Below are positions 1 through 64,000 of a stretch of 64,000 bases of DNA, piece after piece. Origin of the DNA: an uncultured Pelagibacteraceae bacterium. Lineage in GTDB: Bacteria; Pseudomonadota; Alphaproteobacteria; Pelagibacterales; Pelagibacteraceae. The stretch covers positions 62,001 through 126,000 of the forward strand of contig CACIRD010000001.1 in NCBI GenBank assembly GCA_902588965.1, read 5' to 3'. Within the stretch, counting starts at the first letter, position 1, and every line of letters begins with the position of its first letter. Made by a program: the position numbers and the translations under genes. The notes beneath the pieces are model-generated. The model did not search any database. It saw nothing but the letters and a program-made list of their open reading frames with translations, and was not told the origin of the DNA.

Positions 1-698
1 TTTCAAAAGATTGGAAATGGTTTGCCTCAATAGGTTTTATAAATTTAGTTATACCATTTTTTTTAATTGCCTATGGGGTAAAATCTGTTCAAAGTAATCT
101 TGCAGCAATTTTAATGTCAACAACCCCATTAAGCGCAACTATATTGGCTCACTTTTATACAAAAAATGAGAAATTTAATTTTACCAAAACAATAGGAGTT
201 CTTATAGGTTTTTTTGGAGTTATTTACTTATTTTCTGACAATATTGTTATAAATGAAAACAATTTTGTAGCAGCGTTACTAATTTTACTTGGATCAACTT
301 GTTATGTTATTGGCGGGATACTTACTCTTAAAATTAGCAAAAAAAAAAATGAAAATGTTACGGGATCAATTTTAATATGGGCAACAATAATATTATTGCC
401 ATTAGTTTGTTTTTTAGAGCAACCTTGGAATTATACTCCAAGATTAGACTCTACAATATCAGTTATATATCTAGGAATTGTCTCAACAGGAGTTGCGTGG
501 CTTTTAAGATTCAGAATTTTAATGAAGAATGGATTAATATTCCAGTCCCAAGTTGCTTATCTAATACCAATATTTGGTGTGATATTAAGTTATATTTTTT
601 TAAAGGAGATAATAACAACAAAAGTTTTAATATCTCTTATAGCTATTATTATTGGAATTTATTTTGTAAAAAGGGCTGACCAAAAAAAAACTACTTAA
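1..698 (+). CDS. EamA/DMT-family transporter, 5' truncated by window edge
   Basis: Inner-membrane drug/metabolite transporter of the EamA type. The reading frame is open from base 3, so the true start lies outside the window; about 231 residues remain. The visible part is a run of hydrophobic helices separated by short basic loops. It includes the second EamA repeat, in which a glycine/proline-containing helix is followed by a helix ending in FLKE, then a last helix and a basic tail. The substrate cannot be told from sequence. Its stop codon overlaps the stop of the convergent methyltransferase gene by 8 bases. It is the first of three EamA genes in the window. Confidence 0.85.
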   Translation, partial: SKDWKWFASIGFINLVIPFFLIAYGVKSVQSNLAAILMSTTPLSATILAHFYTKNEKFNFTKTIGVLIGFFGVIYLFSDNIVINENNFVAALLILLGSTCYVIGGILTLKISKKKNENVTGSILIWATIILLPLVCFLEQPWNYTPRLDSTISVIYLGIVSTGVAWLLRFRILMKNGLIFQSQVAYLIPIFGVILSYIFLKEIITTKVLISLIAIIIGIYFVKRADQKKTT

Positions 699-1608
699 GC
701 TTAGATATTGCTGATATGTGCAATGTATTAGTTTCACAACAACCACCTAGAATAGTTGCTCCTTTATCTTTTAATTTTTTTGCAAAATCATGAAAAACTT
801 CACCCGTTACCTCTTTTCTTGATCCAAGAGATATATTAGGATTTTGACCAATTTCATCAGGTTTAGATTTATTAAAAGTACTTACTGGCAAAGGTTCTTC
901 TTTACCCCACAAATTAGCTTTAAAACCAAATGGTAATCCTAATTTTTTGAACTCATAAATATTATTTTCTATTATTTCTAAAGAAACGCATGACGCTATT
1001 AAACCTAGCCAATTATTACTTTTATAATTTTTAACAATTTCACATACAGTTTCATTTGATGGAAGTTTGCCATCTTTTTTTAAATGAAATCCAACTAGAA
1101 CAGGTTTATTTAATCTCTCAACAACATTTAAAGCTAATTCAATTTCCCAGCTACTTGAAAAAACATCTAAGTAAAAAAAATCTATATAAGGATCAATTAA
1201 CTTTGCTTGATCGTCAAAACTTTGTTCAATTATTTTTCTATCTCTATTATCAACTACATAAGTCCCATTTTGAGGAGGTAGGCCACCCGCAATCAATATA
1301 TCTTTTTTTGAATTGTCTCTAGCTTTTGTTGCAAGTTCACCTGCTTTTTTATTTGCATAATCAAACATCTGCAATACTTTATTTTCTTCCAGCCTTACTT
1401 TTCTTGAACTAAAAGTATTTGTAACTATTACATCAGCACCCGCCTCTATAAATGCAGAGTGGGTATCTACGACTAAATTATGATTTTTCTCATCAATTAA
1501 TGCACTAGCTGACCACAGAGATCCATAAGAAACCAAACCTCTTGAAAGAAGTTCTTGTCCCATACCACCATCTAAAATTCTTACTTTTTTAAAAAAATCT
1601 AAATTCAT
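691..1608 (-). CDS. Homocysteine S-methyltransferase family protein
   Basis: Predicted zinc-dependent methyltransferase of about 305 residues that moves a methyl group from a methylated donor (S-methylmethionine, betaine or a similar compound) to homocysteine to make methionine. The N-terminus carries the DGGMGQEL motif. The zinc-thiolate cysteines are visible as Cys near residue 207 (IASCVS) and the GGCC pair at about 288-291 near the C-terminus. The frame stays open to 1656, but I chose the ATG at 1608: it precedes the conserved barrel start and sits two bases from the end of the upstream TauE-like gene. The methyl donor is not determined. The single-domain length fits the MmuM/BHMT-like group rather than MetH. 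Confidence 0.85.
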   Translation of the reverse strand: MNLDFFKKVRILDGGMGQELLSRGLVSYGSLWSASALIDEKNHNLVVDTHSAFIEAGADVIVTNTFSSRKVRLEENKVLQMFDYANKKAGELATKARDNSKKDILIAGGLPPQNGTYVVDNRDRKIIEQSFDDQAKLIDPYIDFFYLDVFSSSWEIELALNVVERLNKPVLVGFHLKKDGKLPSNETVCEIVKNYKSNNWLGLIASCVSLEIIENNIYEFKKLGLPFGFKANLWGKEEPLPVSTFNKSKPDEIGQNPNISLGSRKEVTGEVFHDFAKKLKDKGATILGGCCETNTLHISAISKLK

Positions 1609-1609
1609 A

Positions 1610-2356
1610 TTAAAAAAACAATTTAATACCCATTCTAATTGAAACAAATAAAACAAGTCCCGAGGTTATAAGTGCTAATATTTTTGTTGGTAAAATTTTC
1701 AAATTTAGAAAATTACCTATCTGTCCTCCAATTAATACTACAAAAAGCAGGTACCAATAATCTAATAGCTGATTAAAAACATATTGTTTAGAAATTTGAC
1801 CGAATATTCCAGCTACTGAATTTATCAATATAAAAATAGAAGCTAATGAAACTATTTCTCTTGGCTTCGCTGCTTTAAGTAAAAAAAGTATAGGACTTAA
1901 AAAAATTCCACCTCCTATTCCGACTATACCAGAAATAAAACCAAGCACTGAACCAATAAGTAAAGAAAAAGAGAAGGAAATCTTATTATAATCATTTTTA
2001 GAATCTTCATAAGATTTAAAATTAAACATAAGTAAAAAACCAGCAAATAGTAAAACAAAAAATAACAGAATTTCAAAAATTTCCTTTTCTATTTGAAGAG
2101 AACCACCAATAAATGCAAAAGGTACAGAGCCTATTAAAAAAGGAATTACTAATTTTAAATTGTAATTTCCAGTCCTCAAGTAGTTAAAACAATTGCCTGA
2201 AACCACTATAATATTACAACATAAAGCAATTGTAGGAAAAATATAGTACGGAACTCCCCATAATAACAGTAGCGCTAAATAAGTAGATCCACCACCAAAT
2301 CCAACGCTTGAGTACAATATTGCAGTTACAAAAAATAAAATTGGTAATATAATCAT
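1610..2356 (-). CDS. TauE/SafE (TSUP) family membrane exporter
   Basis: Inner-membrane protein of 248 residues with about eight hydrophobic segments. It has the glycine-rich signature of the TSUP family in both halves: VGFGGGSTYLALL near residue 20 and GIVGIGGGIFLSPILFLL in the middle. Family members export sulfite or other small sulfur-containing or organic anions. The sulfonate and sulfite genes elsewhere in the window make sulfite export plausible, but that is inference. It is followed two bases later by the homocysteine methyltransferase, so the two are probably co-transcribed. It diverges from moaB with only nine bases between the start codons. Confidence 0.85.
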   Translation of the reverse strand: MIILPILFFVTAILYSSVGFGGGSTYLALLLLWGVPYYIFPTIALCCNIIVVSGNCFNYLRTGNYNLKLVIPFLIGSVPFAFIGGSLQIEKEIFEILLFFVLLFAGFLLMFNFKSYEDSKNDYNKISFSFSLLIGSVLGFISGIVGIGGGIFLSPILFLLKAAKPREIVSLASIFILINSVAGIFGQISKQYVFNQLLDYWYLLFVVLIGGQIGNFLNLKILPTKILALITSGLVLFVSIRMGIKLFF

Positions 2357-2365
2357 TTTAAATTT

Positions 2366-2866
2366 ATGAGAGTAAATATAGCACTTTTAACAGTCACTGA
2401 CACCAGAACTTTCGATAATGACAAGTCTGGAGATATTCTAGAAAACAAAATAAAGGATGCAAATCATAATTTGGTTGATAGAAAAATTTGCAAAGATAGC
2501 AAAAAAGAAATTAAAAAGATATTAAACCAGTGGCTTAAAAAAAAGAAAATTGACACAATTATTACTACAGGAGGAACTGGACTTACAGGAAGAGATATTA
2601 CCCCGGAGGCTTTAGAGGAAGTTGCAGATAAACAAATTCCAGGTTTTGGAGAAATTTTTAGACACTTAAGTCTTGAGACAGTAGGGACATCTTCAATTCA
2701 ATCAAGAGCTTGTGCTGTTTTAGCTAACGGAAAATACATTTTTGCTTTACCAGGATCTTCAGGTGGAGTTACTGATGCGTGGGACAAAATACTAGTTCAT
2801 CAATTAGATGTTAACCACAAACCATGTAATTTTGTAGAATTATTTCCAAGACTCAAAGAAAAATAA
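2366..2866 (+). CDS. moaB: Molybdenum cofactor biosynthesis protein B
   Basis: A 166-residue MoaB/MogA-type protein that adenylates molybdopterin before molybdenum insertion. The MoCF-binding motif TTGGTGLTGRD lies at residues 67-77, and the C-terminal part holds the conserved ALPGSSGGV segment. The length fits MoaB. It lies about 7 kb from the moaA-C-D-E operon of the same pathway and about 2 kb upstream of the cox operon, whose enzyme needs the cofactor. No moeA is seen in this window, so the molybdate insertion step must be encoded elsewhere. Confidence 0.92.
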   Translation: MRVNIALLTVTDTRTFDNDKSGDILENKIKDANHNLVDRKICKDSKKEIKKILNQWLKKKKIDTIITTGGTGLTGRDITPEALEEVADKQIPGFGEIFRHLSLETVGTSSIQSRACAVLANGKYIFALPGSSGGVTDAWDKILVHQLDVNHKPCNFVELFPRLKEK

Positions 2867-2871
2867 GATTT

Positions 2872-3726
2872 TTATTTTTTCTCTCTTGTAGCAAGAAATA
2901 CTCCAGTAGAAGCTATAATAAAGCCAATTATATCGATAGTGGTAAGCATTTCTTTTAAAAAAATCCATGCAATAAAAGCTGAAGTTGCGGGAATTAAATA
3001 AAACAATGAAACAGTTTTGCTAGCGGAATTGTGTTTTATTAAATACATTAAAATAGTAAACGCACCAAATGATACAAGTAGTATTTGATGACTCATAGCC
3101 ACAATAAAGGTTAAAGAGAAATTTATATATGGTTCAATAAAAAATAAAACCGCAAGTAAATGAAATATGAAACCACCTAACGCCTGATACATGTTGCTCA
3201 CAGGTAAAGACATATTATGACTTAATTTTTTTTGCCACAGAGTTCCACTTGTTACAGCTAATAAGGATATAAAAACCGCATAAATACCAATTGTAGGTAA
3301 TTTTGAACCAATATCAAAACCTAACACAAAAAATGCACCTATAAATCCAAGGATTACTCCAATCCATTGTTTTAAAGTAATTTTTTCATTAAGCAGCGGA
3401 CCAGCTAAAGCATTTGTTAAAATTGGATTAAGCGTAACAATTAATGCTGCTATTCCTGTTGGAAGTCCTTTTGAAATAGAAAAGAAAACGCCTCCTAAAT
3501 AAACTCCATGAAATAAAACTCCACTAAAAATCGACTCAAGTATAAATTTTTTTTTAACTATAATTTTATAATTTTTTATTAATGAAAATAAAAAAAAACC
3601 AAAAAAAACCAATATGAATCTAAAAGCTAGTGCCGAAAAAGGATCACTATTATCTACTATTGGTTTGGTTGTTATAAATGCAGATGACCAAAGAATTACA
3701 AATATTATTGGAAATAACTTTATCAT
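2872..3726 (-). CDS. EamA/DMT-family transporter
   Basis: Complete 284-residue EamA transporter with about ten hydrophobic helices in two repeats. The N-terminal repeat has the typical WSSAFITTKP start, the middle has the LNPILTNALAGPLLNEKIT segment that follows the family pattern, and the second repeat ends FLKEMLTTIDIIGFIIASTGVF. It probably moves a small metabolite across the inner membrane; direction and substrate are unknown. The stop lies six bases from the stop of moaB in a convergent pair. It is followed upstream on the same strand by the DUF1244 gene at 15 bases. Confidence 0.88.
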   Translation of the reverse strand: MIKLFPIIFVILWSSAFITTKPIVDNSDPFSALAFRFILVFFGFFLFSLIKNYKIIVKKKFILESIFSGVLFHGVYLGGVFFSISKGLPTGIAALIVTLNPILTNALAGPLLNEKITLKQWIGVILGFIGAFFVLGFDIGSKLPTIGIYAVFISLLAVTSGTLWQKKLSHNMSLPVSNMYQALGGFIFHLLAVLFFIEPYINFSLTFIVAMSHQILLVSFGAFTILMYLIKHNSASKTVSLFYLIPATSAFIAWIFLKEMLTTIDIIGFIIASTGVFLATREKK

Positions 3727-3741
3727 TAAAAAGAAAAATAT

Positions 3742-3987
3742 TTATTTTTGGTATTTTTCTTTCCACTCAGCATAAGACATTCCATAAACGTGTTGTCTTG
3801 CATCAGGGTCTGAAATTTTAATGCCTTTTTTTTCCGCTTCTTCTCTATACCATTTAGACAAACAGTTTCTGCAAAATCCAGCAAGATTCATTAAATCTAT
3901 ATTTTGCACATCTTTCCTATCTCTTAAATGATTTAAAAGTCTATCGAAAGCAGCAGATTGCAATTCTTTTTTAGTATTATCATCCAT
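3742..3987 (-). CDS. DUF1244 family small protein
   Basis: An 81-residue protein matching the DUF1244 pattern common in alphaproteobacteria. It has an N-terminal helix with AFDRLLNHLRDR, a LAGFCRNCLSKWY core with Cys39 and Cys42, and a C-terminal HVYGMSYAEWKEKYQ motif. The two cysteines and nearby histidine could bind a metal, but the function is unknown. It lies upstream of the EamA gene on the same strand and diverges from coxG with a 28-base gap, so the promoters of both must sit within coding sequence or in that gap. Confidence 0.9.
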   Translation of the reverse strand: MDDNTKKELQSAAFDRLLNHLRDRKDVQNIDLMNLAGFCRNCLSKWYREEAEKKGIKISDPDARQHVYGMSYAEWKEKYQK

Positions 3988-4015
3988 AAAAATATATGTT
4001 AATCCTGATACACTT

Positions 4016-4597
4016 ATGAAACTTTCTGGATCTTATCAAATAAAACTTGAAAAACAAAAGGTTTGGGAGGCTTTAAACGATCCCGAAATCTTAAGAAAAT
4101 CTATACCAGGATGCGAAAATTTTATTAAAAACTCAAATACAGAATTTACCGCCATAGCTACAAACAAAATTGGACCATTTAATGCTAGTTTTAAAGGAGA
4201 TATTGAACTTAAGGAAATTAATGCACCACATAGTTATGTTATCGAAGGATCTGGCAATTCTCCAGTGGGTTTTGCAACGGGCTCAGCGAAAGTTAAGTTG
4301 GAAGATAGTGACGGAGGTACAAAACTTTCCTATTCAGTTGAAGCAAATGTAGGTGGAAAAATTGCACAAGTTGGCTCAAGACTAATTGATATGACAGCAA
4401 AAAAAATGGCTGACATATTTTTTGGAAAATTTTCACAATTGGTTGCACCGAATAAAATTTCACGTGAAAAAGATTCAAAACCAGAGGTGGAAAATATTAC
4501 AAATAAAAAAAAAGACACAAAATATAGTGGTATTAAATTTTTATATCCCTTAAGTTTTGCAGTTTTAATAGGTATATTGATTTATTATTTACTCTAG
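4016..4597 (+). CDS. coxG: CoxG-like SRPBCC protein, membrane anchored
   Basis: A 193-residue CoxG-family protein. Residues 1-150 form the SRPBCC/START-like fold recognised by MKLSGSYQIKLEKQKVWEAL, the IPGCE motif and GSRLIDMTAKKMADIFF. A lysine-rich linker follows, and then a single hydrophobic helix covers about residues 172-192. In carbon monoxide dehydrogenase organisms CoxG helps attach the enzyme to the inner membrane, and the C-terminal helix fits that role. It is the first gene of the cox-like group and is separated from coxS by 81 bases that hold a promoter-like pair of boxes. Confidence 0.88.
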   Translation: MKLSGSYQIKLEKQKVWEALNDPEILRKSIPGCENFIKNSNTEFTAIATNKIGPFNASFKGDIELKEINAPHSYVIEGSGNSPVGFATGSAKVKLEDSDGGTKLSYSVEANVGGKIAQVGSRLIDMTAKKMADIFFGKFSQLVAPNKISREKDSKPEVENITNKKKDTKYSGIKFLYPLSFAVLIGILIYYLL

Positions 4598-4625
4598 TCG
4601 CGTAATACTAGAATTATTTTACAGG

Positions 4626-4655
4626 TTGTCCCACTTAATTTAATTGTGTTATAAT
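4626..4655 (+). promoter_or_regulatory. Sigma-70-like promoter before coxS
   Basis: A TTGTCC box at 4626-4631 and a perfect TATAAT at 4650-4655 are separated by 18 bases. They lie 23 bases upstream of the coxS GTG start and inside the only sizeable gap of the cox group. The minus-35 box matches consensus at four of six positions. This would let coxS-L-M be transcribed apart from coxG. AT-rich DNA gives TATAAT often by chance, so the evidence is moderate. Confidence 0.5.
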
Positions 4656-4678
4656 AAAATTATTAAAGTGAGGGATGT

Positions 4679-5140
4679 GTGAAAAAAATTACTTTAGAAG
4701 TAAATGGCAAACCTGTAGTTAAAGAAATTCCTGATAATACTTTATTATCATCGTTTTTACGAGAAACTCTTAATTTAACAGGCACACATGTTGGCTGTGA
4801 TACTAGCCAATGTGGTGCATGTGTTGTTCATGTAAATGGAAAATCTATAAAAAGTTGTACAGCATTAGCAACTGATGTTGAGGGTTCAAAGATTACAACA
4901 ATAGAAGGTTTAGCATCAAATGGTAAAATGCACCCAATGCAAGAAGCATTTAAAAAAATGCACGGACTACAATGCGGCTTTTGTACACCTGGCATGGTAA
5001 TGAGTGCAGTAGACCTTTTGCAAAACAAAAAAAATCCATCAGAAAAAGAAATCAGAGATTGGCTAGAAGGTAATATATGTAGATGTACAGGTTATCATAA
5101 TATTGTTAAAGCAGTTAAAGAAGCTGCTTCAAAAATGTGA
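4679..5140 (+). CDS. coxS: CoxS-like 2Fe-2S subunit of molybdenum hydroxylase
   Basis: Small electron-transfer subunit of a xanthine-oxidase-family enzyme, 153 residues. The first 2Fe-2S cluster is ligated by Cys40, Cys45, Cys48 and Cys60, and the second by Cys99, Cys102, Cys134 and Cys136 (QCGFCTPG and ICRCTGY motifs). The start is a GTG at 4679 preceded by a GAGGG-like ribosome site; an ATG at 4675 is out of frame. It is followed by coxL after 17 bases with an AAGGAG ribosome site. It works with coxL and coxM as a cytoplasmic heterotrimer. Confidence 0.95.
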
Positions 5141-5157
5141 AATAAAAAGGAGAACAA

Positions 5158-7533
5158 ATGGCAAGTTTAGTTGGATCAAGAGTAGAAAGAAAAGAGGACA
5201 AAAAATTTTTAACAGGTAAAGGAAGATATACAGCTGATATTACTTTAGCACATCAAACCCATGCAGTTTTTGTAAGATCTCCTCATGCACGAGCACAAAT
5301 TAAAAAAGTTGATATAACAAAAGCCTCAAAATCTCCAGGAGTAGTTGCCATATTAACAGGTAAAGATTTAGCAGATGATAAAATAGGTGGACTTATCGCA
5401 GGTTGGAAAATAGTTAGTGAAGATGGATCGGACATGAAAGTTCCAGCACATCCAGCTTTGGCAACAGATATAGTTAATTATGTAGGGGACCATGTTGCGG
5501 TAGTCATTGCTGAAACTTTAGAAGATGCAAAGAATGCAGCTGAGTTAGTGAATGTAGATTATAAAATTTTAAAAGCTGTCGTTGAAACCGAAAAAGCAAT
5601 GGACTCAGATGCTATACACAAAGATATTCCAAAAAATTTATGTTATGACTGGTTACTTGGTGACAGATCTAAAACAAAGGCAGCATTTGATAGTGCTGAT
5701 AAAATTGTCAAAATTGATTTAAGAAATAACAGGTTAATACCTAACGCAATGGAACCTAGAGCATCTATAGGAGATTATAATCCATCTACAGAAGAAATTA
5801 CTTTATACACTGCAAATCAAAATCCACATTTAACTAGGTTAGTTATTTCAGCATTTAATGCTGTTGCACCGGAACATAAATTTAGAGTTGTTGCACCAGA
5901 TGTTGGAGGTGGTTTTGGTTCAAAAATTTACCCATATTCAGAAGATGTTGTTATAGCGTGGGCTGCAAAAAAAATACAAAGACCAGTTAAATGGGTGGCA
6001 GAAAGAACAGAGTCATTTTTATCTGATTGTCATGGAAGAGACCATGTTACTCATGCAGAGTTAGCTGTAAAATCTGATGGAACAGTTGTAGGTTTAAAAG
6101 TTGATACTATTGCTAATTTAGGTGGATACGCTTCACTTTTTGCAACAGTTACTCCAACTTACTTGTATGGACCTCTAGTTTTAGGATTATATAATATTCC
6201 AGCTGCTTACTGCAATGTTAAGGCTGTTTATACTAATACAGCTCCTGTTGATGCTTATAGAGGAGCGGGAAGACCAGAAGCAACTTATATGATTGAAAGA
6301 TTAATGTCTAAAGCAGCAATGGAATTGGGAATGGATCAAGTTGATTTTAGAAGAAAAAATTTTATTAAACAATTTCCACATCAACAAGCTTTGGTACACA
6401 ATATAGACTCTGGTGATTACGATGCGCACTTAGATAAAGCACTTGAAATTGCCGATTATAAAGGATTTGCAAAAAGAAAATCAGATTCAGAGTCAAAAGG
6501 AAAATTAAGAGGAATTGGTTTTTCAACTTATATAGAAGCTTGCGGTATTGCCCCATCAGCAGCTGTTATGTCTTTAGGAGCAGGTGTTGGTTTATGGGAG
6601 TCAGCCGAAGTTAGATTTAATCCAACTGGAAATGTTACTGTATTTACTGGTGCACATAGCCACGGACAAGGTCATGACACAGTATTTGCTCAAATTGTTG
6701 GTGATAAATTAGGAGTTGCATTAGAAAATGTAGAAGTTGTTCATGGCGATACTGACAAAGGACCTTTTGGTATGGGAACTTATGGCTCAAGATCTCTTGC
6801 AGTAGGGGGAACAGCTATAGATAAAGCGTGTGATAAAATTATTGCAAAAGGAAAAAGAGTAGCCGCAAAAATGCTTGAAGCAAGTGAAAGTGATGTAGAT
6901 TTTAAAGATGGAGAATTCATTGTAGCTAAATCAAACAAGAAAAAAACTATAGGAGAGATAGCATTTGCTTGTTATTTGCCTGGTCAGTATGGTGAAATTA
7001 AATCTCCATTACCCGAAGGTGATGAACCAGGACTTAAAGAAACAGCGTTTTATGATCCTATTAACTTTTCTTTTCCAGCAGGTACACACATTTGCGAGGT
7101 AGAAATTGATCCTGAAACAGGAGAGACCAAATTAGACAAATATTCTGCAGTTGATGACTTTGGAACGATAATGAATCCAATGATTGTCGAAGGTCAAGTT
7201 CATGGAGGTGTAGCACAAGGGGTAGGCCAGGCTTTATATGAAAATGCTCATTATGATGAGACGGGCCAATTGGTAACAGCATCTTATATGGATTACACAA
7301 TGCCTAGAGCTGACAATTTTCCAGAATTAAAAATTGATTATACTTGTACACCAGCTACATCAAACCCTTTAGGAGCCAAAGGTTGTGGAGAAGCTGGAGC
7401 AATCGCTGCCCCACCAGCAGTAATGAATGCTGTGGTTGATGCAATTGGTACAGATATTTCAATGCCTGCAACTGCTGAAAAGGTTTGGAATGCATGTAAG
7501 AATTTAAAAAAAACTAATTCAAAAGCAGCATAG
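5158..7533 (+). CDS. coxL: CoxL-like molybdopterin-binding large subunit, form II type
   Basis: Catalytic subunit of a xanthine-oxidase-family molybdenum hydroxylase, 791 residues, the normal length for CoxL. The active-site loop reads AYRGAGR at residues 366-372, which is the form II signature; true form I CO dehydrogenases carry AYXCSFR with a catalytic cysteine. Other family features are the DVGGGFGSK motif, the GAHSHGQGHDTVFAQI stretch and the final GCGEAGAIAAPPAVMNAV segment. Form II enzymes are common in marine bacteria, and their physiological substrate is uncertain: CO, purine-like heterocycles or aldehydes have all been considered. Part of coxS-L-M. Confidence 0.93.
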   Translation: MASLVGSRVERKEDKKFLTGKGRYTADITLAHQTHAVFVRSPHARAQIKKVDITKASKSPGVVAILTGKDLADDKIGGLIAGWKIVSEDGSDMKVPAHPALATDIVNYVGDHVAVVIAETLEDAKNAAELVNVDYKILKAVVETEKAMDSDAIHKDIPKNLCYDWLLGDRSKTKAAFDSADKIVKIDLRNNRLIPNAMEPRASIGDYNPSTEEITLYTANQNPHLTRLVISAFNAVAPEHKFRVVAPDVGGGFGSKIYPYSEDVVIAWAAKKIQRPVKWVAERTESFLSDCHGRDHVTHAELAVKSDGTVVGLKVDTIANLGGYASLFATVTPTYLYGPLVLGLYNIPAAYCNVKAVYTNTAPVDAYRGAGRPEATYMIERLMSKAAMELGMDQVDFRRKNFIKQFPHQQALVHNIDSGDYDAHLDKALEIADYKGFAKRKSDSESKGKLRGIGFSTYIEACGIAPSAAVMSLGAGVGLWESAEVRFNPTGNVTVFTGAHSHGQGHDTVFAQIVGDKLGVALENVEVVHGDTDKGPFGMGTYGSRSLAVGGTAIDKACDKIIAKGKRVAAKMLEASESDVDFKDGEFIVAKSNKKKTIGEIAFACYLPGQYGEIKSPLPEGDEPGLKETAFYDPINFSFPAGTHICEVEIDPETGETKLDKYSAVDDFGTIMNPMIVEGQVHGGVAQGVGQALYENAHYDETGQLVTASYMDYTMPRADNFPELKIDYTCTPATSNPLGAKGCGEAGAIAAPPAVMNAVVDAIGTDISMPATAEKVWNACKNLKKTNSKAA

Positions 7534-7542
7534 GAGATAAGT

Positions 7543-8328
7543 ATGAAAAATTTTAACTATCACTCAGCAAAAGATGGCAAGGAAGCAACAAAGCTTGCCT
7601 CTTCTAATTCTGCATATTTAGCAGGGGGCATGACAACAATTCCATCTATGAAATTAGGTTTGGCATCTTATAAAGATATAATTGATATAAAAGGGATAAA
7701 AAAATTATCAGGAATAAAGGTCAGTGGAAAATCTATTACTATTGGAGCTACAACTAAACATTCAGATGTAGCTAACTCAAAAGACGTAAAAAAAGCAATT
7801 CCTTCACTAGCACAATTAGCAGAAGGAATAGGAGATCCAGCAGTTAGAAACAGAGGAACAATTGGTGGATCTATTGCAAATAATGACCCTGCTGCTGACT
7901 ACCCATCTGCATGCATTGCCTTAGATGCGGTCATACACACAAGCAGTAGAAAAATCGATGCTGAAAAATTTTTTACAGGTATGTTCGAAACTGCTTTAAA
8001 AAAAGGCGAATTAATTGAGGCCGTTGAATTTAAAATTCCTGAAAAATCTAGTTATCAAAAACATCCAAACCCTGCATCAAGGTATGCTATTGTTGGTGTT
8101 TATGTTGCAAAAAATAAAAATGAAGTAAATGTAGCAGTCACAGGAGCTAAATCTTGTGTTTATAATGATGAAAAATTATCTAAAGCACTATCGAAAGATT
8201 TTTCAACTTCAGCAGTAAACGCAATAAATGTTAGTAGTTCAGGTATGAACTCAGATATTCATGCATCAGCAGAATATAGGGCAAGTTTAGTTGCTACATA
8301 CGCCAAAAAAGCCGTTGACGCTTGTTAA
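7543..8328 (+). CDS. coxM: CoxM-like FAD-binding subunit
   Basis: FAD-binding medium subunit of the molybdenum hydroxylase, 261 residues. The two FAD-contacting segments are present: AGGMTTIPSMK near residue 26 and RGTIGGSIANNDPAADYP at about residues 102-118. The C-terminal CO dehydrogenase flavoprotein domain covers the last 100 residues. It begins nine bases after coxL with a GGAG ribosome site. Gene order S-L-M differs from the classical M-S-L order of form I operons and is common in form II clusters. Confidence 0.93.
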   Translation: MKNFNYHSAKDGKEATKLASSNSAYLAGGMTTIPSMKLGLASYKDIIDIKGIKKLSGIKVSGKSITIGATTKHSDVANSKDVKKAIPSLAQLAEGIGDPAVRNRGTIGGSIANNDPAADYPSACIALDAVIHTSSRKIDAEKFFTGMFETALKKGELIEAVEFKIPEKSSYQKHPNPASRYAIVGVYVAKNKNEVNVAVTGAKSCVYNDEKLSKALSKDFSTSAVNAINVSSSGMNSDIHASAEYRASLVATYAKKAVDAC

Positions 8329-8350
8329 TTAGTATTATTATCTTTATCAA

Positions 8351-8680
8351 ATGAAAAATTCATTTGATGAAAAAATTTTAGAAGAAGCAAGTGATTGGGT
8401 TCAAGCAAATCAAAAGGTGGTATTAGCAACAGTCATTCAAACCTGGGGTTCTTCTCCAAGGCAAGTTGGTAGTCGTATGATTGTTAATGAAAAAGGAGAT
8501 TTTTCAGGTTCAGTTTCAGGAGGATGTGTTGAATCTGCAGTAGTAAGAGAGTGTGTGGGACTAATAAAGGATAAAAAACCATCTAAAAAAATTGAATTTA
8601 AAGTATCTAACGAAAGTGCTTGGGAAGTCGGACTTGCTTGTGGTGGTGAAATTGCAGTTTATCTTGAGCAAATTAATTAA
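8351..8680 (+). CDS. XdhC/CoxI family protein, N-terminal half as a separate gene
   Basis: A 109-residue protein covering only the N-terminal XdhC_CoxI domain, with WGSSPRQVGSRM and GSVSGGCVESAVV motifs. Family members act as maturation factors that bind the molybdenum cofactor, help its sulfuration and pass it to the apo-hydroxylase. In many bacteria this domain and the Rossmann domain are one protein. Here its stop and the next gene's start share one base (TAATG), so translation of both halves is probably coupled. The frames differ and each half begins cleanly, which argues for a true split rather than a sequencing frameshift. Confidence 0.88.
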   Translation: MKNSFDEKILEEASDWVQANQKVVLATVIQTWGSSPRQVGSRMIVNEKGDFSGSVSGGCVESAVVRECVGLIKDKKPSKKIEFKVSNESAWEVGLACGGEIAVYLEQIN

Positions 8681-9360
8681 TGAAGTTCAAAACTTTACAA
8701 GAAATAATAAAAAAAAAATCTTTTAAAAAAGAATTTGCAATTTTAACGAACCTTAAAAATGGTGAGACTGAAATTTTCGAACCGGGCAGATCATTAAGTA
8801 AGGAATTTCAAAACTATCAAAATCAAGTAGAAAACTTTTTTAAGAAAAAAAAAAACGGAGTAATTGAAAATACAGATATTTTTATTGAAAGCTACATAAG
8901 ACCTATAAAAGTAATTATAATAGGGGCAGTTCATATTGCTCAATATCTCGTAGATTTTGCAAAAAGTTTAAATTTTGAAATTTTAATTATTGATCCAAGA
9001 GGATATTTTGCAACTTCACAAAGGTTTCCAGATTTAAAAATAATTAATAAATGGCCCGAAGAAGCATTTAAAGAAATAGAAACAAGCGAAAGCTCAGCTT
9101 TAATTGCACTTACACACGATCCAAAAATTGACGACCCTGCTTTAAAACATGCTTTAAATAAAAAATTTTACTATATTGGTGCTTTGGGGAGTAAAAAAAC
9201 TCATGAAAATAGATGTCAAAGATTAAAAGAAGCTGGATTTAGTGACGATCAAATTAAATCTATCCACGGACCAATTGGAATAAAATTGGGTGGAAAATCT
9301 GCTCCTGAGATTGCCTTGTCAATTGTTGCTCAATTAGTTTCAGAAACATATAAAAAGTGA
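8680..9360 (+). CDS. XdhC Rossmann-domain protein, C-terminal half as a separate gene
   Basis: A 226-residue protein with an N-terminal region of about 75 residues and a Rossmann-type XdhC_C domain. Visible motifs are IIGAVHIAQYLVDFAK, ALTHDPKIDDPAL, YIGALGSKKTHENRC and the closing HGPIGIKLGGKSAPEIALSI. It partners the 109-residue gene just upstream to make the two-part XdhC maturation factor for the CoxL-like enzyme. Start and stop overlap by one base with that gene. The next gene, a MobA/MocA-like cytidylyltransferase, follows after 37 bases. Confidence 0.9.
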   Translation: MKFKTLQEIIKKKSFKKEFAILTNLKNGETEIFEPGRSLSKEFQNYQNQVENFFKKKKNGVIENTDIFIESYIRPIKVIIIGAVHIAQYLVDFAKSLNFEILIIDPRGYFATSQRFPDLKIINKWPEEAFKEIETSESSALIALTHDPKIDDPALKHALNKKFYYIGALGSKKTHENRCQRLKEAGFSDDQIKSIHGPIGIKLGGKSAPEIALSIVAQLVSETYKK

Positions 9361-9397
9361 ATAGACCATTTAAAAATAAAAATACAATAAAACTTTA

Positions 9398-9970
9398 ATG
9401 ATAAAAGCTATCCTACTTGCAGCTGGACAATCAAAAAGATTAAATGAAGAAAATAAATTAACAAAAAAATTTAAAAATAAACCTCTAATTACTTACTCAG
9501 TAAACTCATTACTAAAAAGTAAAGTTAATAAAATCTTAGTTATTTTAGGCCATGAAAGTTTAAAAATAAAAAAAATAATAAAAAAAAATAAAAAAATTCA
9601 TTTTATTTTAAATAAAAGTTTTAAAAGGGGAATGTCTTCATCTATTAAAGCAGGTATTAAAAAAATATCTAATAAAGATAAAGGCTTTATAATTGTCCAA
9701 TCAGACATGCCATATATTAAAACCACTGATATCAATAAAATTTATAATTCAATTAAAAAAGCAAATTATTTAGTTCATGCATTAAAATATAAAAACCGAG
9801 TTGGTAACCCAATTGGATTTGATATTTCAATTTTAAAAAAGTTTAAAAAAATAAAAGGAGATACAGGTGCCAAATATATGGTTAAAAGGTTAAAAAAAAG
9901 TACAAATTTTATAGAAGTAAAATCAGCAAAAGTTTTTAAAGATTTTGATTTAAAAATGGATTTTAACTAG
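9398..9970 (+). CDS. MobA/MocA-like molybdenum cofactor nucleotidyltransferase
   Basis: A 190-residue NTP-transferase-fold protein with the nucleotide-binding LLAAGQSKRL motif at residues 6-15, the QSDMPYI metal-binding segment, a GNPIGF motif and a KGDTGAKYMV motif. Its place behind coxS-L-M and xdhC points to MocA, which adds CMP to the cofactor to make molybdopterin cytosine dinucleotide as used by xanthine-oxidase-family enzymes; MobA (GMP) is the alternative. It is unusually rich in lysine. Its stop overlaps the stop of the convergent moaE by 8 bases. Confidence 0.82.
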   Translation: MIKAILLAAGQSKRLNEENKLTKKFKNKPLITYSVNSLLKSKVNKILVILGHESLKIKKIIKKNKKIHFILNKSFKRGMSSSIKAGIKKISNKDKGFIIVQSDMPYIKTTDINKIYNSIKKANYLVHALKYKNRVGNPIGFDISILKKFKKIKGDTGAKYMVKRLKKSTNFIEVKSAKVFKDFDLKMDFN

Positions 9971-10412
9971 TTTGAACAGGATTTCCTTTTAGCCATTGAC
10001 TGTCTTTATTTTTGTAGTGTTCCTTTTTCCAGATCGGAGATCTTTTTTTAATTTCTTCTATGATATATCTAGATAAATCATATGCTTCTGATCTATGTGG
10101 GCAAGCTACCGCAATAATAATGCTTATTTCTCCTAAACCCACATATCCTTTTACATGTTCGATAAAAACAGCTTTATCTTTGATGTGTAATTTTTTCTCA
10201 ACCTCTTCATAAATTTCTTTAAAACTTTTAATTACTAAATCATCATGACTATCATATGTAATGCCAGTTACTTTTTTATTTTCATTAGTTTCTCTTACAG
10301 TTCCTGTAAAAAAAATTGACGCTCCAAATTTAGAAGAACTTACAAATTCTTCAGCTTTAGAAATTTCAATTTTTTCATCTTTAACATCAACAATTTTAGC
10401 GTGAAGCATCAA
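9963..10412 (-). CDS. moaE: Molybdopterin synthase catalytic subunit
   Basis: Large subunit of molybdopterin synthase, 149 residues. It converts cyclic pyranopterin monophosphate to molybdopterin with sulfur carried by MoaD. The conserved HRSEAYDLSRYIIEEIKKR helix and the following IWKKEHY lysine motif of the active site are present near the C-terminus. The start overlaps the last codon and stop of moaD by four bases (ATGA-type overlap), so the two are translationally coupled. It is last in the moaA-C-D-E order. Confidence 0.95.
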   Translation of the reverse strand: MMLHAKIVDVKDEKIEISKAEEFVSSSKFGASIFFTGTVRETNENKKVTGITYDSHDDLVIKSFKEIYEEVEKKLHIKDKAVFIEHVKGYVGLGEISIIIAVACPHRSEAYDLSRYIIEEIKKRSPIWKKEHYKNKDSQWLKGNPVQTS

Positions 10413-10678
10413 CCACCTCCTATTGGTGGTATAATTCCAATTTTCTGATCTTTTGTTATTTTATAGTTATCCGAAACAATATTGTTATCTTCTGAGCAAA
10501 ATGCAGACGCTTGAATTATTTTTTTAAAATTTTCATTTCCCCTAAAGTTATCATTAATATGATTTATTATTTTGTTTCTAAGATCTTTTATTGAAATTTT
10601 TTCATTAACATTAAATTCTAAAAAATTTTTATCACTAAGATCCCTACTTGCACCAAATAATTCAAGTCTTATCTTCAT
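10409..10678 (-). CDS. moaD: Molybdopterin synthase sulfur carrier subunit
   Basis: Ubiquitin-like sulfur carrier of 89 residues ending IIPPIGGG. The terminal diglycine is the site of thiocarboxylation, and a hydrophobic patch before it packs against MoaE. The N-terminus MKIRLELFGASRDL fits MoaD. It starts one base after the moaC stop and overlaps moaE by four bases. The E1-like activating enzyme (MoeB) is not in the window. Confidence 0.93.
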   Translation of the reverse strand: MKIRLELFGASRDLSDKNFLEFNVNEKISIKDLRNKIINHINDNFRGNENFKKIIQASAFCSEDNNIVSDNYKITKDQKIGIIPPIGGG

Positions 10679-10679
10679 A

Positions 10680-11225
10680 TTAAAAAATACTTTTTAGAAA
10701 CTCAGGCAAACCATCTGGATTCTTCCATAAACCACTTTTTCCACCTTCTTTGATTAATAATTTTACGTTATCAATCTTAAGATGTGGATTAACTATTTTG
10801 CTCAAATCATAAATTGTAATTAATGCAGCATTTACTCCCATTATTGCCTCCATCTCAACTCCTGTTTTAGCAATTGCAGAAACAACACAAAATACCTCTA
10901 AAGAAAAATCTTTTTCGTTCAATACAATTTTAGTTGCTGTGTGATCAATTGGCAAAGGATGACATAGAGGTATTAACTCGCTTGTTTTTTTTACACCCAA
11001 AACAGCAGAAACTTCTGCTAGACTTACAGGATCACCTTTTGGCATTTTGTTATTTTTTATTAAATTAAAAACTTCTTTGCCTACATAAATTTTTCCTGAA
11101 GCTAAGGCTCTTCTAAAAGTTTCCTTTTTTGATGAAACATCAATCATATTGAAAGAATTTTCTTTAAAAATTTCCTTTGCCCAATCTTTCAAATCATTTT
11201 TGCTTATTATTTTTAATTTTGTCAA
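10680..11225 (-). CDS. moaC: Cyclic pyranopterin monophosphate synthase
   Basis: MoaC of 181 residues, about 20 longer at the N-terminus than the commonest form. Together with MoaA it makes cyclic pyranopterin monophosphate from GTP. Active-site motifs are ELIPLCHPLPIDHT and VEMEAIMGVNAALITIYDLSK, and the C-terminal LLIKEGGKSG segment is intact. It directly abuts the moaA stop codon, so both belong to one operon. Confidence 0.95.
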   Translation of the reverse strand: MTKLKIISKNDLKDWAKEIFKENSFNMIDVSSKKETFRRALASGKIYVGKEVFNLIKNNKMPKGDPVSLAEVSAVLGVKKTSELIPLCHPLPIDHTATKIVLNEKDFSLEVFCVVSAIAKTGVEMEAIMGVNAALITIYDLSKIVNPHLKIDNVKLLIKEGGKSGLWKNPDGLPEFLKSIF

Positions 11226-12218
11226 CTATCCTCCAGTTTTAGATAAATTTTTAGTTGAACCTGTTTCCCCAAGTTCTAGGTAGTGTGACTCTTTTTTAAA
11301 TCTCATTTGACCAAGTATGAGATCTTTTAATTCTTCTAGTTGATCATCTTTTTGTAACAAATGTCTAACACTTATTCCAGTATTACCAAATAAACAAAGT
11401 CTCAAATCACCTCTTGATGTTATTCTTAATCTATTGCAAGTCTTACAAAAATCTTTTGAGTAGGGAGCAATTATTCCGAATTTACCTTTATAATCTGGGT
11501 TTAGATAATTTAAAGCAGGGCCAGCATCTTTACCCAAAGTTTGATAAACCCATTTATTTTTATTTAAATAATTCTTAAAAATTTTTGAAGTTATATGATA
11601 TTTTTTAAAGTAATCTAAATTATCACCTGTTTGCATTAATTCAATATATCTAAAATCAACTTTATTTTTTTTAATAAAGTTGGACCATTCAACAAAGTCT
11701 TTTTCAGATGAATTGACTTTATTAAGTAAAACAGCGTTAATTTTTATATTTTCAAAACCTAGATCTTGTAAATTTTTAATTCCTTGCAAAATTTCTGGTA
11801 ATCTGTCGTGACCTGTAACGTTTTTAAAAATTTCACGATCAAGACTATCAATACTGATATTTACTCCATTTAAGCCACTATCAACTAATAATTTAGCCTT
11901 TTTATCTAAATGATACCCATTTGTGGTGATTACAACTTTTTTTATTCCAGATTCAAATTTTAAAACTTTTATAATTTCAAAAAAGTCTTTTCTTACAGTA
12001 GGTTCTCCTCCTGTAATTCTAATTTTACAAACACCCAACTCAGAAAAGCATTTTGCAAGTCTTTTTATTTCTTCTAAATGAAGAAATTTTCTATTATCGC
12101 TTTTGTCAACTTGATAGCCATTTGGTAAACAATATCCACATTTAAAGTTACAAACATCAGTAATTGACATTCGAATATATGGAAATTTTCTTCCAAAACT
12201 ATCTTCCAAATGTTCCAT
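11226..12218 (-). CDS. moaA: GTP 3',8-cyclase (radical SAM)
   Basis: Radical SAM enzyme of 330 residues, first step of molybdenum cofactor synthesis. The N-terminal CNFKCGYC motif binds the SAM 4Fe-4S cluster. The C-terminal cluster cysteines appear in DFCKTCNRLRIT and RLCLFG, and the protein ends with the conserved diglycine (SKTGG) needed for catalysis. It is the first gene of moaA-C-D-E. The 173 bases upstream separate it from the divergent sulfite dehydrogenase gene; I see no clear molybdenum-cofactor riboswitch in that gap. Confidence 0.96.
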   Translation of the reverse strand: MEHLEDSFGRKFPYIRMSITDVCNFKCGYCLPNGYQVDKSDNRKFLHLEEIKRLAKCFSELGVCKIRITGGEPTVRKDFFEIIKVLKFESGIKKVVITTNGYHLDKKAKLLVDSGLNGVNISIDSLDREIFKNVTGHDRLPEILQGIKNLQDLGFENIKINAVLLNKVNSSEKDFVEWSNFIKKNKVDFRYIELMQTGDNLDYFKKYHITSKIFKNYLNKNKWVYQTLGKDAGPALNYLNPDYKGKFGIIAPYSKDFCKTCNRLRITSRGDLRLCLFGNTGISVRHLLQKDDQLEELKDLILGQMRFKKESHYLELGETGSTKNLSKTGG

Positions 12219-12391
12219 TTAATAAATCTATACTAGAAAAACTGATTTATAAATTCAAAACTAAAATTAAAAACTAATTAAATACGATATTTCAACTTGA
12301 GATTGAAAAACCTGTGATAGAAAATAAATAAATTTTTCTATTTTTAGAGGCAATTTTTTTTGATATTCTTAACATTATTGTTGGAGGAGAT

Positions 12392-13609
12392 ATGAAAAAA
12401 ATAAAAAACAAACTTAATATTAATAGAAGAAATTTTTTAACAGGAACTGCAAGTTTAGCTGGACTAGCAGCTACGGCCTCTATGGTTCCAATTACAATTG
12501 CAAATGCAAATCATACTGAAGGCAAAAAAGGGCTGCCAGGTTTTATAAGTTGGAAAAATAGAGATGCATTAATAGTTCATTCCGATAAAGGAATTGAAAC
12601 GCACAGAAGTGCAATAGGAGAAAGTTTGATAACTCCAAATAGAAATGTGTATATCAGAAACAACATGCCAACAATGACTGATGGACAAATTGGAGATAGA
12701 AATAACTGGAAAGTTTCAATTCAAGGTGTAAAAAATCCGAAAACTTTTACATTGGCCCAGCTAAAAAAATTGGGTCACACAACGATTGCAACAATTCTTC
12801 AATGTTCAGGAAATGGAAGAGGTTTTTTTGAGCATAAAGTAAGAGGATCTCAGTGGAAAACAGGTGCTGCAGCATGTATTTTTTGGACTGGTGTACCAGT
12901 TAAAGCAGTTGTGGATGCATGTGGAGGAATAAATAAAGATGCTGTCTTTATGACATCAGCAGGCGTTGATCACGAGCCAACTGGATTAGATCCAAAAAAA
13001 GCAATGGTTGAAAGATCTGTTCCTAAAAAAGTTTATAAAGATGCAATGTTGGCTTGGGAAATGAATGGAGTACCATTACCTAATTCACATGGTGGTCCTT
13101 TGAGAATGGTTACTCCGGGCTACTTTGGTATCAACAATGTAAAACATCTCGGGAAAGTAAATTTTAGCAAAGCTGAGTCTTCAGTGAAATACATGAAAAA
13201 AAGTTACAGGATTTCGCCGATTGGAAAAAAAGGATCTCAATACCCATCTTGCTGGGAAATGCCTGTGAAATCATGGATAACAAGACCAACAGATGAAACT
13301 GGAACAGTAAAAGCTGGAAAAGTTCAAATCGTTGGGGTTGCTATGGGAGGAATGAAAAAAGTAAGAAGTGTCAAAGTATCCATTGATGGAGGTAAAAGCT
13401 GGAAAAAAGCAAAATTTGTAGGACCGGATTTAGGAAAATATGCGTGGAGACAATTTGCTTTTGAAGCAAACTTATCTTCAGGAACTTACAATATAGCTAG
13501 TTTGGCTTCTAATGGTTCTGATAAACAACCAGAGTTAAGAATGGAAAACAGAAGAGGTTATGCGCATAATGGTTGGAAAGATCATAGCGTCCAAATCACT
13601 GTAGTATAA
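12392..13609 (+). CDS. Tat-exported sulfite dehydrogenase, molybdenum subunit (SorA/SoxC family)
   Basis: Periplasmic molybdenum enzyme of the sulfite oxidase family, 405 residues. The N-terminus holds a twin-arginine signal (NRRNFLTG, residues 11-18, then a hydrophobic stretch to about residue 38). The cofactor-binding cysteine is Cys138 in ILQCSGNGRG. The dimerisation domain follows, ending with GGKSWKKA and the GWKDH segment. It oxidises sulfite to sulfate and passes electrons to a cytochrome c, encoded next. A GGAGGAG ribosome site precedes the ATG. SoxC (sulfane dehydrogenase) is the alternative, but no soxXYZAB genes are nearby. Confidence 0.9.
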   Translation: MKKIKNKLNINRRNFLTGTASLAGLAATASMVPITIANANHTEGKKGLPGFISWKNRDALIVHSDKGIETHRSAIGESLITPNRNVYIRNNMPTMTDGQIGDRNNWKVSIQGVKNPKTFTLAQLKKLGHTTIATILQCSGNGRGFFEHKVRGSQWKTGAAACIFWTGVPVKAVVDACGGINKDAVFMTSAGVDHEPTGLDPKKAMVERSVPKKVYKDAMLAWEMNGVPLPNSHGGPLRMVTPGYFGINNVKHLGKVNFSKAESSVKYMKKSYRISPIGKKGSQYPSCWEMPVKSWITRPTDETGTVKAGKVQIVGVAMGGMKKVRSVKVSIDGGKSWKKAKFVGPDLGKYAWRQFAFEANLSSGTYNIASLASNGSDKQPELRMENRRGYAHNGWKDHSVQITVV

Positions 13610-13638
13610 AACCATAATAAGAGTTATAAATTTAATTA

Positions 13639-13965
13639 ATGAAAATTATTAAATTTTTATTAATTTACTTAATCACTTTAATTTTATTCTGCCAAACTTT
13701 ATTAGCAGATGAATCTAAGTTAGCAAAAGGTCTTGAAATCTTTAATGAGATAGCAGCATGCTCAGCTTGCCACACTTTAAAGGCAGCAGGTGCTGAAGGA
13801 AATGTAGGACCAAATTTAGACACAGTAGACTTAACCATAGAGTCAGTCAAAGAGATGGTGACCTATGGACTTGGAGTTATGCCTGCATACGGAGAAGATG
13901 AAATTTTAACTAAGGAACAAATCGATATTGTATCTTTTTACGTTGTTAGTTCTGTAGGCAAATAA
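13639..13965 (+). CDS. Cytochrome c subunit of the sulfite dehydrogenase
   Basis: Small c-type cytochrome of 108 residues with an N-terminal signal peptide ending near residue 23. The single heme-binding motif CSACH lies at residues 41-45 and the probable axial methionine is Met81 in GVMPAYGED. It follows the molybdenum subunit by 29 bases, the order of sorAB and of soxCD-like pairs, so it most likely accepts electrons from sulfite oxidation in the periplasm. CcdA, needed for cytochrome c maturation, is encoded about 5 kb away. Confidence 0.9.
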   Translation: MKIIKFLLIYLITLILFCQTLLADESKLAKGLEIFNEIAACSACHTLKAAGAEGNVGPNLDTVDLTIESVKEMVTYGLGVMPAYGEDEILTKEQIDIVSFYVVSSVGK

Positions 13966-13968
13966 ACA

Positions 13969-14002
13969 ATTCAACTTCCGATCTTTAGACCAGAAGTTGA
14001 AT
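13969..14002. terminator. Bidirectional terminator between convergent genes
   Basis: A perfect 10-bp inverted repeat (attcaacttc at 13969-13978 and gaagttgaat at 13993-14002) encloses a 14-base loop. It sits between the stop of the cytochrome gene and the stop of the convergent GYD gene, where a hairpin can end transcripts from both sides. The flanks are AT-rich but hold no long uniform T-run, so strength is uncertain. Confidence 0.7.
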
Positions 14003-14011
14003 TAAATATAA

Positions 14012-14332
14012 TTAACCCGCTGGTTTATATGCTGCCGCTACTTTTCCTGCTTCTTTAGCTGCTGCATTAAGATCTATCGCTTCACTTATAGTAAAGTTAG
14101 AAATTGCACCTGTAGCTTCAACAGCTAGTTTTGCTGCTGCCATTTGTGTAAAAGTTCCTTCCATTATAACTACAAAGTCATAAGGTCCTCTTAATAAATC
14201 AAAACCATGAACTTTTGCACCTAAAGAATTTGCAACTGCTTCTACTGCTTTTGATCTATCTTGACCTGGATCTTTTATAAATCCTTGAAAAGCTTTAGCG
14301 GTATAGTTTCCCATGCCATAAAATTTAGCCAT
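14012..14332 (-). CDS. GYD domain protein
   Basis: A 106-residue protein of the GYD family (small ferredoxin-like, dimeric alpha-beta barrel type fold). Family features are the MAKFYGMGNYTAKAFQGF start, the LLRGPYDFVVIMEG core and the alanine-rich C-terminal helix. The biochemical role is unknown. A strong AGGAGG ribosome site stands four bases before the ATG, notable in a genome where most genes lack one, and suggests high expression. A second GYD gene lies at 29827-30150. The gene stands alone, ending at the bidirectional hairpin. Confidence 0.88.
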   Translation of the reverse strand: MAKFYGMGNYTAKAFQGFIKDPGQDRSKAVEAVANSLGAKVHGFDLLRGPYDFVVIMEGTFTQMAAAKLAVEATGAISNFTISEAIDLNAAAKEAGKVAAAYKPAG

Positions 14333-14435
14333 ATATCCTCCTTTCTTTAATATTCTATAATATCATTATTACAAAAATGTTATAATGAGTAAATTGCATA
14401 GTAGACACAACCTATAGTAATGTTAAATTAAATTT

Positions 14436-15878
14436 ATGTACGAAAAATTTGGTCAATTTATAGATGGTAAATGGCAGCAATCATCAGATAAAAAAACTTA
14501 TGAAGTTATAAATCCATCTAACGAAGAAGTTCTTGGACATGCATCAAAAGCTACACCTACTGACGTTGATAAGGCACTCAAATCTGCGGAAAAAGGTTTA
14601 GAAGTTTGGAAAAAAACTCCTCCGTGGCAACGAGCATATATTATTAGACGTATAGCCGATAAAATGAGAGAGAAGCAAGATATTCTGGCTAAGTGGATGA
14701 CGTTAGAAGTTGGAAAACCTTTTGCTGAAGCGAAAGGTGAAGTATCTGGTGCAGCAGATATATTTGAATGGAATGCAGAAGAAACAAAAAGAATTTATGG
14801 ACAAACTGTAGAGAGCAGATTTGAAGATACTAGAGTTCATGTTTACTACCAACCTGTAGGAGTAGTAGCAGCTTTGGTTCCATGGAATTTTCCTGCAGTT
14901 TTATCATCAAGAAAAATTTCAACTGCTTTAGCAGCAGGCTGTTCAGTAATTGTAAAACCTGATGTAATTACTCCTGGAATTGTTATGGAGATAGTTGATA
15001 TATGTAATGAATGTGGAGTTCCTCCTGGAGTAGTTAATCTTTTATCGGGAGATCCGCCAAGTATTGCTCAACAATTAATATCATCTGATATTATAAAAAA
15101 AATTTCTATCACAGGATCATCTAGAGTAGGTAAGTTAATTTTAAAACAAGCCGCTGACAAAGTTCAAAGAGTTACAATGGAATTAAGTGGTCATTCACCG
15201 TTTATTGTATTTGACGATGCAGATATTAAAAAAGCAACTGACATGGCAATCACCGCAAAATTTAGAAATAATGGTCAAGTTTGTATTTCTCCAAATAGAT
15301 TTTATATTCAAGAGAATAAAAAAGATGAATTTGTGAACTTATTTGTTGAAAAAACTAAAAAATTAAAAATAGGTGACGGAATGGACCCATCAGTTCAACT
15401 TGGACCTCTTACAACTAAAAAAAGATTAAATGAAATTGAAGAATTAGTTGAAACTACAAAAAAAGAAGGAGCAAAAGTTCTACTTGGTGGAAAGAGACCA
15501 TCAGGTTTTAATAAGGGTTTTTATTACGAACCTACTATTTTTGATAATGTAAAAGATGATTTTACTATAATGAAAGTAGAACCTTTTGGCCCATTGGTAC
15601 CAATGTTATCATTTAAAACTTTTGATGAAGTTATTGAAAGAGCTAACAACCATGAACTTGGACTTTCAAGTTATATTTGTACTAACTCAATGGAAAAAGC
15701 ACACAGAGCATCAGAGTTAATGGAAACAGGTACAGTTGCAGTCAATACACCTTTAGTTGCTTTAGCAGAAGCTCCTTTTGGAGGCATTAAACAAGCTGGA
15801 TATGGAAGAGAAGGCGGATCAATGGCAATAAAAGATTATTTAAATGTAAAATATACTCACCTAGGAATCAAAGGATAA
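14436..15878 (+). CDS. NAD(P)-dependent aldehyde dehydrogenase, succinate-semialdehyde type
   Basis: Aldehyde dehydrogenase of 480 residues. The catalytic cysteine is Cys283 in NGQVCISPNR and the general base is Glu249 in TMELSGHSP. The PWNFP motif and the SITGSSRVGK segment for cofactor binding are intact. The C-terminal GREGGSMAIKDYLNVKYTHLGI pattern resembles succinate-semialdehyde dehydrogenases (GabD), but the true substrate could be another aldehyde. It stands downstream of a 103-base gap and is followed three bases later by a 40-residue membrane protein. Confidence 0.88.
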   Translation: MYEKFGQFIDGKWQQSSDKKTYEVINPSNEEVLGHASKATPTDVDKALKSAEKGLEVWKKTPPWQRAYIIRRIADKMREKQDILAKWMTLEVGKPFAEAKGEVSGAADIFEWNAEETKRIYGQTVESRFEDTRVHVYYQPVGVVAALVPWNFPAVLSSRKISTALAAGCSVIVKPDVITPGIVMEIVDICNECGVPPGVVNLLSGDPPSIAQQLISSDIIKKISITGSSRVGKLILKQAADKVQRVTMELSGHSPFIVFDDADIKKATDMAITAKFRNNGQVCISPNRFYIQENKKDEFVNLFVEKTKKLKIGDGMDPSVQLGPLTTKKRLNEIEELVETTKKEGAKVLLGGKRPSGFNKGFYYEPTIFDNVKDDFTIMKVEPFGPLVPMLSFKTFDEVIERANNHELGLSSYICTNSMEKAHRASELMETGTVAVNTPLVALAEAPFGGIKQAGYGREGGSMAIKDYLNVKYTHLGIKG

Positions 15879-15881
15879 CAA

Positions 15882-16004
15882 ATGAAAAAAAAAGAAACGA
15901 AAAACGCAGCACGAATTTTATCTTCATGGAGAAAAGCGATGCCATTTTATTATGCTATTGTTTGGATAGTAATTACTTCAATAGTTTTGATTAAATGGGA
16001 TTGA
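15882..16004 (+). CDS. Small single-helix membrane protein, 40 residues
   Basis: Short reading frame of 40 residues with a basic N-terminus (MKKKETKNAARIL) and a hydrophobic helix over about residues 22-38, ending KWD. The ATG lies three bases after the aldehyde dehydrogenase stop, and the TGA ends 29 bases before the PEP carboxylase start, filling the gap almost fully in a genome with little spare DNA. Charge pattern predicts a positive cytoplasmic N-terminus. I do not recognise a family. The reading is supported by position and by clean membrane topology only. Confidence 0.6.
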   Translation: MKKKETKNAARILSSWRKAMPFYYAIVWIVITSIVLIKWD

Positions 16005-16033
16005 TAAAAGTTTAAGAGATTTAAAATAATTTT

Positions 16034-18724
16034 ATGCTCAAAAGAGATTTGTATTATGAAAGTATACCAACTAAATCCTTAAGAAACGACGTAAGATATT
16101 TGGGAAATATTTTAGGAAAAGTAATTAAAAAACAAGAAGGCAATGGCTTTTTTAATCTAGTAGAAAAAATTAGATTATTATCAAAAACTAACAGTTCAAA
16201 TAAGAATAATAAAGAAAGATTTAAAAAAATAATTACTCAAATTCAAAGATTAAGTCCTTTGAAAATATTTAATTTAGTTAGAGCATTTAGTCATTTTATG
16301 AATTTTGTTAATTTAGCCGAGTCTATAGATGCTTCAAGAAAATTAGATGAGTTTGAAAATTCACAATTAAAAACAAAACATAAGAATATTTTTATTGAGG
16401 AAATTTTCGAAAATCTTTTTAAAAATAAAAAAATTTCATCAAATAAAATTTACAATATTGCTAAAAGTTTAAATATTGGAATTGTTTTAACTGCTCACCC
16501 AACAGAGGTAAAAAGAAGAACATTAATACAAAAATATCATAAAATAACAGAGATAATGGAACAAAGAGACTTATTAAAAAACTATTCTTCAAAATTAAAA
16601 ATTTTAGATAAAAAAATTTATGATGAGATTACAATAATTTGGAATACGGATGATTTAAAAAGATTTAAACCCACTCCATTGGAGGAAGCAAGGTGGGGTT
16701 TGGCAGTAATTGAAGATAGTCTTTGGGAGACTATTCCTAAAGTTTATAGAAGATTAAATGGCATTTTTTTAAAAAATATGGGAAAAAATTTACCTAAAAA
16801 TTTTAATCCCATTCATTTCGGTTCATGGATGGGCGGTGATAGAGATGGCAATCCCAATGTAACTGCAAAAGTTACAAAGGAAGTAATTTTATTATCTAGA
16901 TGGGAAGCTGCTAAATTATATGAGAAAGAATTAACAAAACTAATTAGATCATTTTCTATGGAGAAATGTTCAAAAAAAATAATTAAAAAAACAGGAAAAA
17001 CTTTTGAACCATATAGAGTTTATTTAAGACCCCTAAGAGATAAAATGAGGATAACACATCGAACAATAGAAAATCATTTAATAAGAAATAAACCTTTAAA
17101 TCAAAAAAAATTATTATCATCAAAGGAAGAAATTCTTAAACCTTTAAGAGTTGTAAGAGAATCTTTGGAACAAAATCAGAGTGAAAATATTGCAAGTGGA
17201 GATTTATTGGATTTAATGAGAAGAGCTAAGTGTTTTGGCATTAATCTTGCTAAATTGGATATTAGACAAGAATCATCAAGGCATACGCAACTTATGGCAG
17301 AACTTATAAAAAAAAAAGATAAATCAAATTATTATAAATGGGATGAAGATAAAAAATTAAGTTTTTTATCTAGTAAACTAAAATCAAATAAAAACCTAAT
17401 AAATAATTTCTCATTTAAAAATAAAGAAAATAAAGAAGTATGGTCAACTTTTAAAACTCTCGCAAATGAACCAGAGGAATGTTTGGGTGCATATGTAATA
17501 TCAATGACTTCTAGCGCTTCTGATATCTTAACAGTTTATTTTTTACAAAAAGAAGGAAAAATAAAAAAAAAATTAAGAGTCGTTCCTTTATTTGAAACAC
17601 TAGATGATTTGATAAATGCTAAATCAATAATGGACAGACTGTTTAGCCTTAAATGGTATAGAAAATTGATTAAGAACAAACAGGAAATAATGATTGGCTA
17701 CTCAGATTCGAGCAAAGATGCGGGCAAACTATCAGCTAGTTGGCATCAGTACAAACTTCAGGAAGATATAACAAAATTAGCAAAAAAATATAAAATCGGT
17801 ATCACTTTTTTTCATGGTAGAGGAGGATCAGCCGGAAGAGGTGGAGGACCTATCCAAGCAACATTAAGATCACAGCCACCAGGTTCAGTTGATGGAAAAA
17901 TTCGAATTACTGACCAAGGTGAAATGATACAACAGAAATATGGATATGAACCAATGGCAAAGTATAATTTGTGTAGTTACATAGGTGCAGTTATGCAAGC
18001 TACACTTAACCCACCTCCACAACCAAAAGATCAATGGCGAGAGCTAATAGAAAAAATGACAAAAGTTTCTACAAAAGCATATAGAAAAAATATTAACTTT
18101 AATTCTGATTTTATAAGATATTTTAAAACGATTACGCCTCATATAGCTTTAGGCAAACTATCAATTGGATCAAGGCCATCAAAAAGAAAAAATGTCGATA
18201 ATATAAAAGGATTACGTGCTATCCCTTGGGTTTTTGCCTGGACTCAAATTAGACTAATGCTTCCAGCATGGCTTGGAACCGGAGATGGTTTAAAATATTC
18301 TTCAATTAAAAAATTTAGAAAAGTTTTATATGATATGGAAAGGAATTGGCCTTTCTTTAATTCGACAATGGATATTTTAGATATGGTTATTTCAAAAGTT
18401 GATCCAGAAATATCGGAGGTTTATGAAAAAAATCTTGCAGATGAAAAATTAGCAAAAGTAGGAATGAAATTAAGATCAGAATTTAAAATTATAAAAGAAT
18501 TGAATAAAAAAATAACCCCTAAAGAGATTATAAATCAAAGAAAAAAATTTAGAACTTCTATAATTGTAAGAAATGTTTATTCCGAAATTTTAAATATTAT
18601 TCAAGCGGTTGTTATGGGTAAATTGAGAAAGAAAATTAAAAATCAAAAACAAAAAAAATATTTAAATGATGCTATGATGACTTCAATTGCAGGAATTTCA
18701 GCAGCAATGAAAAATACAGGTTAA
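16034..18724 (+). CDS. ppc: Phosphoenolpyruvate carboxylase
   Basis: Full-length PEP carboxylase, 896 residues, which carboxylates PEP to oxaloacetate to refill the citric acid cycle. Catalytic motifs are intact: TAHPTEVKRRT with His155, GYSDSSKDAG, and the glycine-rich FHGRGGSAGRGGGP loop with His594. The C-terminus ends AAMKNTG as in the family. It is two bases upstream of ccdA. In oligotrophic marine bacteria this anaplerotic step supports growth on C2 compounds such as the acetyl units released from taurine. Confidence 0.97.
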   Translation: MLKRDLYYESIPTKSLRNDVRYLGNILGKVIKKQEGNGFFNLVEKIRLLSKTNSSNKNNKERFKKIITQIQRLSPLKIFNLVRAFSHFMNFVNLAESIDASRKLDEFENSQLKTKHKNIFIEEIFENLFKNKKISSNKIYNIAKSLNIGIVLTAHPTEVKRRTLIQKYHKITEIMEQRDLLKNYSSKLKILDKKIYDEITIIWNTDDLKRFKPTPLEEARWGLAVIEDSLWETIPKVYRRLNGIFLKNMGKNLPKNFNPIHFGSWMGGDRDGNPNVTAKVTKEVILLSRWEAAKLYEKELTKLIRSFSMEKCSKKIIKKTGKTFEPYRVYLRPLRDKMRITHRTIENHLIRNKPLNQKKLLSSKEEILKPLRVVRESLEQNQSENIASGDLLDLMRRAKCFGINLAKLDIRQESSRHTQLMAELIKKKDKSNYYKWDEDKKLSFLSSKLKSNKNLINNFSFKNKENKEVWSTFKTLANEPEECLGAYVISMTSSASDILTVYFLQKEGKIKKKLRVVPLFETLDDLINAKSIMDRLFSLKWYRKLIKNKQEIMIGYSDSSKDAGKLSASWHQYKLQEDITKLAKKYKIGITFFHGRGGSAGRGGGPIQATLRSQPPGSVDGKIRITDQGEMIQQKYGYEPMAKYNLCSYIGAVMQATLNPPPQPKDQWRELIEKMTKVSTKAYRKNINFNSDFIRYFKTITPHIALGKLSIGSRPSKRKNVDNIKGLRAIPWVFAWTQIRLMLPAWLGTGDGLKYSSIKKFRKVLYDMERNWPFFNSTMDILDMVISKVDPEISEVYEKNLADEKLAKVGMKLRSEFKIIKELNKKITPKEIINQRKKFRTSIIVRNVYSEILNIIQAVVMGKLRKKIKNQKQKKYLNDAMMTSIAGISAAMKNTG

Positions 18725-18725
18725 A

Positions 18726-19433
18726 ATGATAGAAATATTAATAGCATTTGGAGCGGGATTGATCAGTTTTTTATCCCCATGTGTTCTCCCTTTGATACCT
18801 GGTTATATATCTTTTATTACAGGTAGCAGCTTTAATGAGCTTATAGAAAAAAAAAATATAAATTTATTTCCAATAATTTTATTTACTATTGGTTTTTCAA
18901 TTGTATTTATTGCATTAGGAGCGTCAGCAACATTCTTAGGAAAATTTTTATTAAGCAATTCTTTTCCTTTAAGAATAATAGCAGGATTAATTATCATTAT
19001 TTTTTCACTGCAAATACTTGGATTAATAAATTTAAAGTTTTTAACATATGAAAAAAGATTCTATTCAGAAAATAATAAAAATATTTTTAGTTCAATTTTA
19101 ATTGGAATGGCATTTGCTTTTGGTTGGACACCATGCATAGGTCCGATTTTAGGATCAATTTTGGTGCTCGCTTCCACTTCAGAAAGTATAATTAGAGGAA
19201 TATTTTTACTATTTTCATATTCTCTTGGTCTAGCAATACCATTTATTTTATCAGGATATTTGATACAAAAATTCATCCTATTTTCAAAAACCATTAAGAC
19301 AAAAATTGTTCTTATTGAAAAAATAGGTGGAACATTATTATTAATAACAGGCTTTTTGATTTTAACAAATCAACTTCAAGCACTTGGATTTTATATTTTA
19401 AATTATTTACCTTTTTTACAAAAACTCGGGTAG
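18726..19433 (+). CDS. ccdA: Cytochrome c biogenesis protein CcdA
   Basis: Six-helix inner-membrane thiol reductase of 235 residues that carries electrons from cytoplasmic thioredoxin to periplasmic thioredoxin-like proteins for heme attachment to cytochrome c. The two functional cysteines are Cys19 in FLSPCVLPLIPGY and Cys137 in GWTPCIGPIL. It begins two bases after ppc and abuts the stop of the convergent EamA gene with no gap. The window's cytochrome c at 13639 would be a client. Confidence 0.93.
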   Translation: MIEILIAFGAGLISFLSPCVLPLIPGYISFITGSSFNELIEKKNINLFPIILFTIGFSIVFIALGASATFLGKFLLSNSFPLRIIAGLIIIIFSLQILGLINLKFLTYEKRFYSENNKNIFSSILIGMAFAFGWTPCIGPILGSILVLASTSESIIRGIFLLFSYSLGLAIPFILSGYLIQKFILFSKTIKTKIVLIEKIGGTLLLITGFLILTNQLQALGFYILNYLPFLQKLG

Positions 19434-20294
19434 TTATTTTTGGCCTGGTTTATTTAATACAATTAACATTACTCCGATAATAATAATAACCCCCCCAATA
19501 AATAATTCTTTAGTTGGTTCTTCACCTAAAAGAAAAATTGCTGCTAAAAGTCCAGTTGGAGGGATACCCATCGTAACTATTGGTAAAACTTTATACAAAG
19601 GGTTATTTTTTAAAACGTAATAGAAACAACCATATGTTATTGGTTGCATAATAAACCCTAAATAAATTGCAATCATCCAACTTTCAAAGCTTGCAGCTTT
19701 AAAATAATCAATTGTATTTCCATCAAAAACTGCAGACATTGCTATTAATATTGGACCAGAGAAAAAACCTAACCAGGCAACAAGGGCTAATGGATTTATT
19801 TCTTTACTTAATGGTTTTACAAGGACTTGCCCTAAAGACCAAACAGCTGATCCTATTATTGTTAAACTAACACCAATTAACTTACCATTTAAATTTGGTG
19901 ACCCAGTTAAAACATAAACACCTATAAATGCTATACTTATTCCTATTAAACTTCTAAGAGTTGGTTTTTCTTTAAGCATAAAGTAAGCAAATAGAACACC
20001 AAAAGGAACTTCTGTTTGAACAAGCAATACCGCTGCAGACGCATCTATCAAACTTAAACCTGTATATGTAATACTGTATTGCACAGTATTTGCTATTAAG
20101 GACGCAAAAAATATTCTTTTAAGGTACCCATGCGGTATTGGAAACCACCAAATTAAAAGTAATGCTACAAACGTAAATCTTAAACCCATTAATAAAAAAG
20201 GGGGAAGATATTCCATAGCTGGTTTTGCAATTACAAAACCAAAACCTAAAAATATTGGAACTAACGCTGCTATTAATGAATCACGAAGAGTCAA
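19434..20294 (-). CDS. EamA/DMT-family transporter
   Basis: EamA transporter of 286 residues with about ten helices. Typical features are the PIFLGFGFVIAKPAMEYLPP start and the LLVQTEVPFGVLFAYFMLKEKPT segment at the end of the first repeat. The start appears to be a TTG at 20294 sharing bases with the TGA of the upstream dioxygenase (TTGA overlap); no alternative start precedes the conserved N-terminus. This tight coupling to a 2-oxoglutarate dioxygenase hints that it moves that enzyme's substrate or product, which is inference. Confidence 0.87.
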   Translation of the reverse strand: MTLRDSLIAALVPIFLGFGFVIAKPAMEYLPPFLLMGLRFTFVALLLIWWFPIPHGYLKRIFFASLIANTVQYSITYTGLSLIDASAAVLLVQTEVPFGVLFAYFMLKEKPTLRSLIGISIAFIGVYVLTGSPNLNGKLIGVSLTIIGSAVWSLGQVLVKPLSKEINPLALVAWLGFFSGPILIAMSAVFDGNTIDYFKAASFESWMIAIYLGFIMQPITYGCFYYVLKNNPLYKVLPIVTMGIPPTGLLAAIFLLGEEPTKELFIGGVIIIIGVMLIVLNKPGQK

Positions 20295-21394
20295 ATTTTA
20301 AATTTTCTTTTTAAATGTCTCAATTTTCCCTCTGTACTGTCAAAATCTATGTAACATCCTTGTAAAAATCTATTTCCTTCATTTGAATTAAATTCAGTCC
20401 TTCCATGAAGCAGTCTATAATTATCCATCATTATCAAGTCACCTTGTTCTAGTTTAAACTCAATTCTAAATTTCTCAGAATTATATAAATCTGATATTTT
20501 TTTTCTTGCCTTATAATAAAGGTCAAGTTCTTTTTTCTCTAACATTGGAACAAAGTCTAGTCTTGGACTAAATCTTACTTGTTTAAATTTTTTATCTTCA
20601 TCTAGCTTAATAAGCTCAGACCAGTCTTCCAAAACAACATCTCTATCAATAAATTGAAAACGGACTTTAACCTTTGTTAAAATATTATAAAATTCTGGAT
20701 TTTCTTTTTTCAAAATCTCTGTAACAGCATACCCATCTACCAAAGTTGAATAACCACCCTTAACTTCATTTTTTATACAATGTAAAATTTGAATACATGG
20801 AACGGGATTTCTGTAGGGATTATCTGTATGTGGAGCCAAGGCTAACGATGTATAAGCTAGATCATTAGGATTTGGTATAGATTTTACGTTAAAATGTTCA
20901 CCAAAATTAGTTCGTCTAACACTGCCAATTGAATTTGCAAAATTAACTAAATAATTATTTTCAGTGGGAACTTTTTTAATAATTACAAAACCATATTTAT
21001 AAAAATCTATTAAAATTTCATACATCTCTTTAGATTCAAATAATTCGTTTTTGAAATCGTAATTTTTAATTTTTTTTAAATCAGAATCCCATTTTATTTT
21101 TTCAATACTATGTATGAAATTATCCTTTTTTGAAAATTCTTTAGCGATAGCATCAATATCAAGTTTAGAATTAACGCCATCATTAAAATCAATTTCAAGA
21201 ATTTGATTATTAATTTGAGCCTTCTCAATTTTTATTTCTACATTAAGAGTGGTTGGATCAAAGAGTCTTTGTTGGGTAGTTTTATCTAGAAAGTTTTCTC
21301 CATTTACCCTTTCTCTTAACCAAAAAGGATGTATTTCTTCAACAGAAGACCCATTATTATAAAAAACTTTATTATTGTTAAGCTCGATTTTCAT
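20291..21394 (-). CDS. Gamma-butyrobetaine hydroxylase-like Fe(II)/2-oxoglutarate dioxygenase
   Basis: A 367-residue enzyme with two parts. The N-terminal part (about residues 1-95) resembles the DUF971-like domain of gamma-butyrobetaine and trimethyllysine hydroxylases and contains HPFWLRER. It is followed by a TauD-type jelly-roll catalytic domain. The iron ligands are visible as APHTDNPY (His-x-Asp) and the distal His in YRLLHGRTEF, with the 2-oxoglutarate arginine shortly after. Possible substrates are betaines such as gamma-butyrobetaine; the exact one is not determined. It overlaps an EamA transporter gene downstream. Confidence 0.85.
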   Translation of the reverse strand: MKIELNNNKVFYNNGSSVEEIHPFWLRERVNGENFLDKTTQQRLFDPTTLNVEIKIEKAQINNQILEIDFNDGVNSKLDIDAIAKEFSKKDNFIHSIEKIKWDSDLKKIKNYDFKNELFESKEMYEILIDFYKYGFVIIKKVPTENNYLVNFANSIGSVRRTNFGEHFNVKSIPNPNDLAYTSLALAPHTDNPYRNPVPCIQILHCIKNEVKGGYSTLVDGYAVTEILKKENPEFYNILTKVKVRFQFIDRDVVLEDWSELIKLDEDKKFKQVRFSPRLDFVPMLEKKELDLYYKARKKISDLYNSEKFRIEFKLEQGDLIMMDNYRLLHGRTEFNSNEGNRFLQGCYIDFDSTEGKLRHLKRKFKI

Positions 21395-21455
21395 AATCTT
21401 TTTTGAGGATTATTTAAAAATTTACTTTAATCAAGATAAATAGTATGTCGTCTGC

Positions 21456-22259
21456 ATGGAAAAGATAAATCCAAAAAAAATGAGAAATTTCGCTAATTTC
21501 CTCAATATATTAGCTAAAGATTTAACTAATTTTTATTACAAAAAATTAGACAAACCCTTTAAGGTTGTTAATAAATTAAGAGGAAAAGGATATGACCCAG
21601 TCACTAGCTCAGACAAAGCATTTGAAAAGTTTATTAGGTCGAAAATTAAAAAAAATTTTCCAAGCCACAAAATTCTAGGAGAAGAGTTTGGTTATAAAAA
21701 GAGTGTAAGTGATTTTACTTGGGTGATAGATCCTATTGATGGAACAAGATCCTATGTCATTGGAAACCCAACTTGGAGCAATTTAATATCATTGAACTTC
21801 AAAGGCCAGCCAATTTTGGGTTTAGCAAATTTTCCAAAACTAAAAAAATATTATTACAATGTTTCAAACAAAGTTGCATATGTAGTCGAAAATGGAAAAA
21901 AAAGAAAATTAAAAGTAAATAAAAAAGCTTCAATAAATAATATGAAAGTTTCTGGTGCTTTTCATGGTTGGTTGAGTTTAAATAAACAAAAAAAAATACC
22001 AAAAGTTTTAAAGTTAATGCAATTTCCTTGTGCTGACGCTTTAAGCTATGCACATTTTTGTGAAGGAAAGGTTGATGTAGTTATTCAGTGTATGAATAAA
22101 ATTTGGGATATTCATCCTTTAATTCCAATTATTAATGCAGCCGGCGGTATTTCGTCTACATGGAAAAATAAAAGTGCAATATTTGCTGGTAATGTATTAA
22201 TATCTGCAAATAGATCTATCCATAAAAAAATGTTAAAACTTTTAAAGCCAGCGCTTTAA
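21456..22259 (+). CDS. Inositol monophosphatase family phosphatase (possibly HisN)
   Basis: A 267-residue Mg-dependent phosphatase of the IMPase family. The metal-binding motifs are GEEFG, VIDPIDGTRSYV and the distal KIWDIHPLIPIINAAGG in which WD is conserved. Members hydrolyse inositol-1-phosphate, histidinol phosphate or 3'-phosphoadenosine 5'-phosphate. The sequence pattern is close to histidinol-phosphatase HisN types, but no other histidine gene is adjacent. It diverges from the dioxygenase gene across 61 bases and is followed four bases later by a glutamine amidotransferase gene. Confidence 0.85.
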   Translation: MEKINPKKMRNFANFLNILAKDLTNFYYKKLDKPFKVVNKLRGKGYDPVTSSDKAFEKFIRSKIKKNFPSHKILGEEFGYKKSVSDFTWVIDPIDGTRSYVIGNPTWSNLISLNFKGQPILGLANFPKLKKYYYNVSNKVAYVVENGKKRKLKVNKKASINNMKVSGAFHGWLSLNKQKKIPKVLKLMQFPCADALSYAHFCEGKVDVVIQCMNKIWDIHPLIPIINAAGGISSTWKNKSAIFAGNVLISANRSIHKKMLKLLKPAL

Positions 22260-22263
22260 AAGA

Positions 22264-22992
22264 ATGAACATTTTAATTTTACAGCACATTAAAATCGAAG
22301 ATCCGGGTTATATTAAAGATTTAATGATTAAAGATGGTGCTAAGTTAAAAACAATTGAATTAGATGAAGGTGAAAAAATACCCAAAGACCTAGAGATTTA
22401 TGACGCTATGCTTTGTATGGGCGGACCCATGGATACTTGGATGGAAAAAGATTATCCATGGCTAATTGATGAAAAAAAAAGGATAAAAGAATTTGTAATT
22501 GATCTAAAAAAACCTTACTTAGGTTTTTGTTTAGGATGCCAACTATTAGGAGAAGTCGTTGGAGGGAAAGTTGTAAAATCAAGAAATCCAGAAATAGGAA
22601 TTATGGATATTAACTTTTCAGAAAATAAAAATAAAGACATATTGTTCTCTGAATTTCCAAATTTAATTAAAACACTACAGTGGCATTCCTACGAAGTTCA
22701 AAATTTAGAAAACAATAAAGACATTAAATTAATCGCATCATCTCCAGAAACCAAATATCAAATTTTTAAATACCAAAATCATGCTTATGGAATTCAATTT
22801 CATATAGAAATTAAAAGCACGACCGTAAACGAGTGGGGATGTGTACCCGAATATAAATTAGCATTAGAAAATCAATTAGGAGAGGGTGCATTAGAAAAGT
22901 TTGATAATGATGCTAAAGTTAATATGAAAAATATGAATAAATATTCTAAAATTCTGTATACTAAATTTAAAAAAGATATTTTAAAATTATAA
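22264..22992 (+). CDS. Class I glutamine amidotransferase-like protein
   Basis: A 242-residue stand-alone class I amidotransferase domain. The nucleophile elbow is GFCLGCQLLGE, with the catalytic cysteine in FCLG, and the histidine-glutamate pair is in GIQFHIEIKS. There is no synthetase domain attached. Such proteins hydrolyse glutamine for a partner or act on gamma-glutamyl compounds (as in PuuD or GuaA-like hydrolases). The partner is not evident here: neighbours are an IMPase-family gene upstream and an AhpD-like gene 10 bases downstream. Confidence 0.85.
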   Translation: MNILILQHIKIEDPGYIKDLMIKDGAKLKTIELDEGEKIPKDLEIYDAMLCMGGPMDTWMEKDYPWLIDEKKRIKEFVIDLKKPYLGFCLGCQLLGEVVGGKVVKSRNPEIGIMDINFSENKNKDILFSEFPNLIKTLQWHSYEVQNLENNKDIKLIASSPETKYQIFKYQNHAYGIQFHIEIKSTTVNEWGCVPEYKLALENQLGEGALEKFDNDAKVNMKNMNKYSKILYTKFKKDILKL

Positions 22993-23002
22993 AGGAGGGA
23001 TA

Positions 23003-23395
23003 ATGAAAATATTTAAACCAATAAGCGAAAGTAAAGCTAAAGGTAAAGTTAAAAGAATTTTTGATGATATTAAAAAAATAAGAAACATTAAAAAAATTCC
23101 CAATTTTTGGAGGTCAATTGCACATAATACTGAAACACTTGAAAGAACTTGGAACAATCTTAAACAAATAATGGGAAAAGGAACTCTTGATCCAGTCACA
23201 AAAGAATTAATTTATGTTGCAGTATCAATAACAAATAGTTGCGAGTATTGTATAAGATCACACACTGCAGCAGCAAAAAAAAAAGGTGCAACTGATCAAA
23301 TGATTAAAGAAATGATTGATGTTGTCGGCATAGCAAATCAAAATAATAAGCTAGTTGAAGCTTATCAAGTTGAAGTAGATGATATTTATAAATAA
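23003..23395 (+). CDS. AhpD-like carboxymuconolactone decarboxylase family protein
   Basis: An all-helical protein of 130 residues with the redox motif NSCEYCIRSHTAAAKKKGA: the CxxC pair and following histidine of AhpD-like peroxidase/reductase proteins. The likely role is thiol-based peroxide or alkyl hydroperoxide defence. A good GGAGGG ribosome site precedes the ATG. It is followed three bases later by an SMR-family gene, and together they lead into a photolyase gene, so light or oxidative stress is a sensible shared theme. Confidence 0.88.
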   Translation: MKIFKPISESKAKGKVKRIFDDIKKIRNIKKIPNFWRSIAHNTETLERTWNNLKQIMGKGTLDPVTKELIYVAVSITNSCEYCIRSHTAAAKKKGATDQMIKEMIDVVGIANQNNKLVEAYQVEVDDIYK

Positions 23396-23398
23396 ATT

Positions 23399-23737
23399 AT
23401 GAATTTTTTAACAGGATATGTTTATTTAATATTAGCAATAATATTTGGGATTGTGGCAAATGGGTTTTTAAAAACTACTAATGGTTTTACTAATTTAGCT
23501 CCAACAATATTTTGCATTTGTAGTATTGTAATATGTATATTTTTTTTATCTAAATCTATGACCATAATACCTGTTGGTTTCACCTATGCCACTTACGGCG
23601 GTCTTACAATTACAGCTGTCACAATATTTGGAATTGTAAAATACAATCAGCTACCTAACTTGTATGGATCAATTGGTATTATCCTGATAATAATAGGTGT
23701 AATTTTAGTAAACTATTTGGGAAAAATTAATTCTTAA
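23399..23737 (+). CDS. SMR-family four-helix membrane protein lacking the conserved Glu
   Basis: A 112-residue protein with four hydrophobic helices, aligning by eye along its full length to small multidrug resistance proteins such as EmrE: the xGFT motif after helix 1, IPVGFTYATYGG in helix 3, and IGIILIIIGVILVNYLG in helix 4. The essential membrane glutamate of helix 1 (Glu14 of EmrE) is replaced by Gly17, and an Asn (Asn21) occurs four residues later. Proton-coupled drug export of the EmrE type is therefore unlikely. A paralogue with the same substitutions is at 28185-28523. It starts three bases after the AhpD-like gene. Confidence 0.85.
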   Translation: MNFLTGYVYLILAIIFGIVANGFLKTTNGFTNLAPTIFCICSIVICIFFLSKSMTIIPVGFTYATYGGLTITAVTIFGIVKYNQLPNLYGSIGIILIIIGVILVNYLGKINS

Positions 23738-23812
23738 GTTAAAATATTAAACAGGTTTAACCTGCCGCACTAAAAACTTAAAATTTTCTGATATAAGAAC
23801 AAATATAATTCT

Positions 23813-25309
23813 ATGAAGTTATTTATAATTCTTGGAAATCAATTATTTCCTCAAAAAAATATAGAAAAATTTAAAAAAGATCATATTTTTTTTATGGCAG
23901 AAGATTATGAATTATGTACTTATGAAAGACACCATAAATTAAAAATATTACTTTTTTTATCTGCCATGAGATCATATGCAGATAATTTAAAAAAAAACAA
24001 ATTTAATACTGTATACATAAAAGTTGAATCGAATGATTTTAAAAAAAGTTATTTAGATAAAATTAAAAAAATTATTAAATCGAAAAAAATTAATGAAATT
24101 TCAAGCTTTGAAATTGAAGATAAATTTTTTGAAAAAAAATTTCAAACTTTCGTTAAAAAAAATAATCTTTTATGGAATAAAATTAAATCACCAATGTTTC
24201 TAAACTCTAGAGAGGAATTTAAGGATTATTTATCAAAAAATAAAAGACCTTTCATGGCAACTTTTTATAAAGGTACAAGACAAAAGTTAAATATATTAAT
24301 GAAAAAAGATGGAAATCCTGAAGGAGATAAGTGGAGTTTTGATGAGGATAATAGAAAGAAACTACCTAAAAATATAAAAGTTCCAAAGTTTCCAAGTATT
24401 ACTGAAACAAAACATACAAAAAATTTAAAACCTATTGTTGAAAAAATGTTTAAGGACCATCCAGGAAATACAAAAAATTTTTGGCTTGCAACTGAGTACA
24501 GTGATGTTGTTAAACTTATAAACTTTTTCTTAAAAGAGAAATCAAATTTATTTGGTGATTATGAAGATGCAGTTGACCAAGGAAACAATATTCTGTTCCA
24601 TAGTGCATTAAGCCCATATATTAATTTAGGCCTTGTAACACCTGAATTTGTAATTTCTAAAACTTTAGAATTTCATAAAAAAAATAAAATTAGACTTAAT
24701 TCTTTAGAGGGATATGTGAGACAAGTTATTGGATGGAGAGAATTTATGAGAGGAGTTTATCAAAGATATAGCGATGAAATGGAGAAAAGAAATTTCTTTA
24801 AACAAAATAGAAAAATGAAGAAATCATGGTATGACGGTACAACAGGTCTACCACCTTTGGACTATGCAATTAATAATGCAATAAATCATGGGTGGTCGCA
24901 TCATATAGAAAGATTAATGATACTTTCAAATATTATGAACTTATGTGAAATAAAACCTAAAATTGTTTACAAATGGTTTATGGAAATGTTTGTGGACTCG
25001 TCTGACTGGGTGATGGTCCCAAACGTTTATGGCATGGGTTTATTTAGCGATGGTGGAATATTTGCAACTAAACCATATATTTGTGGATCAAGTTATTTTA
25101 TGAAAATGATGGATTTTAAGAAAGGTGATTGGTGCAACACTATGGATGGCCTATATTGGAGATTTATAAATAGAAATAGATCATTCTTTTTAAAAAATCC
25201 AAGACTTTCAATGATGGTAAGAATCTTTGACAAAATGAAACCAGAGAGAAAAAAATTAATATTGTTAGAAGCTGAAAAATTCATTAATAAAAATACATAT
25301 GGCGATTAA
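23813..25309 (+). CDS. Cryptochrome/photolyase-related protein, prokaryotic (6-4) type family, apparently without Fe-S cysteines
   Basis: A 498-residue protein of the prokaryotic photolyase/cryptochrome branch (PhrB/CryB-like). The N-terminal domain opens MKLFIILGNQLFPQ, and the C-terminal FAD domain carries GYVRQVIGWREFMRG, SHHIERLMILSN, DWVMVPNVYGMG and FSDGG. By memory, family members bind a 4Fe-4S cluster through a Cys before the HHI motif, a YCxxC pair and an ACPF Cys. Here the first position reads GLPPLD, the YCxxC stretch is missing, and only Cys441 (DWC) fits; Cys378 and Cys424 lie elsewhere. DNA repair by light is the likely role. It overlaps the next gene by 11 bases. Confidence 0.85.
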   Translation: MKLFIILGNQLFPQKNIEKFKKDHIFFMAEDYELCTYERHHKLKILLFLSAMRSYADNLKKNKFNTVYIKVESNDFKKSYLDKIKKIIKSKKINEISSFEIEDKFFEKKFQTFVKKNNLLWNKIKSPMFLNSREEFKDYLSKNKRPFMATFYKGTRQKLNILMKKDGNPEGDKWSFDEDNRKKLPKNIKVPKFPSITETKHTKNLKPIVEKMFKDHPGNTKNFWLATEYSDVVKLINFFLKEKSNLFGDYEDAVDQGNNILFHSALSPYINLGLVTPEFVISKTLEFHKKNKIRLNSLEGYVRQVIGWREFMRGVYQRYSDEMEKRNFFKQNRKMKKSWYDGTTGLPPLDYAINNAINHGWSHHIERLMILSNIMNLCEIKPKIVYKWFMEMFVDSSDWVMVPNVYGMGLFSDGGIFATKPYICGSSYFMKMMDFKKGDWCNTMDGLYWRFINRNRSFFLKNPRLSMMVRIFDKMKPERKKLILLEAEKFINKNTYGD

Positions 25310-25649
25310 GGTATTTTTTAATAATTCATGCAGCGTTTGTAGATTAGAAATAAATCACTACAAAAAGATTGCTGATAGTAATTTAGAATGGATTGATATC
25401 ACAAATAACGATGAAGCTTTAAAATTAACATCTAAATCACAGGAAGAATTGTTAAGAAGACTCCATGTAATTGATGATGGGAAAGTTATAGGGGGAGCTA
25501 AAGCTTTTATTGTTATTTGGTCTAAAATTCCAAAATATAAATTTCTAGTTAAAATTTTTTCAATTAAACCATTGTTTATTTTATTCCACTATCTTTATGA
25601 AATAGTTGCTTATTTTTTATTTTTAAAAAATAAAAACCAATTAAGATGA
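25299..25649 (+). CDS. DUF393 (DCC family) thiol-disulfide oxidoreductase-like protein
   Basis: A 116-residue thioredoxin-fold protein of the DCC/DUF393 group. The redox motif is CSVCRLEINHYKK near the N-terminus after the first strand (FFNNSC). The RLHVIDDGKVIGGAKAF segment is typical of the family. The C-terminal 35 residues are hydrophobic and may associate with the membrane. It overlaps the photolyase gene upstream by 11 bases and the DUF2256 gene downstream by four (ATGA), so the three are translationally coupled. Such genes are often found beside photolyases. Confidence 0.88.
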   Translation: MAIKVFFNNSCSVCRLEINHYKKIADSNLEWIDITNNDEALKLTSKSQEELLRRLHVIDDGKVIGGAKAFIVIWSKIPKYKFLVKIFSIKPLFILFHYLYEIVAYFLFLKNKNQLR

Positions 25650-25771
25650 AAAAAAAAGATTTACCCTCAAAAATTTGTTCAGGTTGCAAAAGACCCTTTG
25701 TTTGGAGAAAAAAATGGAGATTAAATTGGGAAAGAGTAAAGTACTGTTCCAAAAGATGTTCGTCTAAATAA
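25646..25771 (+). CDS. DUF2256 zinc-ribbon-like small protein, 41 residues
   Basis: A 41-residue protein with two CxxC-like pairs: Cys11 and Cys14 (ICSGCKRPF) and Cys34 and Cys38 (YCSKRC), with FVWRKKW and WERVKYCS between them. This is the DUF2256 pattern and probably a small zinc finger. Family members are repeatedly found beside cryptochrome/photolyase genes; that context holds here on both sides. The start overlaps the stop of the DUF393 gene (ATGA). Its stop overlaps the stop of the convergent photolyase gene by 8 bases. Confidence 0.88.
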   Translation: MKKKDLPSKICSGCKRPFVWRKKWRLNWERVKYCSKRCSSK

Positions 25772-26909
25772 ATTCTTGAACTATTTTTGGTATATAATTC
25801 TTAAAATTAAAAAAACCTTTATTACAATATTTCCAAGAATATTGATCAATCTTTCTATATAAAAAAGAAATATTTTTAAAACCATTTAAATTAATAAAAT
25901 CTAGGTTTTCACCAACCGAAGGATATAAAGCAAATATGTTTGTTTGAATTTCTTTTAAATTTTGGATTTCAATTACTTTACAATCCAAAGATTTTTTTTT
26001 TAAAACATCTATTTGATTATTTAGAAGAGATTTTTTAAAGTTAAGAACTTTTTCGTCTAATTTAATTTGCCTTGTATCATTTCCATTAAACACAAAATAA
26101 ATATTTCTAAAAGAATGATTATTGAAGTCAGATAGTTCAAAAGATATATTATTTTCAAATATCAATAGATCTTTTTCGGCAGACAAAGGCGAACTTATAA
26201 AATTATCAGTAATAACGGGGTAACTTCTATCATCTATTATCGGAGTTGGATTTTCATTAAGTCTAATATTGCTAAATCTATTATTTGTGAATTTTTTTAT
26301 GTTCCACTCAGAGGCAATATAATTTTTGCCTTTTGTCTGAATTCCAGCTACCCATTTCCAGCTCAAAGTGTTGGAAGCGCTGTCTCCATCAAAAAGATAT
26401 TTCATGAAAAATTCTGCACCTAATTGCCAAGGCAAACCAAGTGTAAAAATCCAAATACTCGCAAACCACATTCTTGTATGATTATGGAGATAATTATAAT
26501 TTTTTAATTCATCTACCCATGTATTAAAGCATTTAATTTCAGTTTTTCCATCAATAGCTTCATTGTAATTTTTATTATTATAATATTCTTTTTTTAACTT
26601 ATTTAGATCCATAAGATAATCAGACCAAACTTTTGGTCTTAATTCTAGCCACCCTTTCCAATAAACTCTCCATAAAATTTCTTGTATAAATTTTTCATTT
26701 TTAATAAATGAAAATTTTTTTAGGGATTTTTTGATAATTTCAATTTCGCTCAATGTACCATGTGTAATATATGGGGATAAACAAGAAGTATTTTGCCTCT
26801 TAGATGGACCATGGTCAAAATTTCTAGCTCTAGAATACTCTACTAAGTTTTTTTCAACAAAATTATTTAACTCTTTTAAAGCAAAATCTCTTGAAGGTTT
26901 AAAATTCAT
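25764..26909 (-). CDS. FAD-binding photolyase-family protein lacking the N-terminal antenna domain
   Basis: A 381-residue protein that begins almost directly with the helical FAD-binding domain of photolyases (residues 1 to about 215): SRARNFDHGPSKR, SPYITHGTLSE, FIQEILWRVYWKGWLE, NYLHNHTRMWFASIWIF and DGDSASNTLSWKWVAG. The usual N-terminal alpha/beta domain of about 130 residues is absent. Instead about 165 residues follow, with strand-helix alternation (NIYFVFNGND, FALYPSVGENLDFI) that I do not recognise. It could be a permuted alpha/beta domain. It may repair UV lesions or act as a photoreceptor. It overlaps the DUF2805 gene by 11 bases. Confidence 0.85.
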   Translation of the reverse strand: MNFKPSRDFALKELNNFVEKNLVEYSRARNFDHGPSKRQNTSCLSPYITHGTLSEIEIIKKSLKKFSFIKNEKFIQEILWRVYWKGWLELRPKVWSDYLMDLNKLKKEYYNNKNYNEAIDGKTEIKCFNTWVDELKNYNYLHNHTRMWFASIWIFTLGLPWQLGAEFFMKYLFDGDSASNTLSWKWVAGIQTKGKNYIASEWNIKKFTNNRFSNIRLNENPTPIIDDRSYPVITDNFISSPLSAEKDLLIFENNISFELSDFNNHSFRNIYFVFNGNDTRQIKLDEKVLNFKKSLLNNQIDVLKKKSLDCKVIEIQNLKEIQTNIFALYPSVGENLDFINLNGFKNISFLYRKIDQYSWKYCNKGFFNFKNYIPKIVQEFI

Positions 26910-27120
26910 AATAATTAAATTTTTTTTTATTTTTTTTCCTATGTTTTGAAGAGCGTCCTCTTACTCTTTTACGCCAAATTATGTAACTTTTTTTTTTTAG
27001 AGTAGATCTCATTAGACATATTACTTCTTTTTCAGAAAGGCCAGTTTTTTTCTTGATTTCCTCAAAAGATATTTTATCGGACCAAGCCATTCCTACTACT
27101 TCGTCCATTTTATTTTTCAT
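26899..27120 (-). CDS. DUF2805 / TIGR03643 family protein
   Basis: A 73-residue protein with the family pattern: DEVVGMAWSDKISFEEIKKKTGLSE, a helix-turn-helix-like segment, then EVICLMRSTLKKKSYIIWRKRVRGRSSKH and a lysine-rich tail. The predicted helix-turn-helix and the high positive charge suggest nucleic-acid binding, but no function is known. It lies just upstream of, and overlapping by 11 bases, the photolyase gene, an association that recurs for this family as for DUF2256. Confidence 0.87.
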   Translation of the reverse strand: MKNKMDEVVGMAWSDKISFEEIKKKTGLSEKEVICLMRSTLKKKSYIIWRKRVRGRSSKHRKKNKKKFNYYEF

Positions 27121-27159
27121 ATAAATTATTCGGAAGACACTTATGTATATTATTTTTTT

Positions 27160-27873
27160 TTAGCTTATTGCCGATTTGCCACCATCAACACCAATAATTT
27201 GTCCTGTAACCCAGAGACTCTCCTCAGACAATAAAAAGTTTGCCATAGATGCCACATCTTCAGCTTTTCCTATTCTTTTCATTGGATGTGACTTGGCAAT
27301 CCCTTCGCTCATTAATTTATTTTTTAAAATTGGCTGAGACATTTTTGAATCAGTTAAACTCGGAGCAATACAATTTACTCTTATGTTTGGTGCAAATTCT
27401 GCTGCAAGAGATTTTGTTAACCCCTCTATAGCTCCTTTTGCAGAAGCAATTATTGCATGATTAGTAAATCCTGTTTGTACAGCAACTGTTGAGAAAAGAA
27501 CAACGGAGCCTTTATTTTTTTTTAAATTTTCTTGTAAACCTTTAATGATTTCAACAATTGGAAAAAAATTAATATCAAAACATTTTTTAAAATCTTCTTT
27601 TTTAGTTACCCTTAAAGGTTTTAAATCAATTGATCCGATACAATAAGCAACTCCTGAAACATCAGTATCTTTAAACTCATCTTTTATAAAATCTGAAATG
27701 TTATCTGAAAATATATCAAAAATAGTATAGTTTGAATTTAATTTTGAAGATAAGCTTTTAAGCTCTTCTTCATTTCTGCCTATTAAATGAACTTCCTTAC
27801 CTGAGTTTAACAATTTTTCAGAAAGTTTAGACCCTATAGATCCAGTTGCTCCAAATATTAAAAACTTTCCCAT
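27160..27873 (-). CDS. Short-chain dehydrogenase/reductase with a substituted catalytic tyrosine
   Basis: A 237-residue SDR-fold protein. The nucleotide-binding motif GATGSIG is at residues 8-14, and the active-site lysine is Lys146 in ASAKGAIEGL. The residue four before it, normally the catalytic tyrosine of YxxxK, is Ile142. The serine region (FSTVAV, residues 127-132) is preserved. The C-terminal WVTGQIIGVDGGKS motif is intact. A few SDR subgroups lack this tyrosine, so it may bind NAD(P) without standard chemistry or use another base. Its start codon shares one base with the stop of the upstream 84-residue gene. Confidence 0.85.
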   Translation of the reverse strand: MGKFLIFGATGSIGSKLSEKLLNSGKEVHLIGRNEEELKSLSSKLNSNYTIFDIFSDNISDFIKDEFKDTDVSGVAYCIGSIDLKPLRVTKKEDFKKCFDINFFPIVEIIKGLQENLKKNKGSVVLFSTVAVQTGFTNHAIIASAKGAIEGLTKSLAAEFAPNIRVNCIAPSLTDSKMSQPILKNKLMSEGIAKSHPMKRIGKAEDVASMANFLLSEESLWVTGQIIGVDGGKSAIS

Positions 27874-28127
27874 TATTGATTTCCCTCTGGTTTTCTTGGA
27901 TCTTTTAAACTTTTAAGCACTTTAGAAATGCCTGATATTTTTAAGCTAATAAAAATAATATACATAAGTGTTGCACCCAAAGCCATTGTGGATAGAAATA
28001 CAAAAATTGCTGTTAAAAACTTTTCAGTAAACCAATTTTCAATGTCTGAGTTTGATAAATAAAGTATATTCCAGAATAGTAAAAAAACTAATTCGTAGGT
28101 TATTATTACTTTATATAATGAATTCAT
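27873..28127 (-). CDS. Small two-helix membrane protein, unknown
   Basis: An 84-residue protein with two hydrophobic helices, about residues 7-25 and 36-63, and a basic C-terminal tail (SLKDPRKPEGNQ). It has no motif I recognise. The stop codon shares a base with the start of the SDR gene, so the two are translationally coupled. The 57 bases upstream separate it from the SMR-type gene. Confidence 0.7.
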   Translation of the reverse strand: MNSLYKVIITYELVFLLFWNILYLSNSDIENWFTEKFLTAIFVFLSTMALGATLMYIIFISLKISGISKVLKSLKDPRKPEGNQ

Positions 28128-28184
28128 GCTTAATAATTAGTTTGTACTAATATTATTTCAATGAGTTAAAATATTTTTGAATAA

Positions 28185-28523
28185 TTAGTTATGAGTTTTG
28201 CCTAATAAATTTACCATTAAAACACCAGCGACAATTAATCCAATCCCCAAAATGACGTAAATGTTGGGAATTTGATTAAATTTAACAAATCCTACGAAAC
28301 TTGTTGCTATTATACACAAGCCCGCGAAAGATGCGTAAGTTACCCCTACAGGAATTGTTTTCATAACAAGGGATAAAGCATACATACACGCAACTATAGA
28401 AATACCAGTAAACAAACTTGGAAACAATAAAGTAAAACCCTGAGAACTTTTTGCAAAACCATTAGCTGCTGTGCCTAAAATTACAGCTACGAAGAGAATA
28501 ATATATGCTGTGATATTGTTCAC
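28185..28523 (-). CDS. SMR-family four-helix membrane protein lacking the conserved Glu (paralogue)
   Basis: A 112-residue paralogue of the protein encoded at 23399-23737. It shares GTAANGFAKSSQGFT in helix 1, IPVGVTYASFAGL in helix 3, VKFNQIPNIY and the closing VNLLGK. The EmrE Glu14 position is Gly17 in both, and Asn21-Gly22 is conserved in both, so the substitution is a subfamily trait rather than decay. Substrate and mechanism are unknown. It lies at the front of the photolyase/SDR strand and 16 bases from a DUF2798 gene in a run of small minus-strand genes. Confidence 0.85.
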   Translation of the reverse strand: MNNITAYIILFVAVILGTAANGFAKSSQGFTLLFPSLFTGISIVACMYALSLVMKTIPVGVTYASFAGLCIIATSFVGFVKFNQIPNIYVILGIGLIVAGVLMVNLLGKTHN

Positions 28524-28538
28524 AAGATAACATTAATA

Positions 28539-28760
28539 TTAATTTGTAATTTTATCTACAAACTTTTTTGCAATAGGACCAACCAATAATGCTGTTGTTA
28601 TAGCAATTGGAAGTCCCACTGCCCATGCTTTTAAGAATCTATTTAGGTAACCACTATCTATTCCTGTATTTACATATGTAATTATTAAGGTCATAAGTAA
28701 ACTCATACCAAAACCCATTACCAGTATGAATAAAAGATTAGAATATTTTTTTGGGAACAT
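28539..28760 (-). CDS. DUF2798 family small membrane protein
   Basis: A 73-residue protein with two hydrophobic helices (about residues 7-30 and 43-62), starting MFPKKYSNLLFILVMGFGMS and carrying FLKAWAVGLPIAI and GPIAKKFVDKI, which fit DUF2798. The function is unknown. It lies between the SMR-like gene and a SnoaL-like gene with gaps of 15 and 19 bases. Confidence 0.85.
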   Translation of the reverse strand: MFPKKYSNLLFILVMGFGMSLLMTLIITYVNTGIDSGYLNRFLKAWAVGLPIAITTALLVGPIAKKFVDKITN

Positions 28761-28779
28761 TTTAAATAATCTTTACACT

Positions 28780-29100
28780 CTATTTTGGTAATTTAGTTGC
28801 ACCTGTTTCTTGGTATACAATCTTACCATCTTTAAATTTATAATAAGACATAACGGCTTCTTTATTTCCATCTTTAAAAGTTACCATAGCATGTTCAAAA
28901 CCAACCTCATCATTTTCAAAAAGAACTCTCACTTTATCTTTTTTTACATCTTTCATTCCGATCCATCCAACAACATCTTTTTTAGATAATGTTTTTCCTG
29001 ATGCATGCATTAAAAATTGATAATCATTGTGAATCAATTGTTCAGCACCCGCAGTATCGCCCTCATTAATAATTTTTGATATTTTTTCTATTTTAGACAT
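28780..29100 (-). CDS. SnoaL/NTF2-like fold small protein
   Basis: A 106-residue protein with the cone-shaped NTF2/SnoaL pattern: an N-terminal helix with GDTAGAEQLIHNDYQFLMH, then alternating strands ending EAVMSYYKFKDGKIVYQETG. Proteins of this fold bind small hydrophobic ligands or catalyse isomerisations; the substrate is unknown. An AAGGA ribosome site precedes the ATG. It lies within a co-directional set of small genes of unknown role. Confidence 0.78.
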   Translation of the reverse strand: MSKIEKISKIINEGDTAGAEQLIHNDYQFLMHASGKTLSKKDVVGWIGMKDVKKDKVRVLFENDEVGFEHAMVTFKDGNKEAVMSYYKFKDGKIVYQETGATKLPK

Positions 29101-29121
29101 TTTAGAGTCCTTTTTTTTAGT

Positions 29122-29538
29122 TTAAGTATAAATTTTATCAGCTAGTCCGTAGCACAGTATAGCACTTAGTAAAGTTAAAACCCCTGGAGCAATTATACCT
29201 TCTACTGAAGTTTTAGAATTAACACCCAAGTTACCTTTTCTATGAGACCATATTGCAAAAATAAATGCTGCAGCATTTTGTAAAAATATTAAATTAAAAA
29301 AAGCCCAAGTATTTTCCAATCCATTTGGTCTTACAAATCCAACATATATAGCCATTAAAACTGAAGCTACAAATATTGATCCAAAAAATCTCGTCATTAT
29401 AGCTGCTCCATCACCCATTCCATATTGATCAACAAAAGACTTTGTTGCAAATAAGCATCTAAATGCGTAAAAGGCAAAGGCACCGAAGTGTACTAAAAAT
29501 ACTATCAAGTAAAAAATATTATTAAACTTTTCAATCAT
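29122..29538 (-). CDS. Four-helix membrane protein, unknown
   Basis: A 138-residue integral membrane protein with four hydrophobic segments, about residues 8-28, 47-66, 78-95 and 113-133. It holds a MGDGAAIMTRFFGS loop after the first helix and an RPNG motif between helices two and three. I do not recognise the family with confidence. A strong AAGGAG ribosome site precedes the ATG, and the gene starts one base after the DUF1330 stop, so it belongs to the same operon. Confidence 0.75.
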   Translation of the reverse strand: MIEKFNNIFYLIVFLVHFGAFAFYAFRCLFATKSFVDQYGMGDGAAIMTRFFGSIFVASVLMAIYVGFVRPNGLENTWAFFNLIFLQNAAAFIFAIWSHRKGNLGVNSKTSVEGIIAPGVLTLLSAILCYGLADKIYT

Positions 29539-29539
29539 T

Positions 29540-29827
29540 CTATTCTCCTTTTATTATTATTCCATTAGATACCGAATTATCTAACCGAATTTTTTTTATT
29601 GGTTTATACTCATCTGAATTATACCAGTCTAAGGCATTTTGAAAAGATGGAAATTTTATCACAACTGTCCTGGGATAAGACCATTCTCCTTCCACAATTT
29701 TGAATTCTCCGCCTCTCACAATGTATTCTCCACCATATTTTTCAGCAGTTGGTTTAACTTGTTTCACATAATCTTGATAAGCATCTGAATTTTTTACTTC
29801 AATATTAAATATTGCAAACCCAGACAT
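29540..29827 (-). CDS. DUF1330 family protein
   Basis: A 95-residue protein of the DUF1330 type with a ferredoxin-like alpha-beta fold. It has FAIFNIEVKNSDAYQDYVKQ, a RGGEFKIVEG core and the VVIKFPSFQNALDWYNSDEYKPI motif. The function is unknown; the fold is related to that of GYD and dimeric barrel proteins. Its ATG shares a base with the stop of the GYD gene (TAATG), so the two are coupled. Both belong to dimeric alpha-beta barrel type folds, which may matter for a shared role. Confidence 0.9.
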   Translation of the reverse strand: MSGFAIFNIEVKNSDAYQDYVKQVKPTAEKYGGEYIVRGGEFKIVEGEWSYPRTVVIKFPSFQNALDWYNSDEYKPIKKIRLDNSVSNGIIIKGE

Positions 29828-30150
29828 TATTTACCTGGTTTAACAACACTGTTTGCAGCTTTAGCGGCATTTCCGAATGCTTTATTGTAATCAATAACTT
29901 CGTGTATCATTAAATCTTCCATAAGACCTGAGTTTTTAAAAGCTATCTTTAAACCTACTACTGCCTCAAACTCACCTTCAACACATGAAATTACATCAAA
30001 TCTTCCTCTCACCCATTCATAACTTATCATTTTAGCACCTGCTGCTTCCGTTACTTTTTTTGTAGACTCGTATCTGTCTGCAGATGGATCCTTTTGCATT
30101 CTTTCCATTAAATCCTTGCTTATTTTACCAATCAAATAAAATTTAGCCAC
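29827..30150 (-). CDS. GYD domain protein (second copy)
   Basis: A 107-residue GYD protein, sister of the one at 14012-14332: AKFYLIGKISKDLMERM start, YEWVRGRFDVISCVEG core and an alanine-rich end. I place the start at the GTG at 30150 because an AAAGGAGG ribosome site stands four bases before it, exactly as in the sister gene, and the sister also begins with AKFY. A longer frame reaching 30210 would run into the preceding gene. It is coupled to the DUF1330 gene. The function is unknown. Confidence 0.87.
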   Translation of the reverse strand: MAKFYLIGKISKDLMERMQKDPSADRYESTKKVTEAAGAKMISYEWVRGRFDVISCVEGEFEAVVGLKIAFKNSGLMEDLMIHEVIDYNKAFGNAAKAANSVVKPGK

Positions 30151-30154
30151 AAAA

Positions 30155-30160
30155 CCTCCT
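30155..30160 (-). promoter_or_regulatory. Shine-Dalgarno site that fixes the GYD start
   Basis: On the minus strand the bases read AGGAGG four bases before a GTG codon at 30150. The same motif at the same spacing stands before the other GYD gene (14337-14342). It decides for the GTG start over the upstream ATG at 30210. Confidence 0.8.
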
Positions 30161-30166
30161 TTATTG

Positions 30167-30655
30167 TTAATATTTGTATTCACCTGTGAAAGTATTAAAT
30201 GTTGAGGCAAATCCTTTTTTTTTAGTTTTAAGATTTATTCTACCACTATTTCCTTTACCTTTAATATTTTCATATTTGCCAGTACCTCTAATAAATTCAA
30301 AAGTACCAGATCCATCTACTCCAGATGTACCTTTTCCAGTATATTTAATAAATACACTCTCTCCATCAATCAAATCGAACCTACATATGCCTGTTTCATC
30401 TTCAAATTTTGCCTCTTTTGTAGTTAATCCTCCGACACATTGTATTGATGCATTATTAAAAACTGGATCTTCATTTAAATCTTTCATACTTGCAATTCCG
30501 TCGTAGGTAATCGCTAGATCGCCTTTGCCAGCGTTTAGTGCGTTAACAGCCCAAGATCCAAAACCCTCAAGTTTAATTTTTCCCGATCCATGACCATCTG
30601 CAAATGTAGCAGTTGAAAAGATTGTGATAATTAAAGTTAGTATTATTTTTTTCAT
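30167..30655 (-). CDS. Secreted beta-rich protein, unknown (allene-oxide-cyclase-barrel-like)
   Basis: A 162-residue exported protein. The signal peptide covers about residues 1-19 (MKKIILTLIITIFSTATFA), followed by a mature domain rich in glycine and short strands. The GSGTFEFIRGTGKYENIKGKG stretch is the glycine-turn pattern seen in small eight-stranded barrels of the allene oxide cyclase/dirigent kind, and is the only hint of fold. Two cysteines (in SIQCVGG and GICRFD) could pair in the periplasm. The role is unknown. It is the first gene of the minus-strand small-protein run. Confidence 0.75.
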   Translation of the reverse strand: MKKIILTLIITIFSTATFADGHGSGKIKLEGFGSWAVNALNAGKGDLAITYDGIASMKDLNEDPVFNNASIQCVGGLTTKEAKFEDETGICRFDLIDGESVFIKYTGKGTSGVDGSGTFEFIRGTGKYENIKGKGNSGRINLKTKKKGFASTFNTFTGEYKY

Positions 30656-30737
30656 GTTTTTTCCTTTTTTTAATCAATAGGTTAAATAATTTTATAAATT
30701 AAAGATAAAGCTTTTATTACAATGCAGATATGCGGTT

Positions 30738-31739
30738 TTATATCCAGTTTGGAAAAGGCAGCCCTTTTTCTTGAAGAAACTTTTTATTAAACAGCTTGGA
30801 GTTGTATTTATCTGATCGATCACACAAAATAGTTACAATTGTTTTACCTGGACCTAATTTTTTTCCAAGTCTAATTGCTCCAGCTATATTAACTCCACAA
30901 CTGGTACCTAAACTTAAACCTTCATTTTCAATTAAATTAAACAATAAAGGTAAGGACTCGTTATCACTAATTGAAAAAGCTCCATCAATTTTGGCTTCAG
31001 CAAAGTTCGCTGTTATTCTGCTAGATCCTATACCTTCTGTTATAGATCCTCCTTCGCTTTTCAATTCTCCATTTTCTATATAATTATATAGAGATGATCC
31101 AGCTGGATCTGACAAATAAATTTTAACATCTTTGTTTTTCTCTTTTAAAAAATTACTTACTCCTGCGATGGTTCCACCAGTGCCAGATGAGCAAACAAAC
31201 CCATCTATTTTCCCCTCTGTTTGATCCCAAATTTCAGGTCCAGTTGTTTCGTAATGTCCTTTTGAATTAGCTGTGTTATCAAATTGATTTGCCCAAACTA
31301 CACCATAATTATTTGAACTTTTCAATTCATCAGCAAGTCTTCCAGCAACTTTGACATAATTACCATCCTCTTTGTATGGCTTAGGAGGCACAAGTCTTAA
31401 ATCAGCTCCAATATTTTTAAGCATATCTTTTTTTTCTTGTGTTTGGTTATCATTCATTACGATAACAGTTTTATAACCAACTGAATTCCCAATAAGACAC
31501 AATCCTATGCCAGTATTTCCTGCTGTTCCCTCGACTATGACTCCTCCTTTTGAAATAAGTTTTTTTTCTTCTGCATCTTTTATTAACGCTAAAGCCGCTC
31601 TATCTTTTACTGATCCCCCAGGGTTTAAGTATTCCGCTTTTCCATAAATTTGACAACCAGTTATTTCTGATGCAGCTTTTAATTTTACCAAAGGTGTGTT
31701 GCCTATACCTGCAATAAAATTATTTTGAAAGTTTTTCAT
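30738..31739 (-). CDS. cysK: Cysteine synthase A
   Basis: PLP enzyme of 333 residues that makes cysteine from O-acetylserine and sulfide. The PLP lysine is Lys45 in [10 protein letters not shown]. The substrate loop [10 protein letters not shown] and the phosphate-binding [10 protein letters not shown] are present, and the protein ends LPFPNWI as in the alphaproteobacterial group. Its start overlaps the stop of cysE by four bases, consistent with formation of the CysE-CysK complex. Cystathionine beta-synthase is a less likely alternative given the cysE neighbour. Confidence 0.93.
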
Positions 31740-32317
31740 TGATCTAACTTTGTATCACTACCAGGTGCAATTCCATATGGCTTAAATTCTCCAGATGTCT
31801 CACCAACATTTTTAGCAGGTATACCTACCATAACTGCATTTTCTGGGACATCTTTTGTTACAACCGCGTTAGCACCAACTTTAGCATTTCTCCCAACTAC
31901 CACAGGTCCTAATATTTGTGCACCAGAACCGACTACCACATTATCCATTAATGTAGGATGTCTTTTTATGTTTCTTTGATCATCAGAATTAATACTTGGC
32001 GATATGCCTCCTAAAGTAACCATATGATAGATGGTTACATTATCACCAATCTCAGAAGTTTCTCCAATTACAACACCCATGCCATGATCTATAAATAGGT
32101 TTTTACCAATTTTTGCTTTTGGATGAATTTCAATTCCAGTTAAAAATCTTGAAAATTGAGAAACAATTCTAGCAATTAAATCAAATTTTGCTACGGAGAA
32201 GAAATTTGCAATCTTGTGAAATAGAACAGCTTTAACACCAGGATATGTCAAAATCAAACTCAACTTTGATTTTGCAGCTGGATCTCTTTTTAAAATAGAT
32301 TCTAAATATTCGGTCAT
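31736..32317 (-). CDS. cysE: Serine O-acetyltransferase
   Basis: Left-handed beta-helix acetyltransferase of 193 residues. It acetylates serine to O-acetylserine for CysK. Hexapeptide repeats run from about residue 60, with the catalytic [14 protein letters not shown] and HMVTLGG motifs and the GAGAQ-like [10 protein letters not shown] turn. It is shorter than the 273-residue E. coli enzyme because the N-terminal helical domain is reduced. It is translationally coupled to cysK. Confidence 0.93.
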
Positions 32318-32350
32318 AATTGTTTTAGAGAATTTAGATTAACTAAAAAA

Positions 32351-32470
32351 CTACTTCTTACAACAGCAAGTAGCTTCGCTTGGCTGACAAACACAATTTT
32401 TGTTACCATCACAGTCACAAAAATCGTATGTGCAATTTGTACATTTACATTCTTGGTTATTACAAGCCAT
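32351..32470 (-). CDS. Cysteine-rich 39-residue metallothionein-like protein
   Basis: A short minus-strand frame, ATG at 32470 to TAG at 32351, encodes 39 residues of which 11 are cysteine: positions 3, 8, 10, 13, 18, 20, 26, 28, 35, 36 and 37. CxC spacing occurs three times (8-10, 18-20, 26-28) and a CCC triplet closes the protein before KK. The CxC spacing and cysteine density are those of metallothionein-like metal chelators. I do not recognise it as a known family, and it has no clear Shine-Dalgarno. It fills the gap between cysE and a persulfide dioxygenase gene on the same strand, a sensible place for a thiol/metal protein. Confidence 0.75.
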   Translation of the reverse strand: MACNNQECKCTNCTYDFCDCDGNKNCVCQPSEATCCCKK

Positions 32471-32522
32471 TAAATTAATATAAGCTTTATATGTTAAAAT
32501 ACAACAGCAATCTTGCCGCAAA

Positions 32523-33215
32523 TTATATTTGATCTAGTGTAAGGCCTTTAACATTTGCTGGCACCGCAATATCCATCATTTTTGGATTAGCCAATTTTAA
32601 ATTATTCATAATGTCAGCGTATTCTTCTTTTGAATTAACTTGTAATCTTGGATTATTATTTCTTTCATTTTCAATTGTAGAATATTTCTTTCCATTATAA
32701 TCATGCGCAGGAAATACTAAAGTTTTCTCGGGAAGCTTTAGTAATTTATTAAATAAAGAGTCATATGCGTCATAAGAACTTCCATTTTGAAAATCTGTTC
32801 TTCCAGTACCGTTTATTAAAAGAGTATCACCTGTAAAAATTCTATCATTCATTAAATAACTATAAGAACAGTCTGTGTGACCTGGTGTATAAATTGCTTT
32901 AAGTTGAATATTTTCAATATTAATTTTTTCATTATCTTTTATTTTTAAATCGATTACTTCAGACTTTGAATTTTCACCCATAACTCTGGTACAGTTTGTT
33001 CTTTTGTTTAGTTCATTTAAACCTGTTATATGATCAGCATGTATGTGAGTATCTATTACCTTGACCAACTTAAGTTCTAATTCCTCTAAAATTTTTATGT
33101 ATTCATTTGTATGCTCAATTACAGGATCTATGATCAGAGCTTCTCTGCCTTTATCGCTAGCTATAATGTACGTGTAAGTTGAAGATTTAGTGTCAAATAA
33201 TTGTTTAAAGATCAT
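32523..33215 (-). CDS. ETHE1-like persulfide dioxygenase (MBL fold)
   Basis: A 230-residue metallo-beta-lactamase-fold protein of the ETHE1/glyoxalase-II-like group. It oxidises glutathione persulfide to sulfite with a mononuclear iron. The metal motif is DTHIHADHITG, with further ligands in YTPGHTDCS, FTGDTLLINGTGRTDF and FPAHDYNG, all matching ETHE1 more than glyoxalase II. The C-terminus ends MMDIAVPANVKG. It shares a strand with cysE-cysK and the cysteine-rich protein. Sulfite produced can be oxidised by the sulfite dehydrogenase at 12392. It diverges from a peroxiredoxin gene. Confidence 0.88.
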   Translation of the reverse strand: MIFKQLFDTKSSTYTYIIASDKGREALIIDPVIEHTNEYIKILEELELKLVKVIDTHIHADHITGLNELNKRTNCTRVMGENSKSEVIDLKIKDNEKINIENIQLKAIYTPGHTDCSYSYLMNDRIFTGDTLLINGTGRTDFQNGSSYDAYDSLFNKLLKLPEKTLVFPAHDYNGKKYSTIENERNNNPRLQVNSKEEYADIMNNLKLANPKMMDIAVPANVKGLTLDQI

Positions 33216-33239
33216 GATATTTCATAATATTATAAAAAA

Positions 33240-33268
33240 TTGCAAGGCAAATCAATCTTGCATATAAT
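33240..33268 (+). promoter_or_regulatory. Sigma-70-like promoter before the peroxiredoxin gene
   Basis: A TTGCAA box at 33240-33245 and a perfect TATAAT at 33263-33268 are separated by exactly 17 bases, and lie 33 bases upstream of the peroxiredoxin ATG in the divergent gap. This is the best promoter-like match I saw in the window. Confidence 0.65.
33241..33262. promoter_or_regulatory. Palindromic operator candidate within the promoter spacer
   Basis: TGCAAG at 33241-33246 and CTTGCA at 33257-33262 form a perfect 6-bp inverted repeat with 10 bases between. It covers the spacer between the promoter boxes of the peroxiredoxin gene. A dimeric regulator bound here would block RNA polymerase; the divergent persulfide dioxygenase gene might share it. 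No regulator gene is adjacent. Confidence 0.45.
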
Positions 33269-33301
33269 TTAATTTTAAAAAATAAACTAAGGATAATAAT
33301 T

Positions 33302-33964
33302 ATGACATTAAAAATAAATAGTTTAGCTCCCGATTTTAAGGCAAAAACACAAGAAGGTGATATTTCATTTCACGAGTGGCTTGGGGACAGTTGGGGTGTA
33401 TTATTTTCGCACCCAAAAGATTTTACTCCAGTGTGTACAACAGAATTAGGTTCATTGGCTAAAATGAAACCCGAGTTTGATGCAAGAAATGTAAAGGTAA
33501 TCGGTTTAAGTGTAGATCCAGTTTCAGACCATGTAAAATGGTTAGAGGATATTAAAGATGTGTGTGGTATGAAACCATCTTATCCAATTATAGCAGATGA
33601 AAAGCTAGAAATTGCAAAACTTTATAATATGCTAGAAGGTGATGCCGGAACAACATCAATGGGAAGAACAGCAGTAGATAACGAAACAGTCAGAACTGTC
33701 TATGTTATTAGACCAGATAAAAGAATAGGATTGTTTCTTACTTATCCGATGACAACAGGTAGAAATTTTGCTGAAATATTAAGAGCAATAGACTCTATGC
33801 AAAGAACAGCAAAACATAAAATAGCAACACCAGCTGATTGGAAGCCAGGTGAAAAAGTAATTATAGTTCCCAAAGTAACTAATGAAGAAGCGAAAAAAAT
33901 ATATCCAGATGGATGGGAAACTATAAAACCGTATTTAAGAAAAGTACCAGATCCACATAAATAA
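33302..33964 (+). CDS. 1-Cys peroxiredoxin (Prx6 type)
   Basis: Peroxide reductase of 220 residues in the Prx6 group. The peroxidatic cysteine is Cys45 in FTPVCTTELG. The long C-terminal arm with IIVPKVTNEEAKKIYPDGW marks the Prx6 subgroup rather than the 2-Cys AhpC type. It reduces hydrogen peroxide and organic hydroperoxides in the cytoplasm. It has its own promoter and a strong terminator, so it is a single-gene unit. Confidence 0.93.
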   Translation: MTLKINSLAPDFKAKTQEGDISFHEWLGDSWGVLFSHPKDFTPVCTTELGSLAKMKPEFDARNVKVIGLSVDPVSDHVKWLEDIKDVCGMKPSYPIIADEKLEIAKLYNMLEGDAGTTSMGRTAVDNETVRTVYVIRPDKRIGLFLTYPMTTGRNFAEILRAIDSMQRTAKHKIATPADWKPGEKVIIVPKVTNEEAKKIYPDGWETIKPYLRKVPDPHK

Positions 33965-33980
33965 TTAGGTTAAAAGATTA

Positions 33981-34018
33981 AACCAACAGTCTTAGAAATA
34001 AGATTGTTGGTTTTTTTT
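33981..34018 (+). terminator. Rho-independent terminator after the peroxiredoxin gene
   Basis: A 14-bp stem (33981-33994 with 33999-34012, one G-U pair) and a GAAA tetraloop are followed by a run of eight T (34011-34018). It is a textbook intrinsic terminator. Its T-run reaches the stop region of the convergent racemase gene, which ends at 34017. Confidence 0.9.
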
Positions 34019-34712
34019 ATTTTTTGTATTTTTTCATTGAAACCTGAGCTAATAAAAGATTTGGATCAATAAATACTTTAGACTCTTTAACTTTTTTAAA
34101 AGATTTGTAAGCAAAGATAGCTATTGGCAACTCTGTACAACCAAGAATAATTTTTTTACATTTTTCTTTAAGTAAAAATTTTACTGCAGGTCTTAAAACT
34201 TTTTCAGCTTCCTTAGCCTTTCCCAGTTTGACAAATTTTATTGCTTTATTTACAGAATTTTTTTGTAATGATTTTATTGGACTAACTAATTTATAATTTT
34301 TATTAAAATATCTACTATAAATTCCAGTTCTTAAGGTCGCTTCAGTACAAAGAATTCCAATTTTTGAATTTTTTTTACAGCTTTTTTGTGTATGTATAAA
34401 TACTTCTTTAGGCATACTCAATATCGGGATACCAATTTTTTTTTGCAAATCATCTCTCCAGTGGTGAGCAGTATTACAAGGCATCACAATAAATTTGCAT
34501 TTATTTTTTTGTAGTAAACGACAACCTGTAACTAAACTTTTTAAAACATTATGGTATTTTTTAATATTTTCTGGTCTTTTAGGAATGTTTGATTTATTAT
34601 AAAGAATGAATAGGGGGTATTTTTGATCAATTTTACCTCTATTTATTACTGCTAGTTTATTGCAAAAATCTAAACCAGCCTGTGTACCCATTCCACCAAG
34701 TATTCCAATCAT
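34017..34712 (-). CDS. Aspartate/glutamate racemase family protein
   Basis: A 231-residue two-domain racemase of the Asp/Glu family. The two catalytic cysteines lie in VMPCNTAHHW and ILGCTELPI, and the N-terminus opens MIGILGGMGTQAG. It interconverts D- and L-forms of an acidic amino acid, most likely aspartate given the sequence pattern. It ends inside the T-run of the peroxiredoxin terminator and starts two bases after the HisD-family gene, so both are in one operon. Confidence 0.88.
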   Translation of the reverse strand: MIGILGGMGTQAGLDFCNKLAVINRGKIDQKYPLFILYNKSNIPKRPENIKKYHNVLKSLVTGCRLLQKNKCKFIVMPCNTAHHWRDDLQKKIGIPILSMPKEVFIHTQKSCKKNSKIGILCTEATLRTGIYSRYFNKNYKLVSPIKSLQKNSVNKAIKFVKLGKAKEAEKVLRPAVKFLLKEKCKKIILGCTELPIAIFAYKSFKKVKESKVFIDPNLLLAQVSMKKYKK

Positions 34713-34714
34713 AA

Positions 34715-36001
34715 TTAATTAGAGTATCCGTATTTTCTTAATCTTACATCGCCAGTTCTTGCATGGGCTTCCATACCTTCGTATCTTGAAATTCTGGCTG
34801 CAGCTGCACCAACTTCTTTCGTAGACTCCTTTGTCATCCGTTGAAAACTTAGGGTTTTTATAAATTTACCAACAAACAATCCCCCAGTATATCTACCAGC
34901 TCCTTTGGTTGGTAAAATATGGTTTGTTCCAGAGCATTTATCTCCATATGCAACAGTCGTTTCTTCACCAATAAACAATGAACCATAGTTTTTAAGGTTT
35001 TCATGAAACCATTTTAAATTTTTAGTGTGAACTTCTAAATGTTCAGGTGCATATTCATCGCTTATTTTAACTAAGTCTTCATCACTATCACAAAGAATAA
35101 CCTCACCGTAATCTTTCCATGCAGCCTCTGCACTTGTGCGTGGTACTTCTGGAAGATCTGATATAAGTTCTGGAACTCTTTTCATTACGTCTTCCGCAAG
35201 CTTCTTGCTCGATGTAAATAACCATGCTGGAGAATTATAGCCATGTTCAGCCTGACCAACTAAATCAAAAGCAACAATTTCTGGATCTGCAGTTTCATCT
35301 GCAATTACAGCTATTTCAGTTGGGCCTGCAAAAAGGTCTATTCCTACTTTTCCAAATAAAATTCTTTTAGCTTCTGCAACAAATTGGTTTCCTGGACCAA
35401 CCAAAATATCTGCCGGTGGGTTACCAAACATACCGTATGTCATTGCTGCTATAGCTGGTACACCACCTAAATTAAGTATAACATTTGCTCCACATAAATT
35501 AGCTGTGTAAATTATAGCTGGATGAGCACCAACTATTTCTTTTGGAGGGCTACATGCAATAATATTTTTAACACCAGCAACTTTAGCAGTAGTTACGCTC
35601 ATAACCGCAGAAGCTATATGTGCATACCTTCCGCCTGGAATATAACAACCAGCTGTATTAACAGGAATTAATTTTTGACCAGCATACAAACCTTTTGATA
35701 ATTCAACTTCGAAATCTTGACCGTAATTTTTTAACTGAGCCTCTGCAAATTTTCTTACTCTATCATAAGAAAATTTTATATCATCTTTTGTTTTTTGATC
35801 TAAAGATTTTTTTATGTCTTCAATCTTTTCTTTTGAAACTATTATTTCACCATTATATTTATCAAATTTTTTTGTTAATTCTTTACATCCATCTTCTCTA
35901 GTTTTTTCTAAATCATTTAGAAGTTTTTGAACTATTTCCCTAGTTTTTAAATCATCAGTTGAAGATGTCTTTGGAGATTTTTTTAAGTACTTAATTGTCA
36001 T
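34715..36001 (-). CDS. HisD-family NAD-dependent dehydrogenase (histidinol or sulfopropanediol dehydrogenase)
   Basis: A 428-residue zinc enzyme of the histidinol dehydrogenase family. Features: CYIPGGRYAHIAS, GPGNQFVAEAKR, the zinc motif GQAEHGYNSPAW, and the catalytic YAPEHLEVHTKN. No histidine gene is adjacent; neighbours are a racemase and a phosphotransacetylase. The family also contains dehydrogenases for 2,3-dihydroxypropane-1-sulfonate (HpsN), and segments such as GAGRYTGGLFVGKF and the HARTGDVRLRKYG end differ from what I recall of true HisD. The alternative sulfonate role is therefore worth testing. I am sure of the family, not of the substrate. Confidence 0.8.
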   Translation of the reverse strand: MTIKYLKKSPKTSSTDDLKTREIVQKLLNDLEKTREDGCKELTKKFDKYNGEIIVSKEKIEDIKKSLDQKTKDDIKFSYDRVRKFAEAQLKNYGQDFEVELSKGLYAGQKLIPVNTAGCYIPGGRYAHIASAVMSVTTAKVAGVKNIIACSPPKEIVGAHPAIIYTANLCGANVILNLGGVPAIAAMTYGMFGNPPADILVGPGNQFVAEAKRILFGKVGIDLFAGPTEIAVIADETADPEIVAFDLVGQAEHGYNSPAWLFTSSKKLAEDVMKRVPELISDLPEVPRTSAEAAWKDYGEVILCDSDEDLVKISDEYAPEHLEVHTKNLKWFHENLKNYGSLFIGEETTVAYGDKCSGTNHILPTKGAGRYTGGLFVGKFIKTLSFQRMTKESTKEVGAAAARISRYEGMEAHARTGDVRLRKYGYSN

Positions 36002-36030
36002 ATATGTATCGAGGTTTTTTAAATCATTAA

Positions 36031-36942
36031 TTAGTTTAATGCAACTACTGCAGCAGCAATTGATGCTAAACGTGCAGGAGCATCATCAGATCTACTTGTA
36101 ATTACTACCGGTACCTTTCCACCAATAACAACCCCAGCAGCACAGGCTCCCATAAAGTAAACCATCATTTTAACTAGTCCATTGCCTGTTTCTACACTAG
36201 GAACTAATATTATATCAGCATGGCCTGCGACCAAATTTTTTACTCCTTTAATAGCAGCTGATTTTTTTGAAATACTGTTATCAAAAGCTAATGGACCAAA
36301 AACATCAGCATTTAAATTTTCTTTTTTGCAAAGTTCAGTAATTTCTTTAGCGTCGATTGAACTTTGAACACTATCAAGAACTTCCTCAGTTGCAGATAAA
36401 ATAGATACCTTTGGTCTTTCCACTCCTATTCTATGAGAAAATTCAACAACATTTCTTAATATATGCATTTTTGTTTTAACATTTGGTAACACATTTAGCG
36501 CACCATCAGTAATTATTAAGGCTTTGTCATTTTTCTCCAAAGTCATATGCCAAATATGACTTAACCTAGTTTTTCCAAGCAAATTATATTCTTTCTTAAT
36601 AACTTCCTTCATTAGAACATCTGTGTGAATATGACCTTTAACAATAATTTTTACCTTACCCTTAGAAGCAAGCTTGGCCGCAACTTTTGCAGTATTGTTT
36701 TCTACAGGCTCATGTATGATTTCATATTTTGAAATATCAAATTTTAAATCATTAGCACAATTTTCTATTTCTTTTTTATCTCCAATTAATACTGGTATAA
36801 TTAAATTTTCTTTTACAGCATCCATTGCTGATAGCATTGGCAAAGGCTTTCCAGCATTAACTATTGCAGCCGCCACTCCTTTTTTTTTATGAGCAACATT
36901 TAATAAATTGTCTGGACAAACAATTTGTTTATTTGAAAGCAT
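36031..36942 (-). CDS. Phosphate acetyl/butyryltransferase (PTA_PTB family)
   Basis: A 303-residue phosphotransacylase. The ATG at 36942 is chosen because the conserved part begins soon after (KKKGVAAAIVNAG); the frame continues further upstream but would overlap the divergent transporter gene. Features are PMLSAMDAVKENLIIPVLIGDKK and the C-terminal SVETGNGLVKMMVYFMGA and TSRSDDAPARLAS. It converts acetyl phosphate (or butyryl phosphate) to the CoA ester. Acetyl phosphate is the product of sulfoacetaldehyde acetyltransferase (Xsc) in taurine breakdown, but xsc is not in this window. Confidence 0.85.
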   Translation of the reverse strand: MLSNKQIVCPDNLLNVAHKKKGVAAAIVNAGKPLPMLSAMDAVKENLIIPVLIGDKKEIENCANDLKFDISKYEIIHEPVENNTAKVAAKLASKGKVKIIVKGHIHTDVLMKEVIKKEYNLLGKTRLSHIWHMTLEKNDKALIITDGALNVLPNVKTKMHILRNVVEFSHRIGVERPKVSILSATEEVLDSVQSSIDAKEITELCKKENLNADVFGPLAFDNSISKKSAAIKGVKNLVAGHADIILVPSVETGNGLVKMMVYFMGACAAGVVIGGKVPVVITSRSDDAPARLASIAAAVVALN

Positions 36943-37000
36943 TTTTAATAATTTTATATATAATTTTAAATGTGTATATAGTAAGCTAAAATGTCTTAAA

Positions 37001-37849
37001 ATGGAAATAGTTACAAAAATTGCCCCATTATCTTTAGCTTTAATAATGCTTGCCCTTGGAATGGGGTTAACAGTACATGATTTCATAAGGGTAGCCAAAC
37101 AACCAAAGGATTTTATTGTGGGTTTAATCTGTCAGCTAATTTTTTTACCACTAGTTGCTTTGACATTAATTTTTTTATTTAATACTCCAATTGAAATAGC
37201 TATAGGATTAATGATTATTGCTGCAGCACCAGGTGGGGTAACATCAAATATTTTAACCAAATTTGCAAATGGCGATGTAGCTCTTTCTATATCTCTAACA
37301 GCAATTATAAGTTTATTAAGCATTATCACTGTTCCATTTATAATATTTAAATCTGTAGAGATATTTGATGTACCAGCGAACAGAGTTGAAATTTCAATGT
37401 TGGGTATATCAATAAAAATGTTTTCAGTTGTAACATTGCCAGTAATTTTAGGAATGTTAATAAGAAGATTTGCAACAAATTTTATTTCTTCTAGAGAAAA
37501 AACTATACAAATAATTTCTTTAATTTTATTTTTAATTGTACTTTTTAGCGCAATAATTCAAGAGAGATATAATATTATGCCATATATGAAACAATCTGGT
37601 GCTTTAACATTTTCACTTAATATAACTATGATGATATTAGGTTTTTATGTTGCAAAATTTTTTGCAACAGGATCTGAACAAAGAAAATGTATATCACTAG
37701 AATGCGGTCTTCAAAACGGGACACTTGCTATATTTGTTGGAACTCAAATTTTTAATGATGTGGTTTATATTGTTCCTGCAGCTACCTATTCCTTGATTAT
37801 GTTTGCAACTTCAATCATTTTTGTTTTTTTGGTTAAAAAAAATAATTAA
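37001..37849 (+). CDS. Bile acid:sodium symporter (BASS) family transporter
   Basis: A 282-residue transporter with about nine or ten helices. Family features are LALGMGLTVHDF in the first helix region, APGGVTSNILTKFANGDVALS with its helix break, and ECGLQNGTLAIFVG at the second crossing. It imports an organic anion with sodium, with unknown substrate. I use the ATG at 37001; a longer frame from 36908 lies in the gap and in the divergent gene. It leads the group BASS-epoxide hydrolase-cupredoxin. A second BASS protein of the same length is at 52415. Confidence 0.88.
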   Translation: MEIVTKIAPLSLALIMLALGMGLTVHDFIRVAKQPKDFIVGLICQLIFLPLVALTLIFLFNTPIEIAIGLMIIAAAPGGVTSNILTKFANGDVALSISLTAIISLLSIITVPFIIFKSVEIFDVPANRVEISMLGISIKMFSVVTLPVILGMLIRRFATNFISSREKTIQIISLILFLIVLFSAIIQERYNIMPYMKQSGALTFSLNITMMILGFYVAKFFATGSEQRKCISLECGLQNGTLAIFVGTQIFNDVVYIVPAATYSLIMFATSIIFVFLVKKNN

Positions 37850-37859
37850 TAGATTTTTA

Positions 37860-38999
37860 ATGATAAAACCTTTTAAAATAGAGATATCTAAAGAAAATCT
37901 TCAAAATATATATAATAAAGTAAAAAATTATCAATGGCACGAGATGCCAGATGATGGCGGATGGGAGTATGGAACAAATCTAGAATATATGAAAAATTTT
38001 TCAAAGTATTGGGTTGAAAAATATGACTGGAGAAAAACAGAGGCAAATATCAACAAGTTTAAAAATTTTAAATCAAATATTGAGGGTATAGATATTCATT
38101 TCATTCATGAAAAAGGAAGTGGAACTAACCCAAAACCTTTACTACTAAGCCATGGGTGGCCAGGTTCAATCGTGGAATTTTTAAATATTATAGATAAATT
38201 AGCGCATCCGGAAAAATATGGAGGAAGTGAAGAAGATGCCTTTGATGTTGTTGTACCCTCTTTGCCAGGTTTTGGATTTTCAGGAAGACCTTCCAGACCA
38301 ATAGGTCCTAGGAAAATGGCATCAATATTAAACTCTTTAATGTTAAACAAACTTGGATATAAAAAATTTATTGCTCAAGGAGGAGATTTTGGTGGGACTA
38401 TTTCAACTTGGCTAGCGTATGATTTTCCCCAAAATTTATTGGGAATACATATTAATATTTTAATTACAAGACATCCTGATGGACCACAAACTTCTGAAGA
38501 AAAACAATGGCAAGAAAGATTTAGGAAAGAACAAAGAATTGAAGATGGTTATAGAACTCAGCAAGCAACAAAACCACAAACATTGAGCTATGCAATGATG
38601 GATAGTCCAGTTGGTGTCGCGGCTTGGATTATAGAGAAGATGAGAGGATGGTCTGATATTAAAAATAATGATATTGAAAGCGTTTATTCTAAAGATGTTT
38701 TGTTATCAAATATTATGGTTTATTTGGTAACAAGAACTTTTAATACAGCTAGCTGGATTTATTATGGAAGAAGGGAGGAGGGTGGCAGGTCGTTACCTAA
38801 AAAACATTTACCACTTAAAGTTCCAACTGCTATCGCAATATTTCCTAAAGAATATTTAGAGTGGGCTCCAAGATCTTATGTTGAAAGAATTTATAATGTC
38901 AAACAATGGACAAAAATGGCAAAAGGAGGACATTTTGCTTCTTTAGAACAACCAGAACTTTTGATAAATGATATAACAAAATTTTCAAAGGTTTTATGA
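37860..38999 (+). CDS. Epoxide hydrolase
   Basis: A 379-residue alpha/beta hydrolase with the N-terminal EHN domain of microsomal-type epoxide hydrolases (residues 1 to about 105, with WGYG-like GGWEYGTNLEYMKN). The oxyanion motif is LLSHGWPGS, the nucleophile Asp is in QGGDFGGTIS and the catalytic histidine is in KGGHFASLEQPE. It opens epoxides to diols. I use the ATG at 37860. The stop overlaps the next gene by four bases (ATGA). The role in this organism is not clear. Confidence 0.88.
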   Translation: MIKPFKIEISKENLQNIYNKVKNYQWHEMPDDGGWEYGTNLEYMKNFSKYWVEKYDWRKTEANINKFKNFKSNIEGIDIHFIHEKGSGTNPKPLLLSHGWPGSIVEFLNIIDKLAHPEKYGGSEEDAFDVVVPSLPGFGFSGRPSRPIGPRKMASILNSLMLNKLGYKKFIAQGGDFGGTISTWLAYDFPQNLLGIHINILITRHPDGPQTSEEKQWQERFRKEQRIEDGYRTQQATKPQTLSYAMMDSPVGVAAWIIEKMRGWSDIKNNDIESVYSKDVLLSNIMVYLVTRTFNTASWIYYGRREEGGRSLPKKHLPLKVPTAIAIFPKEYLEWAPRSYVERIYNVKQWTKMAKGGHFASLEQPELLINDITKFSKVL

Positions 39000-39499
39000 T
39001 AAAAAAATTTCTTTTTATTTTATTTTTACTATTTACTACAACTCTTAATTCTGCTTCACTTAATATGATAGGGCACAAAGGAAACGAACTAAATATAGAT
39101 AGAGTAATTAACATAAAAATGTATGACAATTATTTTGAGCCAAATTTTGTAAAAATTAAAAAAGGAGAAACAATTAAATTTTTAATTTCAAACAAAGGAA
39201 GTTTAGTACATGAATATAATATTGGTACTAAAGAAATGCATTTAGAGCATCAAGAAGAAATGCAAAAACTAGTTGATAATGAAATTATTAAAGGTGGAGA
39301 AATTGATAAATTAAAAATGAAAATAATGTCAAAAAAAGATCATTCTTTAGCCCACTCTCACGCGAATAGTGTAATGCTAGAACCAAATCAAATAGGTGAA
39401 GTTATTTGGAAGTTTACAAAAGATGTGGATTTAGAGATGGGTTGTAATGTTCCAGGTCATTACCAGTCTGGCATGTTAGGAAAAATTATAATATACTAA
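38996..39499 (+). CDS. Exported cupredoxin-like copper protein
   Basis: A 167-residue periplasmic protein with a signal peptide of about 19 residues. The mature part is a cupredoxin-like fold with the first copper-site region LVHEYNIG and the terminal type-1 copper loop GCNVPGHYQSGM that provides Cys, His and Met ligands. A histidine- and methionine-rich insert lies in the middle (EMHLEHQEEM, HSLAHSHA). It is likely an electron carrier or copper-binding protein. It is coupled by a four-base overlap to the epoxide hydrolase gene. Confidence 0.85.
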   Translation: MIKKFLFILFLLFTTTLNSASLNMIGHKGNELNIDRVINIKMYDNYFEPNFVKIKKGETIKFLISNKGSLVHEYNIGTKEMHLEHQEEMQKLVDNEIIKGGEIDKLKMKIMSKKDHSLAHSHANSVMLEPNQIGEVIWKFTKDVDLEMGCNVPGHYQSGMLGKIIIY

Positions 39500-39587
39500 T
39501 TCCTTCTTTCACAAAATAAACTGCAAGAAAAAAAACAATAGCTAAATAAATTATAACGTAAATTGTATATTTAATATATTTTTTCAT
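39486..39587 (-). CDS. Small single-helix membrane protein, 33 residues
   Basis: A 33-residue frame, ATG at 39587 to TAA at 39486. A basic start (MKKYIKYT) is followed by a hydrophobic helix to about residue 26 and a KEGISIL end. The ATG overlaps the TGA of the malate/lactate dehydrogenase gene (ATGA), the coupling seen at several junctions here, and the stop lies within the end of the convergent cupredoxin gene. No family is recognised. It may be chance; the support is position and topology. Confidence 0.45.
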   Translation of the reverse strand: MKKYIKYTIYVIIYLAIVFFLAVYFVKEGISIL

Positions 39588-40594
39588 TTTTCATTTAGAT
39601 CTTTTAAGTCCTTTTTAATATTATTAGGTATAAGAATTTTTTTAAAAATATTTTTCTTATATCTTTTAAATTTATTTTGTCCAGGATATAGGATTTCATC
39701 AACACCTTTAATTTTTGGCAAATTTTTAACCATTCTAATATTTTTCTTAATTCTTTTTCCAAAATTACCTACAAATAAATTTGGTTTCATAGCTATGAAC
39801 ATATGACCAACATTTTGTGGTCCAGAAAAATCGTCAAAAGGATCTTTTACTTTGCCACCATGACTACTTCCTGTCATCACTCCACTTAAAATATCAACCA
39901 TCCAAGCTAAACCTGAACCCCTGAATCCTCCTAGAGGCAATTGAACACCTAGCAATGCTTTTTTTGCATCTGTAGTTGGTTTACCAAATTTATCTAAGGC
40001 AACTCCCATAGGGATCTTTTTCCCCGTTTTAGCAGCAACTCTTATTTTTCCTCTATTAATTTCTGAAACAGATGTATCCAAAATAAATGGTATTTTTGAA
40101 GAAGTTGGTGCTCCAAAACAAATTGGATTTGTACCAAACAGTTTTTTTCTTGAACCATATGGAGCGATAGCGGGTGGTGCATTTGTAAAACAAAAAACTA
40201 TTAAATTTTTTTTTACAGCTTGTTCTGCATAGTAGCCAGAAAGTCCATAATGACCACTATTTTTAATTCCAACCAGACCTATTCCCGTTTTCTTTGCATT
40301 TTTAATTACTTGTTTTATTCCAACGTCTGCTGCAACAAAGCCAATACTATTATTAGCATCAATTTGTGAAATTGATTGTGATATTTTTTTAATTTTAATT
40401 TTTGGTTTTGGATTGATAACTTTTTTATTTATTCTATCACAGTACATCTTTAATCTTGCCAGACCATGCGTGTGTGCACCAACTAATTCAGCATTGATCA
40501 ATGCTTCAGATACTATATTTGCATGATTTTGAGTTAAACCATGATTTCTGAAAATTTTTATAATTATTTTTTTTAATTTTTTTCCATTAACCAT
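39584..40594 (-). CDS. Malate/L-lactate dehydrogenase family (Ldh2) oxidoreductase
   Basis: A 336-residue NAD(P)-dependent oxidoreductase of the type-2 malate/lactate dehydrogenase family. Features are SHGLARLKMYCDR-like AHTHGLARL at the N-terminus, GIKNSGHYGLSGYYAEQA, TNAPPAIAPYGSR and PLGGFRGSGLAWMVDILSGV. Members reduce or oxidise malate, lactate, ureidoglycolate, 2,3-diketogulonate or sulfolactate. ComC, the sulfolactate member, is a possibility in this sulfur-rich window, but nothing in the sequence decides. It overlaps the start of its downstream tiny gene and the end of the upstream sugar dehydrogenase by 22 bases. Confidence 0.85.
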   Translation of the reverse strand: MVNGKKLKKIIIKIFRNHGLTQNHANIVSEALINAELVGAHTHGLARLKMYCDRINKKVINPKPKIKIKKISQSISQIDANNSIGFVAADVGIKQVIKNAKKTGIGLVGIKNSGHYGLSGYYAEQAVKKNLIVFCFTNAPPAIAPYGSRKKLFGTNPICFGAPTSSKIPFILDTSVSEINRGKIRVAAKTGKKIPMGVALDKFGKPTTDAKKALLGVQLPLGGFRGSGLAWMVDILSGVMTGSSHGGKVKDPFDDFSGPQNVGHMFIAMKPNLFVGNFGKRIKKNIRMVKNLPKIKGVDEILYPGQNKFKRYKKNIFKKILIPNNIKKDLKDLNEK

Positions 40595-41634
40595 AAAGCA
40601 TCTTTAGTTAAAAAATATATCTTACCAGTGGTTGGATGAACTTGTATATCTCTAATTCGTCCAATTTGATTTTCAAAAACAATATTTTCTTTGACATCTT
40701 TGAGGTTTGAAAAATCAAGACTTCTTAATGACATATCTTTTAAAGACGTTATTAATGCGTATCCATTCCACTCTCTAAACTCTTCACCTTTATAAATTGT
40801 AATTGCACTAACAGCTATGGATGGAACCCAATATTTTATAGCCTTTGTAAATCCTGGTTTCCATTTAGGACCAATTTTTGTTCCACTATAATTCGTTCCT
40901 CCCCATCCTAATATTTTCCAACCATAATTTTCACCTTTTTTTACTTCACCAAACCAATCTCCACCTTTTGCTCCATGATTACTCATATAAATTTTACGAT
41001 CGAAAGGTGATAAAAAAAGTCCTTGAGGATTTCTTATACCAATTTGAAAAATTTCAGGTAACCAATTATCTTTACCAGTAAATTTTGGATTATCTTTTGG
41101 AATACTTCCATCTAAATGTATTCGAATAATACTTCCTGGGTGTGAAGTCGGATCTTGAGCAATCATACCTTGACCTCTTTCTCCTGCAGAAGCAAATAAA
41201 TAATTATCTTTGATAACTAATCTTGAACCAAAATGATAACCAGAATCAATAGGTGGATTGGCTTGAAATATATTAGTAAAAGATAATTTTTTTCTATTTA
41301 GTTTTGCTTTTGCAATGGAAGTGCTAGTTTTCCAATCGCCTCTATTTTCTGAATAGGAAATCCATATATGTTTATCTTTATATAAAATATCTAATAGACC
41401 ACCTTGTCCGTATACTAGGTAATTTAAATTATGCTCAATATCATAAATTTTCTTAGTATTAACATTAACTATTTTTATTTTTCCTTCTTTTTCTGTGAGA
41501 ATTATTTCTTCATCATTAATAAATGATGATCCCCATGGTTGATTTAAAGATACTATTTTACTGAGTTTAATTTCATCAGCTTCACAAACAGATGAAATAA
41601 AAAATAAGACAATTATTATCCTTTTCCACGCCAT
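40573..41634 (-). CDS. Soluble PQQ-type sugar dehydrogenase family beta-propeller (GSDH)
   Basis: A 353-residue secreted six-bladed propeller of the glucose/sorbosone dehydrogenase family. A signal peptide covers about residues 1-19. Features are LNQPWGSSFIND, YGQGGLLDILYKD, SYSENRGDWKTSTSIAKA, QIGIRNPQGLFLSP, the SNHGAKGGDWFGEVKKGENYGW motif and IRDIQVHPTTGKIYFLT. Family members oxidise aldose sugars with pyrroloquinoline quinone or bind sugars. It is the last member of the taurine-transporter strand and overlaps the permease gene by 19 bases. Confidence 0.85.
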   Translation of the reverse strand: MAWKRIIIVLFFISSVCEADEIKLSKIVSLNQPWGSSFINDEEIILTEKEGKIKIVNVNTKKIYDIEHNLNYLVYGQGGLLDILYKDKHIWISYSENRGDWKTSTSIAKAKLNRKKLSFTNIFQANPPIDSGYHFGSRLVIKDNYLFASAGERGQGMIAQDPTSHPGSIIRIHLDGSIPKDNPKFTGKDNWLPEIFQIGIRNPQGLFLSPFDRKIYMSNHGAKGGDWFGEVKKGENYGWKILGWGGTNYSGTKIGPKWKPGFTKAIKYWVPSIAVSAITIYKGEEFREWNGYALITSLKDMSLRSLDFSNLKDVKENIVFENQIGRIRDIQVHPTTGKIYFLTKDALWLMEKN

Positions 41635-43541
41635 GGGATGGTTTTATCGATTATTTTTCTTAAAGTAACGTCGAATAAAAGTCCCAGCATACCCATTATG
41701 AATATAGTTATCCAAATAACTTCATACTGGAAGTATTTCTTTGCGACATTTTCAACAAAACCAATACCCGTTGTTCCAGCCAAAAATTCTGCAGCCACAA
41801 GTGTTCCCCAGCACATTCCAACAGCAACTCTTATTCCAGTTAGGATTTCAGGTAAAGAGTTAGGAAAAATTACATATCTTAAAATTTGTTTCTTGGAAGC
41901 TCCTAGAGAATGAGCTGCATGAATTTTTGATAATTGAGTTCCTGAAGCGCCAGCCCTTGCTGAAATAATCATTATTGATAAAGAAACCATAAATAATAAG
42001 AAAACTTTTCCAGTATTATCAATTCCCAGTACAGAAATAATTAACGGTGCCCATGCTAAAGGTGGAACAGGTCTGTAAAGCTCAATTAAAGGATCAAAAA
42101 AACCTTTTGCAAATCTATTTAATCCCATGAATAATCCTAAAGGAACTCCTATAATTATTCCAAAAACTAAACCAAGAAAAACTCTTAAAAATGAATCCCA
42201 AATATGCCCGTAAGGGACTGGAACTTTAAATAATTTAAAATCCCCTGTTACGAATTTTAAAACTTTACCCTTAAAATTTTGTTTGACTATTCCATCTTTT
42301 GTATGAACAGGATATTCTCCAGGCAATATATCTGCAATCCAATCAGGCAAAATGAAACCGATCATTTTGCTTACATCAACCATATTTATCCATAGAAGAG
42401 GTATCTCTTTATAGCCAACACTCGGTTTTGACATTAAAACAAATTTTTTAAATGTATCTGAGGGCTTTGGCAACCATCTACCAGATCCTTGTTCTGAACA
42501 ACTTGGGCCACTAGCTACAATTGTTCCAGCAGGAAATAAAAAAATATCGATAAATCTTAATCCACCCTGGGCTTCTTTTTGTGCACTATCAAATTTAACA
42601 ATTGCACTTTGCATTTTATCTAATGCATTCGGTGGATATATACTTGCAAATTCTATTCTTCTTGCAATTTTAACAATATTTTTTGCATAATTAGATGCTA
42701 CCTCTTCGCTATCATTTAAATCACCTCTATAAACCTTAATATCATTTTTAAGTTCTTTAATTTTACTTTTAAACACTGGATTATGATTTCTTAATTGAAA
42801 AAATTCATCACTTATAAGGTTTAATTCTTGGGCTGCGGCATGAAATTTTAGACCTCTATTAGTTGCAGGTACTAAAGGAACTTCAATAGTATTTTCAATT
42901 GTTCCTGATCCAGCATCAACTTTTGTAATACCCCAGCCACCTTCCTCATTTACAGCTTTGAGTCTTTCATTCAGCTCTTGGTTTGTTTCAAATGGATAAT
43001 CAGGTTTTTTAAAATTTTCTGTTAAAAAATTTATTTTATCAGTTATTTCATAAATTTTTTGTTTAGTATCATTTTCTATTAAATTTTCATTAGTTAATAA
43101 AGGAATTAACTGTTTAGTCTTTGTAATAAAATCAATGAGAATTGTTTTTTGTTCATTATTAAGTTCATTTGAATTTTGAATTTCTATTGTAATTTTTTTA
43201 AGATTTTTATTTTCTTGTCGAATTTGTGAAGTACTTTTTAATTCTCTTTCTTCAATAGGAAATTGATATTTCAAACCTAACAATGAGTCATTTACCTTAG
43301 CTACTTGGCAAAGTTCATTTGCTGATTTTGGATAAAAACCCTTTGCAATATCCCATGAATAGTAAAGCCATATCAAAAGAAGAAAACTACTTCCAACAAT
43401 AACCCAGTGTGTGCCACCCAATGCTCTTTCTGGGTTTCCAAAAACTGCATCTACTTTCTCTGTCCTAATTAATCGTCTTCCATAAAGAATACAGCCAATA
43501 ACGGCAAAAAAAATCAAGAAAGTTATTAATTGGGTAAGCAT
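41616..43541 (-). CDS. Taurine/nitrate-type ABC permease with a large inserted domain
   Basis: A 641-residue permease, more than twice the usual 250-280. The C-terminal 230 residues are a standard SsuC/TauC permease with the EAA-like loop AAHSLGASKKQILRYVIFP and final SGTTGIGFVE-like AGTTGIGFVENVAKKYF. The N-terminus has two helices (about residues 3-22 and 46-64). Residues 65-430 form a long charged, predicted helical and periplasmic region between helix 2 and the transport helices. It pairs with the ATPase one base upstream. What the insert does is unknown; it may contact the binding protein. Confidence 0.88.
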   Translation of the reverse strand: MLTQLITFLIFFAVIGCILYGRRLIRTEKVDAVFGNPERALGGTHWVIVGSSFLLLIWLYYSWDIAKGFYPKSANELCQVAKVNDSLLGLKYQFPIEERELKSTSQIRQENKNLKKITIEIQNSNELNNEQKTILIDFITKTKQLIPLLTNENLIENDTKQKIYEITDKINFLTENFKKPDYPFETNQELNERLKAVNEEGGWGITKVDAGSGTIENTIEVPLVPATNRGLKFHAAAQELNLISDEFFQLRNHNPVFKSKIKELKNDIKVYRGDLNDSEEVASNYAKNIVKIARRIEFASIYPPNALDKMQSAIVKFDSAQKEAQGGLRFIDIFLFPAGTIVASGPSCSEQGSGRWLPKPSDTFKKFVLMSKPSVGYKEIPLLWINMVDVSKMIGFILPDWIADILPGEYPVHTKDGIVKQNFKGKVLKFVTGDFKLFKVPVPYGHIWDSFLRVFLGLVFGIIIGVPLGLFMGLNRFAKGFFDPLIELYRPVPPLAWAPLIISVLGIDNTGKVFLLFMVSLSIMIISARAGASGTQLSKIHAAHSLGASKKQILRYVIFPNSLPEILTGIRVAVGMCWGTLVAAEFLAGTTGIGFVENVAKKYFQYEVIWITIFIMGMLGLLFDVTLRKIIDKTIPWRGKG

Positions 43542-44339
43542 TTAAATTTCTTTCCCCATAATTTCTTCTTCCATATCCCAAATCATTTCTAAAATTTCCT
43601 CACGAGTAGAGGAAAATTCTTTATTCTTTTTAATTTCTCTTAAATCTTCTTTTAGACCCATCTCGGCAAATGGAAGATTGTATTCTTTATGAATTCTTCC
43701 TGGCCTTGGTGCCATCACGTACAATCTTTCTCCTAGTAATAATGCTTCCTCAACTGAGTGAGTAATTAAAATAATTGTTTTACCAGTTTCTTTCCAAATT
43801 TTTAAAACAAGAGATTGCATTTTTTCTCTTGTTAATGCATCAAGTGCTCCTAATGGTTCATCCATCAAAATTAAATCTGGGTCATTAATTAAACATCTTG
43901 CAAGGGCCACTCTTTGTTGCATACCACCTGATAATTGATAAGTAGGAGTATTTCCAAAACCTTTAAGACCAACTATTTCTAACCACTCTTCAACTTTTTT
44001 AGCAGTTGAAATAGGATCTTCTTTTTTCATTCTTAATCCAAAGTTTACATTTTCAGAAACAGTTAACCATTCGAATAGAGCTCCTTGTTGAAATACCATA
44101 CCTCTATCAACACCTGGTCCATTAATTTCATTATTACCTAAAGTAATAGTTCCAGATGTTGGTCTTATAAAACCAGCTGCAATATTTAATAAAGTAGTTT
44201 TTCCACAACCAGACGGACCTAATACAGTTAAAAGTTCACCTTTTTTAATTGTAAAATTTAAATCTTTTAGCGCATGGACAGTTTCTCCTTTCGGAGTTTT
44301 AAAAATCATGTTTAGATTTTGAGAAACTAGATCGCTCAT
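43542..44339 (-). CDS. ABC transporter ATP-binding protein (TauB/SsuB type)
   Basis: A 265-residue ABC ATPase. The Walker A motif is GPSGCGKTTLLNIAAG, the signature is YQLSGGMQQRVALARCL, the Walker B is LILMDEPLGALDALT and the H-loop is THSVEEALLL. The pattern is that of nitrate/sulfonate/taurine importers. It lies between the binding protein and permease genes on the minus strand. It is separated from the upstream binding protein gene by 85 bases that hold a terminator-like hairpin. Confidence 0.93.
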   Translation of the reverse strand: MSDLVSQNLNMIFKTPKGETVHALKDLNFTIKKGELLTVLGPSGCGKTTLLNIAAGFIRPTSGTITLGNNEINGPGVDRGMVFQQGALFEWLTVSENVNFGLRMKKEDPISTAKKVEEWLEIVGLKGFGNTPTYQLSGGMQQRVALARCLINDPDLILMDEPLGALDALTREKMQSLVLKIWKETGKTIILITHSVEEALLLGERLYVMAPRPGRIHKEYNLPFAEMGLKEDLREIKKNKEFSSTREEILEMIWDMEEEIMGKEI

Positions 44340-44366
44340 AAAATGACTTTATATTAAAATTTTTAT

Positions 44367-44406
44367 AAAAAAAATAGGCACCAATTTAAAAAATTGGCGC
44401 CTATTT
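44367..44406 (-). terminator. Intercistronic terminator/attenuator in the taurine transporter operon
   Basis: A 16-bp near-perfect stem (44372-44387 with 44391-44406, one G-U pair) with a 3-base loop lies downstream of the binding protein gene. On the minus strand it is followed by eight T (44374-44367). It would stop part of the transcription, so that the binding protein is made in excess over the ATPase and permease, a common arrangement in ABC importers. Confidence 0.85.
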
Positions 44407-44424
44407 AATTTTTTATCCTTTAAA

Positions 44425-45366
44425 TTATAAAGGTAAGAAACTTGTATCTACGTTTCCTCTTGGCGTTCCCATTCCTTTTAAGAATGCATCAAGATTTCCT
44501 TTAGTCATAGAATGTTTAGTTTCTTCTGGTGTTAAGAATTTGAAACCACTTAGAGTTTCTTTCATATCACCAACTTTCATTTCTGAAGCTTTAGCCATAA
44601 CATTCATGTTGCTTTTGCCAGCTTTATATCTAGCATTTGCTTCATGAGTAACTTCGATGAAAGTTCTTAGCATACCTGGATTCTCCTTCATAAACTTAGT
44701 AGTTACAGAAGTAATATCTATACCTAAGATACCCGCATCTCTAGCTTCTTGAACTGTAAGTAATCTAGATCCTACTGCAGTTGCAGCTTTAATAGAGTTA
44801 CCACCAAACAAACATGCCATTACAACATCACCACTTACTAGTGCAGCAGCTCCTTCTTCTGGGTCCATTTGAATAATATCCATTTTTTTTCTGTCAGCTC
44901 CAACAACTTTCATACTTTCGTCAAAAACGTATTCAGCCATTGTTCCTAAAGGAACAGCAACTTTTTTACCTTCTAACTCAGTAGCATTTGCTTTTGTAAT
45001 TCCAGAAGCATTTGATGTTACACAAGTTGTTCCTCCCATTCCATACTCCATAGCTATATCTACAAGTTTAATAGGCGCTTTAGATTTAACTGCATTTATG
45101 AAAGGTACTAAACCTTGTGAATAAGAAATATCAATGTCTCCTGCTAACATAGCATCAGTCATTGCTCCACCATTTGTGAAGTTAGTCCATTTTACCGGTA
45201 CTCCCAAAGCTTTAGCAAAATTCTTTTTTTGCATGTCCTCGAGATTTGGACTTGGCCATTCTAAAAAGTATGCAACTCTAACTTCGTTTGCAGCTGAATT
45301 AGCAACTGAAATACTTAAGTTAAGAGCAACAAACACTCCTAGAAGATAACTTATTATTTTTTTCAT
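44425..45366 (-). CDS. Taurine-type ABC transporter substrate-binding protein
   Basis: A 313-residue periplasmic binding protein with a signal peptide of about 25 residues (cleaved near ANSAA). The mature start EVRVAYFLEWPSPN and the segments GDIDISYSQGLVPFINAV and LEGKKVAVPLGTMAEYVFD fit the TauA/SsuA/NMT1-type family. Taurine is the best guess because an omega-amino-acid aminotransferase and alanine dehydrogenase diverge from it. Other sulfonates or amines cannot be excluded. A GGGGAT ribosome site precedes the ATG. Confidence 0.85.
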   Translation of the reverse strand: MKKIISYLLGVFVALNLSISVANSAANEVRVAYFLEWPSPNLEDMQKKNFAKALGVPVKWTNFTNGGAMTDAMLAGDIDISYSQGLVPFINAVKSKAPIKLVDIAMEYGMGGTTCVTSNASGITKANATELEGKKVAVPLGTMAEYVFDESMKVVGADRKKMDIIQMDPEEGAAALVSGDVVMACLFGGNSIKAATAVGSRLLTVQEARDAGILGIDITSVTTKFMKENPGMLRTFIEVTHEANARYKAGKSNMNVMAKASEMKVGDMKETLSGFKFLTPEETKHSMTKGNLDAFLKGMGTPRGNVDTSFLPL

Positions 45367-45557
45367 ATTTATCCCCTTTAATAATTATTAATATCCGTAT
45401 TTAAGTTCATATTGAAACCGATGTAAATGATCATTTAGTTTAATTTAGGCCAATTAAAACAATCAGGGGTTGTATATAGATCATCAAGCTTTAATGTCTT
45501 ATATTTTTCTAGTTTAAGATATTGTATTAGTCTAAATATAATAATTACTAAAAAAAA
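45367..45557. other. Divergent control region of the taurine gene block
   Basis: 191 bases between the binding protein gene on the minus strand and the aminotransferase gene on the plus strand. Both directions must be transcribed from here. I see AT-rich minus-10-like boxes on both strands but no clear operator or riboswitch fold. A TATTAGTCTAAATATAATAATTAC stretch near 45533-45556 may hold the plus-strand promoter. Confidence 0.4.
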
Positions 45558-46904
45558 ATGAGTTCAGAAAACAAAAATAAAATTCCCAATTCATTAAACG
45601 AGCATTGGATGCCATTTACATCTAATAAAGATTTTAAAGCAAAACCAAGGTTAATAACTGAGGCAAAAGGTTGTTATTTAAAAAACCATGAAGGCCAAAC
45701 AATGATAGATGCTAGTTCAGGTTTATTTTGCAATCCACTTGGACATGGTAGAAAAGAAATTATCGATGCAATCACAAATCAATTAAAAACTTTAGATTAT
45801 TGTCAACCCTTTCAACAAGGTTTTGGAGGATCATTTGATCTTGCTACTAAAATTTCCAAGCACACACCAGGAAATTTAAATAAAATTTTTTATACAATAT
45901 GTGGATCAACAGCAGTAGAAACTGCAATTAAAATTGCCATAGCTTACCACAAAGCTAGAGGTGAAGGTCATAGATACAGATTTGTAGGTAGAGAAAGAGC
46001 TTATCACGGAATGAATATAGGAGCTACTTCTGTTGGAGGAATGATTAATAATGTTAAAACTTTTGCTAGTGTTTTGATGCCAGGAGTTTTGCACATGAGA
46101 CATACTCATTTACCAGAACATAAATTTGTGAGCGGCCAACCTGAAACTGGAGTAGAAATGGCAGAGGACTTAGAAAGAATATGTATTAACTTTGGATCTG
46201 AAAATATTGCTGCATGTATTGTTGAACCAGTTGCAGGATCAACTGGTACTTTGGTTCCTCCAAAAGGTTATTTACAAAGGTTAAGAGAAATATGTGATAA
46301 GTATGGAATATTATTAATTTTCGATGAAGTTATTACTGGCTGGGGAAGAATGGGATCTGCTTTCGGTGCGCAAGAATTTGGTGTTACACCAGATATGATG
46401 ACAATGGCTAAAGCAACAACAAACGGCATAAGTCCAATGGGAGTTGTTGCATGTAAAGATGAAATTTATGATACATTAGTTGATGGTGCACCAAAAGGAA
46501 CAATAGAACTGTTTCATGGATACACATATTCAGGAATTCCAATTTCAGTTGCAGCAGGATTGGCTGTACAAGATATTATTGAGAAGGACGACATTTTTAA
46601 AAGATCGAAAGATATGGCACCATATTTCCAAGAAGGTTTATTTTCACTAAAAGATATTGATATCGTTGACAATATACGTGGCTACGGAATGATGGGAGGA
46701 ATAGATATTAAAATGGACAAAAAACCTGGCGCAGCTGGTTTTACATGTTTTAAACATTGTTATGAAGCCGGAATAAATTTTAAAGCAACTGGAGACTGTT
46801 TGATTATTGCTCCAATGTTTATATCTGAAAAAAAACATATAGATGAAATTATTGAAAAATTAAGAACAGGGATTACTAATTATTCAAAGAGTAAAAAAAA
46901 TTAA
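45558..46904 (+). CDS. Omega-amino-acid:pyruvate aminotransferase (taurine/beta-alanine type)
   Basis: A class III PLP aminotransferase of 448 residues. The PLP lysine is Lys285 in MAKATTNG. Other motifs are LIFDEVITGWGRMG, PVAGSTGTLVPPKGYLQ and GRERAYHGMNIGATSVGG. The N-terminal NEHWMPFTSNKDFKAKPRL matches beta-alanine:pyruvate aminotransferases, a group that includes taurine:pyruvate aminotransferase. Next to a taurine importer and alanine dehydrogenase, the most likely reaction is taurine plus pyruvate to sulfoacetaldehyde plus alanine. Beta-alanine or hypotaurine are alternatives. Confidence 0.87.
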   Translation: MSSENKNKIPNSLNEHWMPFTSNKDFKAKPRLITEAKGCYLKNHEGQTMIDASSGLFCNPLGHGRKEIIDAITNQLKTLDYCQPFQQGFGGSFDLATKISKHTPGNLNKIFYTICGSTAVETAIKIAIAYHKARGEGHRYRFVGRERAYHGMNIGATSVGGMINNVKTFASVLMPGVLHMRHTHLPEHKFVSGQPETGVEMAEDLERICINFGSENIAACIVEPVAGSTGTLVPPKGYLQRLREICDKYGILLIFDEVITGWGRMGSAFGAQEFGVTPDMMTMAKATTNGISPMGVVACKDEIYDTLVDGAPKGTIELFHGYTYSGIPISVAAGLAVQDIIEKDDIFKRSKDMAPYFQEGLFSLKDIDIVDNIRGYGMMGGIDIKMDKKPGAAGFTCFKHCYEAGINFKATGDCLIIAPMFISEKKHIDEIIEKLRTGITNYSKSKKN

Positions 46905-46937
46905 TTTTCATTTTTTTTGAGGGTAATAGGGGAGTAT

Positions 46938-48053
46938 ATGAAAATTGGAGTGCCAAAGGAAATCAAACCACAAGAAAGCAGAATTGGTTTAACACCAGAT
47001 AGTGTAAAAGCACTAGTATCTAACGGTCATGAAGTTTTAGTGGAAAATAACGGTGGCTATGAGGCAGGTTTCGAAAATAATCAATATAAAATTGCTGGAG
47101 CAAAGATTATCGATAAGGCTGAAGATATATTTAATGATGCCGAAATCATTGTAAAAGTTAAAGAACCTCTTTCAAATGAAGTTAAAATGATAAGAGAAAA
47201 CCAAATTGTTTTTACTTATCTTCATTTAGCAGCAGCAAAAGAATTAACTCAAGGTTTAATAAATTCCAAAGGAGTTTGTATAGCCTACGAGACAGTAACA
47301 GACAATGATGGTAAACTTCCATTATTAGCACCTATGAGTGCTGTTGCTGGTAGAATGTCAGTTCAAGCCGGAGCACACTGCTTAGAAAAGAACCAAAAAG
47401 GTAGAGGACTTCTTCTTGGAGGAGCACCAGGAGTTGAACCTGGTAATGTTGTTATTTTAGGAGGAGGTGTAGTAGGAGAGAATGCAGCTATTATTGCGAC
47501 TGGAATGAAAGCAAAAGTGCACATAGTCGATAAATCTGAAAAAAGATTAAAACAATTAACAGAAATGTTTGGAGATAAAATTATTCCAGAGCATGCAGAC
47601 AATACTGATCTTGATAAGTTAATTTCAGAATGTGATTTACTTGTGGGTGGAGTATTGATTCCTGGTGCTGAAGCACCAAAACTTATCACAAAAAAAATGC
47701 TTAAAAGTATGAAAAGAGGTTCAGTAATAGTAGATGTTGCAATAGACCAAGGTGGCTGTGTAGAAACAAGCAAACCCACAACTCACGCAGAACCAACTTA
47801 TATTATTGATGACATCGTTCATTATTGTGTAGCTAATATGCCAGGTGGTGTTCCACGAACATCAACACTAGCTCTGAATAAAGCAACTTTACCTTTTTTA
47901 TCAAAATTAGCAAAAGATGGTTATAAAAAAGCTCTTAAAGAAGATCAAAATTTTTTAGCTGGACTAAACGTTTGTAAAGGAAATGTCACATATAAAGCTG
48001 TAGCAGACGTATTTGGTCATAAATATTTATCTCCAGGGGAGGCGATAATATAA
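46938..48053 (+). CDS. ald: Alanine dehydrogenase
   Basis: A 371-residue NAD-dependent alanine dehydrogenase. The N-terminus is MKIGVPKEIKPQESRIGLTP. Features are YLHLAAAKELT with the catalytic histidine, the Rossmann motif VILGGGVVGENAAIIA and PMSAVAGRMSVQAGA. It regenerates pyruvate from the alanine formed by the upstream aminotransferase and releases ammonium, closing the taurine deamination cycle. The ATG at 46938 is chosen over one at 46917 because the conserved start follows it. It ends immediately before a SET-domain gene with no gap. Confidence 0.95.
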   Translation: MKIGVPKEIKPQESRIGLTPDSVKALVSNGHEVLVENNGGYEAGFENNQYKIAGAKIIDKAEDIFNDAEIIVKVKEPLSNEVKMIRENQIVFTYLHLAAAKELTQGLINSKGVCIAYETVTDNDGKLPLLAPMSAVAGRMSVQAGAHCLEKNQKGRGLLLGGAPGVEPGNVVILGGGVVGENAAIIATGMKAKVHIVDKSEKRLKQLTEMFGDKIIPEHADNTDLDKLISECDLLVGGVLIPGAEAPKLITKKMLKSMKRGSVIVDVAIDQGGCVETSKPTTHAEPTYIIDDIVHYCVANMPGGVPRTSTLALNKATLPFLSKLAKDGYKKALKEDQNFLAGLNVCKGNVTYKAVADVFGHKYLSPGEAII

Positions 48054-48494
48054 ATGTATAGACCATTACCAGACGGGTTAACTATTAAAAATTCTGCAAT
48101 CGAAGGACTAGGGTTATTTTCAACAGTTGATATTAAAAAAAATAGTTTTATAGGTGTTACTCATATTCGTGATGAACAATTTGAAAATAAATATATTAGA
48201 ACTCCATTAGGAGGTTTTTACAATCACTCTGACGATCCTACAGTAATAAGAATGGTTACTGATGTTTTGCCTAAATTGAAATTTGGAGACAAAGTTGATA
48301 TTAACGCAGAAGTTAAAAAATTTGATAATGGTGGGTCAAAAGGCGAAAATCTTTTTTATAGTTTACATGAAAAAAGTGATGCTAAATACTTTTTTATGGT
48401 GGCATTAAAAGATATTAAAGCCGGAAGTGAATTAACAGCAAACTATAATCTTTACACTTATCCTAAAACGGGTGTTGGAATACAAATGATTTAG
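48054..48494 (+). CDS. SET-domain protein, putative lysine methyltransferase
   Basis: A 146-residue protein that is almost only a SET domain. The SAM-binding start GLGLFSTVDIKKNSF, the NHSDDPT motif (FYNHSDD) and the closing catalytic tyrosine region AGSELTANYNLYTYP are visible. SET proteins methylate lysines and are chiefly known from eukaryotic histone methyltransferases; a minority of bacteria carry them. It abuts the ald stop and precedes a dimethylglycine-dehydrogenase-like gene by 18 bases, so it is in the amino-acid operon. The target is unknown: a ribosomal, DNA-binding or metabolic protein is possible. Confidence 0.85.
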   Translation: MYRPLPDGLTIKNSAIEGLGLFSTVDIKKNSFIGVTHIRDEQFENKYIRTPLGGFYNHSDDPTVIRMVTDVLPKLKFGDKVDINAEVKKFDNGGSKGENLFYSLHEKSDAKYFFMVALKDIKAGSELTANYNLYTYPKTGVGIQMI

Positions 48495-48512
48495 TGTTCT
48501 TTATTAAGTTTA

Positions 48513-50957
48513 ATGAACAAAGAATTACCTAAAAATTGTAAAGTTGTTGTAATTGGTGGAGGTGTAGTAGGCTGCTCAACAGCATATCATTTAGCAAAAT
48601 TTGGATGGAAAGACACAATTCTTTTAGAAAGAGATCAAATTACTTCCGGAACAACATGGCATGCAGCAGGTTTAGTAAGTCAATTAGGGCCATCAGCAGG
48701 CATAACAAAAATTAGGAAATATTCTCTAGATTTATACAAGAAGCTCGAAAAAGAAATAGATTTTGCCAGTGGTTTAAAATTGAATGGAGCTTTATCAATA
48801 GCAACTACGCCAGGTAGGTGGGAGGAATTAAAGAGACAGGCCACAACAGCAAAACTCTATAATGTAGATGTTGAAGTTTTAAATATTAAAAAAATAAAGG
48901 AAATTTACCCAATTATAAGTGATAAAAACATAATAGGTGGTATTTTTATGCCTGGAGACGGTCAAGCAGACCCAATAGGGGTAACAAATCTTCTTGCTAA
49001 AGCCGCTAGAAATGAAGGGGTAAATATTTTTGAAAAATCACCTGTTTCAAAAATATTAAAAAAAAATGGAAAAGTTAATGGGGTTATCGTTAACGGAAAA
49101 GTAATCAATTGTGAGTATATTGTTCTAGCTACTGGAATGTGGTCAAGACAACTTGGAGAAGATATTGGAGTTAGTATCCCTTTATACCCTGCAGAACATT
49201 TTTATATAATAACTGAACCCATAAAAAATTTACCTAGCAATATACCAGTGCTAAGAGATTTTGATGATAGATTATATTTAAAAGAGGATGCAGGAAAAAT
49301 GTTGGTAGGTATATTTGAGGGAAAATCTATTCCAGCTTTTAATAAAACTAATCGAGTACCAGAAGACTTCTCTTATGGAGAATTTCCAGAAAATTTTGAT
49401 CATTTTGAACCTTTTTTAACAGCTGCCATAAAAAGGGCTCCTATTTTGGAACAAGTGGGTATAAGAAAATTTTTTGCAGGACCAGAATCTTTCACTCCAG
49501 ACACAAATACATTATTAGGAGAAGTTCCTGGTTTAAAAAATTTATTCGCTTGTTGTGGTTTAAATAGTATTGGTATTGGAAGTGGAGGGGGAGTTGGCAA
49601 AGTTACTGCTGAATGGATGATAAAAGGACATATAAATGAAGATTTGTTTATTTACGATATTAAACGGTTTCAAAAATTCCACTCCAATGTTGATTTTATA
49701 AAGGAACGAATTACAGAAACGTTAGGAGACTTATATGGTATGCATTGGCCTTACAAACAACACAAGACATCTAGAAATCAAAAATTATTACCTTACCATG
49801 ATGAACTTAAAAAAGTAGGTGCATGCTTTGGAGTTTCGAGTGGTTTTGAAAGACCAATGTGGTTTCAACTAAACGGAACAGGAATAGAATATAAGTATAG
49901 TTATAATTATCAAAATTGGTATCCAGCTGTTGAACATGAAACAAAAAATGCTAAAAAAAATGTTGGACTATTTGAACTTACACCTTTTTCGAAATTTGAT
50001 TTGAAAGGTGAAAAAGTACATCATGAATTACAAAAAATTTGTACAGCTAATGTTAAAAATAGCCCAGGCAAAACAACATATACTCAAATGTTAAACGAAG
50101 ATGGAGGTATAGAGGTTGATTTAACTGTAGTTTGTATAGATAAAGATTATTTTAGAATTATTAGCTCTGCAGCAACGAGAGAACGTGATAAATTTCATAT
50201 ACTTAAACACCTGTCTCATGAAATTGAATTTAAAGATGTAACAGAGTATTATTGCTGCCTCGGTTTATTTGGCCCAAAAAGTAGAGAATTATTAAAAAAT
50301 TTATGCAATAATGATTTATCAAATGAAAATTTTAAATTTGGTACTGCTAAATTTATAAAAATAAAAGATATCAATGTTTGGGCTCAAAGATTATCTTATG
50401 TAGGAGAGTTAGGTTTTGAACTTTATGTAGAAAATAAATCAGCAAAAAAATTGTATAACACGCTAATTAAAGAAGGTAAAAATTTCAACTTAACTCATTG
50501 TGGAATGCATGCGATGGATATAATGAGAATGGAAAGTGGATTTTTACATTGGGGACATGACATTTCACCTGAAGAAAATCAATACCAGGCAGGATTGAGT
50601 TTTGCTGTTAGTTATAAGAAAAATGTAGATTTTATAGGCAAAGAAGCTCTTACAAAAATTAAAGAAAAAAAACCATCAAAATTTTTTACCATGTTAACTT
50701 TGAAGGATAGCCAACCAGGTGAACCACTTTTATTACACGATGAACCAATTTATTTAGATAATAAAATTGTTGGAAGAACAACTTCTGGCAATTATTCTTT
50801 TAATTTTAATAAAAATTTAACATTTGGATATTTAGAAAAAGATTTAAATAAGGAAAATTTAAAAAATAAAGTAATACACGTTGAGGTTGGTAAACAAAAA
50901 TATATCGCAGAATTGCTGATAAAACCCCTTAACCAAACATCTTTTAAATCAATCTAG
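48513..50957 (+). CDS. Dimethylglycine/sarcosine dehydrogenase-like FAD oxidase with GcvT domain
   Basis: An 814-residue two-part enzyme. Residues 1-400 are an FAD oxidoreductase with [19 protein letters not shown] and [15 protein letters not shown], the latter containing the histidine that covalently holds FAD in the family. Residues of about 420-810 are an aminomethyltransferase (GcvT-like) domain with [19 protein letters not shown], which takes the released C1 unit to tetrahydrofolate. The substrate may be dimethylglycine, sarcosine or a related N-methyl amine. It is last in the operon behind ald and the SET gene. Confidence 0.88.
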
Positions 50958-51054
50958 ACGAGAAATCATTTAATTAACTCTTTTTAAAGTTTGCCAACCC
51001 CAAATTGAACAACACCGTGATTGTATTGATTCGTTTTTCATGGTCTACTTAATC

Positions 51055-51294
51055 ATGTCATCAGAACAGGCAATAGGAAAAATCAATAAAGAACAACTGG
51101 TTTCAGTTCCAGAAGGAACTGAAGAAAAAGTTACAAGTAAATTTAACAATAACAAAATTTCTTCCAAGGTTGATATTAATATTTTGATGGACAGAGTAAG
51201 GGTTGAAAGAAAAAAAGAAAAAAAAGAAAATATTATTTTTTTAAGTTTGATAGCATCAGTAATTTTAATTACAGGTGTAATAGCTTCTTTTTAA
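51055..51294 (+). CDS. Small protein with a C-terminal membrane anchor
   Basis: A 79-residue protein (or 84 from the ATG at 51040). A charged N-terminal 55 residues, with a KKEKKE cluster, are followed by one hydrophobic helix at the C-terminus (about residues 57-78). The ATG at 51055 gives MSSEQAIGKINKEQL, a cleaner start than the hydrophobic MVYLI stretch. No family is recognised. Its end overlaps the stop of the convergent regulator by four bases. Confidence 0.7.
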   Translation: MSSEQAIGKINKEQLVSVPEGTEEKVTSKFNNNKISSKVDINILMDRVRVERKKEKKENIIFLSLIASVILITGVIASF

Positions 51295-52277
51295 TTTTTA
51301 ATTAATCTTGCTGAATTAAAAAATTTACAAGCCATTTCGGAGATTTTTGAAATATTTTTTAATCTATGTTTATCTATTTCTTGAACTTCTTTAGACTTTG
51401 CAATCTGGTACAAACCCTTTTTATCTTTTACTATAAAATTTCCATTGACAAGTATTGTTAACTTTCGAATTACTGTAGGTCTTGGAATTCCAGTAAGTTC
51501 AGATATCGTCATTGCGTTTAAACCTACACTGTCTTGAAGATCGAATAATAAATCCAAGTAATTATCTCTAATATTTTCTTTAAAAATTGCGTTATTTTTA
51601 AATTTTTTTCTAAGTGATAAATTTTGATTGTACACAATCATTAACCAAATTGACAAACTTTCGTAGTCTTTAAACCATTTTTTTTTGAAATCACTACAGA
51701 GTTGGATTTGAAATTTTAAAAAAAAATTCCAACATTGAGTAAAATTATTTTTAATTAACTCATTAAACGACTCTGATTTAATTTCGTTTTGAATTACTCC
51801 TGATCTTTTTAACAATTTCGATAAATTCGACATAAATCTAGACATTGTTATAATTAAATTGCTTGGTTTTTGAAGAGTATAAGCAGATCTTTTCATGCTT
51901 ACAGCTTTTTTAGTTTTAACAATTAAACCTGTTTGTTGGAGTTCAAGAAGTTTTCTTCTCGCAGTTTCTTTTGACATATGCAATTCAGATGCAATATCAA
52001 CAATATTAAATTTTTTTAGTTCATATTCATTTACAGCGTAAAATTCATCAAAGTTATACTTAAGCAAATATTCACTATAACTATCAAATGTTTTGCTTAC
52101 TAAACTTATTAATATAAAGTATTTATCTAAATCTTTAAAAGCTAAATAAGCTTTGTTATGCCATTCTCTTTGAAGTTCGAAGTAGTCAGTAATAGAAAAA
52201 ATGTAATTTTTTGATATTACATTATAAATATCGGTTACATTCACCTCTGTAGAAAATTTAAATTTTTTTATATCCAT
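51291..52277 (-). CDS. Transcriptional regulator with two winged-helix domains
   Basis: A 328-residue protein with two predicted winged helix-turn-helix units: NIVDIASELHMSKETARRKLLELQ near residue 93 and AMTISELTGIPRPTVIRKLTILV near residue 255. Both share the pattern of MarR/IclR-type HTH with a serine- or proline-led recognition helix (SKETARRKL, PRPTVIRKL), so they look like an internal duplication. Long helical segments link them. It diverges from a BASS transporter gene across 137 bases and may control it. I know no named family with this layout. Confidence 0.75.
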   Translation of the reverse strand: MDIKKFKFSTEVNVTDIYNVISKNYIFSITDYFELQREWHNKAYLAFKDLDKYFILISLVSKTFDSYSEYLLKYNFDEFYAVNEYELKKFNIVDIASELHMSKETARRKLLELQQTGLIVKTKKAVSMKRSAYTLQKPSNLIITMSRFMSNLSKLLKRSGVIQNEIKSESFNELIKNNFTQCWNFFLKFQIQLCSDFKKKWFKDYESLSIWLMIVYNQNLSLRKKFKNNAIFKENIRDNYLDLLFDLQDSVGLNAMTISELTGIPRPTVIRKLTILVNGNFIVKDKKGLYQIAKSKEVQEIDKHRLKNISKISEMACKFFNSARLIKN

Positions 52278-52414
52278 TATAAATTTTGCATTTTTATTTA
52301 ATAATCTTGAAACTAATATTAAAATATTACTTATCTCAAGAAAAATATACCCTATATATAAAATTTGAAATACTTTATATAAATGATAATTAAAGATTTT
52401 TAAAAAATAAATAT

Positions 52415-53263
52415 ATGGAATTTATTCAAACTTTTGGACCATTTGGTGTCTTCTTTATAATGTTCGCTTTAGGTTTAAATCTTACTTTTGAAAAGTTTGT
52501 AAAAGTGTTTAAAAATCCAGGTAATTTTATAATAGGAATTATATGTCAAATTATAATACTACCTACTATAGGATTTATAGTTATTCTTTTTTTTCATTTA
52601 GTTCCAGAGTTTCAACTAGGTATTTTTTTATTATTAATAATGCCTTCAGCTGCAATGTCCAATTACGCAACTAGACTTGTTAACGGTAATGTATCATTAT
52701 CCATTTGCCTAACCTCAACTTGTGCTTTACTTTCATTTTTAACTATTCCATTTTATTTGAATTTTTTTTCTAATTTTATTTATGAATATAATTTCAATTT
52801 AAATTTAATTGCATTTTCTATAAAAACATTTTTATTTATTACTTTGCCAGTTTTTATTGGAATATTTTTAAGAAAAAAGTTTAATAATTTTTTCGAGAAA
52901 CATACTTTTACGTTCGATAGAGCAGCTTTAATACTTTTCTTAGTATTCGTGTTTATAGCAATTTTAAAGGAAAAAGATAATTTATTAGGTTATTTTGAGG
53001 ATGTTGGAGTAGTAATGTCTTTAATAGTATTATTTATTTTTTTAGCATCTTTCTCTATTACTCAAATCTTTGTCGGTGACGTATCATCTAAGAGAGCAAT
53101 AAGAATTGAGGCTTTACTTCAAAATGGAGCAATGGGTTTTGTGATAGGTGGAATTATTTTTGATGATATAGAATACTTAATTCCAATTGCTATTTATGCG
53201 TTACTTCAATACTGCTTTCTTTTATTTTATATAGGAAATATTAATATTAATTCTAAAAATTAA
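52415..53263 (+). CDS. BASS family transporter (second copy)
   Basis: A 282-residue BASS protein, same length as the one at 37001 and aligned along its length: LGLNLTFEKFVKVFKNPGNFIIG, PSAAMSNYATRLVNGNVSLS and EALLQNGAMGFVIG. The discontinuous helix motif after PSAAMSNYATRL differs from the first copy (PGGVTSNILTKF), which suggests a different substrate. It diverges from the two-wHTH regulator. Its stop overlaps the stop of the convergent DUF4422-like gene by four bases (TTAA). Confidence 0.85.
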   Translation: MEFIQTFGPFGVFFIMFALGLNLTFEKFVKVFKNPGNFIIGIICQIIILPTIGFIVILFFHLVPEFQLGIFLLLIMPSAAMSNYATRLVNGNVSLSICLTSTCALLSFLTIPFYLNFFSNFIYEYNFNLNLIAFSIKTFLFITLPVFIGIFLRKKFNNFFEKHTFTFDRAALILFLVFVFIAILKEKDNLLGYFEDVGVVMSLIVLFIFLASFSITQIFVGDVSSKRAIRIEALLQNGAMGFVIGGIIFDDIEYLIPIAIYALLQYCFLLFYIGNININSKN

Positions 53264-54051
53264 TCTATATTTCTAAAAAGCCAGGGCCATTCAATTGTTT
53301 TAGTGTATTTTTTAAACCAGAAAGAAAGATATCTTTCTGCTAAATAAGCATAAAGTCTTGTTTGGTCATATCCTTTCAATTCATCAAAACCAAAAATTTT
53401 TTCACATTCAAACAACCATTTAAAAACATCATTAAACCATCGATCCATAATTTTTTTTTTTGATATAAACATTATATGTGGATTATAATAACTTTTTGTA
53501 TTTACATAGTTTCTAAATTCGTCTCTATCCTTTTTGTCCATTAAATCTATCGCTTTATCAATTACCCCATGACCGTGATGCATATCGAAGTGAGTTTTTA
53601 TACTTATTTTATTTAAATTAAAAATAATCGTTGGGTTTTTTAGTAAATTTCTCCAACCTCTTTTAATTAATTTCATAAATTTAGTACCAAGTTTAATAGG
53701 TTCGCAAATTATTGATTCATAACTATTCCAATCTTCTGGTAAATTTTGCAAAATAATCTCTTTTAAATTGCCTTCTATATTTTCATTCCTTGATTTAAGC
53801 CAAAATCTTCTTTTCTGGCAAAATCCAACCCAAGTATTGTCAGAAAAATCTTTTAAATTATTTTTCCAAAACCAATAATGAAAAGTTAATTCGGAATAAT
53901 GTTTTTCTTTATCATTGATGTTATCGCCATTATTACAGCTAATATATTTTTTATTAAAAGACTTAGCGCCAACGCCGACGAGTTTTACATTCAAATTTTC
54001 TAATTTTTCTGAAGGAATGTTGGTAATACAGTAAATTACTAAATTATTCAT
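53260..54051 (-). CDS. DUF4422-like glycosyltransferase
   Basis: A 263-residue protein of the DUF4422 type, predicted glycosyltransferases in surface polysaccharide loci. The Y-SELTFHYWFWKNNL and WVGFCQKRRFW segments and the closing RLYAYLAERYLSFWFKKY match the family's start and end motifs. The start of a polysaccharide patch is marked by this gene and the divergent GT17 gene. The acceptor is unknown. Confidence 0.7.
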   Translation of the reverse strand: MNNLVIYCITNIPSEKLENLNVKLVGVGAKSFNKKYISCNNGDNINDKEKHYSELTFHYWFWKNNLKDFSDNTWVGFCQKRRFWLKSRNENIEGNLKEIILQNLPEDWNSYESIICEPIKLGTKFMKLIKRGWRNLLKNPTIIFNLNKISIKTHFDMHHGHGVIDKAIDLMDKKDRDEFRNYVNTKSYYNPHIMFISKKKIMDRWFNDVFKWLFECEKIFGFDELKGYDQTRLYAYLAERYLSFWFKKYTKTIEWPWLFRNID

Positions 54052-54099
54052 TTATTAATATATTAAGTATCGATATAATTGATATTAATCTTTTTTTCT

Positions 54100-54981
54100 A
54101 TGAAAATATACGATTGCACTACATTCTATTCAGAGCATATGATGCTCGATATAAGATTTCATATATTGGATAAGTATGTTGAAAAGTTTATTGTAGTAGA
54201 ATCTAAATTTTCACATAGCGGAAAAAGCAAACCATTAAATTTTGATATTAAAAATTATCCAAAGTTTAAAGACAAAATAATCTACCTAGTAATTGATAAA
54301 GAACCCGAAGATATATTGAAACCAAATAAATCTAATGAATTTTACTATAAAAGAGCAAATAGTCTTAAAAGAATTGAACTGTCATACAATTATATGAGTG
54401 GTGCTATAAAAAATGCAGTTGAGGATGATTTAATTATATTGAGCGATAATGATGAAATACCAAATTTAGAATCTAATGAATTTAAAAAAAGTAAAAAAGA
54501 TATTTTTATATTCAAACAATTAATTTTTTATTATAAATTTAATTTACATTACGAAATAATGCCGTGGTATGGGTCTAAAGCATGTAAAAAAAAAAAATTA
54601 ACATCTTTTGCGTGGTTAAGAAATTTAAAAAATAAGAAATATCCTTTTTGGAGATTGGATACATTATTTTCTAAAAACAAGTTTATTAATTTAGATATTA
54701 TAAATGATGGAGGATGGCATTTTACTAATATTAAAACTGCAGAGGATTTGCATAAAAAATTAACCAATTTTGGACATCATGATGAATTTGATGAAAGCGG
54801 AATAACGACTGATGATTTGCAGAAACACATTGATAATGAAGTTGTTTTTTATAATCATTTTTTAGATCAAAAAGATCAAAATAAATGGAAAAATAATTAT
54901 AAGTTAAAAAAGATTGATTTAAATTTATTACCAGAATATTTAGTCAAAAATAAAGAAAAATTTAAAAGGTGGTTTAAATAA
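54100..54981 (+). CDS. Glycosyltransferase family 17-like protein
   Basis: A 293-residue protein with the GT17 pattern: MKIYDCTTFYSEHMMLDIR, VVESKFSHSGKSKPL, DLIILSDNDEIPN (an aspartate cluster for the metal-sugar nucleotide) and GGWHFTNI. GT17 includes beta-1,4-N-acetylglucosaminyltransferases; the bacterial members sit in polysaccharide gene clusters. I use the ATG at 54100; an upstream TTG at 54079 adds only a short hydrophobic stretch. It diverges from the DUF4422-like gene. Confidence 0.8.
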   Translation: MKIYDCTTFYSEHMMLDIRFHILDKYVEKFIVVESKFSHSGKSKPLNFDIKNYPKFKDKIIYLVIDKEPEDILKPNKSNEFYYKRANSLKRIELSYNYMSGAIKNAVEDDLIILSDNDEIPNLESNEFKKSKKDIFIFKQLIFYYKFNLHYEIMPWYGSKACKKKKLTSFAWLRNLKNKKYPFWRLDTLFSKNKFINLDIINDGGWHFTNIKTAEDLHKKLTNFGHHDEFDESGITTDDLQKHIDNEVVFYNHFLDQKDQNKWKNNYKLKKIDLNLLPEYLVKNKEKFKRWFK

Positions 54982-55026
54982 AGTATGAAAATAATCAAAT
55001 TTAATATTATTATTTTATAATTTAAA

Positions 55027-55959
55027 ATGATTTACGGAAATATTGATGGATTAGAAAAAAAAATATCAAAAATAATCCTAGGCAATGATTTTCAAAAAAA
55101 ATATACAAAAGCATCAAAGTTATGGGACTTTTATTTTAGTAAAGGAGGAAATACTTTTGATAATTCAATTTATTATAGAGATGGATTAAATGAAAAACTT
55201 TTAGGTACATGGATAAAATCAAGATCTCTAGAAAAAGAAATTGTTTTAATTTCAAAAGTTGGAAATAATGATACACAACCTTCAGAGATCAAAAAATTAT
55301 TAAATATTTCACTCGATAGACTTAAAATTGATTATATCGATATACTAATTTTACATCATGATAATCCTGCAATACCCATAGGTGAATTTATAGATTCATT
55401 TAATGAGTTAAAAAAAAAAAAACTAATAAAATCTTTTGGTGCATCAAATTTGAGCAAAAAAAGATTCACCGAATCATTAAATTGGTCAAAAAGAAATAAA
55501 AAAACTGCTTTTGACATATTAAATAACAATCTTTCATTAGCAAAAATAGAGAAACCATTATGGCAAGATTGTATATCCTCTAATGATGGAGAATTTTTAA
55601 GTTTATTAGAAAAAAATAAAATGACACATTTTTCTTGGTCAAGCCAAGCAAGAGGTTTTTTTATTGATGACAATATTATAAATAAAATTTTAAGAAGAAA
55701 ATTTCATCAAAATTTACGAAATTCTTTTTTAAGTGAAGATAACTTAGAAAGAAAAAAAAGAGCAAAACACCTTGCAAAAAAATATAATTGTTCAACAAAT
55801 GACATAGCATTATCATGGGTTATATCACAAAAATTTCCTTCATATGCAATTATAGGTCCAAAAAATATTGATCAATTGAATTACTCTTTAAACTCACTTA
55901 ATATAGAATTAAATTTTCATGAAGTAGAATGGTTAAATTTGAAAAAAAGTGTTAGTTGA
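55027..55959 (+). CDS. Aldo/keto reductase
   Basis: A 310-residue aldo/keto reductase with an apparently intact tetrad: Asp in TFDNSIYY and Tyr in the same motif, Lys in VLISKVG and His in LILHHDNP. It lies between a GT17 gene and the tRNA and thus in the polysaccharide patch, so reduction of a keto-sugar is a possible role. Its TIM-barrel end ALSWVISQKFPSYAIIGPKNIDQL is standard. General aldehyde reduction is the alternative. Confidence 0.83.
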   Translation: MIYGNIDGLEKKISKIILGNDFQKKYTKASKLWDFYFSKGGNTFDNSIYYRDGLNEKLLGTWIKSRSLEKEIVLISKVGNNDTQPSEIKKLLNISLDRLKIDYIDILILHHDNPAIPIGEFIDSFNELKKKKLIKSFGASNLSKKRFTESLNWSKRNKKTAFDILNNNLSLAKIEKPLWQDCISSNDGEFLSLLEKNKMTHFSWSSQARGFFIDDNIINKILRRKFHQNLRNSFLSEDNLERKKRAKHLAKKYNCSTNDIALSWVISQKFPSYAIIGPKNIDQLNYSLNSLNIELNFHEVEWLNLKKSVS

Positions 55960-56000
55960 GAAAAAAAGATAAATCTATTATAAATAAAAAGCTATATATT

Positions 56001-56077
56001 GGCGGGGTAGCTCAGTTGGTTAGAGCGCGGGACTCATAAGCCCGAGGTCAGTGGTTCGATCCCACTTCCCGCTACCA
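56001..56077 (+). tRNA. tRNA-Met (CAT), elongator type
   Basis: A 77-base cloverleaf with encoded CCA: acceptor GGCGGGG paired with TCCCGCT, D-arm GCTC/GAGC, anticodon loop CTCATAA (anticodon CAT at 56035-56037), T-arm AGTGG/CCACT with TTCGATC loop. The 31-39 pair next to the anticodon loop is A opposite G, a mismatch not expected in tRNA-Met. Its D-arm and G1 fit elongator Met rather than initiator. Ile2 with a modified CAT anticodon is an alternative, but the whole sequence reads as the alphaproteobacterial Met type. Confidence 0.95.
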
Positions 56078-56090
56078 TTCTAGAACGTCT

Positions 56091-56960
56091 TTAGCTTATT
56101 AGTTTCTTTAGATAAACTGAATACTCGCAATTACCATAAAACTTTATTGCTTCTCTTATGCTGTTTTTTTTGATCCATGCATTGTTTAGAGCTATTTCCT
56201 CTAAACAAGCTATTTTGAAACCCTGTCTATTTTCAATTGCAGAGACAAACGAGCTAGTTTTGTAAAAGTCTTCAATTGATCCAGTATCTAGCCATGCACC
56301 ACCACGACCAATTAAATCTGCAGTAAGTTTATTATTTTTTTTGTATTTTTTTATAAGATCTACTATTTCTAGCTCACCTCTTTTTGATGGTTTTAATTCT
56401 TTAGCATATTTAACTACTTTATTATCAAAGAAATACAATCCCGTTATAGCCAAATCAGATATAAATTTTTTTGGTTTTTCTTTTATCGCGACTACTTTTT
56501 TACTTGAATTTACTTTTGCCACACCGAACAATTCAGGATTTACAACTTTGTGTAAAGTTATTTTTGCACCAGAGGATAGTCTGGTATTGTTTATTAACTG
56601 TTTAGTTAGGTTTTGACCATAAAAGAAATTATCTCCAAGGATTAAAGCAACATTACTTTTGTTTATAAATTTTTCACCCAAAATAAAAGCATCTGGCAAT
56701 CCTTTTGGTTTTTTCTGCTCTGCATACGTAATTTTAATTCCTAGCTTTTTACCATCTGGTAAAACTTTTTTGTATTGATGAAGCTGACCCTTGTTTACAA
56801 TTATTAATATATCTTTAATTTTAGCCAACATTAAAATTGACAATGGATAAAAAATTAATGGCTTATCGTAAATTGGCAAGAGTTGTTTATTAACCGCCTT
56901 GGTCAAAGGACTCATTCTAGTTCCTTTGCCACCTGCTAATATTATGCCTTTTTTAATCAT
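56091..56960 (-). CDS. rfbA: Glucose-1-phosphate thymidylyltransferase
   Basis: A 289-residue enzyme making dTDP-glucose from dTTP and glucose-1-phosphate. The N-terminal GGKGTRMSPLTKAVNKQLLPIYDKP motif is the nucleotide and sugar-phosphate site; DNFFYG and GGAWLDTGS are further landmarks. It lies six bases after rfbB on the same strand. No rfbC or rfbD follows, so the pathway to dTDP-rhamnose is not complete within the window. It ends 14 bases from the tRNA. Confidence 0.93.
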   Translation of the reverse strand: MIKKGIILAGGKGTRMSPLTKAVNKQLLPIYDKPLIFYPLSILMLAKIKDILIIVNKGQLHQYKKVLPDGKKLGIKITYAEQKKPKGLPDAFILGEKFINKSNVALILGDNFFYGQNLTKQLINNTRLSSGAKITLHKVVNPELFGVAKVNSSKKVVAIKEKPKKFISDLAITGLYFFDNKVVKYAKELKPSKRGELEIVDLIKKYKKNNKLTADLIGRGGAWLDTGSIEDFYKTSSFVSAIENRQGFKIACLEEIALNNAWIKKNSIREAIKFYGNCEYSVYLKKLIS

Positions 56961-56966
56961 AAAAGT

Positions 56967-57983
56967 TTATTTTCCCAATCTAGCTGTAATATCTTTTTTT
57001 TTTAAGTTTAAAAAATATCCCGGGTTCTTAAAATACCAATCGAAAGTTTTTCTTAAACCATTTAAAATATTAGTTTTTGATTTCCAATCCAAACTTTTAA
57101 TTAATTTATTGCTATTAAGTGCATATCTTAAGTCGTGTCCAGGTCTATCTTTTACAAATTTTATTTTTACTTTCTTGCCAATTTTAATTTTTTCTTTAGC
57201 AACTTTAATTAAGATTTTCGATATTTTAAGGTTGTTAACATTATAATTTGAACCAATATTATAAAAATTACCTAAAGCGCCTTTCTCATAAATTTTAATT
57301 AATGCTTCGCAATGATCGTCTACATATATCCATTCACGTGAATTTATACCCTTCCCATATATAGGAAGGTTTTTATTTTTTAAAATATTATAAATTAATT
57401 TAGGAATTAATTTTTCGGGATGTTGTCTGGGACCATAATTGTTTGAACAATTTGTTATTATTGCGGGTATTTTAAATGTTCTTATATAAGAATAAACTAA
57501 GTGATCAGATGATGCTTTTGATGCTGCGTAGGGTGAACTTGGTCTATAGGGATCATTTTCTTTTGATCTACCATTTAACACATCTCCATACACTTCATCT
57601 GTAGAGATATGTATTAATTTAGTATTTTTATTTTTTATATTATAAAATCTAAATGCCTCTAGTAAATTAAAAATTCCCAAGATATTACTTTTAATGAAAC
57701 TCTCAGGACCATCAATAGATCTATCAACATGTGTTTCAGCTGCAAGATTAAATATTGCACTTGGTTTAAATGATCTTAAAATATTTAAAATTTTTCCCCT
57801 GTTATTTATGTCAGATTTAATAAATTTATAATTTTTGGATTTATCAAATTGTTTTAGATTATAAAAATTTGATGAATATGAAATTTTATCTATATTTATT
57901 ACATTATAATTTTTTTTTAATAGAATTTTGATTAAATTACTGCCAATGAAGCCAAGTCCACCAGTAACTATAACTTTTTTCAT
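56967..57983 (-). CDS. rfbB: dTDP-glucose 4,6-dehydratase
   Basis: A 338-residue extended SDR that converts dTDP-glucose to dTDP-4-keto-6-deoxyglucose. Features are VTGGLGFIGSNLI, STDEVYGDVL, SSPYAASKASSDHLV with YxxxK intact and NCSNNYGPRQHPEKLIP. It precedes rfbA with a six-base gap. In the absence of rfbC/D here the 4-keto sugar may be turned into another deoxy-amino sugar by enzymes elsewhere. Confidence 0.94.
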   Translation of the reverse strand: MKKVIVTGGLGFIGSNLIKILLKKNYNVINIDKISYSSNFYNLKQFDKSKNYKFIKSDINNRGKILNILRSFKPSAIFNLAAETHVDRSIDGPESFIKSNILGIFNLLEAFRFYNIKNKNTKLIHISTDEVYGDVLNGRSKENDPYRPSSPYAASKASSDHLVYSYIRTFKIPAIITNCSNNYGPRQHPEKLIPKLIYNILKNKNLPIYGKGINSREWIYVDDHCEALIKIYEKGALGNFYNIGSNYNVNNLKISKILIKVAKEKIKIGKKVKIKFVKDRPGHDLRYALNSNKLIKSLDWKSKTNILNGLRKTFDWYFKNPGYFLNLKKKDITARLGK

Positions 57984-58031
57984 AATTTTTTTTACAATAA
58001 TTGTCTATTTAAGTATACTTTTAAATTAACA

Positions 58032-58880
58032 ATGAATTTGAATTTAAACGACATAACTTTTATAATTGTAACATATAAAAGCGAAAGCATTGTTCAACAA
58101 TGTCTTGATACACTTCCAAAAGATTCAAAAAAGATCATAGTCGAAAACTCAAATAATGTAAATTTAGAGAAAGATTTAAAACCCAAATATGACAACATTG
58201 AGGTAATACTATCAAAAAATATTGGGATGGGTGGTGGTAATAATTTAGGATTAAAGGCTTGTAAAACTAATTTTGCTTTTATCTTAAATCCAGATACGAA
58301 GTTTGAGATGAATTCTTTAGACAATTTAATAAATTCTTTAAATACACTTAACGACTTTACACTGGCCTCACCTTTAAACGACAATCCTAAAGTTCCTAAT
58401 TATAAAAAAAAAAATAAAAATAACCATCTTAATAAAAATATTTTATCTGTTGATAGTATTGATGGATTTTCAATGTTATTTAATCTTAAAAATTTTTCAA
58501 ACAAAAATTATTTTGATGAAAATATTTTCTTATACTTAGAAAATGATGATTTGTGTTTAAGAGTAAAAAAAAAAGGTGGATCAATTTATGTAATAACTAA
58601 TTCTTTAATAAATCACAAAGGCGGTATAGCCGGTAATAAAAATTTAGAATATCTTAGGAATTGGCACTGGATGTGGTCTAAATTTTATTTTAACAAAAAA
58701 CACTATGGTTTCTTAAATGCACTTTTAAAAATTTCTTTTAATTTATTTTCAGCTTTTTTTAAATATTTTTTAAATTTAATTTTATTTAATTCTCATAAAA
58801 GAAAAATTTACAAAATGAGAATTTTTGGAATATTAAGTTCAATTCTTGGAAAAAAATCCAGCTTTAGAATTCAAGACTAG
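58032..58880 (+). CDS. Glycosyltransferase family 2 (rhamnosyltransferase-like)
   Basis: A 282-residue GT2 enzyme: DITFIIVTYKSESIVQQCLDTLP start, ILNPDTKFEMNSL with the DxD-like aspartates, ENDDLCLRVKKKGGSIY and NHKGGIAGNKNLEYLRNWHWMWS, which is the pattern of WbbL-type transferases using dTDP-sugars. The C-terminal 60 residues are hydrophobic. Divergent from rfbB and likely uses its sugar nucleotides. Its stop overlaps that of apt by four bases (CTAG). Confidence 0.85.
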   Translation: MNLNLNDITFIIVTYKSESIVQQCLDTLPKDSKKIIVENSNNVNLEKDLKPKYDNIEVILSKNIGMGGGNNLGLKACKTNFAFILNPDTKFEMNSLDNLINSLNTLNDFTLASPLNDNPKVPNYKKKNKNNHLNKNILSVDSIDGFSMLFNLKNFSNKNYFDENIFLYLENDDLCLRVKKKGGSIYVITNSLINHKGGIAGNKNLEYLRNWHWMWSKFYFNKKHYGFLNALLKISFNLFSAFFKYFLNLILFNSHKRKIYKMRIFGILSSILGKKSSFRIQD

Positions 58881-59404
58881 TGTCCTGGAAAATCAATTAA
58901 ATTTTCAACTTTGTAACCTTTTTTTTTCAAGTTGTCGCTACCGCCTAAATCAAATAAATTTATTACAAAAATAAATCCAGCAACGTTTCCTTCAGACATC
59001 TTAACAAGTTTAGCTGCAGCTTCAGCTGTTCCACCAGTGGCTATTAAATCATCTATAATAAGCACGGAGTCCTTTTTTTCAATTGAGTCCTTATGCACTT
59101 CAATTGTTGCTGTGCCATATTCTAGCTGAAAGTCTGTTGAATATGTTTCTGCAGGTAATTTATTTTTTTTTCTAAGCATTATAAATGGTTTTTTAATTAG
59201 GTAGGATACGGCTGACGCAAAAACAAAACCTCTCGACTCTATAGCGGCAATTTTATCTACTTTGAATTCTTTAGATCTTTCGACAATTAAATTTATAGTT
59301 TCTGAAAAGGCTTTTTCATCTTTAATTAGAGTGGTTATATCTCTAAACAAAATTCCCTTTTTAGGATAGTCAGGTATTGATCTAATATAATCTTTTAAAT
59401 CCAT
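58877..59404 (-). CDS. apt: Adenine phosphoribosyltransferase
   Basis: A 175-residue salvage enzyme turning adenine and PRPP into AMP. The PRPP motif is VLIIDDLIATGGTAEAAA; the N-terminal SIPDYPKKGILFRDIT and AIESRGFVFASAVSYLI are typical of Apt. It diverges from mtnP, whose reaction releases adenine from methylthioadenosine, so the two form a matched salvage pair although they read in opposite directions. Confidence 0.95.
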   Translation of the reverse strand: MDLKDYIRSIPDYPKKGILFRDITTLIKDEKAFSETINLIVERSKEFKVDKIAAIESRGFVFASAVSYLIKKPFIMLRKKNKLPAETYSTDFQLEYGTATIEVHKDSIEKKDSVLIIDDLIATGGTAEAAAKLVKMSEGNVAGFIFVINLFDLGGSDNLKKKGYKVENLIDFPGH

Positions 59405-59444
59405 AAAAATTTAAGTTATAAATAATTAAATCATTTTAAATAAT

Positions 59445-60314
59445 ATGACAAATAAATTAGCTATTATTGGTGGTAGTGGACTTTATGATGTTGAAGAATT
59501 CAAGGAACGTGATTTTTTAGACATTAAAACTCCATGGGGCTCACCATCTGACCAAATTTTAAAAACAAAATTTAATGGAAAAGAAGTCTATTTTTTACCC
59601 AGACATGGAAGAGGACACTTTATTTCTCCATCCAAAATAAACTTTAGAGCCAATATTGATGCATTAAAACAATGTGGTGTAACTGATATAGTATCCGTTT
59701 CTGCTGTAGGATCTTTAAAAGAAAATTTACCACCTGGTAAATTTGTAATTATTGATCAATTCATTGACAGAACTTATGCAAGAAATAAAACTTTTTTTGA
59801 CGATGAAATAGTAGCACATGTATCTATGGCTCACCCAACATCTAATGGCTTAATGAATGCTTGCGAAGAGGCAATTAAAAAAGAAAAAATTGAATATCAA
59901 AGAAATGGAACATATGTTGTTATGGAAGGTCCTCAATTTTCAACATTAGCAGAGTCAAATTTATATAGATCTTGGAAAGCAGATGTGATCGGCATGACCA
60001 ATATGCCAGAAGCCAAATTAGCAAGAGAAGCCGAAATAAGATATGCATCAGTTTCTATGGTAACAGATTATGATTGCTGGCACCCAGATCATGAGAATGT
60101 CGATGTTCAACAAGTTATAAAAGTTCTTTTAGGAAACGCAGTTAAAGCAAAAAATATGATTAAAAATTTAATCGATAATTTTGAAAAACATATTGATCCA
60201 AAAGATCCAACAAATAATTGTTTAGATGTAGCAATTATTACAACTCCTGAAAAAAGAACTCAAAAAACTAAAGATAAACTTAAAATAATAGCAGGCAGAG
60301 TTTTAAATAAATGA
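59445..60314 (+). CDS. mtnP: S-methyl-5'-thioadenosine phosphorylase
   Basis: A 289-residue phosphorylase. It splits methylthioadenosine, the by-product of spermidine synthesis, into adenine and methylthioribose-1-phosphate. Motifs are IGGSGLYDVEEF, LPRHGRGHFISPSKINFRANI, VMEGPQFSTLAESNLYRS and IGMTNMPEAKLAREAEI. The stop overlaps the mtnA start by four bases (ATGA). It begins the mtnP-mtnA-small protein-aldolase-speDE string. Confidence 0.95.
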   Translation: MTNKLAIIGGSGLYDVEEFKERDFLDIKTPWGSPSDQILKTKFNGKEVYFLPRHGRGHFISPSKINFRANIDALKQCGVTDIVSVSAVGSLKENLPPGKFVIIDQFIDRTYARNKTFFDDEIVAHVSMAHPTSNGLMNACEEAIKKEKIEYQRNGTYVVMEGPQFSTLAESNLYRSWKADVIGMTNMPEAKLAREAEIRYASVSMVTDYDCWHPDHENVDVQQVIKVLLGNAVKAKNMIKNLIDNFEKHIDPKDPTNNCLDVAIITTPEKRTQKTKDKLKIIAGRVLNK

Positions 60315-61393
60315 AAATTAAAGGAAAAGAATATCGTACAATTTGGTTTGAAAATAATGTTGTAAAAATTATTGACCAAACAAAACTTCCACATCAATTT
60401 ATAATTAAAGATCTTAAAACAGTTAAAGATGCGATTAATGCTATAAAAATTATGGAAGTAAGAGGAGCACCTTTAATTGGAGCTACAGCTGCTTATGGAT
60501 TAGTTTTAGCTATTATTGAAAGTAATGATCGATCTTTTTTAAAAAAATCTAGTGAAGATTTAATTAATTCAAGACCTACAGCAATTAATCTAAAATGGGC
60601 TGTAGATAGAATGATAAAAAAATTATCAGGAATTAATAACAATGAAATTTTAAATATTGCATTAGATGAAGCAAAAGAAATTTGTGAGGAAGATGTAAAA
60701 TTTTGTAAAAATATTGGCTTAAATGGATTAAAAATTATTGAAGAAATTTACAATAAAAAAAAAGACACAGTAAATATTTTAACCCACTGTAATGCAGGTT
60801 GGCTTGCCACTATAAATTGGGGCACAGCTACTTCACCAATTTATCATGCCCATAAAAAAGGTATTCCAGTCCATGTTTGGGCTGACGAAACAAGACCTAG
60901 AAATCAAGGAGCTAATCTAACTTCTTATGAGCTAAATGAAGAGGGAATAAAAAATACAATTATCGCAGACAATACTGGAGGAATTTTAATGCAAAGGGGA
61001 GAGGTTGATGTCTGTATTGTTGGAACAGATAGAACTTTAGCTAATGGAGATGTTTGTAATAAAATTGGTACTTATTTAAAAGCATTAGCAGCATATGATA
61101 ATAATATTCCTTTTTATGTAGCGCTACCCAGTTCAACAATTGATTGGAATTTAAAAAAAGCTAAAGATATTCCAATTGAAGAGAGAAATACTGAGGAACT
61201 ATCACATATTGATGGTATTGATGAAAACGGACAAATTAAAAATGTAAGAATTTATCCAAAAAAAAGCAAATCTATGAATTTAGCTTTTGATATAACGCCA
61301 GCAAAATTTATTACTGGGTTAATAACCGAAAAAGGAATCTGCAAAGCTTCAGAGGGCGAATTAAGAAATATGTTTAACTTGGTATACGAATGA
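60311..61393 (+). CDS. mtnA: S-methyl-5-thioribose-1-phosphate isomerase
   Basis: A 360-residue isomerase converting methylthioribose-1-phosphate to methylthioribulose-1-phosphate. The catalytic cysteine is in NILTHCNAGWLAT, and the aspartate is in GTDRTLANGDVCNKIGT; the start EVRGAPLIGATAAYG also fits. It overlaps mtnP upstream and the small membrane protein downstream, each by four bases. Confidence 0.95.
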   Translation: MKIKGKEYRTIWFENNVVKIIDQTKLPHQFIIKDLKTVKDAINAIKIMEVRGAPLIGATAAYGLVLAIIESNDRSFLKKSSEDLINSRPTAINLKWAVDRMIKKLSGINNNEILNIALDEAKEICEEDVKFCKNIGLNGLKIIEEIYNKKKDTVNILTHCNAGWLATINWGTATSPIYHAHKKGIPVHVWADETRPRNQGANLTSYELNEEGIKNTIIADNTGGILMQRGEVDVCIVGTDRTLANGDVCNKIGTYLKALAAYDNNIPFYVALPSSTIDWNLKKAKDIPIEERNTEELSHIDGIDENGQIKNVRIYPKKSKSMNLAFDITPAKFITGLITEKGICKASEGELRNMFNLVYE

Positions 61394-61593
61394 AAAAAAA
61401 CTTACATCTTATAATTTTTGTAATACTTGCGTTAATAGCTCTGTATTTAACAAAGTTCGAGTATGGTTCTTTTAGTTACGATAAATCATTCAAAGGATGT
61501 GTTATGGCTCAAAAAAAATTGTCAAAATCTAAATCTATTGATGAAATTAAGAATTTTTGTGAGACGGAAATTAAAAAAAATCTTAAAAAATAA
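61390..61593 (+). CDS. Small membrane-anchored protein in the MTA salvage operon, unknown
   Basis: A 67-residue protein: one hydrophobic helix (about residues 5-21) then a charged, likely periplasmic part with two cysteines, one in KGCVMAQKKL and one in NFCETEIKK. No family is recognised. It overlaps mtnA by four bases and the aldolase gene by one, so it is locked in translation between two salvage enzymes. The two cysteines could form a disulfide. The role is unknown. Confidence 0.75.
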   Translation: MKKNLHLIIFVILALIALYLTKFEYGSFSYDKSFKGCVMAQKKLSKSKSIDEIKNFCETEIKKNLKK

Positions 61594-62252
61594 TGGAAAA
61601 TCTTAAATTAGAAGTTATCGAATTTGCAAAAAAACTTAATAGCACCAATCTTTCACCATTAAGATCTGGCAATGTTTCTGTAAGAGCAAGTGTTAATAAC
61701 ATAGACGGTTTTTTAATAACACCTTCGGGTATAAAATATGAACTTCTTAAAGAAACCGATATTGTATTCCTTGAACTACATAAAGAGTATGATTTTTTAA
61801 AAATTTTTAATTCCGGGTTAAATCCATCATCTGAATGGCGTTTTCATCAAGATATTTATAGAAAAAAAAAAGATGCAAGCGCCATTGTTCACGCCCATTC
61901 TCCACACGCTACAGCTGTTTCAGCTCATAGCAAATCTATACCTGCGTTTCACTACATGATAGCACTAGCTGGCGGCGACGACATAAAATGTGCGGAATAC
62001 GCTACTTTTGGAACTAAAGAACTTTCTGAAAATATAATCAAGTCTTTAGAAAATAGAAAAGCATGTTTAATGTCAAATCATGGACAGGTTGCATTTGGAC
62101 AAAATTTAAAACAAGCTTTCGAGCTTGCAGAAGAAGTTGAAAATATTTGCCATCAATACATAAATACAATAAAGTTAGGAGAGCCCAAGATTCTTTCATT
62201 TGCAGAGATGCAAAAAATTTTGGAAAAAATAAAAAGTTATAAAAAAGGATAA
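61593..62252 (+). CDS. Class II aldolase/adducin-family enzyme (MTRu-1P aldolase or MtnB)
   Basis: A 219-residue zinc-dependent aldolase-fold protein. SGNVSVR is the phosphate loop, HAHSPHATAVSAHS holds two zinc histidines and LMSNHGQVAFG the third, with a Glu in FLELHKEYD. Behind mtnP and mtnA two roles are known for such proteins: MtnB dehydratase in the Met salvage path, or the Ald2-type aldolase of the DHAP shunt which releases DHAP and methylthioacetaldehyde. No mtnC or mtnD is seen here, which favours the aldolase. It precedes speDE by six bases. Confidence 0.82.
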   Translation: MENLKLEVIEFAKKLNSTNLSPLRSGNVSVRASVNNIDGFLITPSGIKYELLKETDIVFLELHKEYDFLKIFNSGLNPSSEWRFHQDIYRKKKDASAIVHAHSPHATAVSAHSKSIPAFHYMIALAGGDDIKCAEYATFGTKELSENIIKSLENRKACLMSNHGQVAFGQNLKQAFELAEEVENICHQYINTIKLGEPKILSFAEMQKILEKIKSYKKG

Positions 62253-62258
62253 TTTTTT

Positions 62259-63299
62259 ATGGGTAAAGTAGGGGAGCACATTACTCTTGATATATTGGGG
62301 ACAGTAAAAGAATATGAGCCAAAATTCTTTGAAAAGTTGGTTTATAAAATAGCAAAAAAAGCAAAAGTAACTGTACTTGAAATATCTAAATATAAATTTC
62401 AACCTCAAGGGTTTACTTTAGTAGCGTTACTTGCTGAAAGCCATATAAGTTTTCATACTTTTCCGGAAAAAGGAATTATTAGTTTTGATTTTTTTACATG
62501 TGGAAAAGTAAATCCTATTGTAGCACTTGATGTAATAAAAAAGGAAATTAAACACAAAAGAATAGTTAAGAAAGAATTTAATAGAGACACTGTAAGTTTA
62601 TATGATGATATTTATAGTTCTCCTGGACTTAAAAAATACTATATGGTTAAAAATGTTTTAGAAGATTTTACTTCAAAAGTTGGTCAACATATAGAAATTT
62701 TAGATTTAGAACAATTTGGCAAATCTTTATTTATAGATAATGAACTTCAAGTAGCTGAAAGCGATGAACATTTATATAGTTCAACTTTCGTAAATTCTGG
62801 GATTAAATTAAATCCAGATAAAGATAAATCTGCAATAATCGGCGGTGGAGATGGAGGTGTTGCAAGAGAATTAATCTCAAAAGGCTTTAACTTAATAGAT
62901 TGGTACGAGTTAGATCCAGAGGTAGTAAATGTTTGTGAAAAGCATTTGTCTAAAATAGGAGATAAAGCAACAACAAAGAATTCTGTGAAGTGTTTTTGGG
63001 GAGATGCCTTTGAAAGTATAAAAAAAGTTGAAGACAATAAATATGACAAAATATTTGTTGATTTGAATGATGATCAATATTGTATAGATCTAGCGGCAAA
63101 AAATATTAATTCTTTGAAAAGAATTTTAAAATCAAATGGAACCATTACAGCCCAAGTCGGAAGTAGAGATAAGAAACCTCAACAGGTGAAAAAGTGGCTA
63201 AATTTATTTGAAAAAAGCTTTGGTAATACATCTTTAGATAGAATTTATATTCCAAGTTTTGATTGTTCCTGGAACTTTGCGTCCTCACTAAATAAATAA
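62259..63299 (+). CDS. speDE: Fused S-adenosylmethionine decarboxylase and spermidine synthase
   Basis: A 346-residue fusion. Residues 1 to about 115 are a bacterial AdoMet decarboxylase with the self-cleavage site LLAESHISFHTFPE: cleavage before Ser61 makes the pyruvoyl group, and His66 and Cys81 match catalytic residues of SpeD. Residues of about 120-346 are an aminopropyltransferase with FGKSLFIDNELQVAESDEH and AIIGGGDGGVARELI. One protein would thus make decarboxylated AdoMet and use it to form spermidine, giving methylthioadenosine for mtnP upstream. The methylthioadenosine pathway and this gene share one operon. Confidence 0.92.
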   Translation: MGKVGEHITLDILGTVKEYEPKFFEKLVYKIAKKAKVTVLEISKYKFQPQGFTLVALLAESHISFHTFPEKGIISFDFFTCGKVNPIVALDVIKKEIKHKRIVKKEFNRDTVSLYDDIYSSPGLKKYYMVKNVLEDFTSKVGQHIEILDLEQFGKSLFIDNELQVAESDEHLYSSTFVNSGIKLNPDKDKSAIIGGGDGGVARELISKGFNLIDWYELDPEVVNVCEKHLSKIGDKATTKNSVKCFWGDAFESIKKVEDNKYDKIFVDLNDDQYCIDLAAKNINSLKRILKSNGTITAQVGSRDKKPQQVKKWLNLFEKSFGNTSLDRIYIPSFDCSWNFASSLNK

Positions 63300-63356
63300 T
63301 TTCTTTTTAATTTTTTAATTTTGTGAAATAATTCATTAAATATATTTGGAGGGAAA

Positions 63357-64000
63357 ATGAATATAATTAAAAGATTCAGCTTAGGAATATTGATAACGCT
63401 ATTTTTAACAATATCTGCTAATGCTGACAAAATAAGAATAGGAACTGAAGGCGCTTACCCACCCTGGAATTCAAAAGATGAGTCAGGCAAACTAATCGGA
63501 TTTGAAGTTGAGCTAGCTTGGACGCTTTGTAGATATATAGGTCAACAATGTGTTATCGTTGAACAGGATTGGGATGGGATGATACCAGCACTTATAATGA
63601 GAAAGTTTGATGCAATAATGGCAGGAATGTCAATTACTGCAGAAAGACAAAAAGCAATTAGCTTTTCTCAAGGTTATGCAGATGAAGTTGCTTCATTAGC
63701 GGTAATGAAAGGATCTAGTCTTGAAGGTTTAGATACACCTGCTGGGATTAATTTAACTAAACCTAATGCTGCAGCTAAAAAAGCTTTAAAAACTCTTACA
63801 GCAGCTTTAGCTGGAAAAACAGTATGTGTTCAAACTGCTACAATCCACCAAAACTTTTTAGACTCGGGTGATGTTGGAAAAGTAAACGTAAGAACTTACA
63901 AAACACAAGATGAAGTTAACTTAGATTTAGCATCAGGAAGATGTGATGCAGCATTAGCTGCTGCGGTTGCATTTAGTGATTATGCAGAAAAATCTGGCAA
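63357..64000 (+). CDS. Amino-acid ABC transporter substrate-binding protein, 3' truncated by window edge
   Basis: The reading frame runs from the ATG at 63357 to the window end, 214 residues without a stop. A GGAGGG ribosome site stands just before it. A signal peptide of about 23 residues (ends NADK) precedes KIRIGTEGAYPPWNSKD, the start of a family-3 binding protein; FEVELAWTLCRYIGQQCVIVEQDWDGMIPAL and GMSITAERQKAISFS fit lysine/arginine/ornithine or octopine-type binding proteins. Polyamine precursors such as ornithine would fit the neighbouring speDE gene, which is inference. Confidence 0.9.
   Translation, partial: MNIIKRFSLGILITLFLTISANADKIRIGTEGAYPPWNSKDESGKLIGFEVELAWTLCRYIGQQCVIVEQDWDGMIPALIMRKFDAIMAGMSITAERQKAISFSQGYADEVASLAVMKGSSLEGLDTPAGINLTKPNAAAKKALKTLTAALAGKTVCVQTATIHQNFLDSGDVGKVNVRTYKTQDEVNLDLASGRCDAALAAAVAFSDYAEKSG

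Follow-up and report, generated by a model that had tools for sequence, protein, structure and literature searches.

The 39-codon, Cys-rich frame at positions 32351 to 32470 on the minus strand of the window, by which we mean the entire stretch of 64,000 nucleotides analysed here, is a real conserved gene. It probably encodes a metallothionein-like thiolate protein that may bind metal ions, a reading held with moderate confidence on the basis of the sequence. The frame runs from an ATG start to a TAG stop (MACNNQECKCTNCTYDFCDCDGNKNCVCQPSEATCCCKK), is conserved in relatives and belongs to a SAR11-type genome of 1.14 Mb in 14 contigs. All features that the preliminary description had ascribed to the product are present, namely 11 Cys residues, CxC pairs (three of them) and a CCC run, which ends two residues short of the C-terminus. 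The Cys share is 28%, compared with 12% for the runner-up among the 184 window frames of 25–80 aa, and 30 dinucleotide shuffles reached at most 23% (9 Cys). A spurious frame or an assembly artefact might be suspected from the short length and the absence from the Pfam, NCBIfam and PHROGs family libraries. However, the probability of such an origin is negligible, as it is strongly countered by conservation and selection over 91 distinct coding sequences and by a Cys content exceeding that of all 30 shuffles.

Purifying selection on the Cys residues became evident in an alignment of 90 distinct coding sequences, in which 987 of the 990 cells of the 11 Cys columns hold Cys, and in which TGT and TGC are both seen at every Cys column and freely exchanged. 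Mean pN/pS was 0.002 for the Cys columns, 0.66 for the other columns, which are thus weakly constrained, and 0.36 overall. Further residues mostly kept in the 90 sequences are N5 (87), P30 (84), N12 (83) and D16 (75). The spacing MxCx4CxCx2Cx4CxC-x(2-5)-CxCx6CCC is kept in the aligned sequences, with one loop accounting for the main length change, and together with the selection on Cys it backs the metallothionein-like layout proposed in the preliminary description. Since 11 thiols are fixed in spacing under free synonymous change, and since an attenuator would need Cys codons but not their spacing, a thiolate-cluster protein is the reading that we prefer. With its 11–12 thiols, the folded chain of usually 36–39 residues would enclose and buffer ions of a soft metal (Cu(I), Zn or Cd). 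A metal binder is also favoured because most frames are devoid of His (71/115) or of aromatic residues (102/115), the 115 loci being two overlapping sets (58 + 57) with 91 distinct coding sequences and not independent genomes.

The CCC run, encoded by codons 35–37 (32360–32368, minus strand), is Cys at each column in 90/90 aligned sequences, although this run was itself a condition for collecting the rows. Single Cys losses were seen in four carriers: C13Y in L026, C10R in L029, C20S in L057 and C3Y in L052. The last of these lies outside the alignment, as Cys3 and the CCC run were both collection conditions, and so does L091 with its longer insertion. The non-SAR11 Cys-run loci L103, L104, L106, L113, L131, L132, L151, L168 and L178 had been dropped beforehand. 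A smaller alignment, A1, comprises 24 of the first 30 loci. The six omitted were three with a peptide already represented (L013, L014, L023), two in which one Cys is lost (L026, L029) and the truncated L019, and the list of invariant positions in A1 is therefore partly a result of choice; the 90-sequence alignment includes both L026 and L029.

Within the genus, a protein search of 151 genomes gave a match at E <= 1 in 38. Using the profile A1 of 24 relatives, the frame was found in 4 of 14 genera of the family (31 of 397 genomes), in 35 of 297 genomes at the order level, all of the same family among the matches listed, and at the class level in 1 of 289, namely the window's own. Scanning public genomes for the DNA pattern added at least 57 further loci with a full frame; among the matches listed, those with a taxon given were Pelagibacteraceae. 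cysE is present in 110 of the 151 genus genomes, and its upstream region is known in 91 of these, of which 32 carry the full frame, 2 (G150, G048) a truncated frame and 57 none. The 32 comprise 30 of the 31 syntenic protein matches as well as G143 and G025, with G054 entered from its match line alone; 19 cysE-bearing genomes are outside the 91, and four of them (G012, G082, G086, G118) are without the frame. The gene is dispensable, since it is missing from 57 of the 91 known cysE upstream regions. The earlier expectation that such proteins are uncommon in small genomes fails for this genus, and the check whether relatives keep the frame with its Cys pattern intact came out in favour of a gene.

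In the family libraries, the 39-aa protein matched no Pfam, NCBIfam or PHROGs model, and at E <= 1 zero Pfam families were obtained for it, for a SAR11 relative and for other look-alikes. The canonical bacterial metallothionein (PF02069, Metallothio_Pro) was rejected as its identity, given that this model was unmatched by the protein and found in 0 of 61 SAR11 genomes; 3 of 14 control genomes matched, one of them over the cut-off. Sequence matches in the PDB were confined to LDL-receptor-type Cys-rich modules at E about 2 and were judged to be due to chance. A tblastn search against 50,697 phage records yielded no match for the 39-aa peptide and one weak match (E = 10) for a viral look-alike peptide, both results being uninformative due to the low-complexity filter. 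The lack of a family match or PDB relative, the truncated frames of L019 and L301 described below, the four carriers with one Cys fewer and the dispensability of the gene count against the metal-binder reading.

A short chain, a high Cys content and conserved CxC/CC motifs define metallothioneins in the broad sense, and all of them are found in the 39-aa protein. The bacterial metallothioneins SmtA, BmtA and PmtA are likewise small and Cys-dense with CxC pairs, and the ligands of SmtA are Cys plus His. In contrast, the SAR11 protein usually has 36–39 aa, no conserved His and a CCC tail, and its frame is predicted to be leaderless, heads cysE-cysK and is unmatched by any Pfam model. A marine cyanobacterial metallothionein stores zinc according to the accessible part of PMC9337993. 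A search of the open-access literature retrieved no report on a SAR11 metallothionein, and no description of this Cys-rich gene was found there, including the available portions of PMC2704228 and PMC9516812.

The genomic setting points to cysteine synthesis. Downstream of the frame, cysE (31736–32317, minus strand; serine O-acetyltransferase, over the NF041874 and TIGR01172 cut-offs) starts 33 nt past the frame stop, and its end is overlapped by cysK (30738–31739, minus strand; cysteine synthase, over the NF007989 cut-off). cysE follows in 112/115 loci, at a distance of 25–38 nt in 111 and, in addition, in L154, where the locus ends within cysE. On the other side, 52 nt upstream of the frame, lies a metallo-beta-lactamase-fold, ETHE1-like gene (32523–33215, minus strand), which precedes the frame in 109/115 loci. 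The label "persulfide dioxygenase" given to it earlier is plausible, as Pfam Lactamase_B scores over its cut-off, but it is not established, since the specific models remained below theirs (hydroxyacylglutathione hydrolase 114 of 200.8 bits; Blh sulfur dioxygenase 100.4 of 625). This adjacency might suggest a sulfane-sulfur carrier, the thiols of which take up persulfide and pass it to the ETHE1-like dioxygenase. Such a function is very unlikely, because the ETHE1-like gene occurs in 18/20 non-carriers and was not found in 6/6 carriers of genus g4, and because promoter-like elements of the frame's own separate it from this gene. The ETHE1-like gene is present in 16/16 tested carriers of genus g1, and in seven non-carriers it adjoins cysE with a gap of 23–43 nt and no frame. 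This pattern across carriers and non-carriers rules out the ETHE1-like partnership as the main idea and leaves the gene as a mere neighbour. Of the setting proposed at the outset, the role with the dioxygenase thus falls away and the cysE-cysK link stands: the usual partner of the frame is cysE(-cysK), because cysE follows in nearly all loci and because the ETHE1-like gene is common in non-carriers and found in none of the six g4 carriers.

In the three loci without cysE (L045, L047, L049), the frame retains all 11 Cys and heads msrB; cysE was not found in these genomes, which are 70–80% complete. Within genus g4, the order is frame-cysE followed by an msrB-like gene in L032, L040 and L042, and frame-msrB directly in L045, L047 and L049; msrB scored over the TIGR00357 cut-off in 4/4 loci tested (L040, L045, L047, L049). 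A redox or cysteine store, i.e. a chain acting in the company of msrB or a peroxiredoxin as a reserve or buffer of thiols, either to serve the cysteine pathway or to counter oxidants, would agree with the position next to msrB in these three loci, with the nearby msrB behind cysE in L040 and with a 1-Cys peroxiredoxin gene in the vicinity of the frame in the window. We consider this explanation unlikely, as a store has no need of a fixed Cys spacing. The persistence of the frame with all of its Cys in the absence of an adjacent cysE favours a protein function. Two side observations concern these neighbours. A near-consensus promoter (TTGCAA, 17, TATAAT) is located at 33240–33268 on the plus strand ahead of the 1-Cys peroxiredoxin gene (33302–33964), and G218, a 99% complete genome of the same genus, yielded no cysE and no ETHE1-like gene, which suggests a possible cysteine auxotroph.

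Upstream of the frame, sequence and family test identified a -10-like box, TATATT (32477–32482, minus strand), that ends 6 nt ahead of the ATG and a -35-like box, TTGTAT (32499–32504, minus strand), separated from it by a spacer of 16. Among 44 representatives, a TTG about 35 nt upstream of the ATG is accompanied in most cases by a TATAAT-like box at 4–9 nt. A strict two-box test was passed by 25/44, in comparison to an average of 0.7 and a maximum of 5 in plain letter shuffles and to 3/67 longer window frames, which are longest-ATG frames of >= 100 aa with unchecked gene starts. A consensus promoter scan of the window did not list the -35/-10 pair ahead of the 39-codon frame. Given that the ATG lies about 6 nt past this conserved pair, a leaderless message is predicted, the 5' end of which would coincide with the start codon or lie close to it. 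We infer leaderless transcription and co-transcription, as well as a partial terminator or attenuator function of the hairpin described below. A message transcribed from the frame's own promoter would carry the frame as its leading cistron, followed by cysE and cysK, so that a cysteine-hungry protein would be made alongside the cysteine-making enzymes. In genomes without the frame (L286–L288, L290, L292, L317–L327), an ACTATATA box often lies 6–9 nt before the ATG of cysE, the message of which may therefore start without a leader in such genomes.

The end of the frame carries a second layer of selection at the RNA level. A hairpin at 32347–32377 (minus strand) spans codons 32–39, the stop and the first bases beyond, with the CCC codons in its 5' arm and loop, and is more stable than expected from synonymous codons drawn from the family (p = 0.003). 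The same holds at p < 0.05 for 22/37 representatives (Fisher 7e-22, a value that is too small because related sequences are treated as independent). The selected hairpin is missing in 15/37, including the lineages that end in CCCC and the two loci lacking cysE that were tested. In the same synonymous test, the control stretches of codons 2–15 and 8–21 gave 1/37 and 3/37, respectively, and the stretch of codons 14–27 was not clean (9/37; Fisher 3e-5, a value too small for the same reason). This latter stretch, 32390–32431, shows a weaker second sign of selection at the RNA level and could pair alternatively with the hairpin. Codon usage at Lys39 is also biased: AAG was found in 41/49 cases, compared with AAA in 294/321 Lys codons elsewhere, and without the 36-aa lineage AAG still outnumbers AAA by 14 to 6 at Lys39 versus 23 to 179 elsewhere (AAG in 14/20 vs 23/202). 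Two pairs alternate among 33 sequences, one between G-C (15) and C-G (12) and another between A-T (11) and C-G (11); in the 36-aa lineage (27 sequences), the hairpin pairs in a different register. Across 36 representatives, the share of paired cells was 0.778 (shuffle mean 0.696, maximum 0.735) and the covariation score 2752 (shuffle maximum 2310). The number of pairs changed on both sides, 8 versus a shuffle average of 7.0, is not decisive. When the region was folded as a whole, the result was ordinary (mean z -0.09 and -0.28; 60/76 representatives), and a signal came solely from the synonymous-codon test at the 3' end. The only known RNA family matched up to E = 1, STnc260 with 25.3 of 100 bits on the opposite strand, was judged to be a chance match.

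Situated between the frame and cysE, the hairpin would terminate transcription in part or attenuate it. In the window, the frame stop is followed by six T (32345–32350). The hairpin was not called in a terminator scan, a T run of five or more follows it in only 9/33, and it stops short of the cysE start, 25–38 nt beyond the frame stop. In two in-frame truncated frames, L019 (21 aa) and L301 (19 aa), the middle Cys are lost, and the start, CCC and the hairpin are kept; the hairpin values are -10.9 and -8.8, respectively, the latter compared with -6.4 in a slightly different stretch for most full-length kin.

These properties raise the question of whether the frame is merely a cysteine-responsive attenuator, i.e. 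a leaderless sORF that senses cysteinyl-tRNA by its translation and yields a peptide without a job. A ribosome held at CCC would cover the hairpin and thus allow expression of cysE-cysK, whereas plentiful cysteine would let the hairpin form and cysE output drop. This is the first rival of the metallothionein-like reading, and it has a precedent in the mycobacterial poly-Cys leaderless sORF attenuators (Canestrari et al. 2020), as far as these are described in the accessible sections of PMC9031893 and PMC9094748. Like these, the SAR11 frame has a predicted leaderless start, for which the promoter-like elements of 25/44 representatives speak, contiguous Cys codons near its end, a predicted structure over them and a cysteine-pathway gene directly downstream (112/115). 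Further arguments for it are the universal CCC in the alignment, the RNA-level selection on the CCC hairpin with its alternating pairs, the Lys39 codon bias, which extends beyond the 36-aa lineage, and the retention of just start, CCC and hairpin in the truncated frames. The constant cysE link and the CCC hairpin are indeed more in keeping with a regulatory frame than with a simple buffer of metal ions.

However, in comparison with the mycobacterial attenuators as presented in the same sections, the SAR11 frame adds eight Cys in fixed spacing and persists without cysE, and its hairpin leaves the next start codon uncovered and is missing in some lineages. The eight position-fixed Cys upstream of CCC are needless for stalling and would hold up the ribosome ahead of the hairpin, the frames without cysE retain all Cys, and there is no selected hairpin in the CCCC lineages or in loci without cysE. 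Moreover, the cysE start lies beyond the hairpin, and T runs of at least five are scarce. According to the available part of PMC5069961, cysE and cysK were not upregulated in strain HTCC1062 under sulfur limitation, although the presence of the frame in this strain is not established. An attenuator without a functional peptide is thus somewhat unlikely and ranks behind the metallothionein-like protein because eight Cys are fixed ahead of CCC and because some loci lack cysE. A protein function is further favoured because the CCCC lineages keep the protein without a selected hairpin.

A combination of both functions is conceivable, in which the metallothionein-like buffer is made from a message whose CCC hairpin gauges cysteinyl-tRNA and sets the cysE-cysK output. 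We still hold this dual role as a tentative possibility, because the selection on the RNA, a start predicted to lack a leader and the linkage to cysE fit the mycobacterial attenuators in the form given in these sources. It overlaps with the metallothionein-like reading, so that the likelihoods assigned to the two are not additive. If it is true, no transcription factor would be needed to match the cysteine demand of the buffer to the CysE-CysK supply. The lineage is one in which sulfur genes are known to be controlled by RNA: "Ca. Pelagibacter ubique" is without assimilatory sulfate reduction and controls sulfur by SAM riboswitches, as stated in the accessible text of PMC5069961. A hairpin sensing cysteine would extend the mycobacterial design to a streamlined alphaproteobacterium and unite two functions in one short message. 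Cells of SAR11 are very abundant. Ideas on copper or zinc handling in such streamlined cells would be altered by a conserved protein that buffers metals.

Similar short frames are not confined to SAR11. Viral contigs (L182, L184, L186, L198, L201, L208, L212 and others) contain short Cys-rich frames of about 21–62 aa, which share with the SAR11 frame the pattern M-x-C-x-N-x2-C-x-C-x-N-C-x4-C-x-C, often followed by C-x-C. Both Asn5 and Asn12 are present in 22 of 45 distinct viral short peptides, and counts of viral and other non-SAR11 look-alikes from the pattern scan of public genomes are to be read as "at least". In contrast to the SAR11 frame, these 22 peptides lack CCC, and 17 of them are accompanied by a Shine-Dalgarno-like string. 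Those viral short frames that were scanned had no PHROGs or Pfam match and no family name was found for them; genes for phage tail, head or nucleotide metabolism lie beside the viral frames checked (L186, L198, L208). Judged from their peptides, the viral frames are possible phage metallothioneins. The N-terminal pattern shared with CCC-less look-alikes would remain unexplained by an attenuator role and therefore favours a protein function of the SAR11 frame. Finally, L109 (Mycoplasmopsis iners, at about position 7315) and L134 (a Halobacteriales MAG contig) contain short frames that are rich in Cys and resemble the SAR11 frame in their N-terminal pattern, likewise without a Pfam or PHROGs match.
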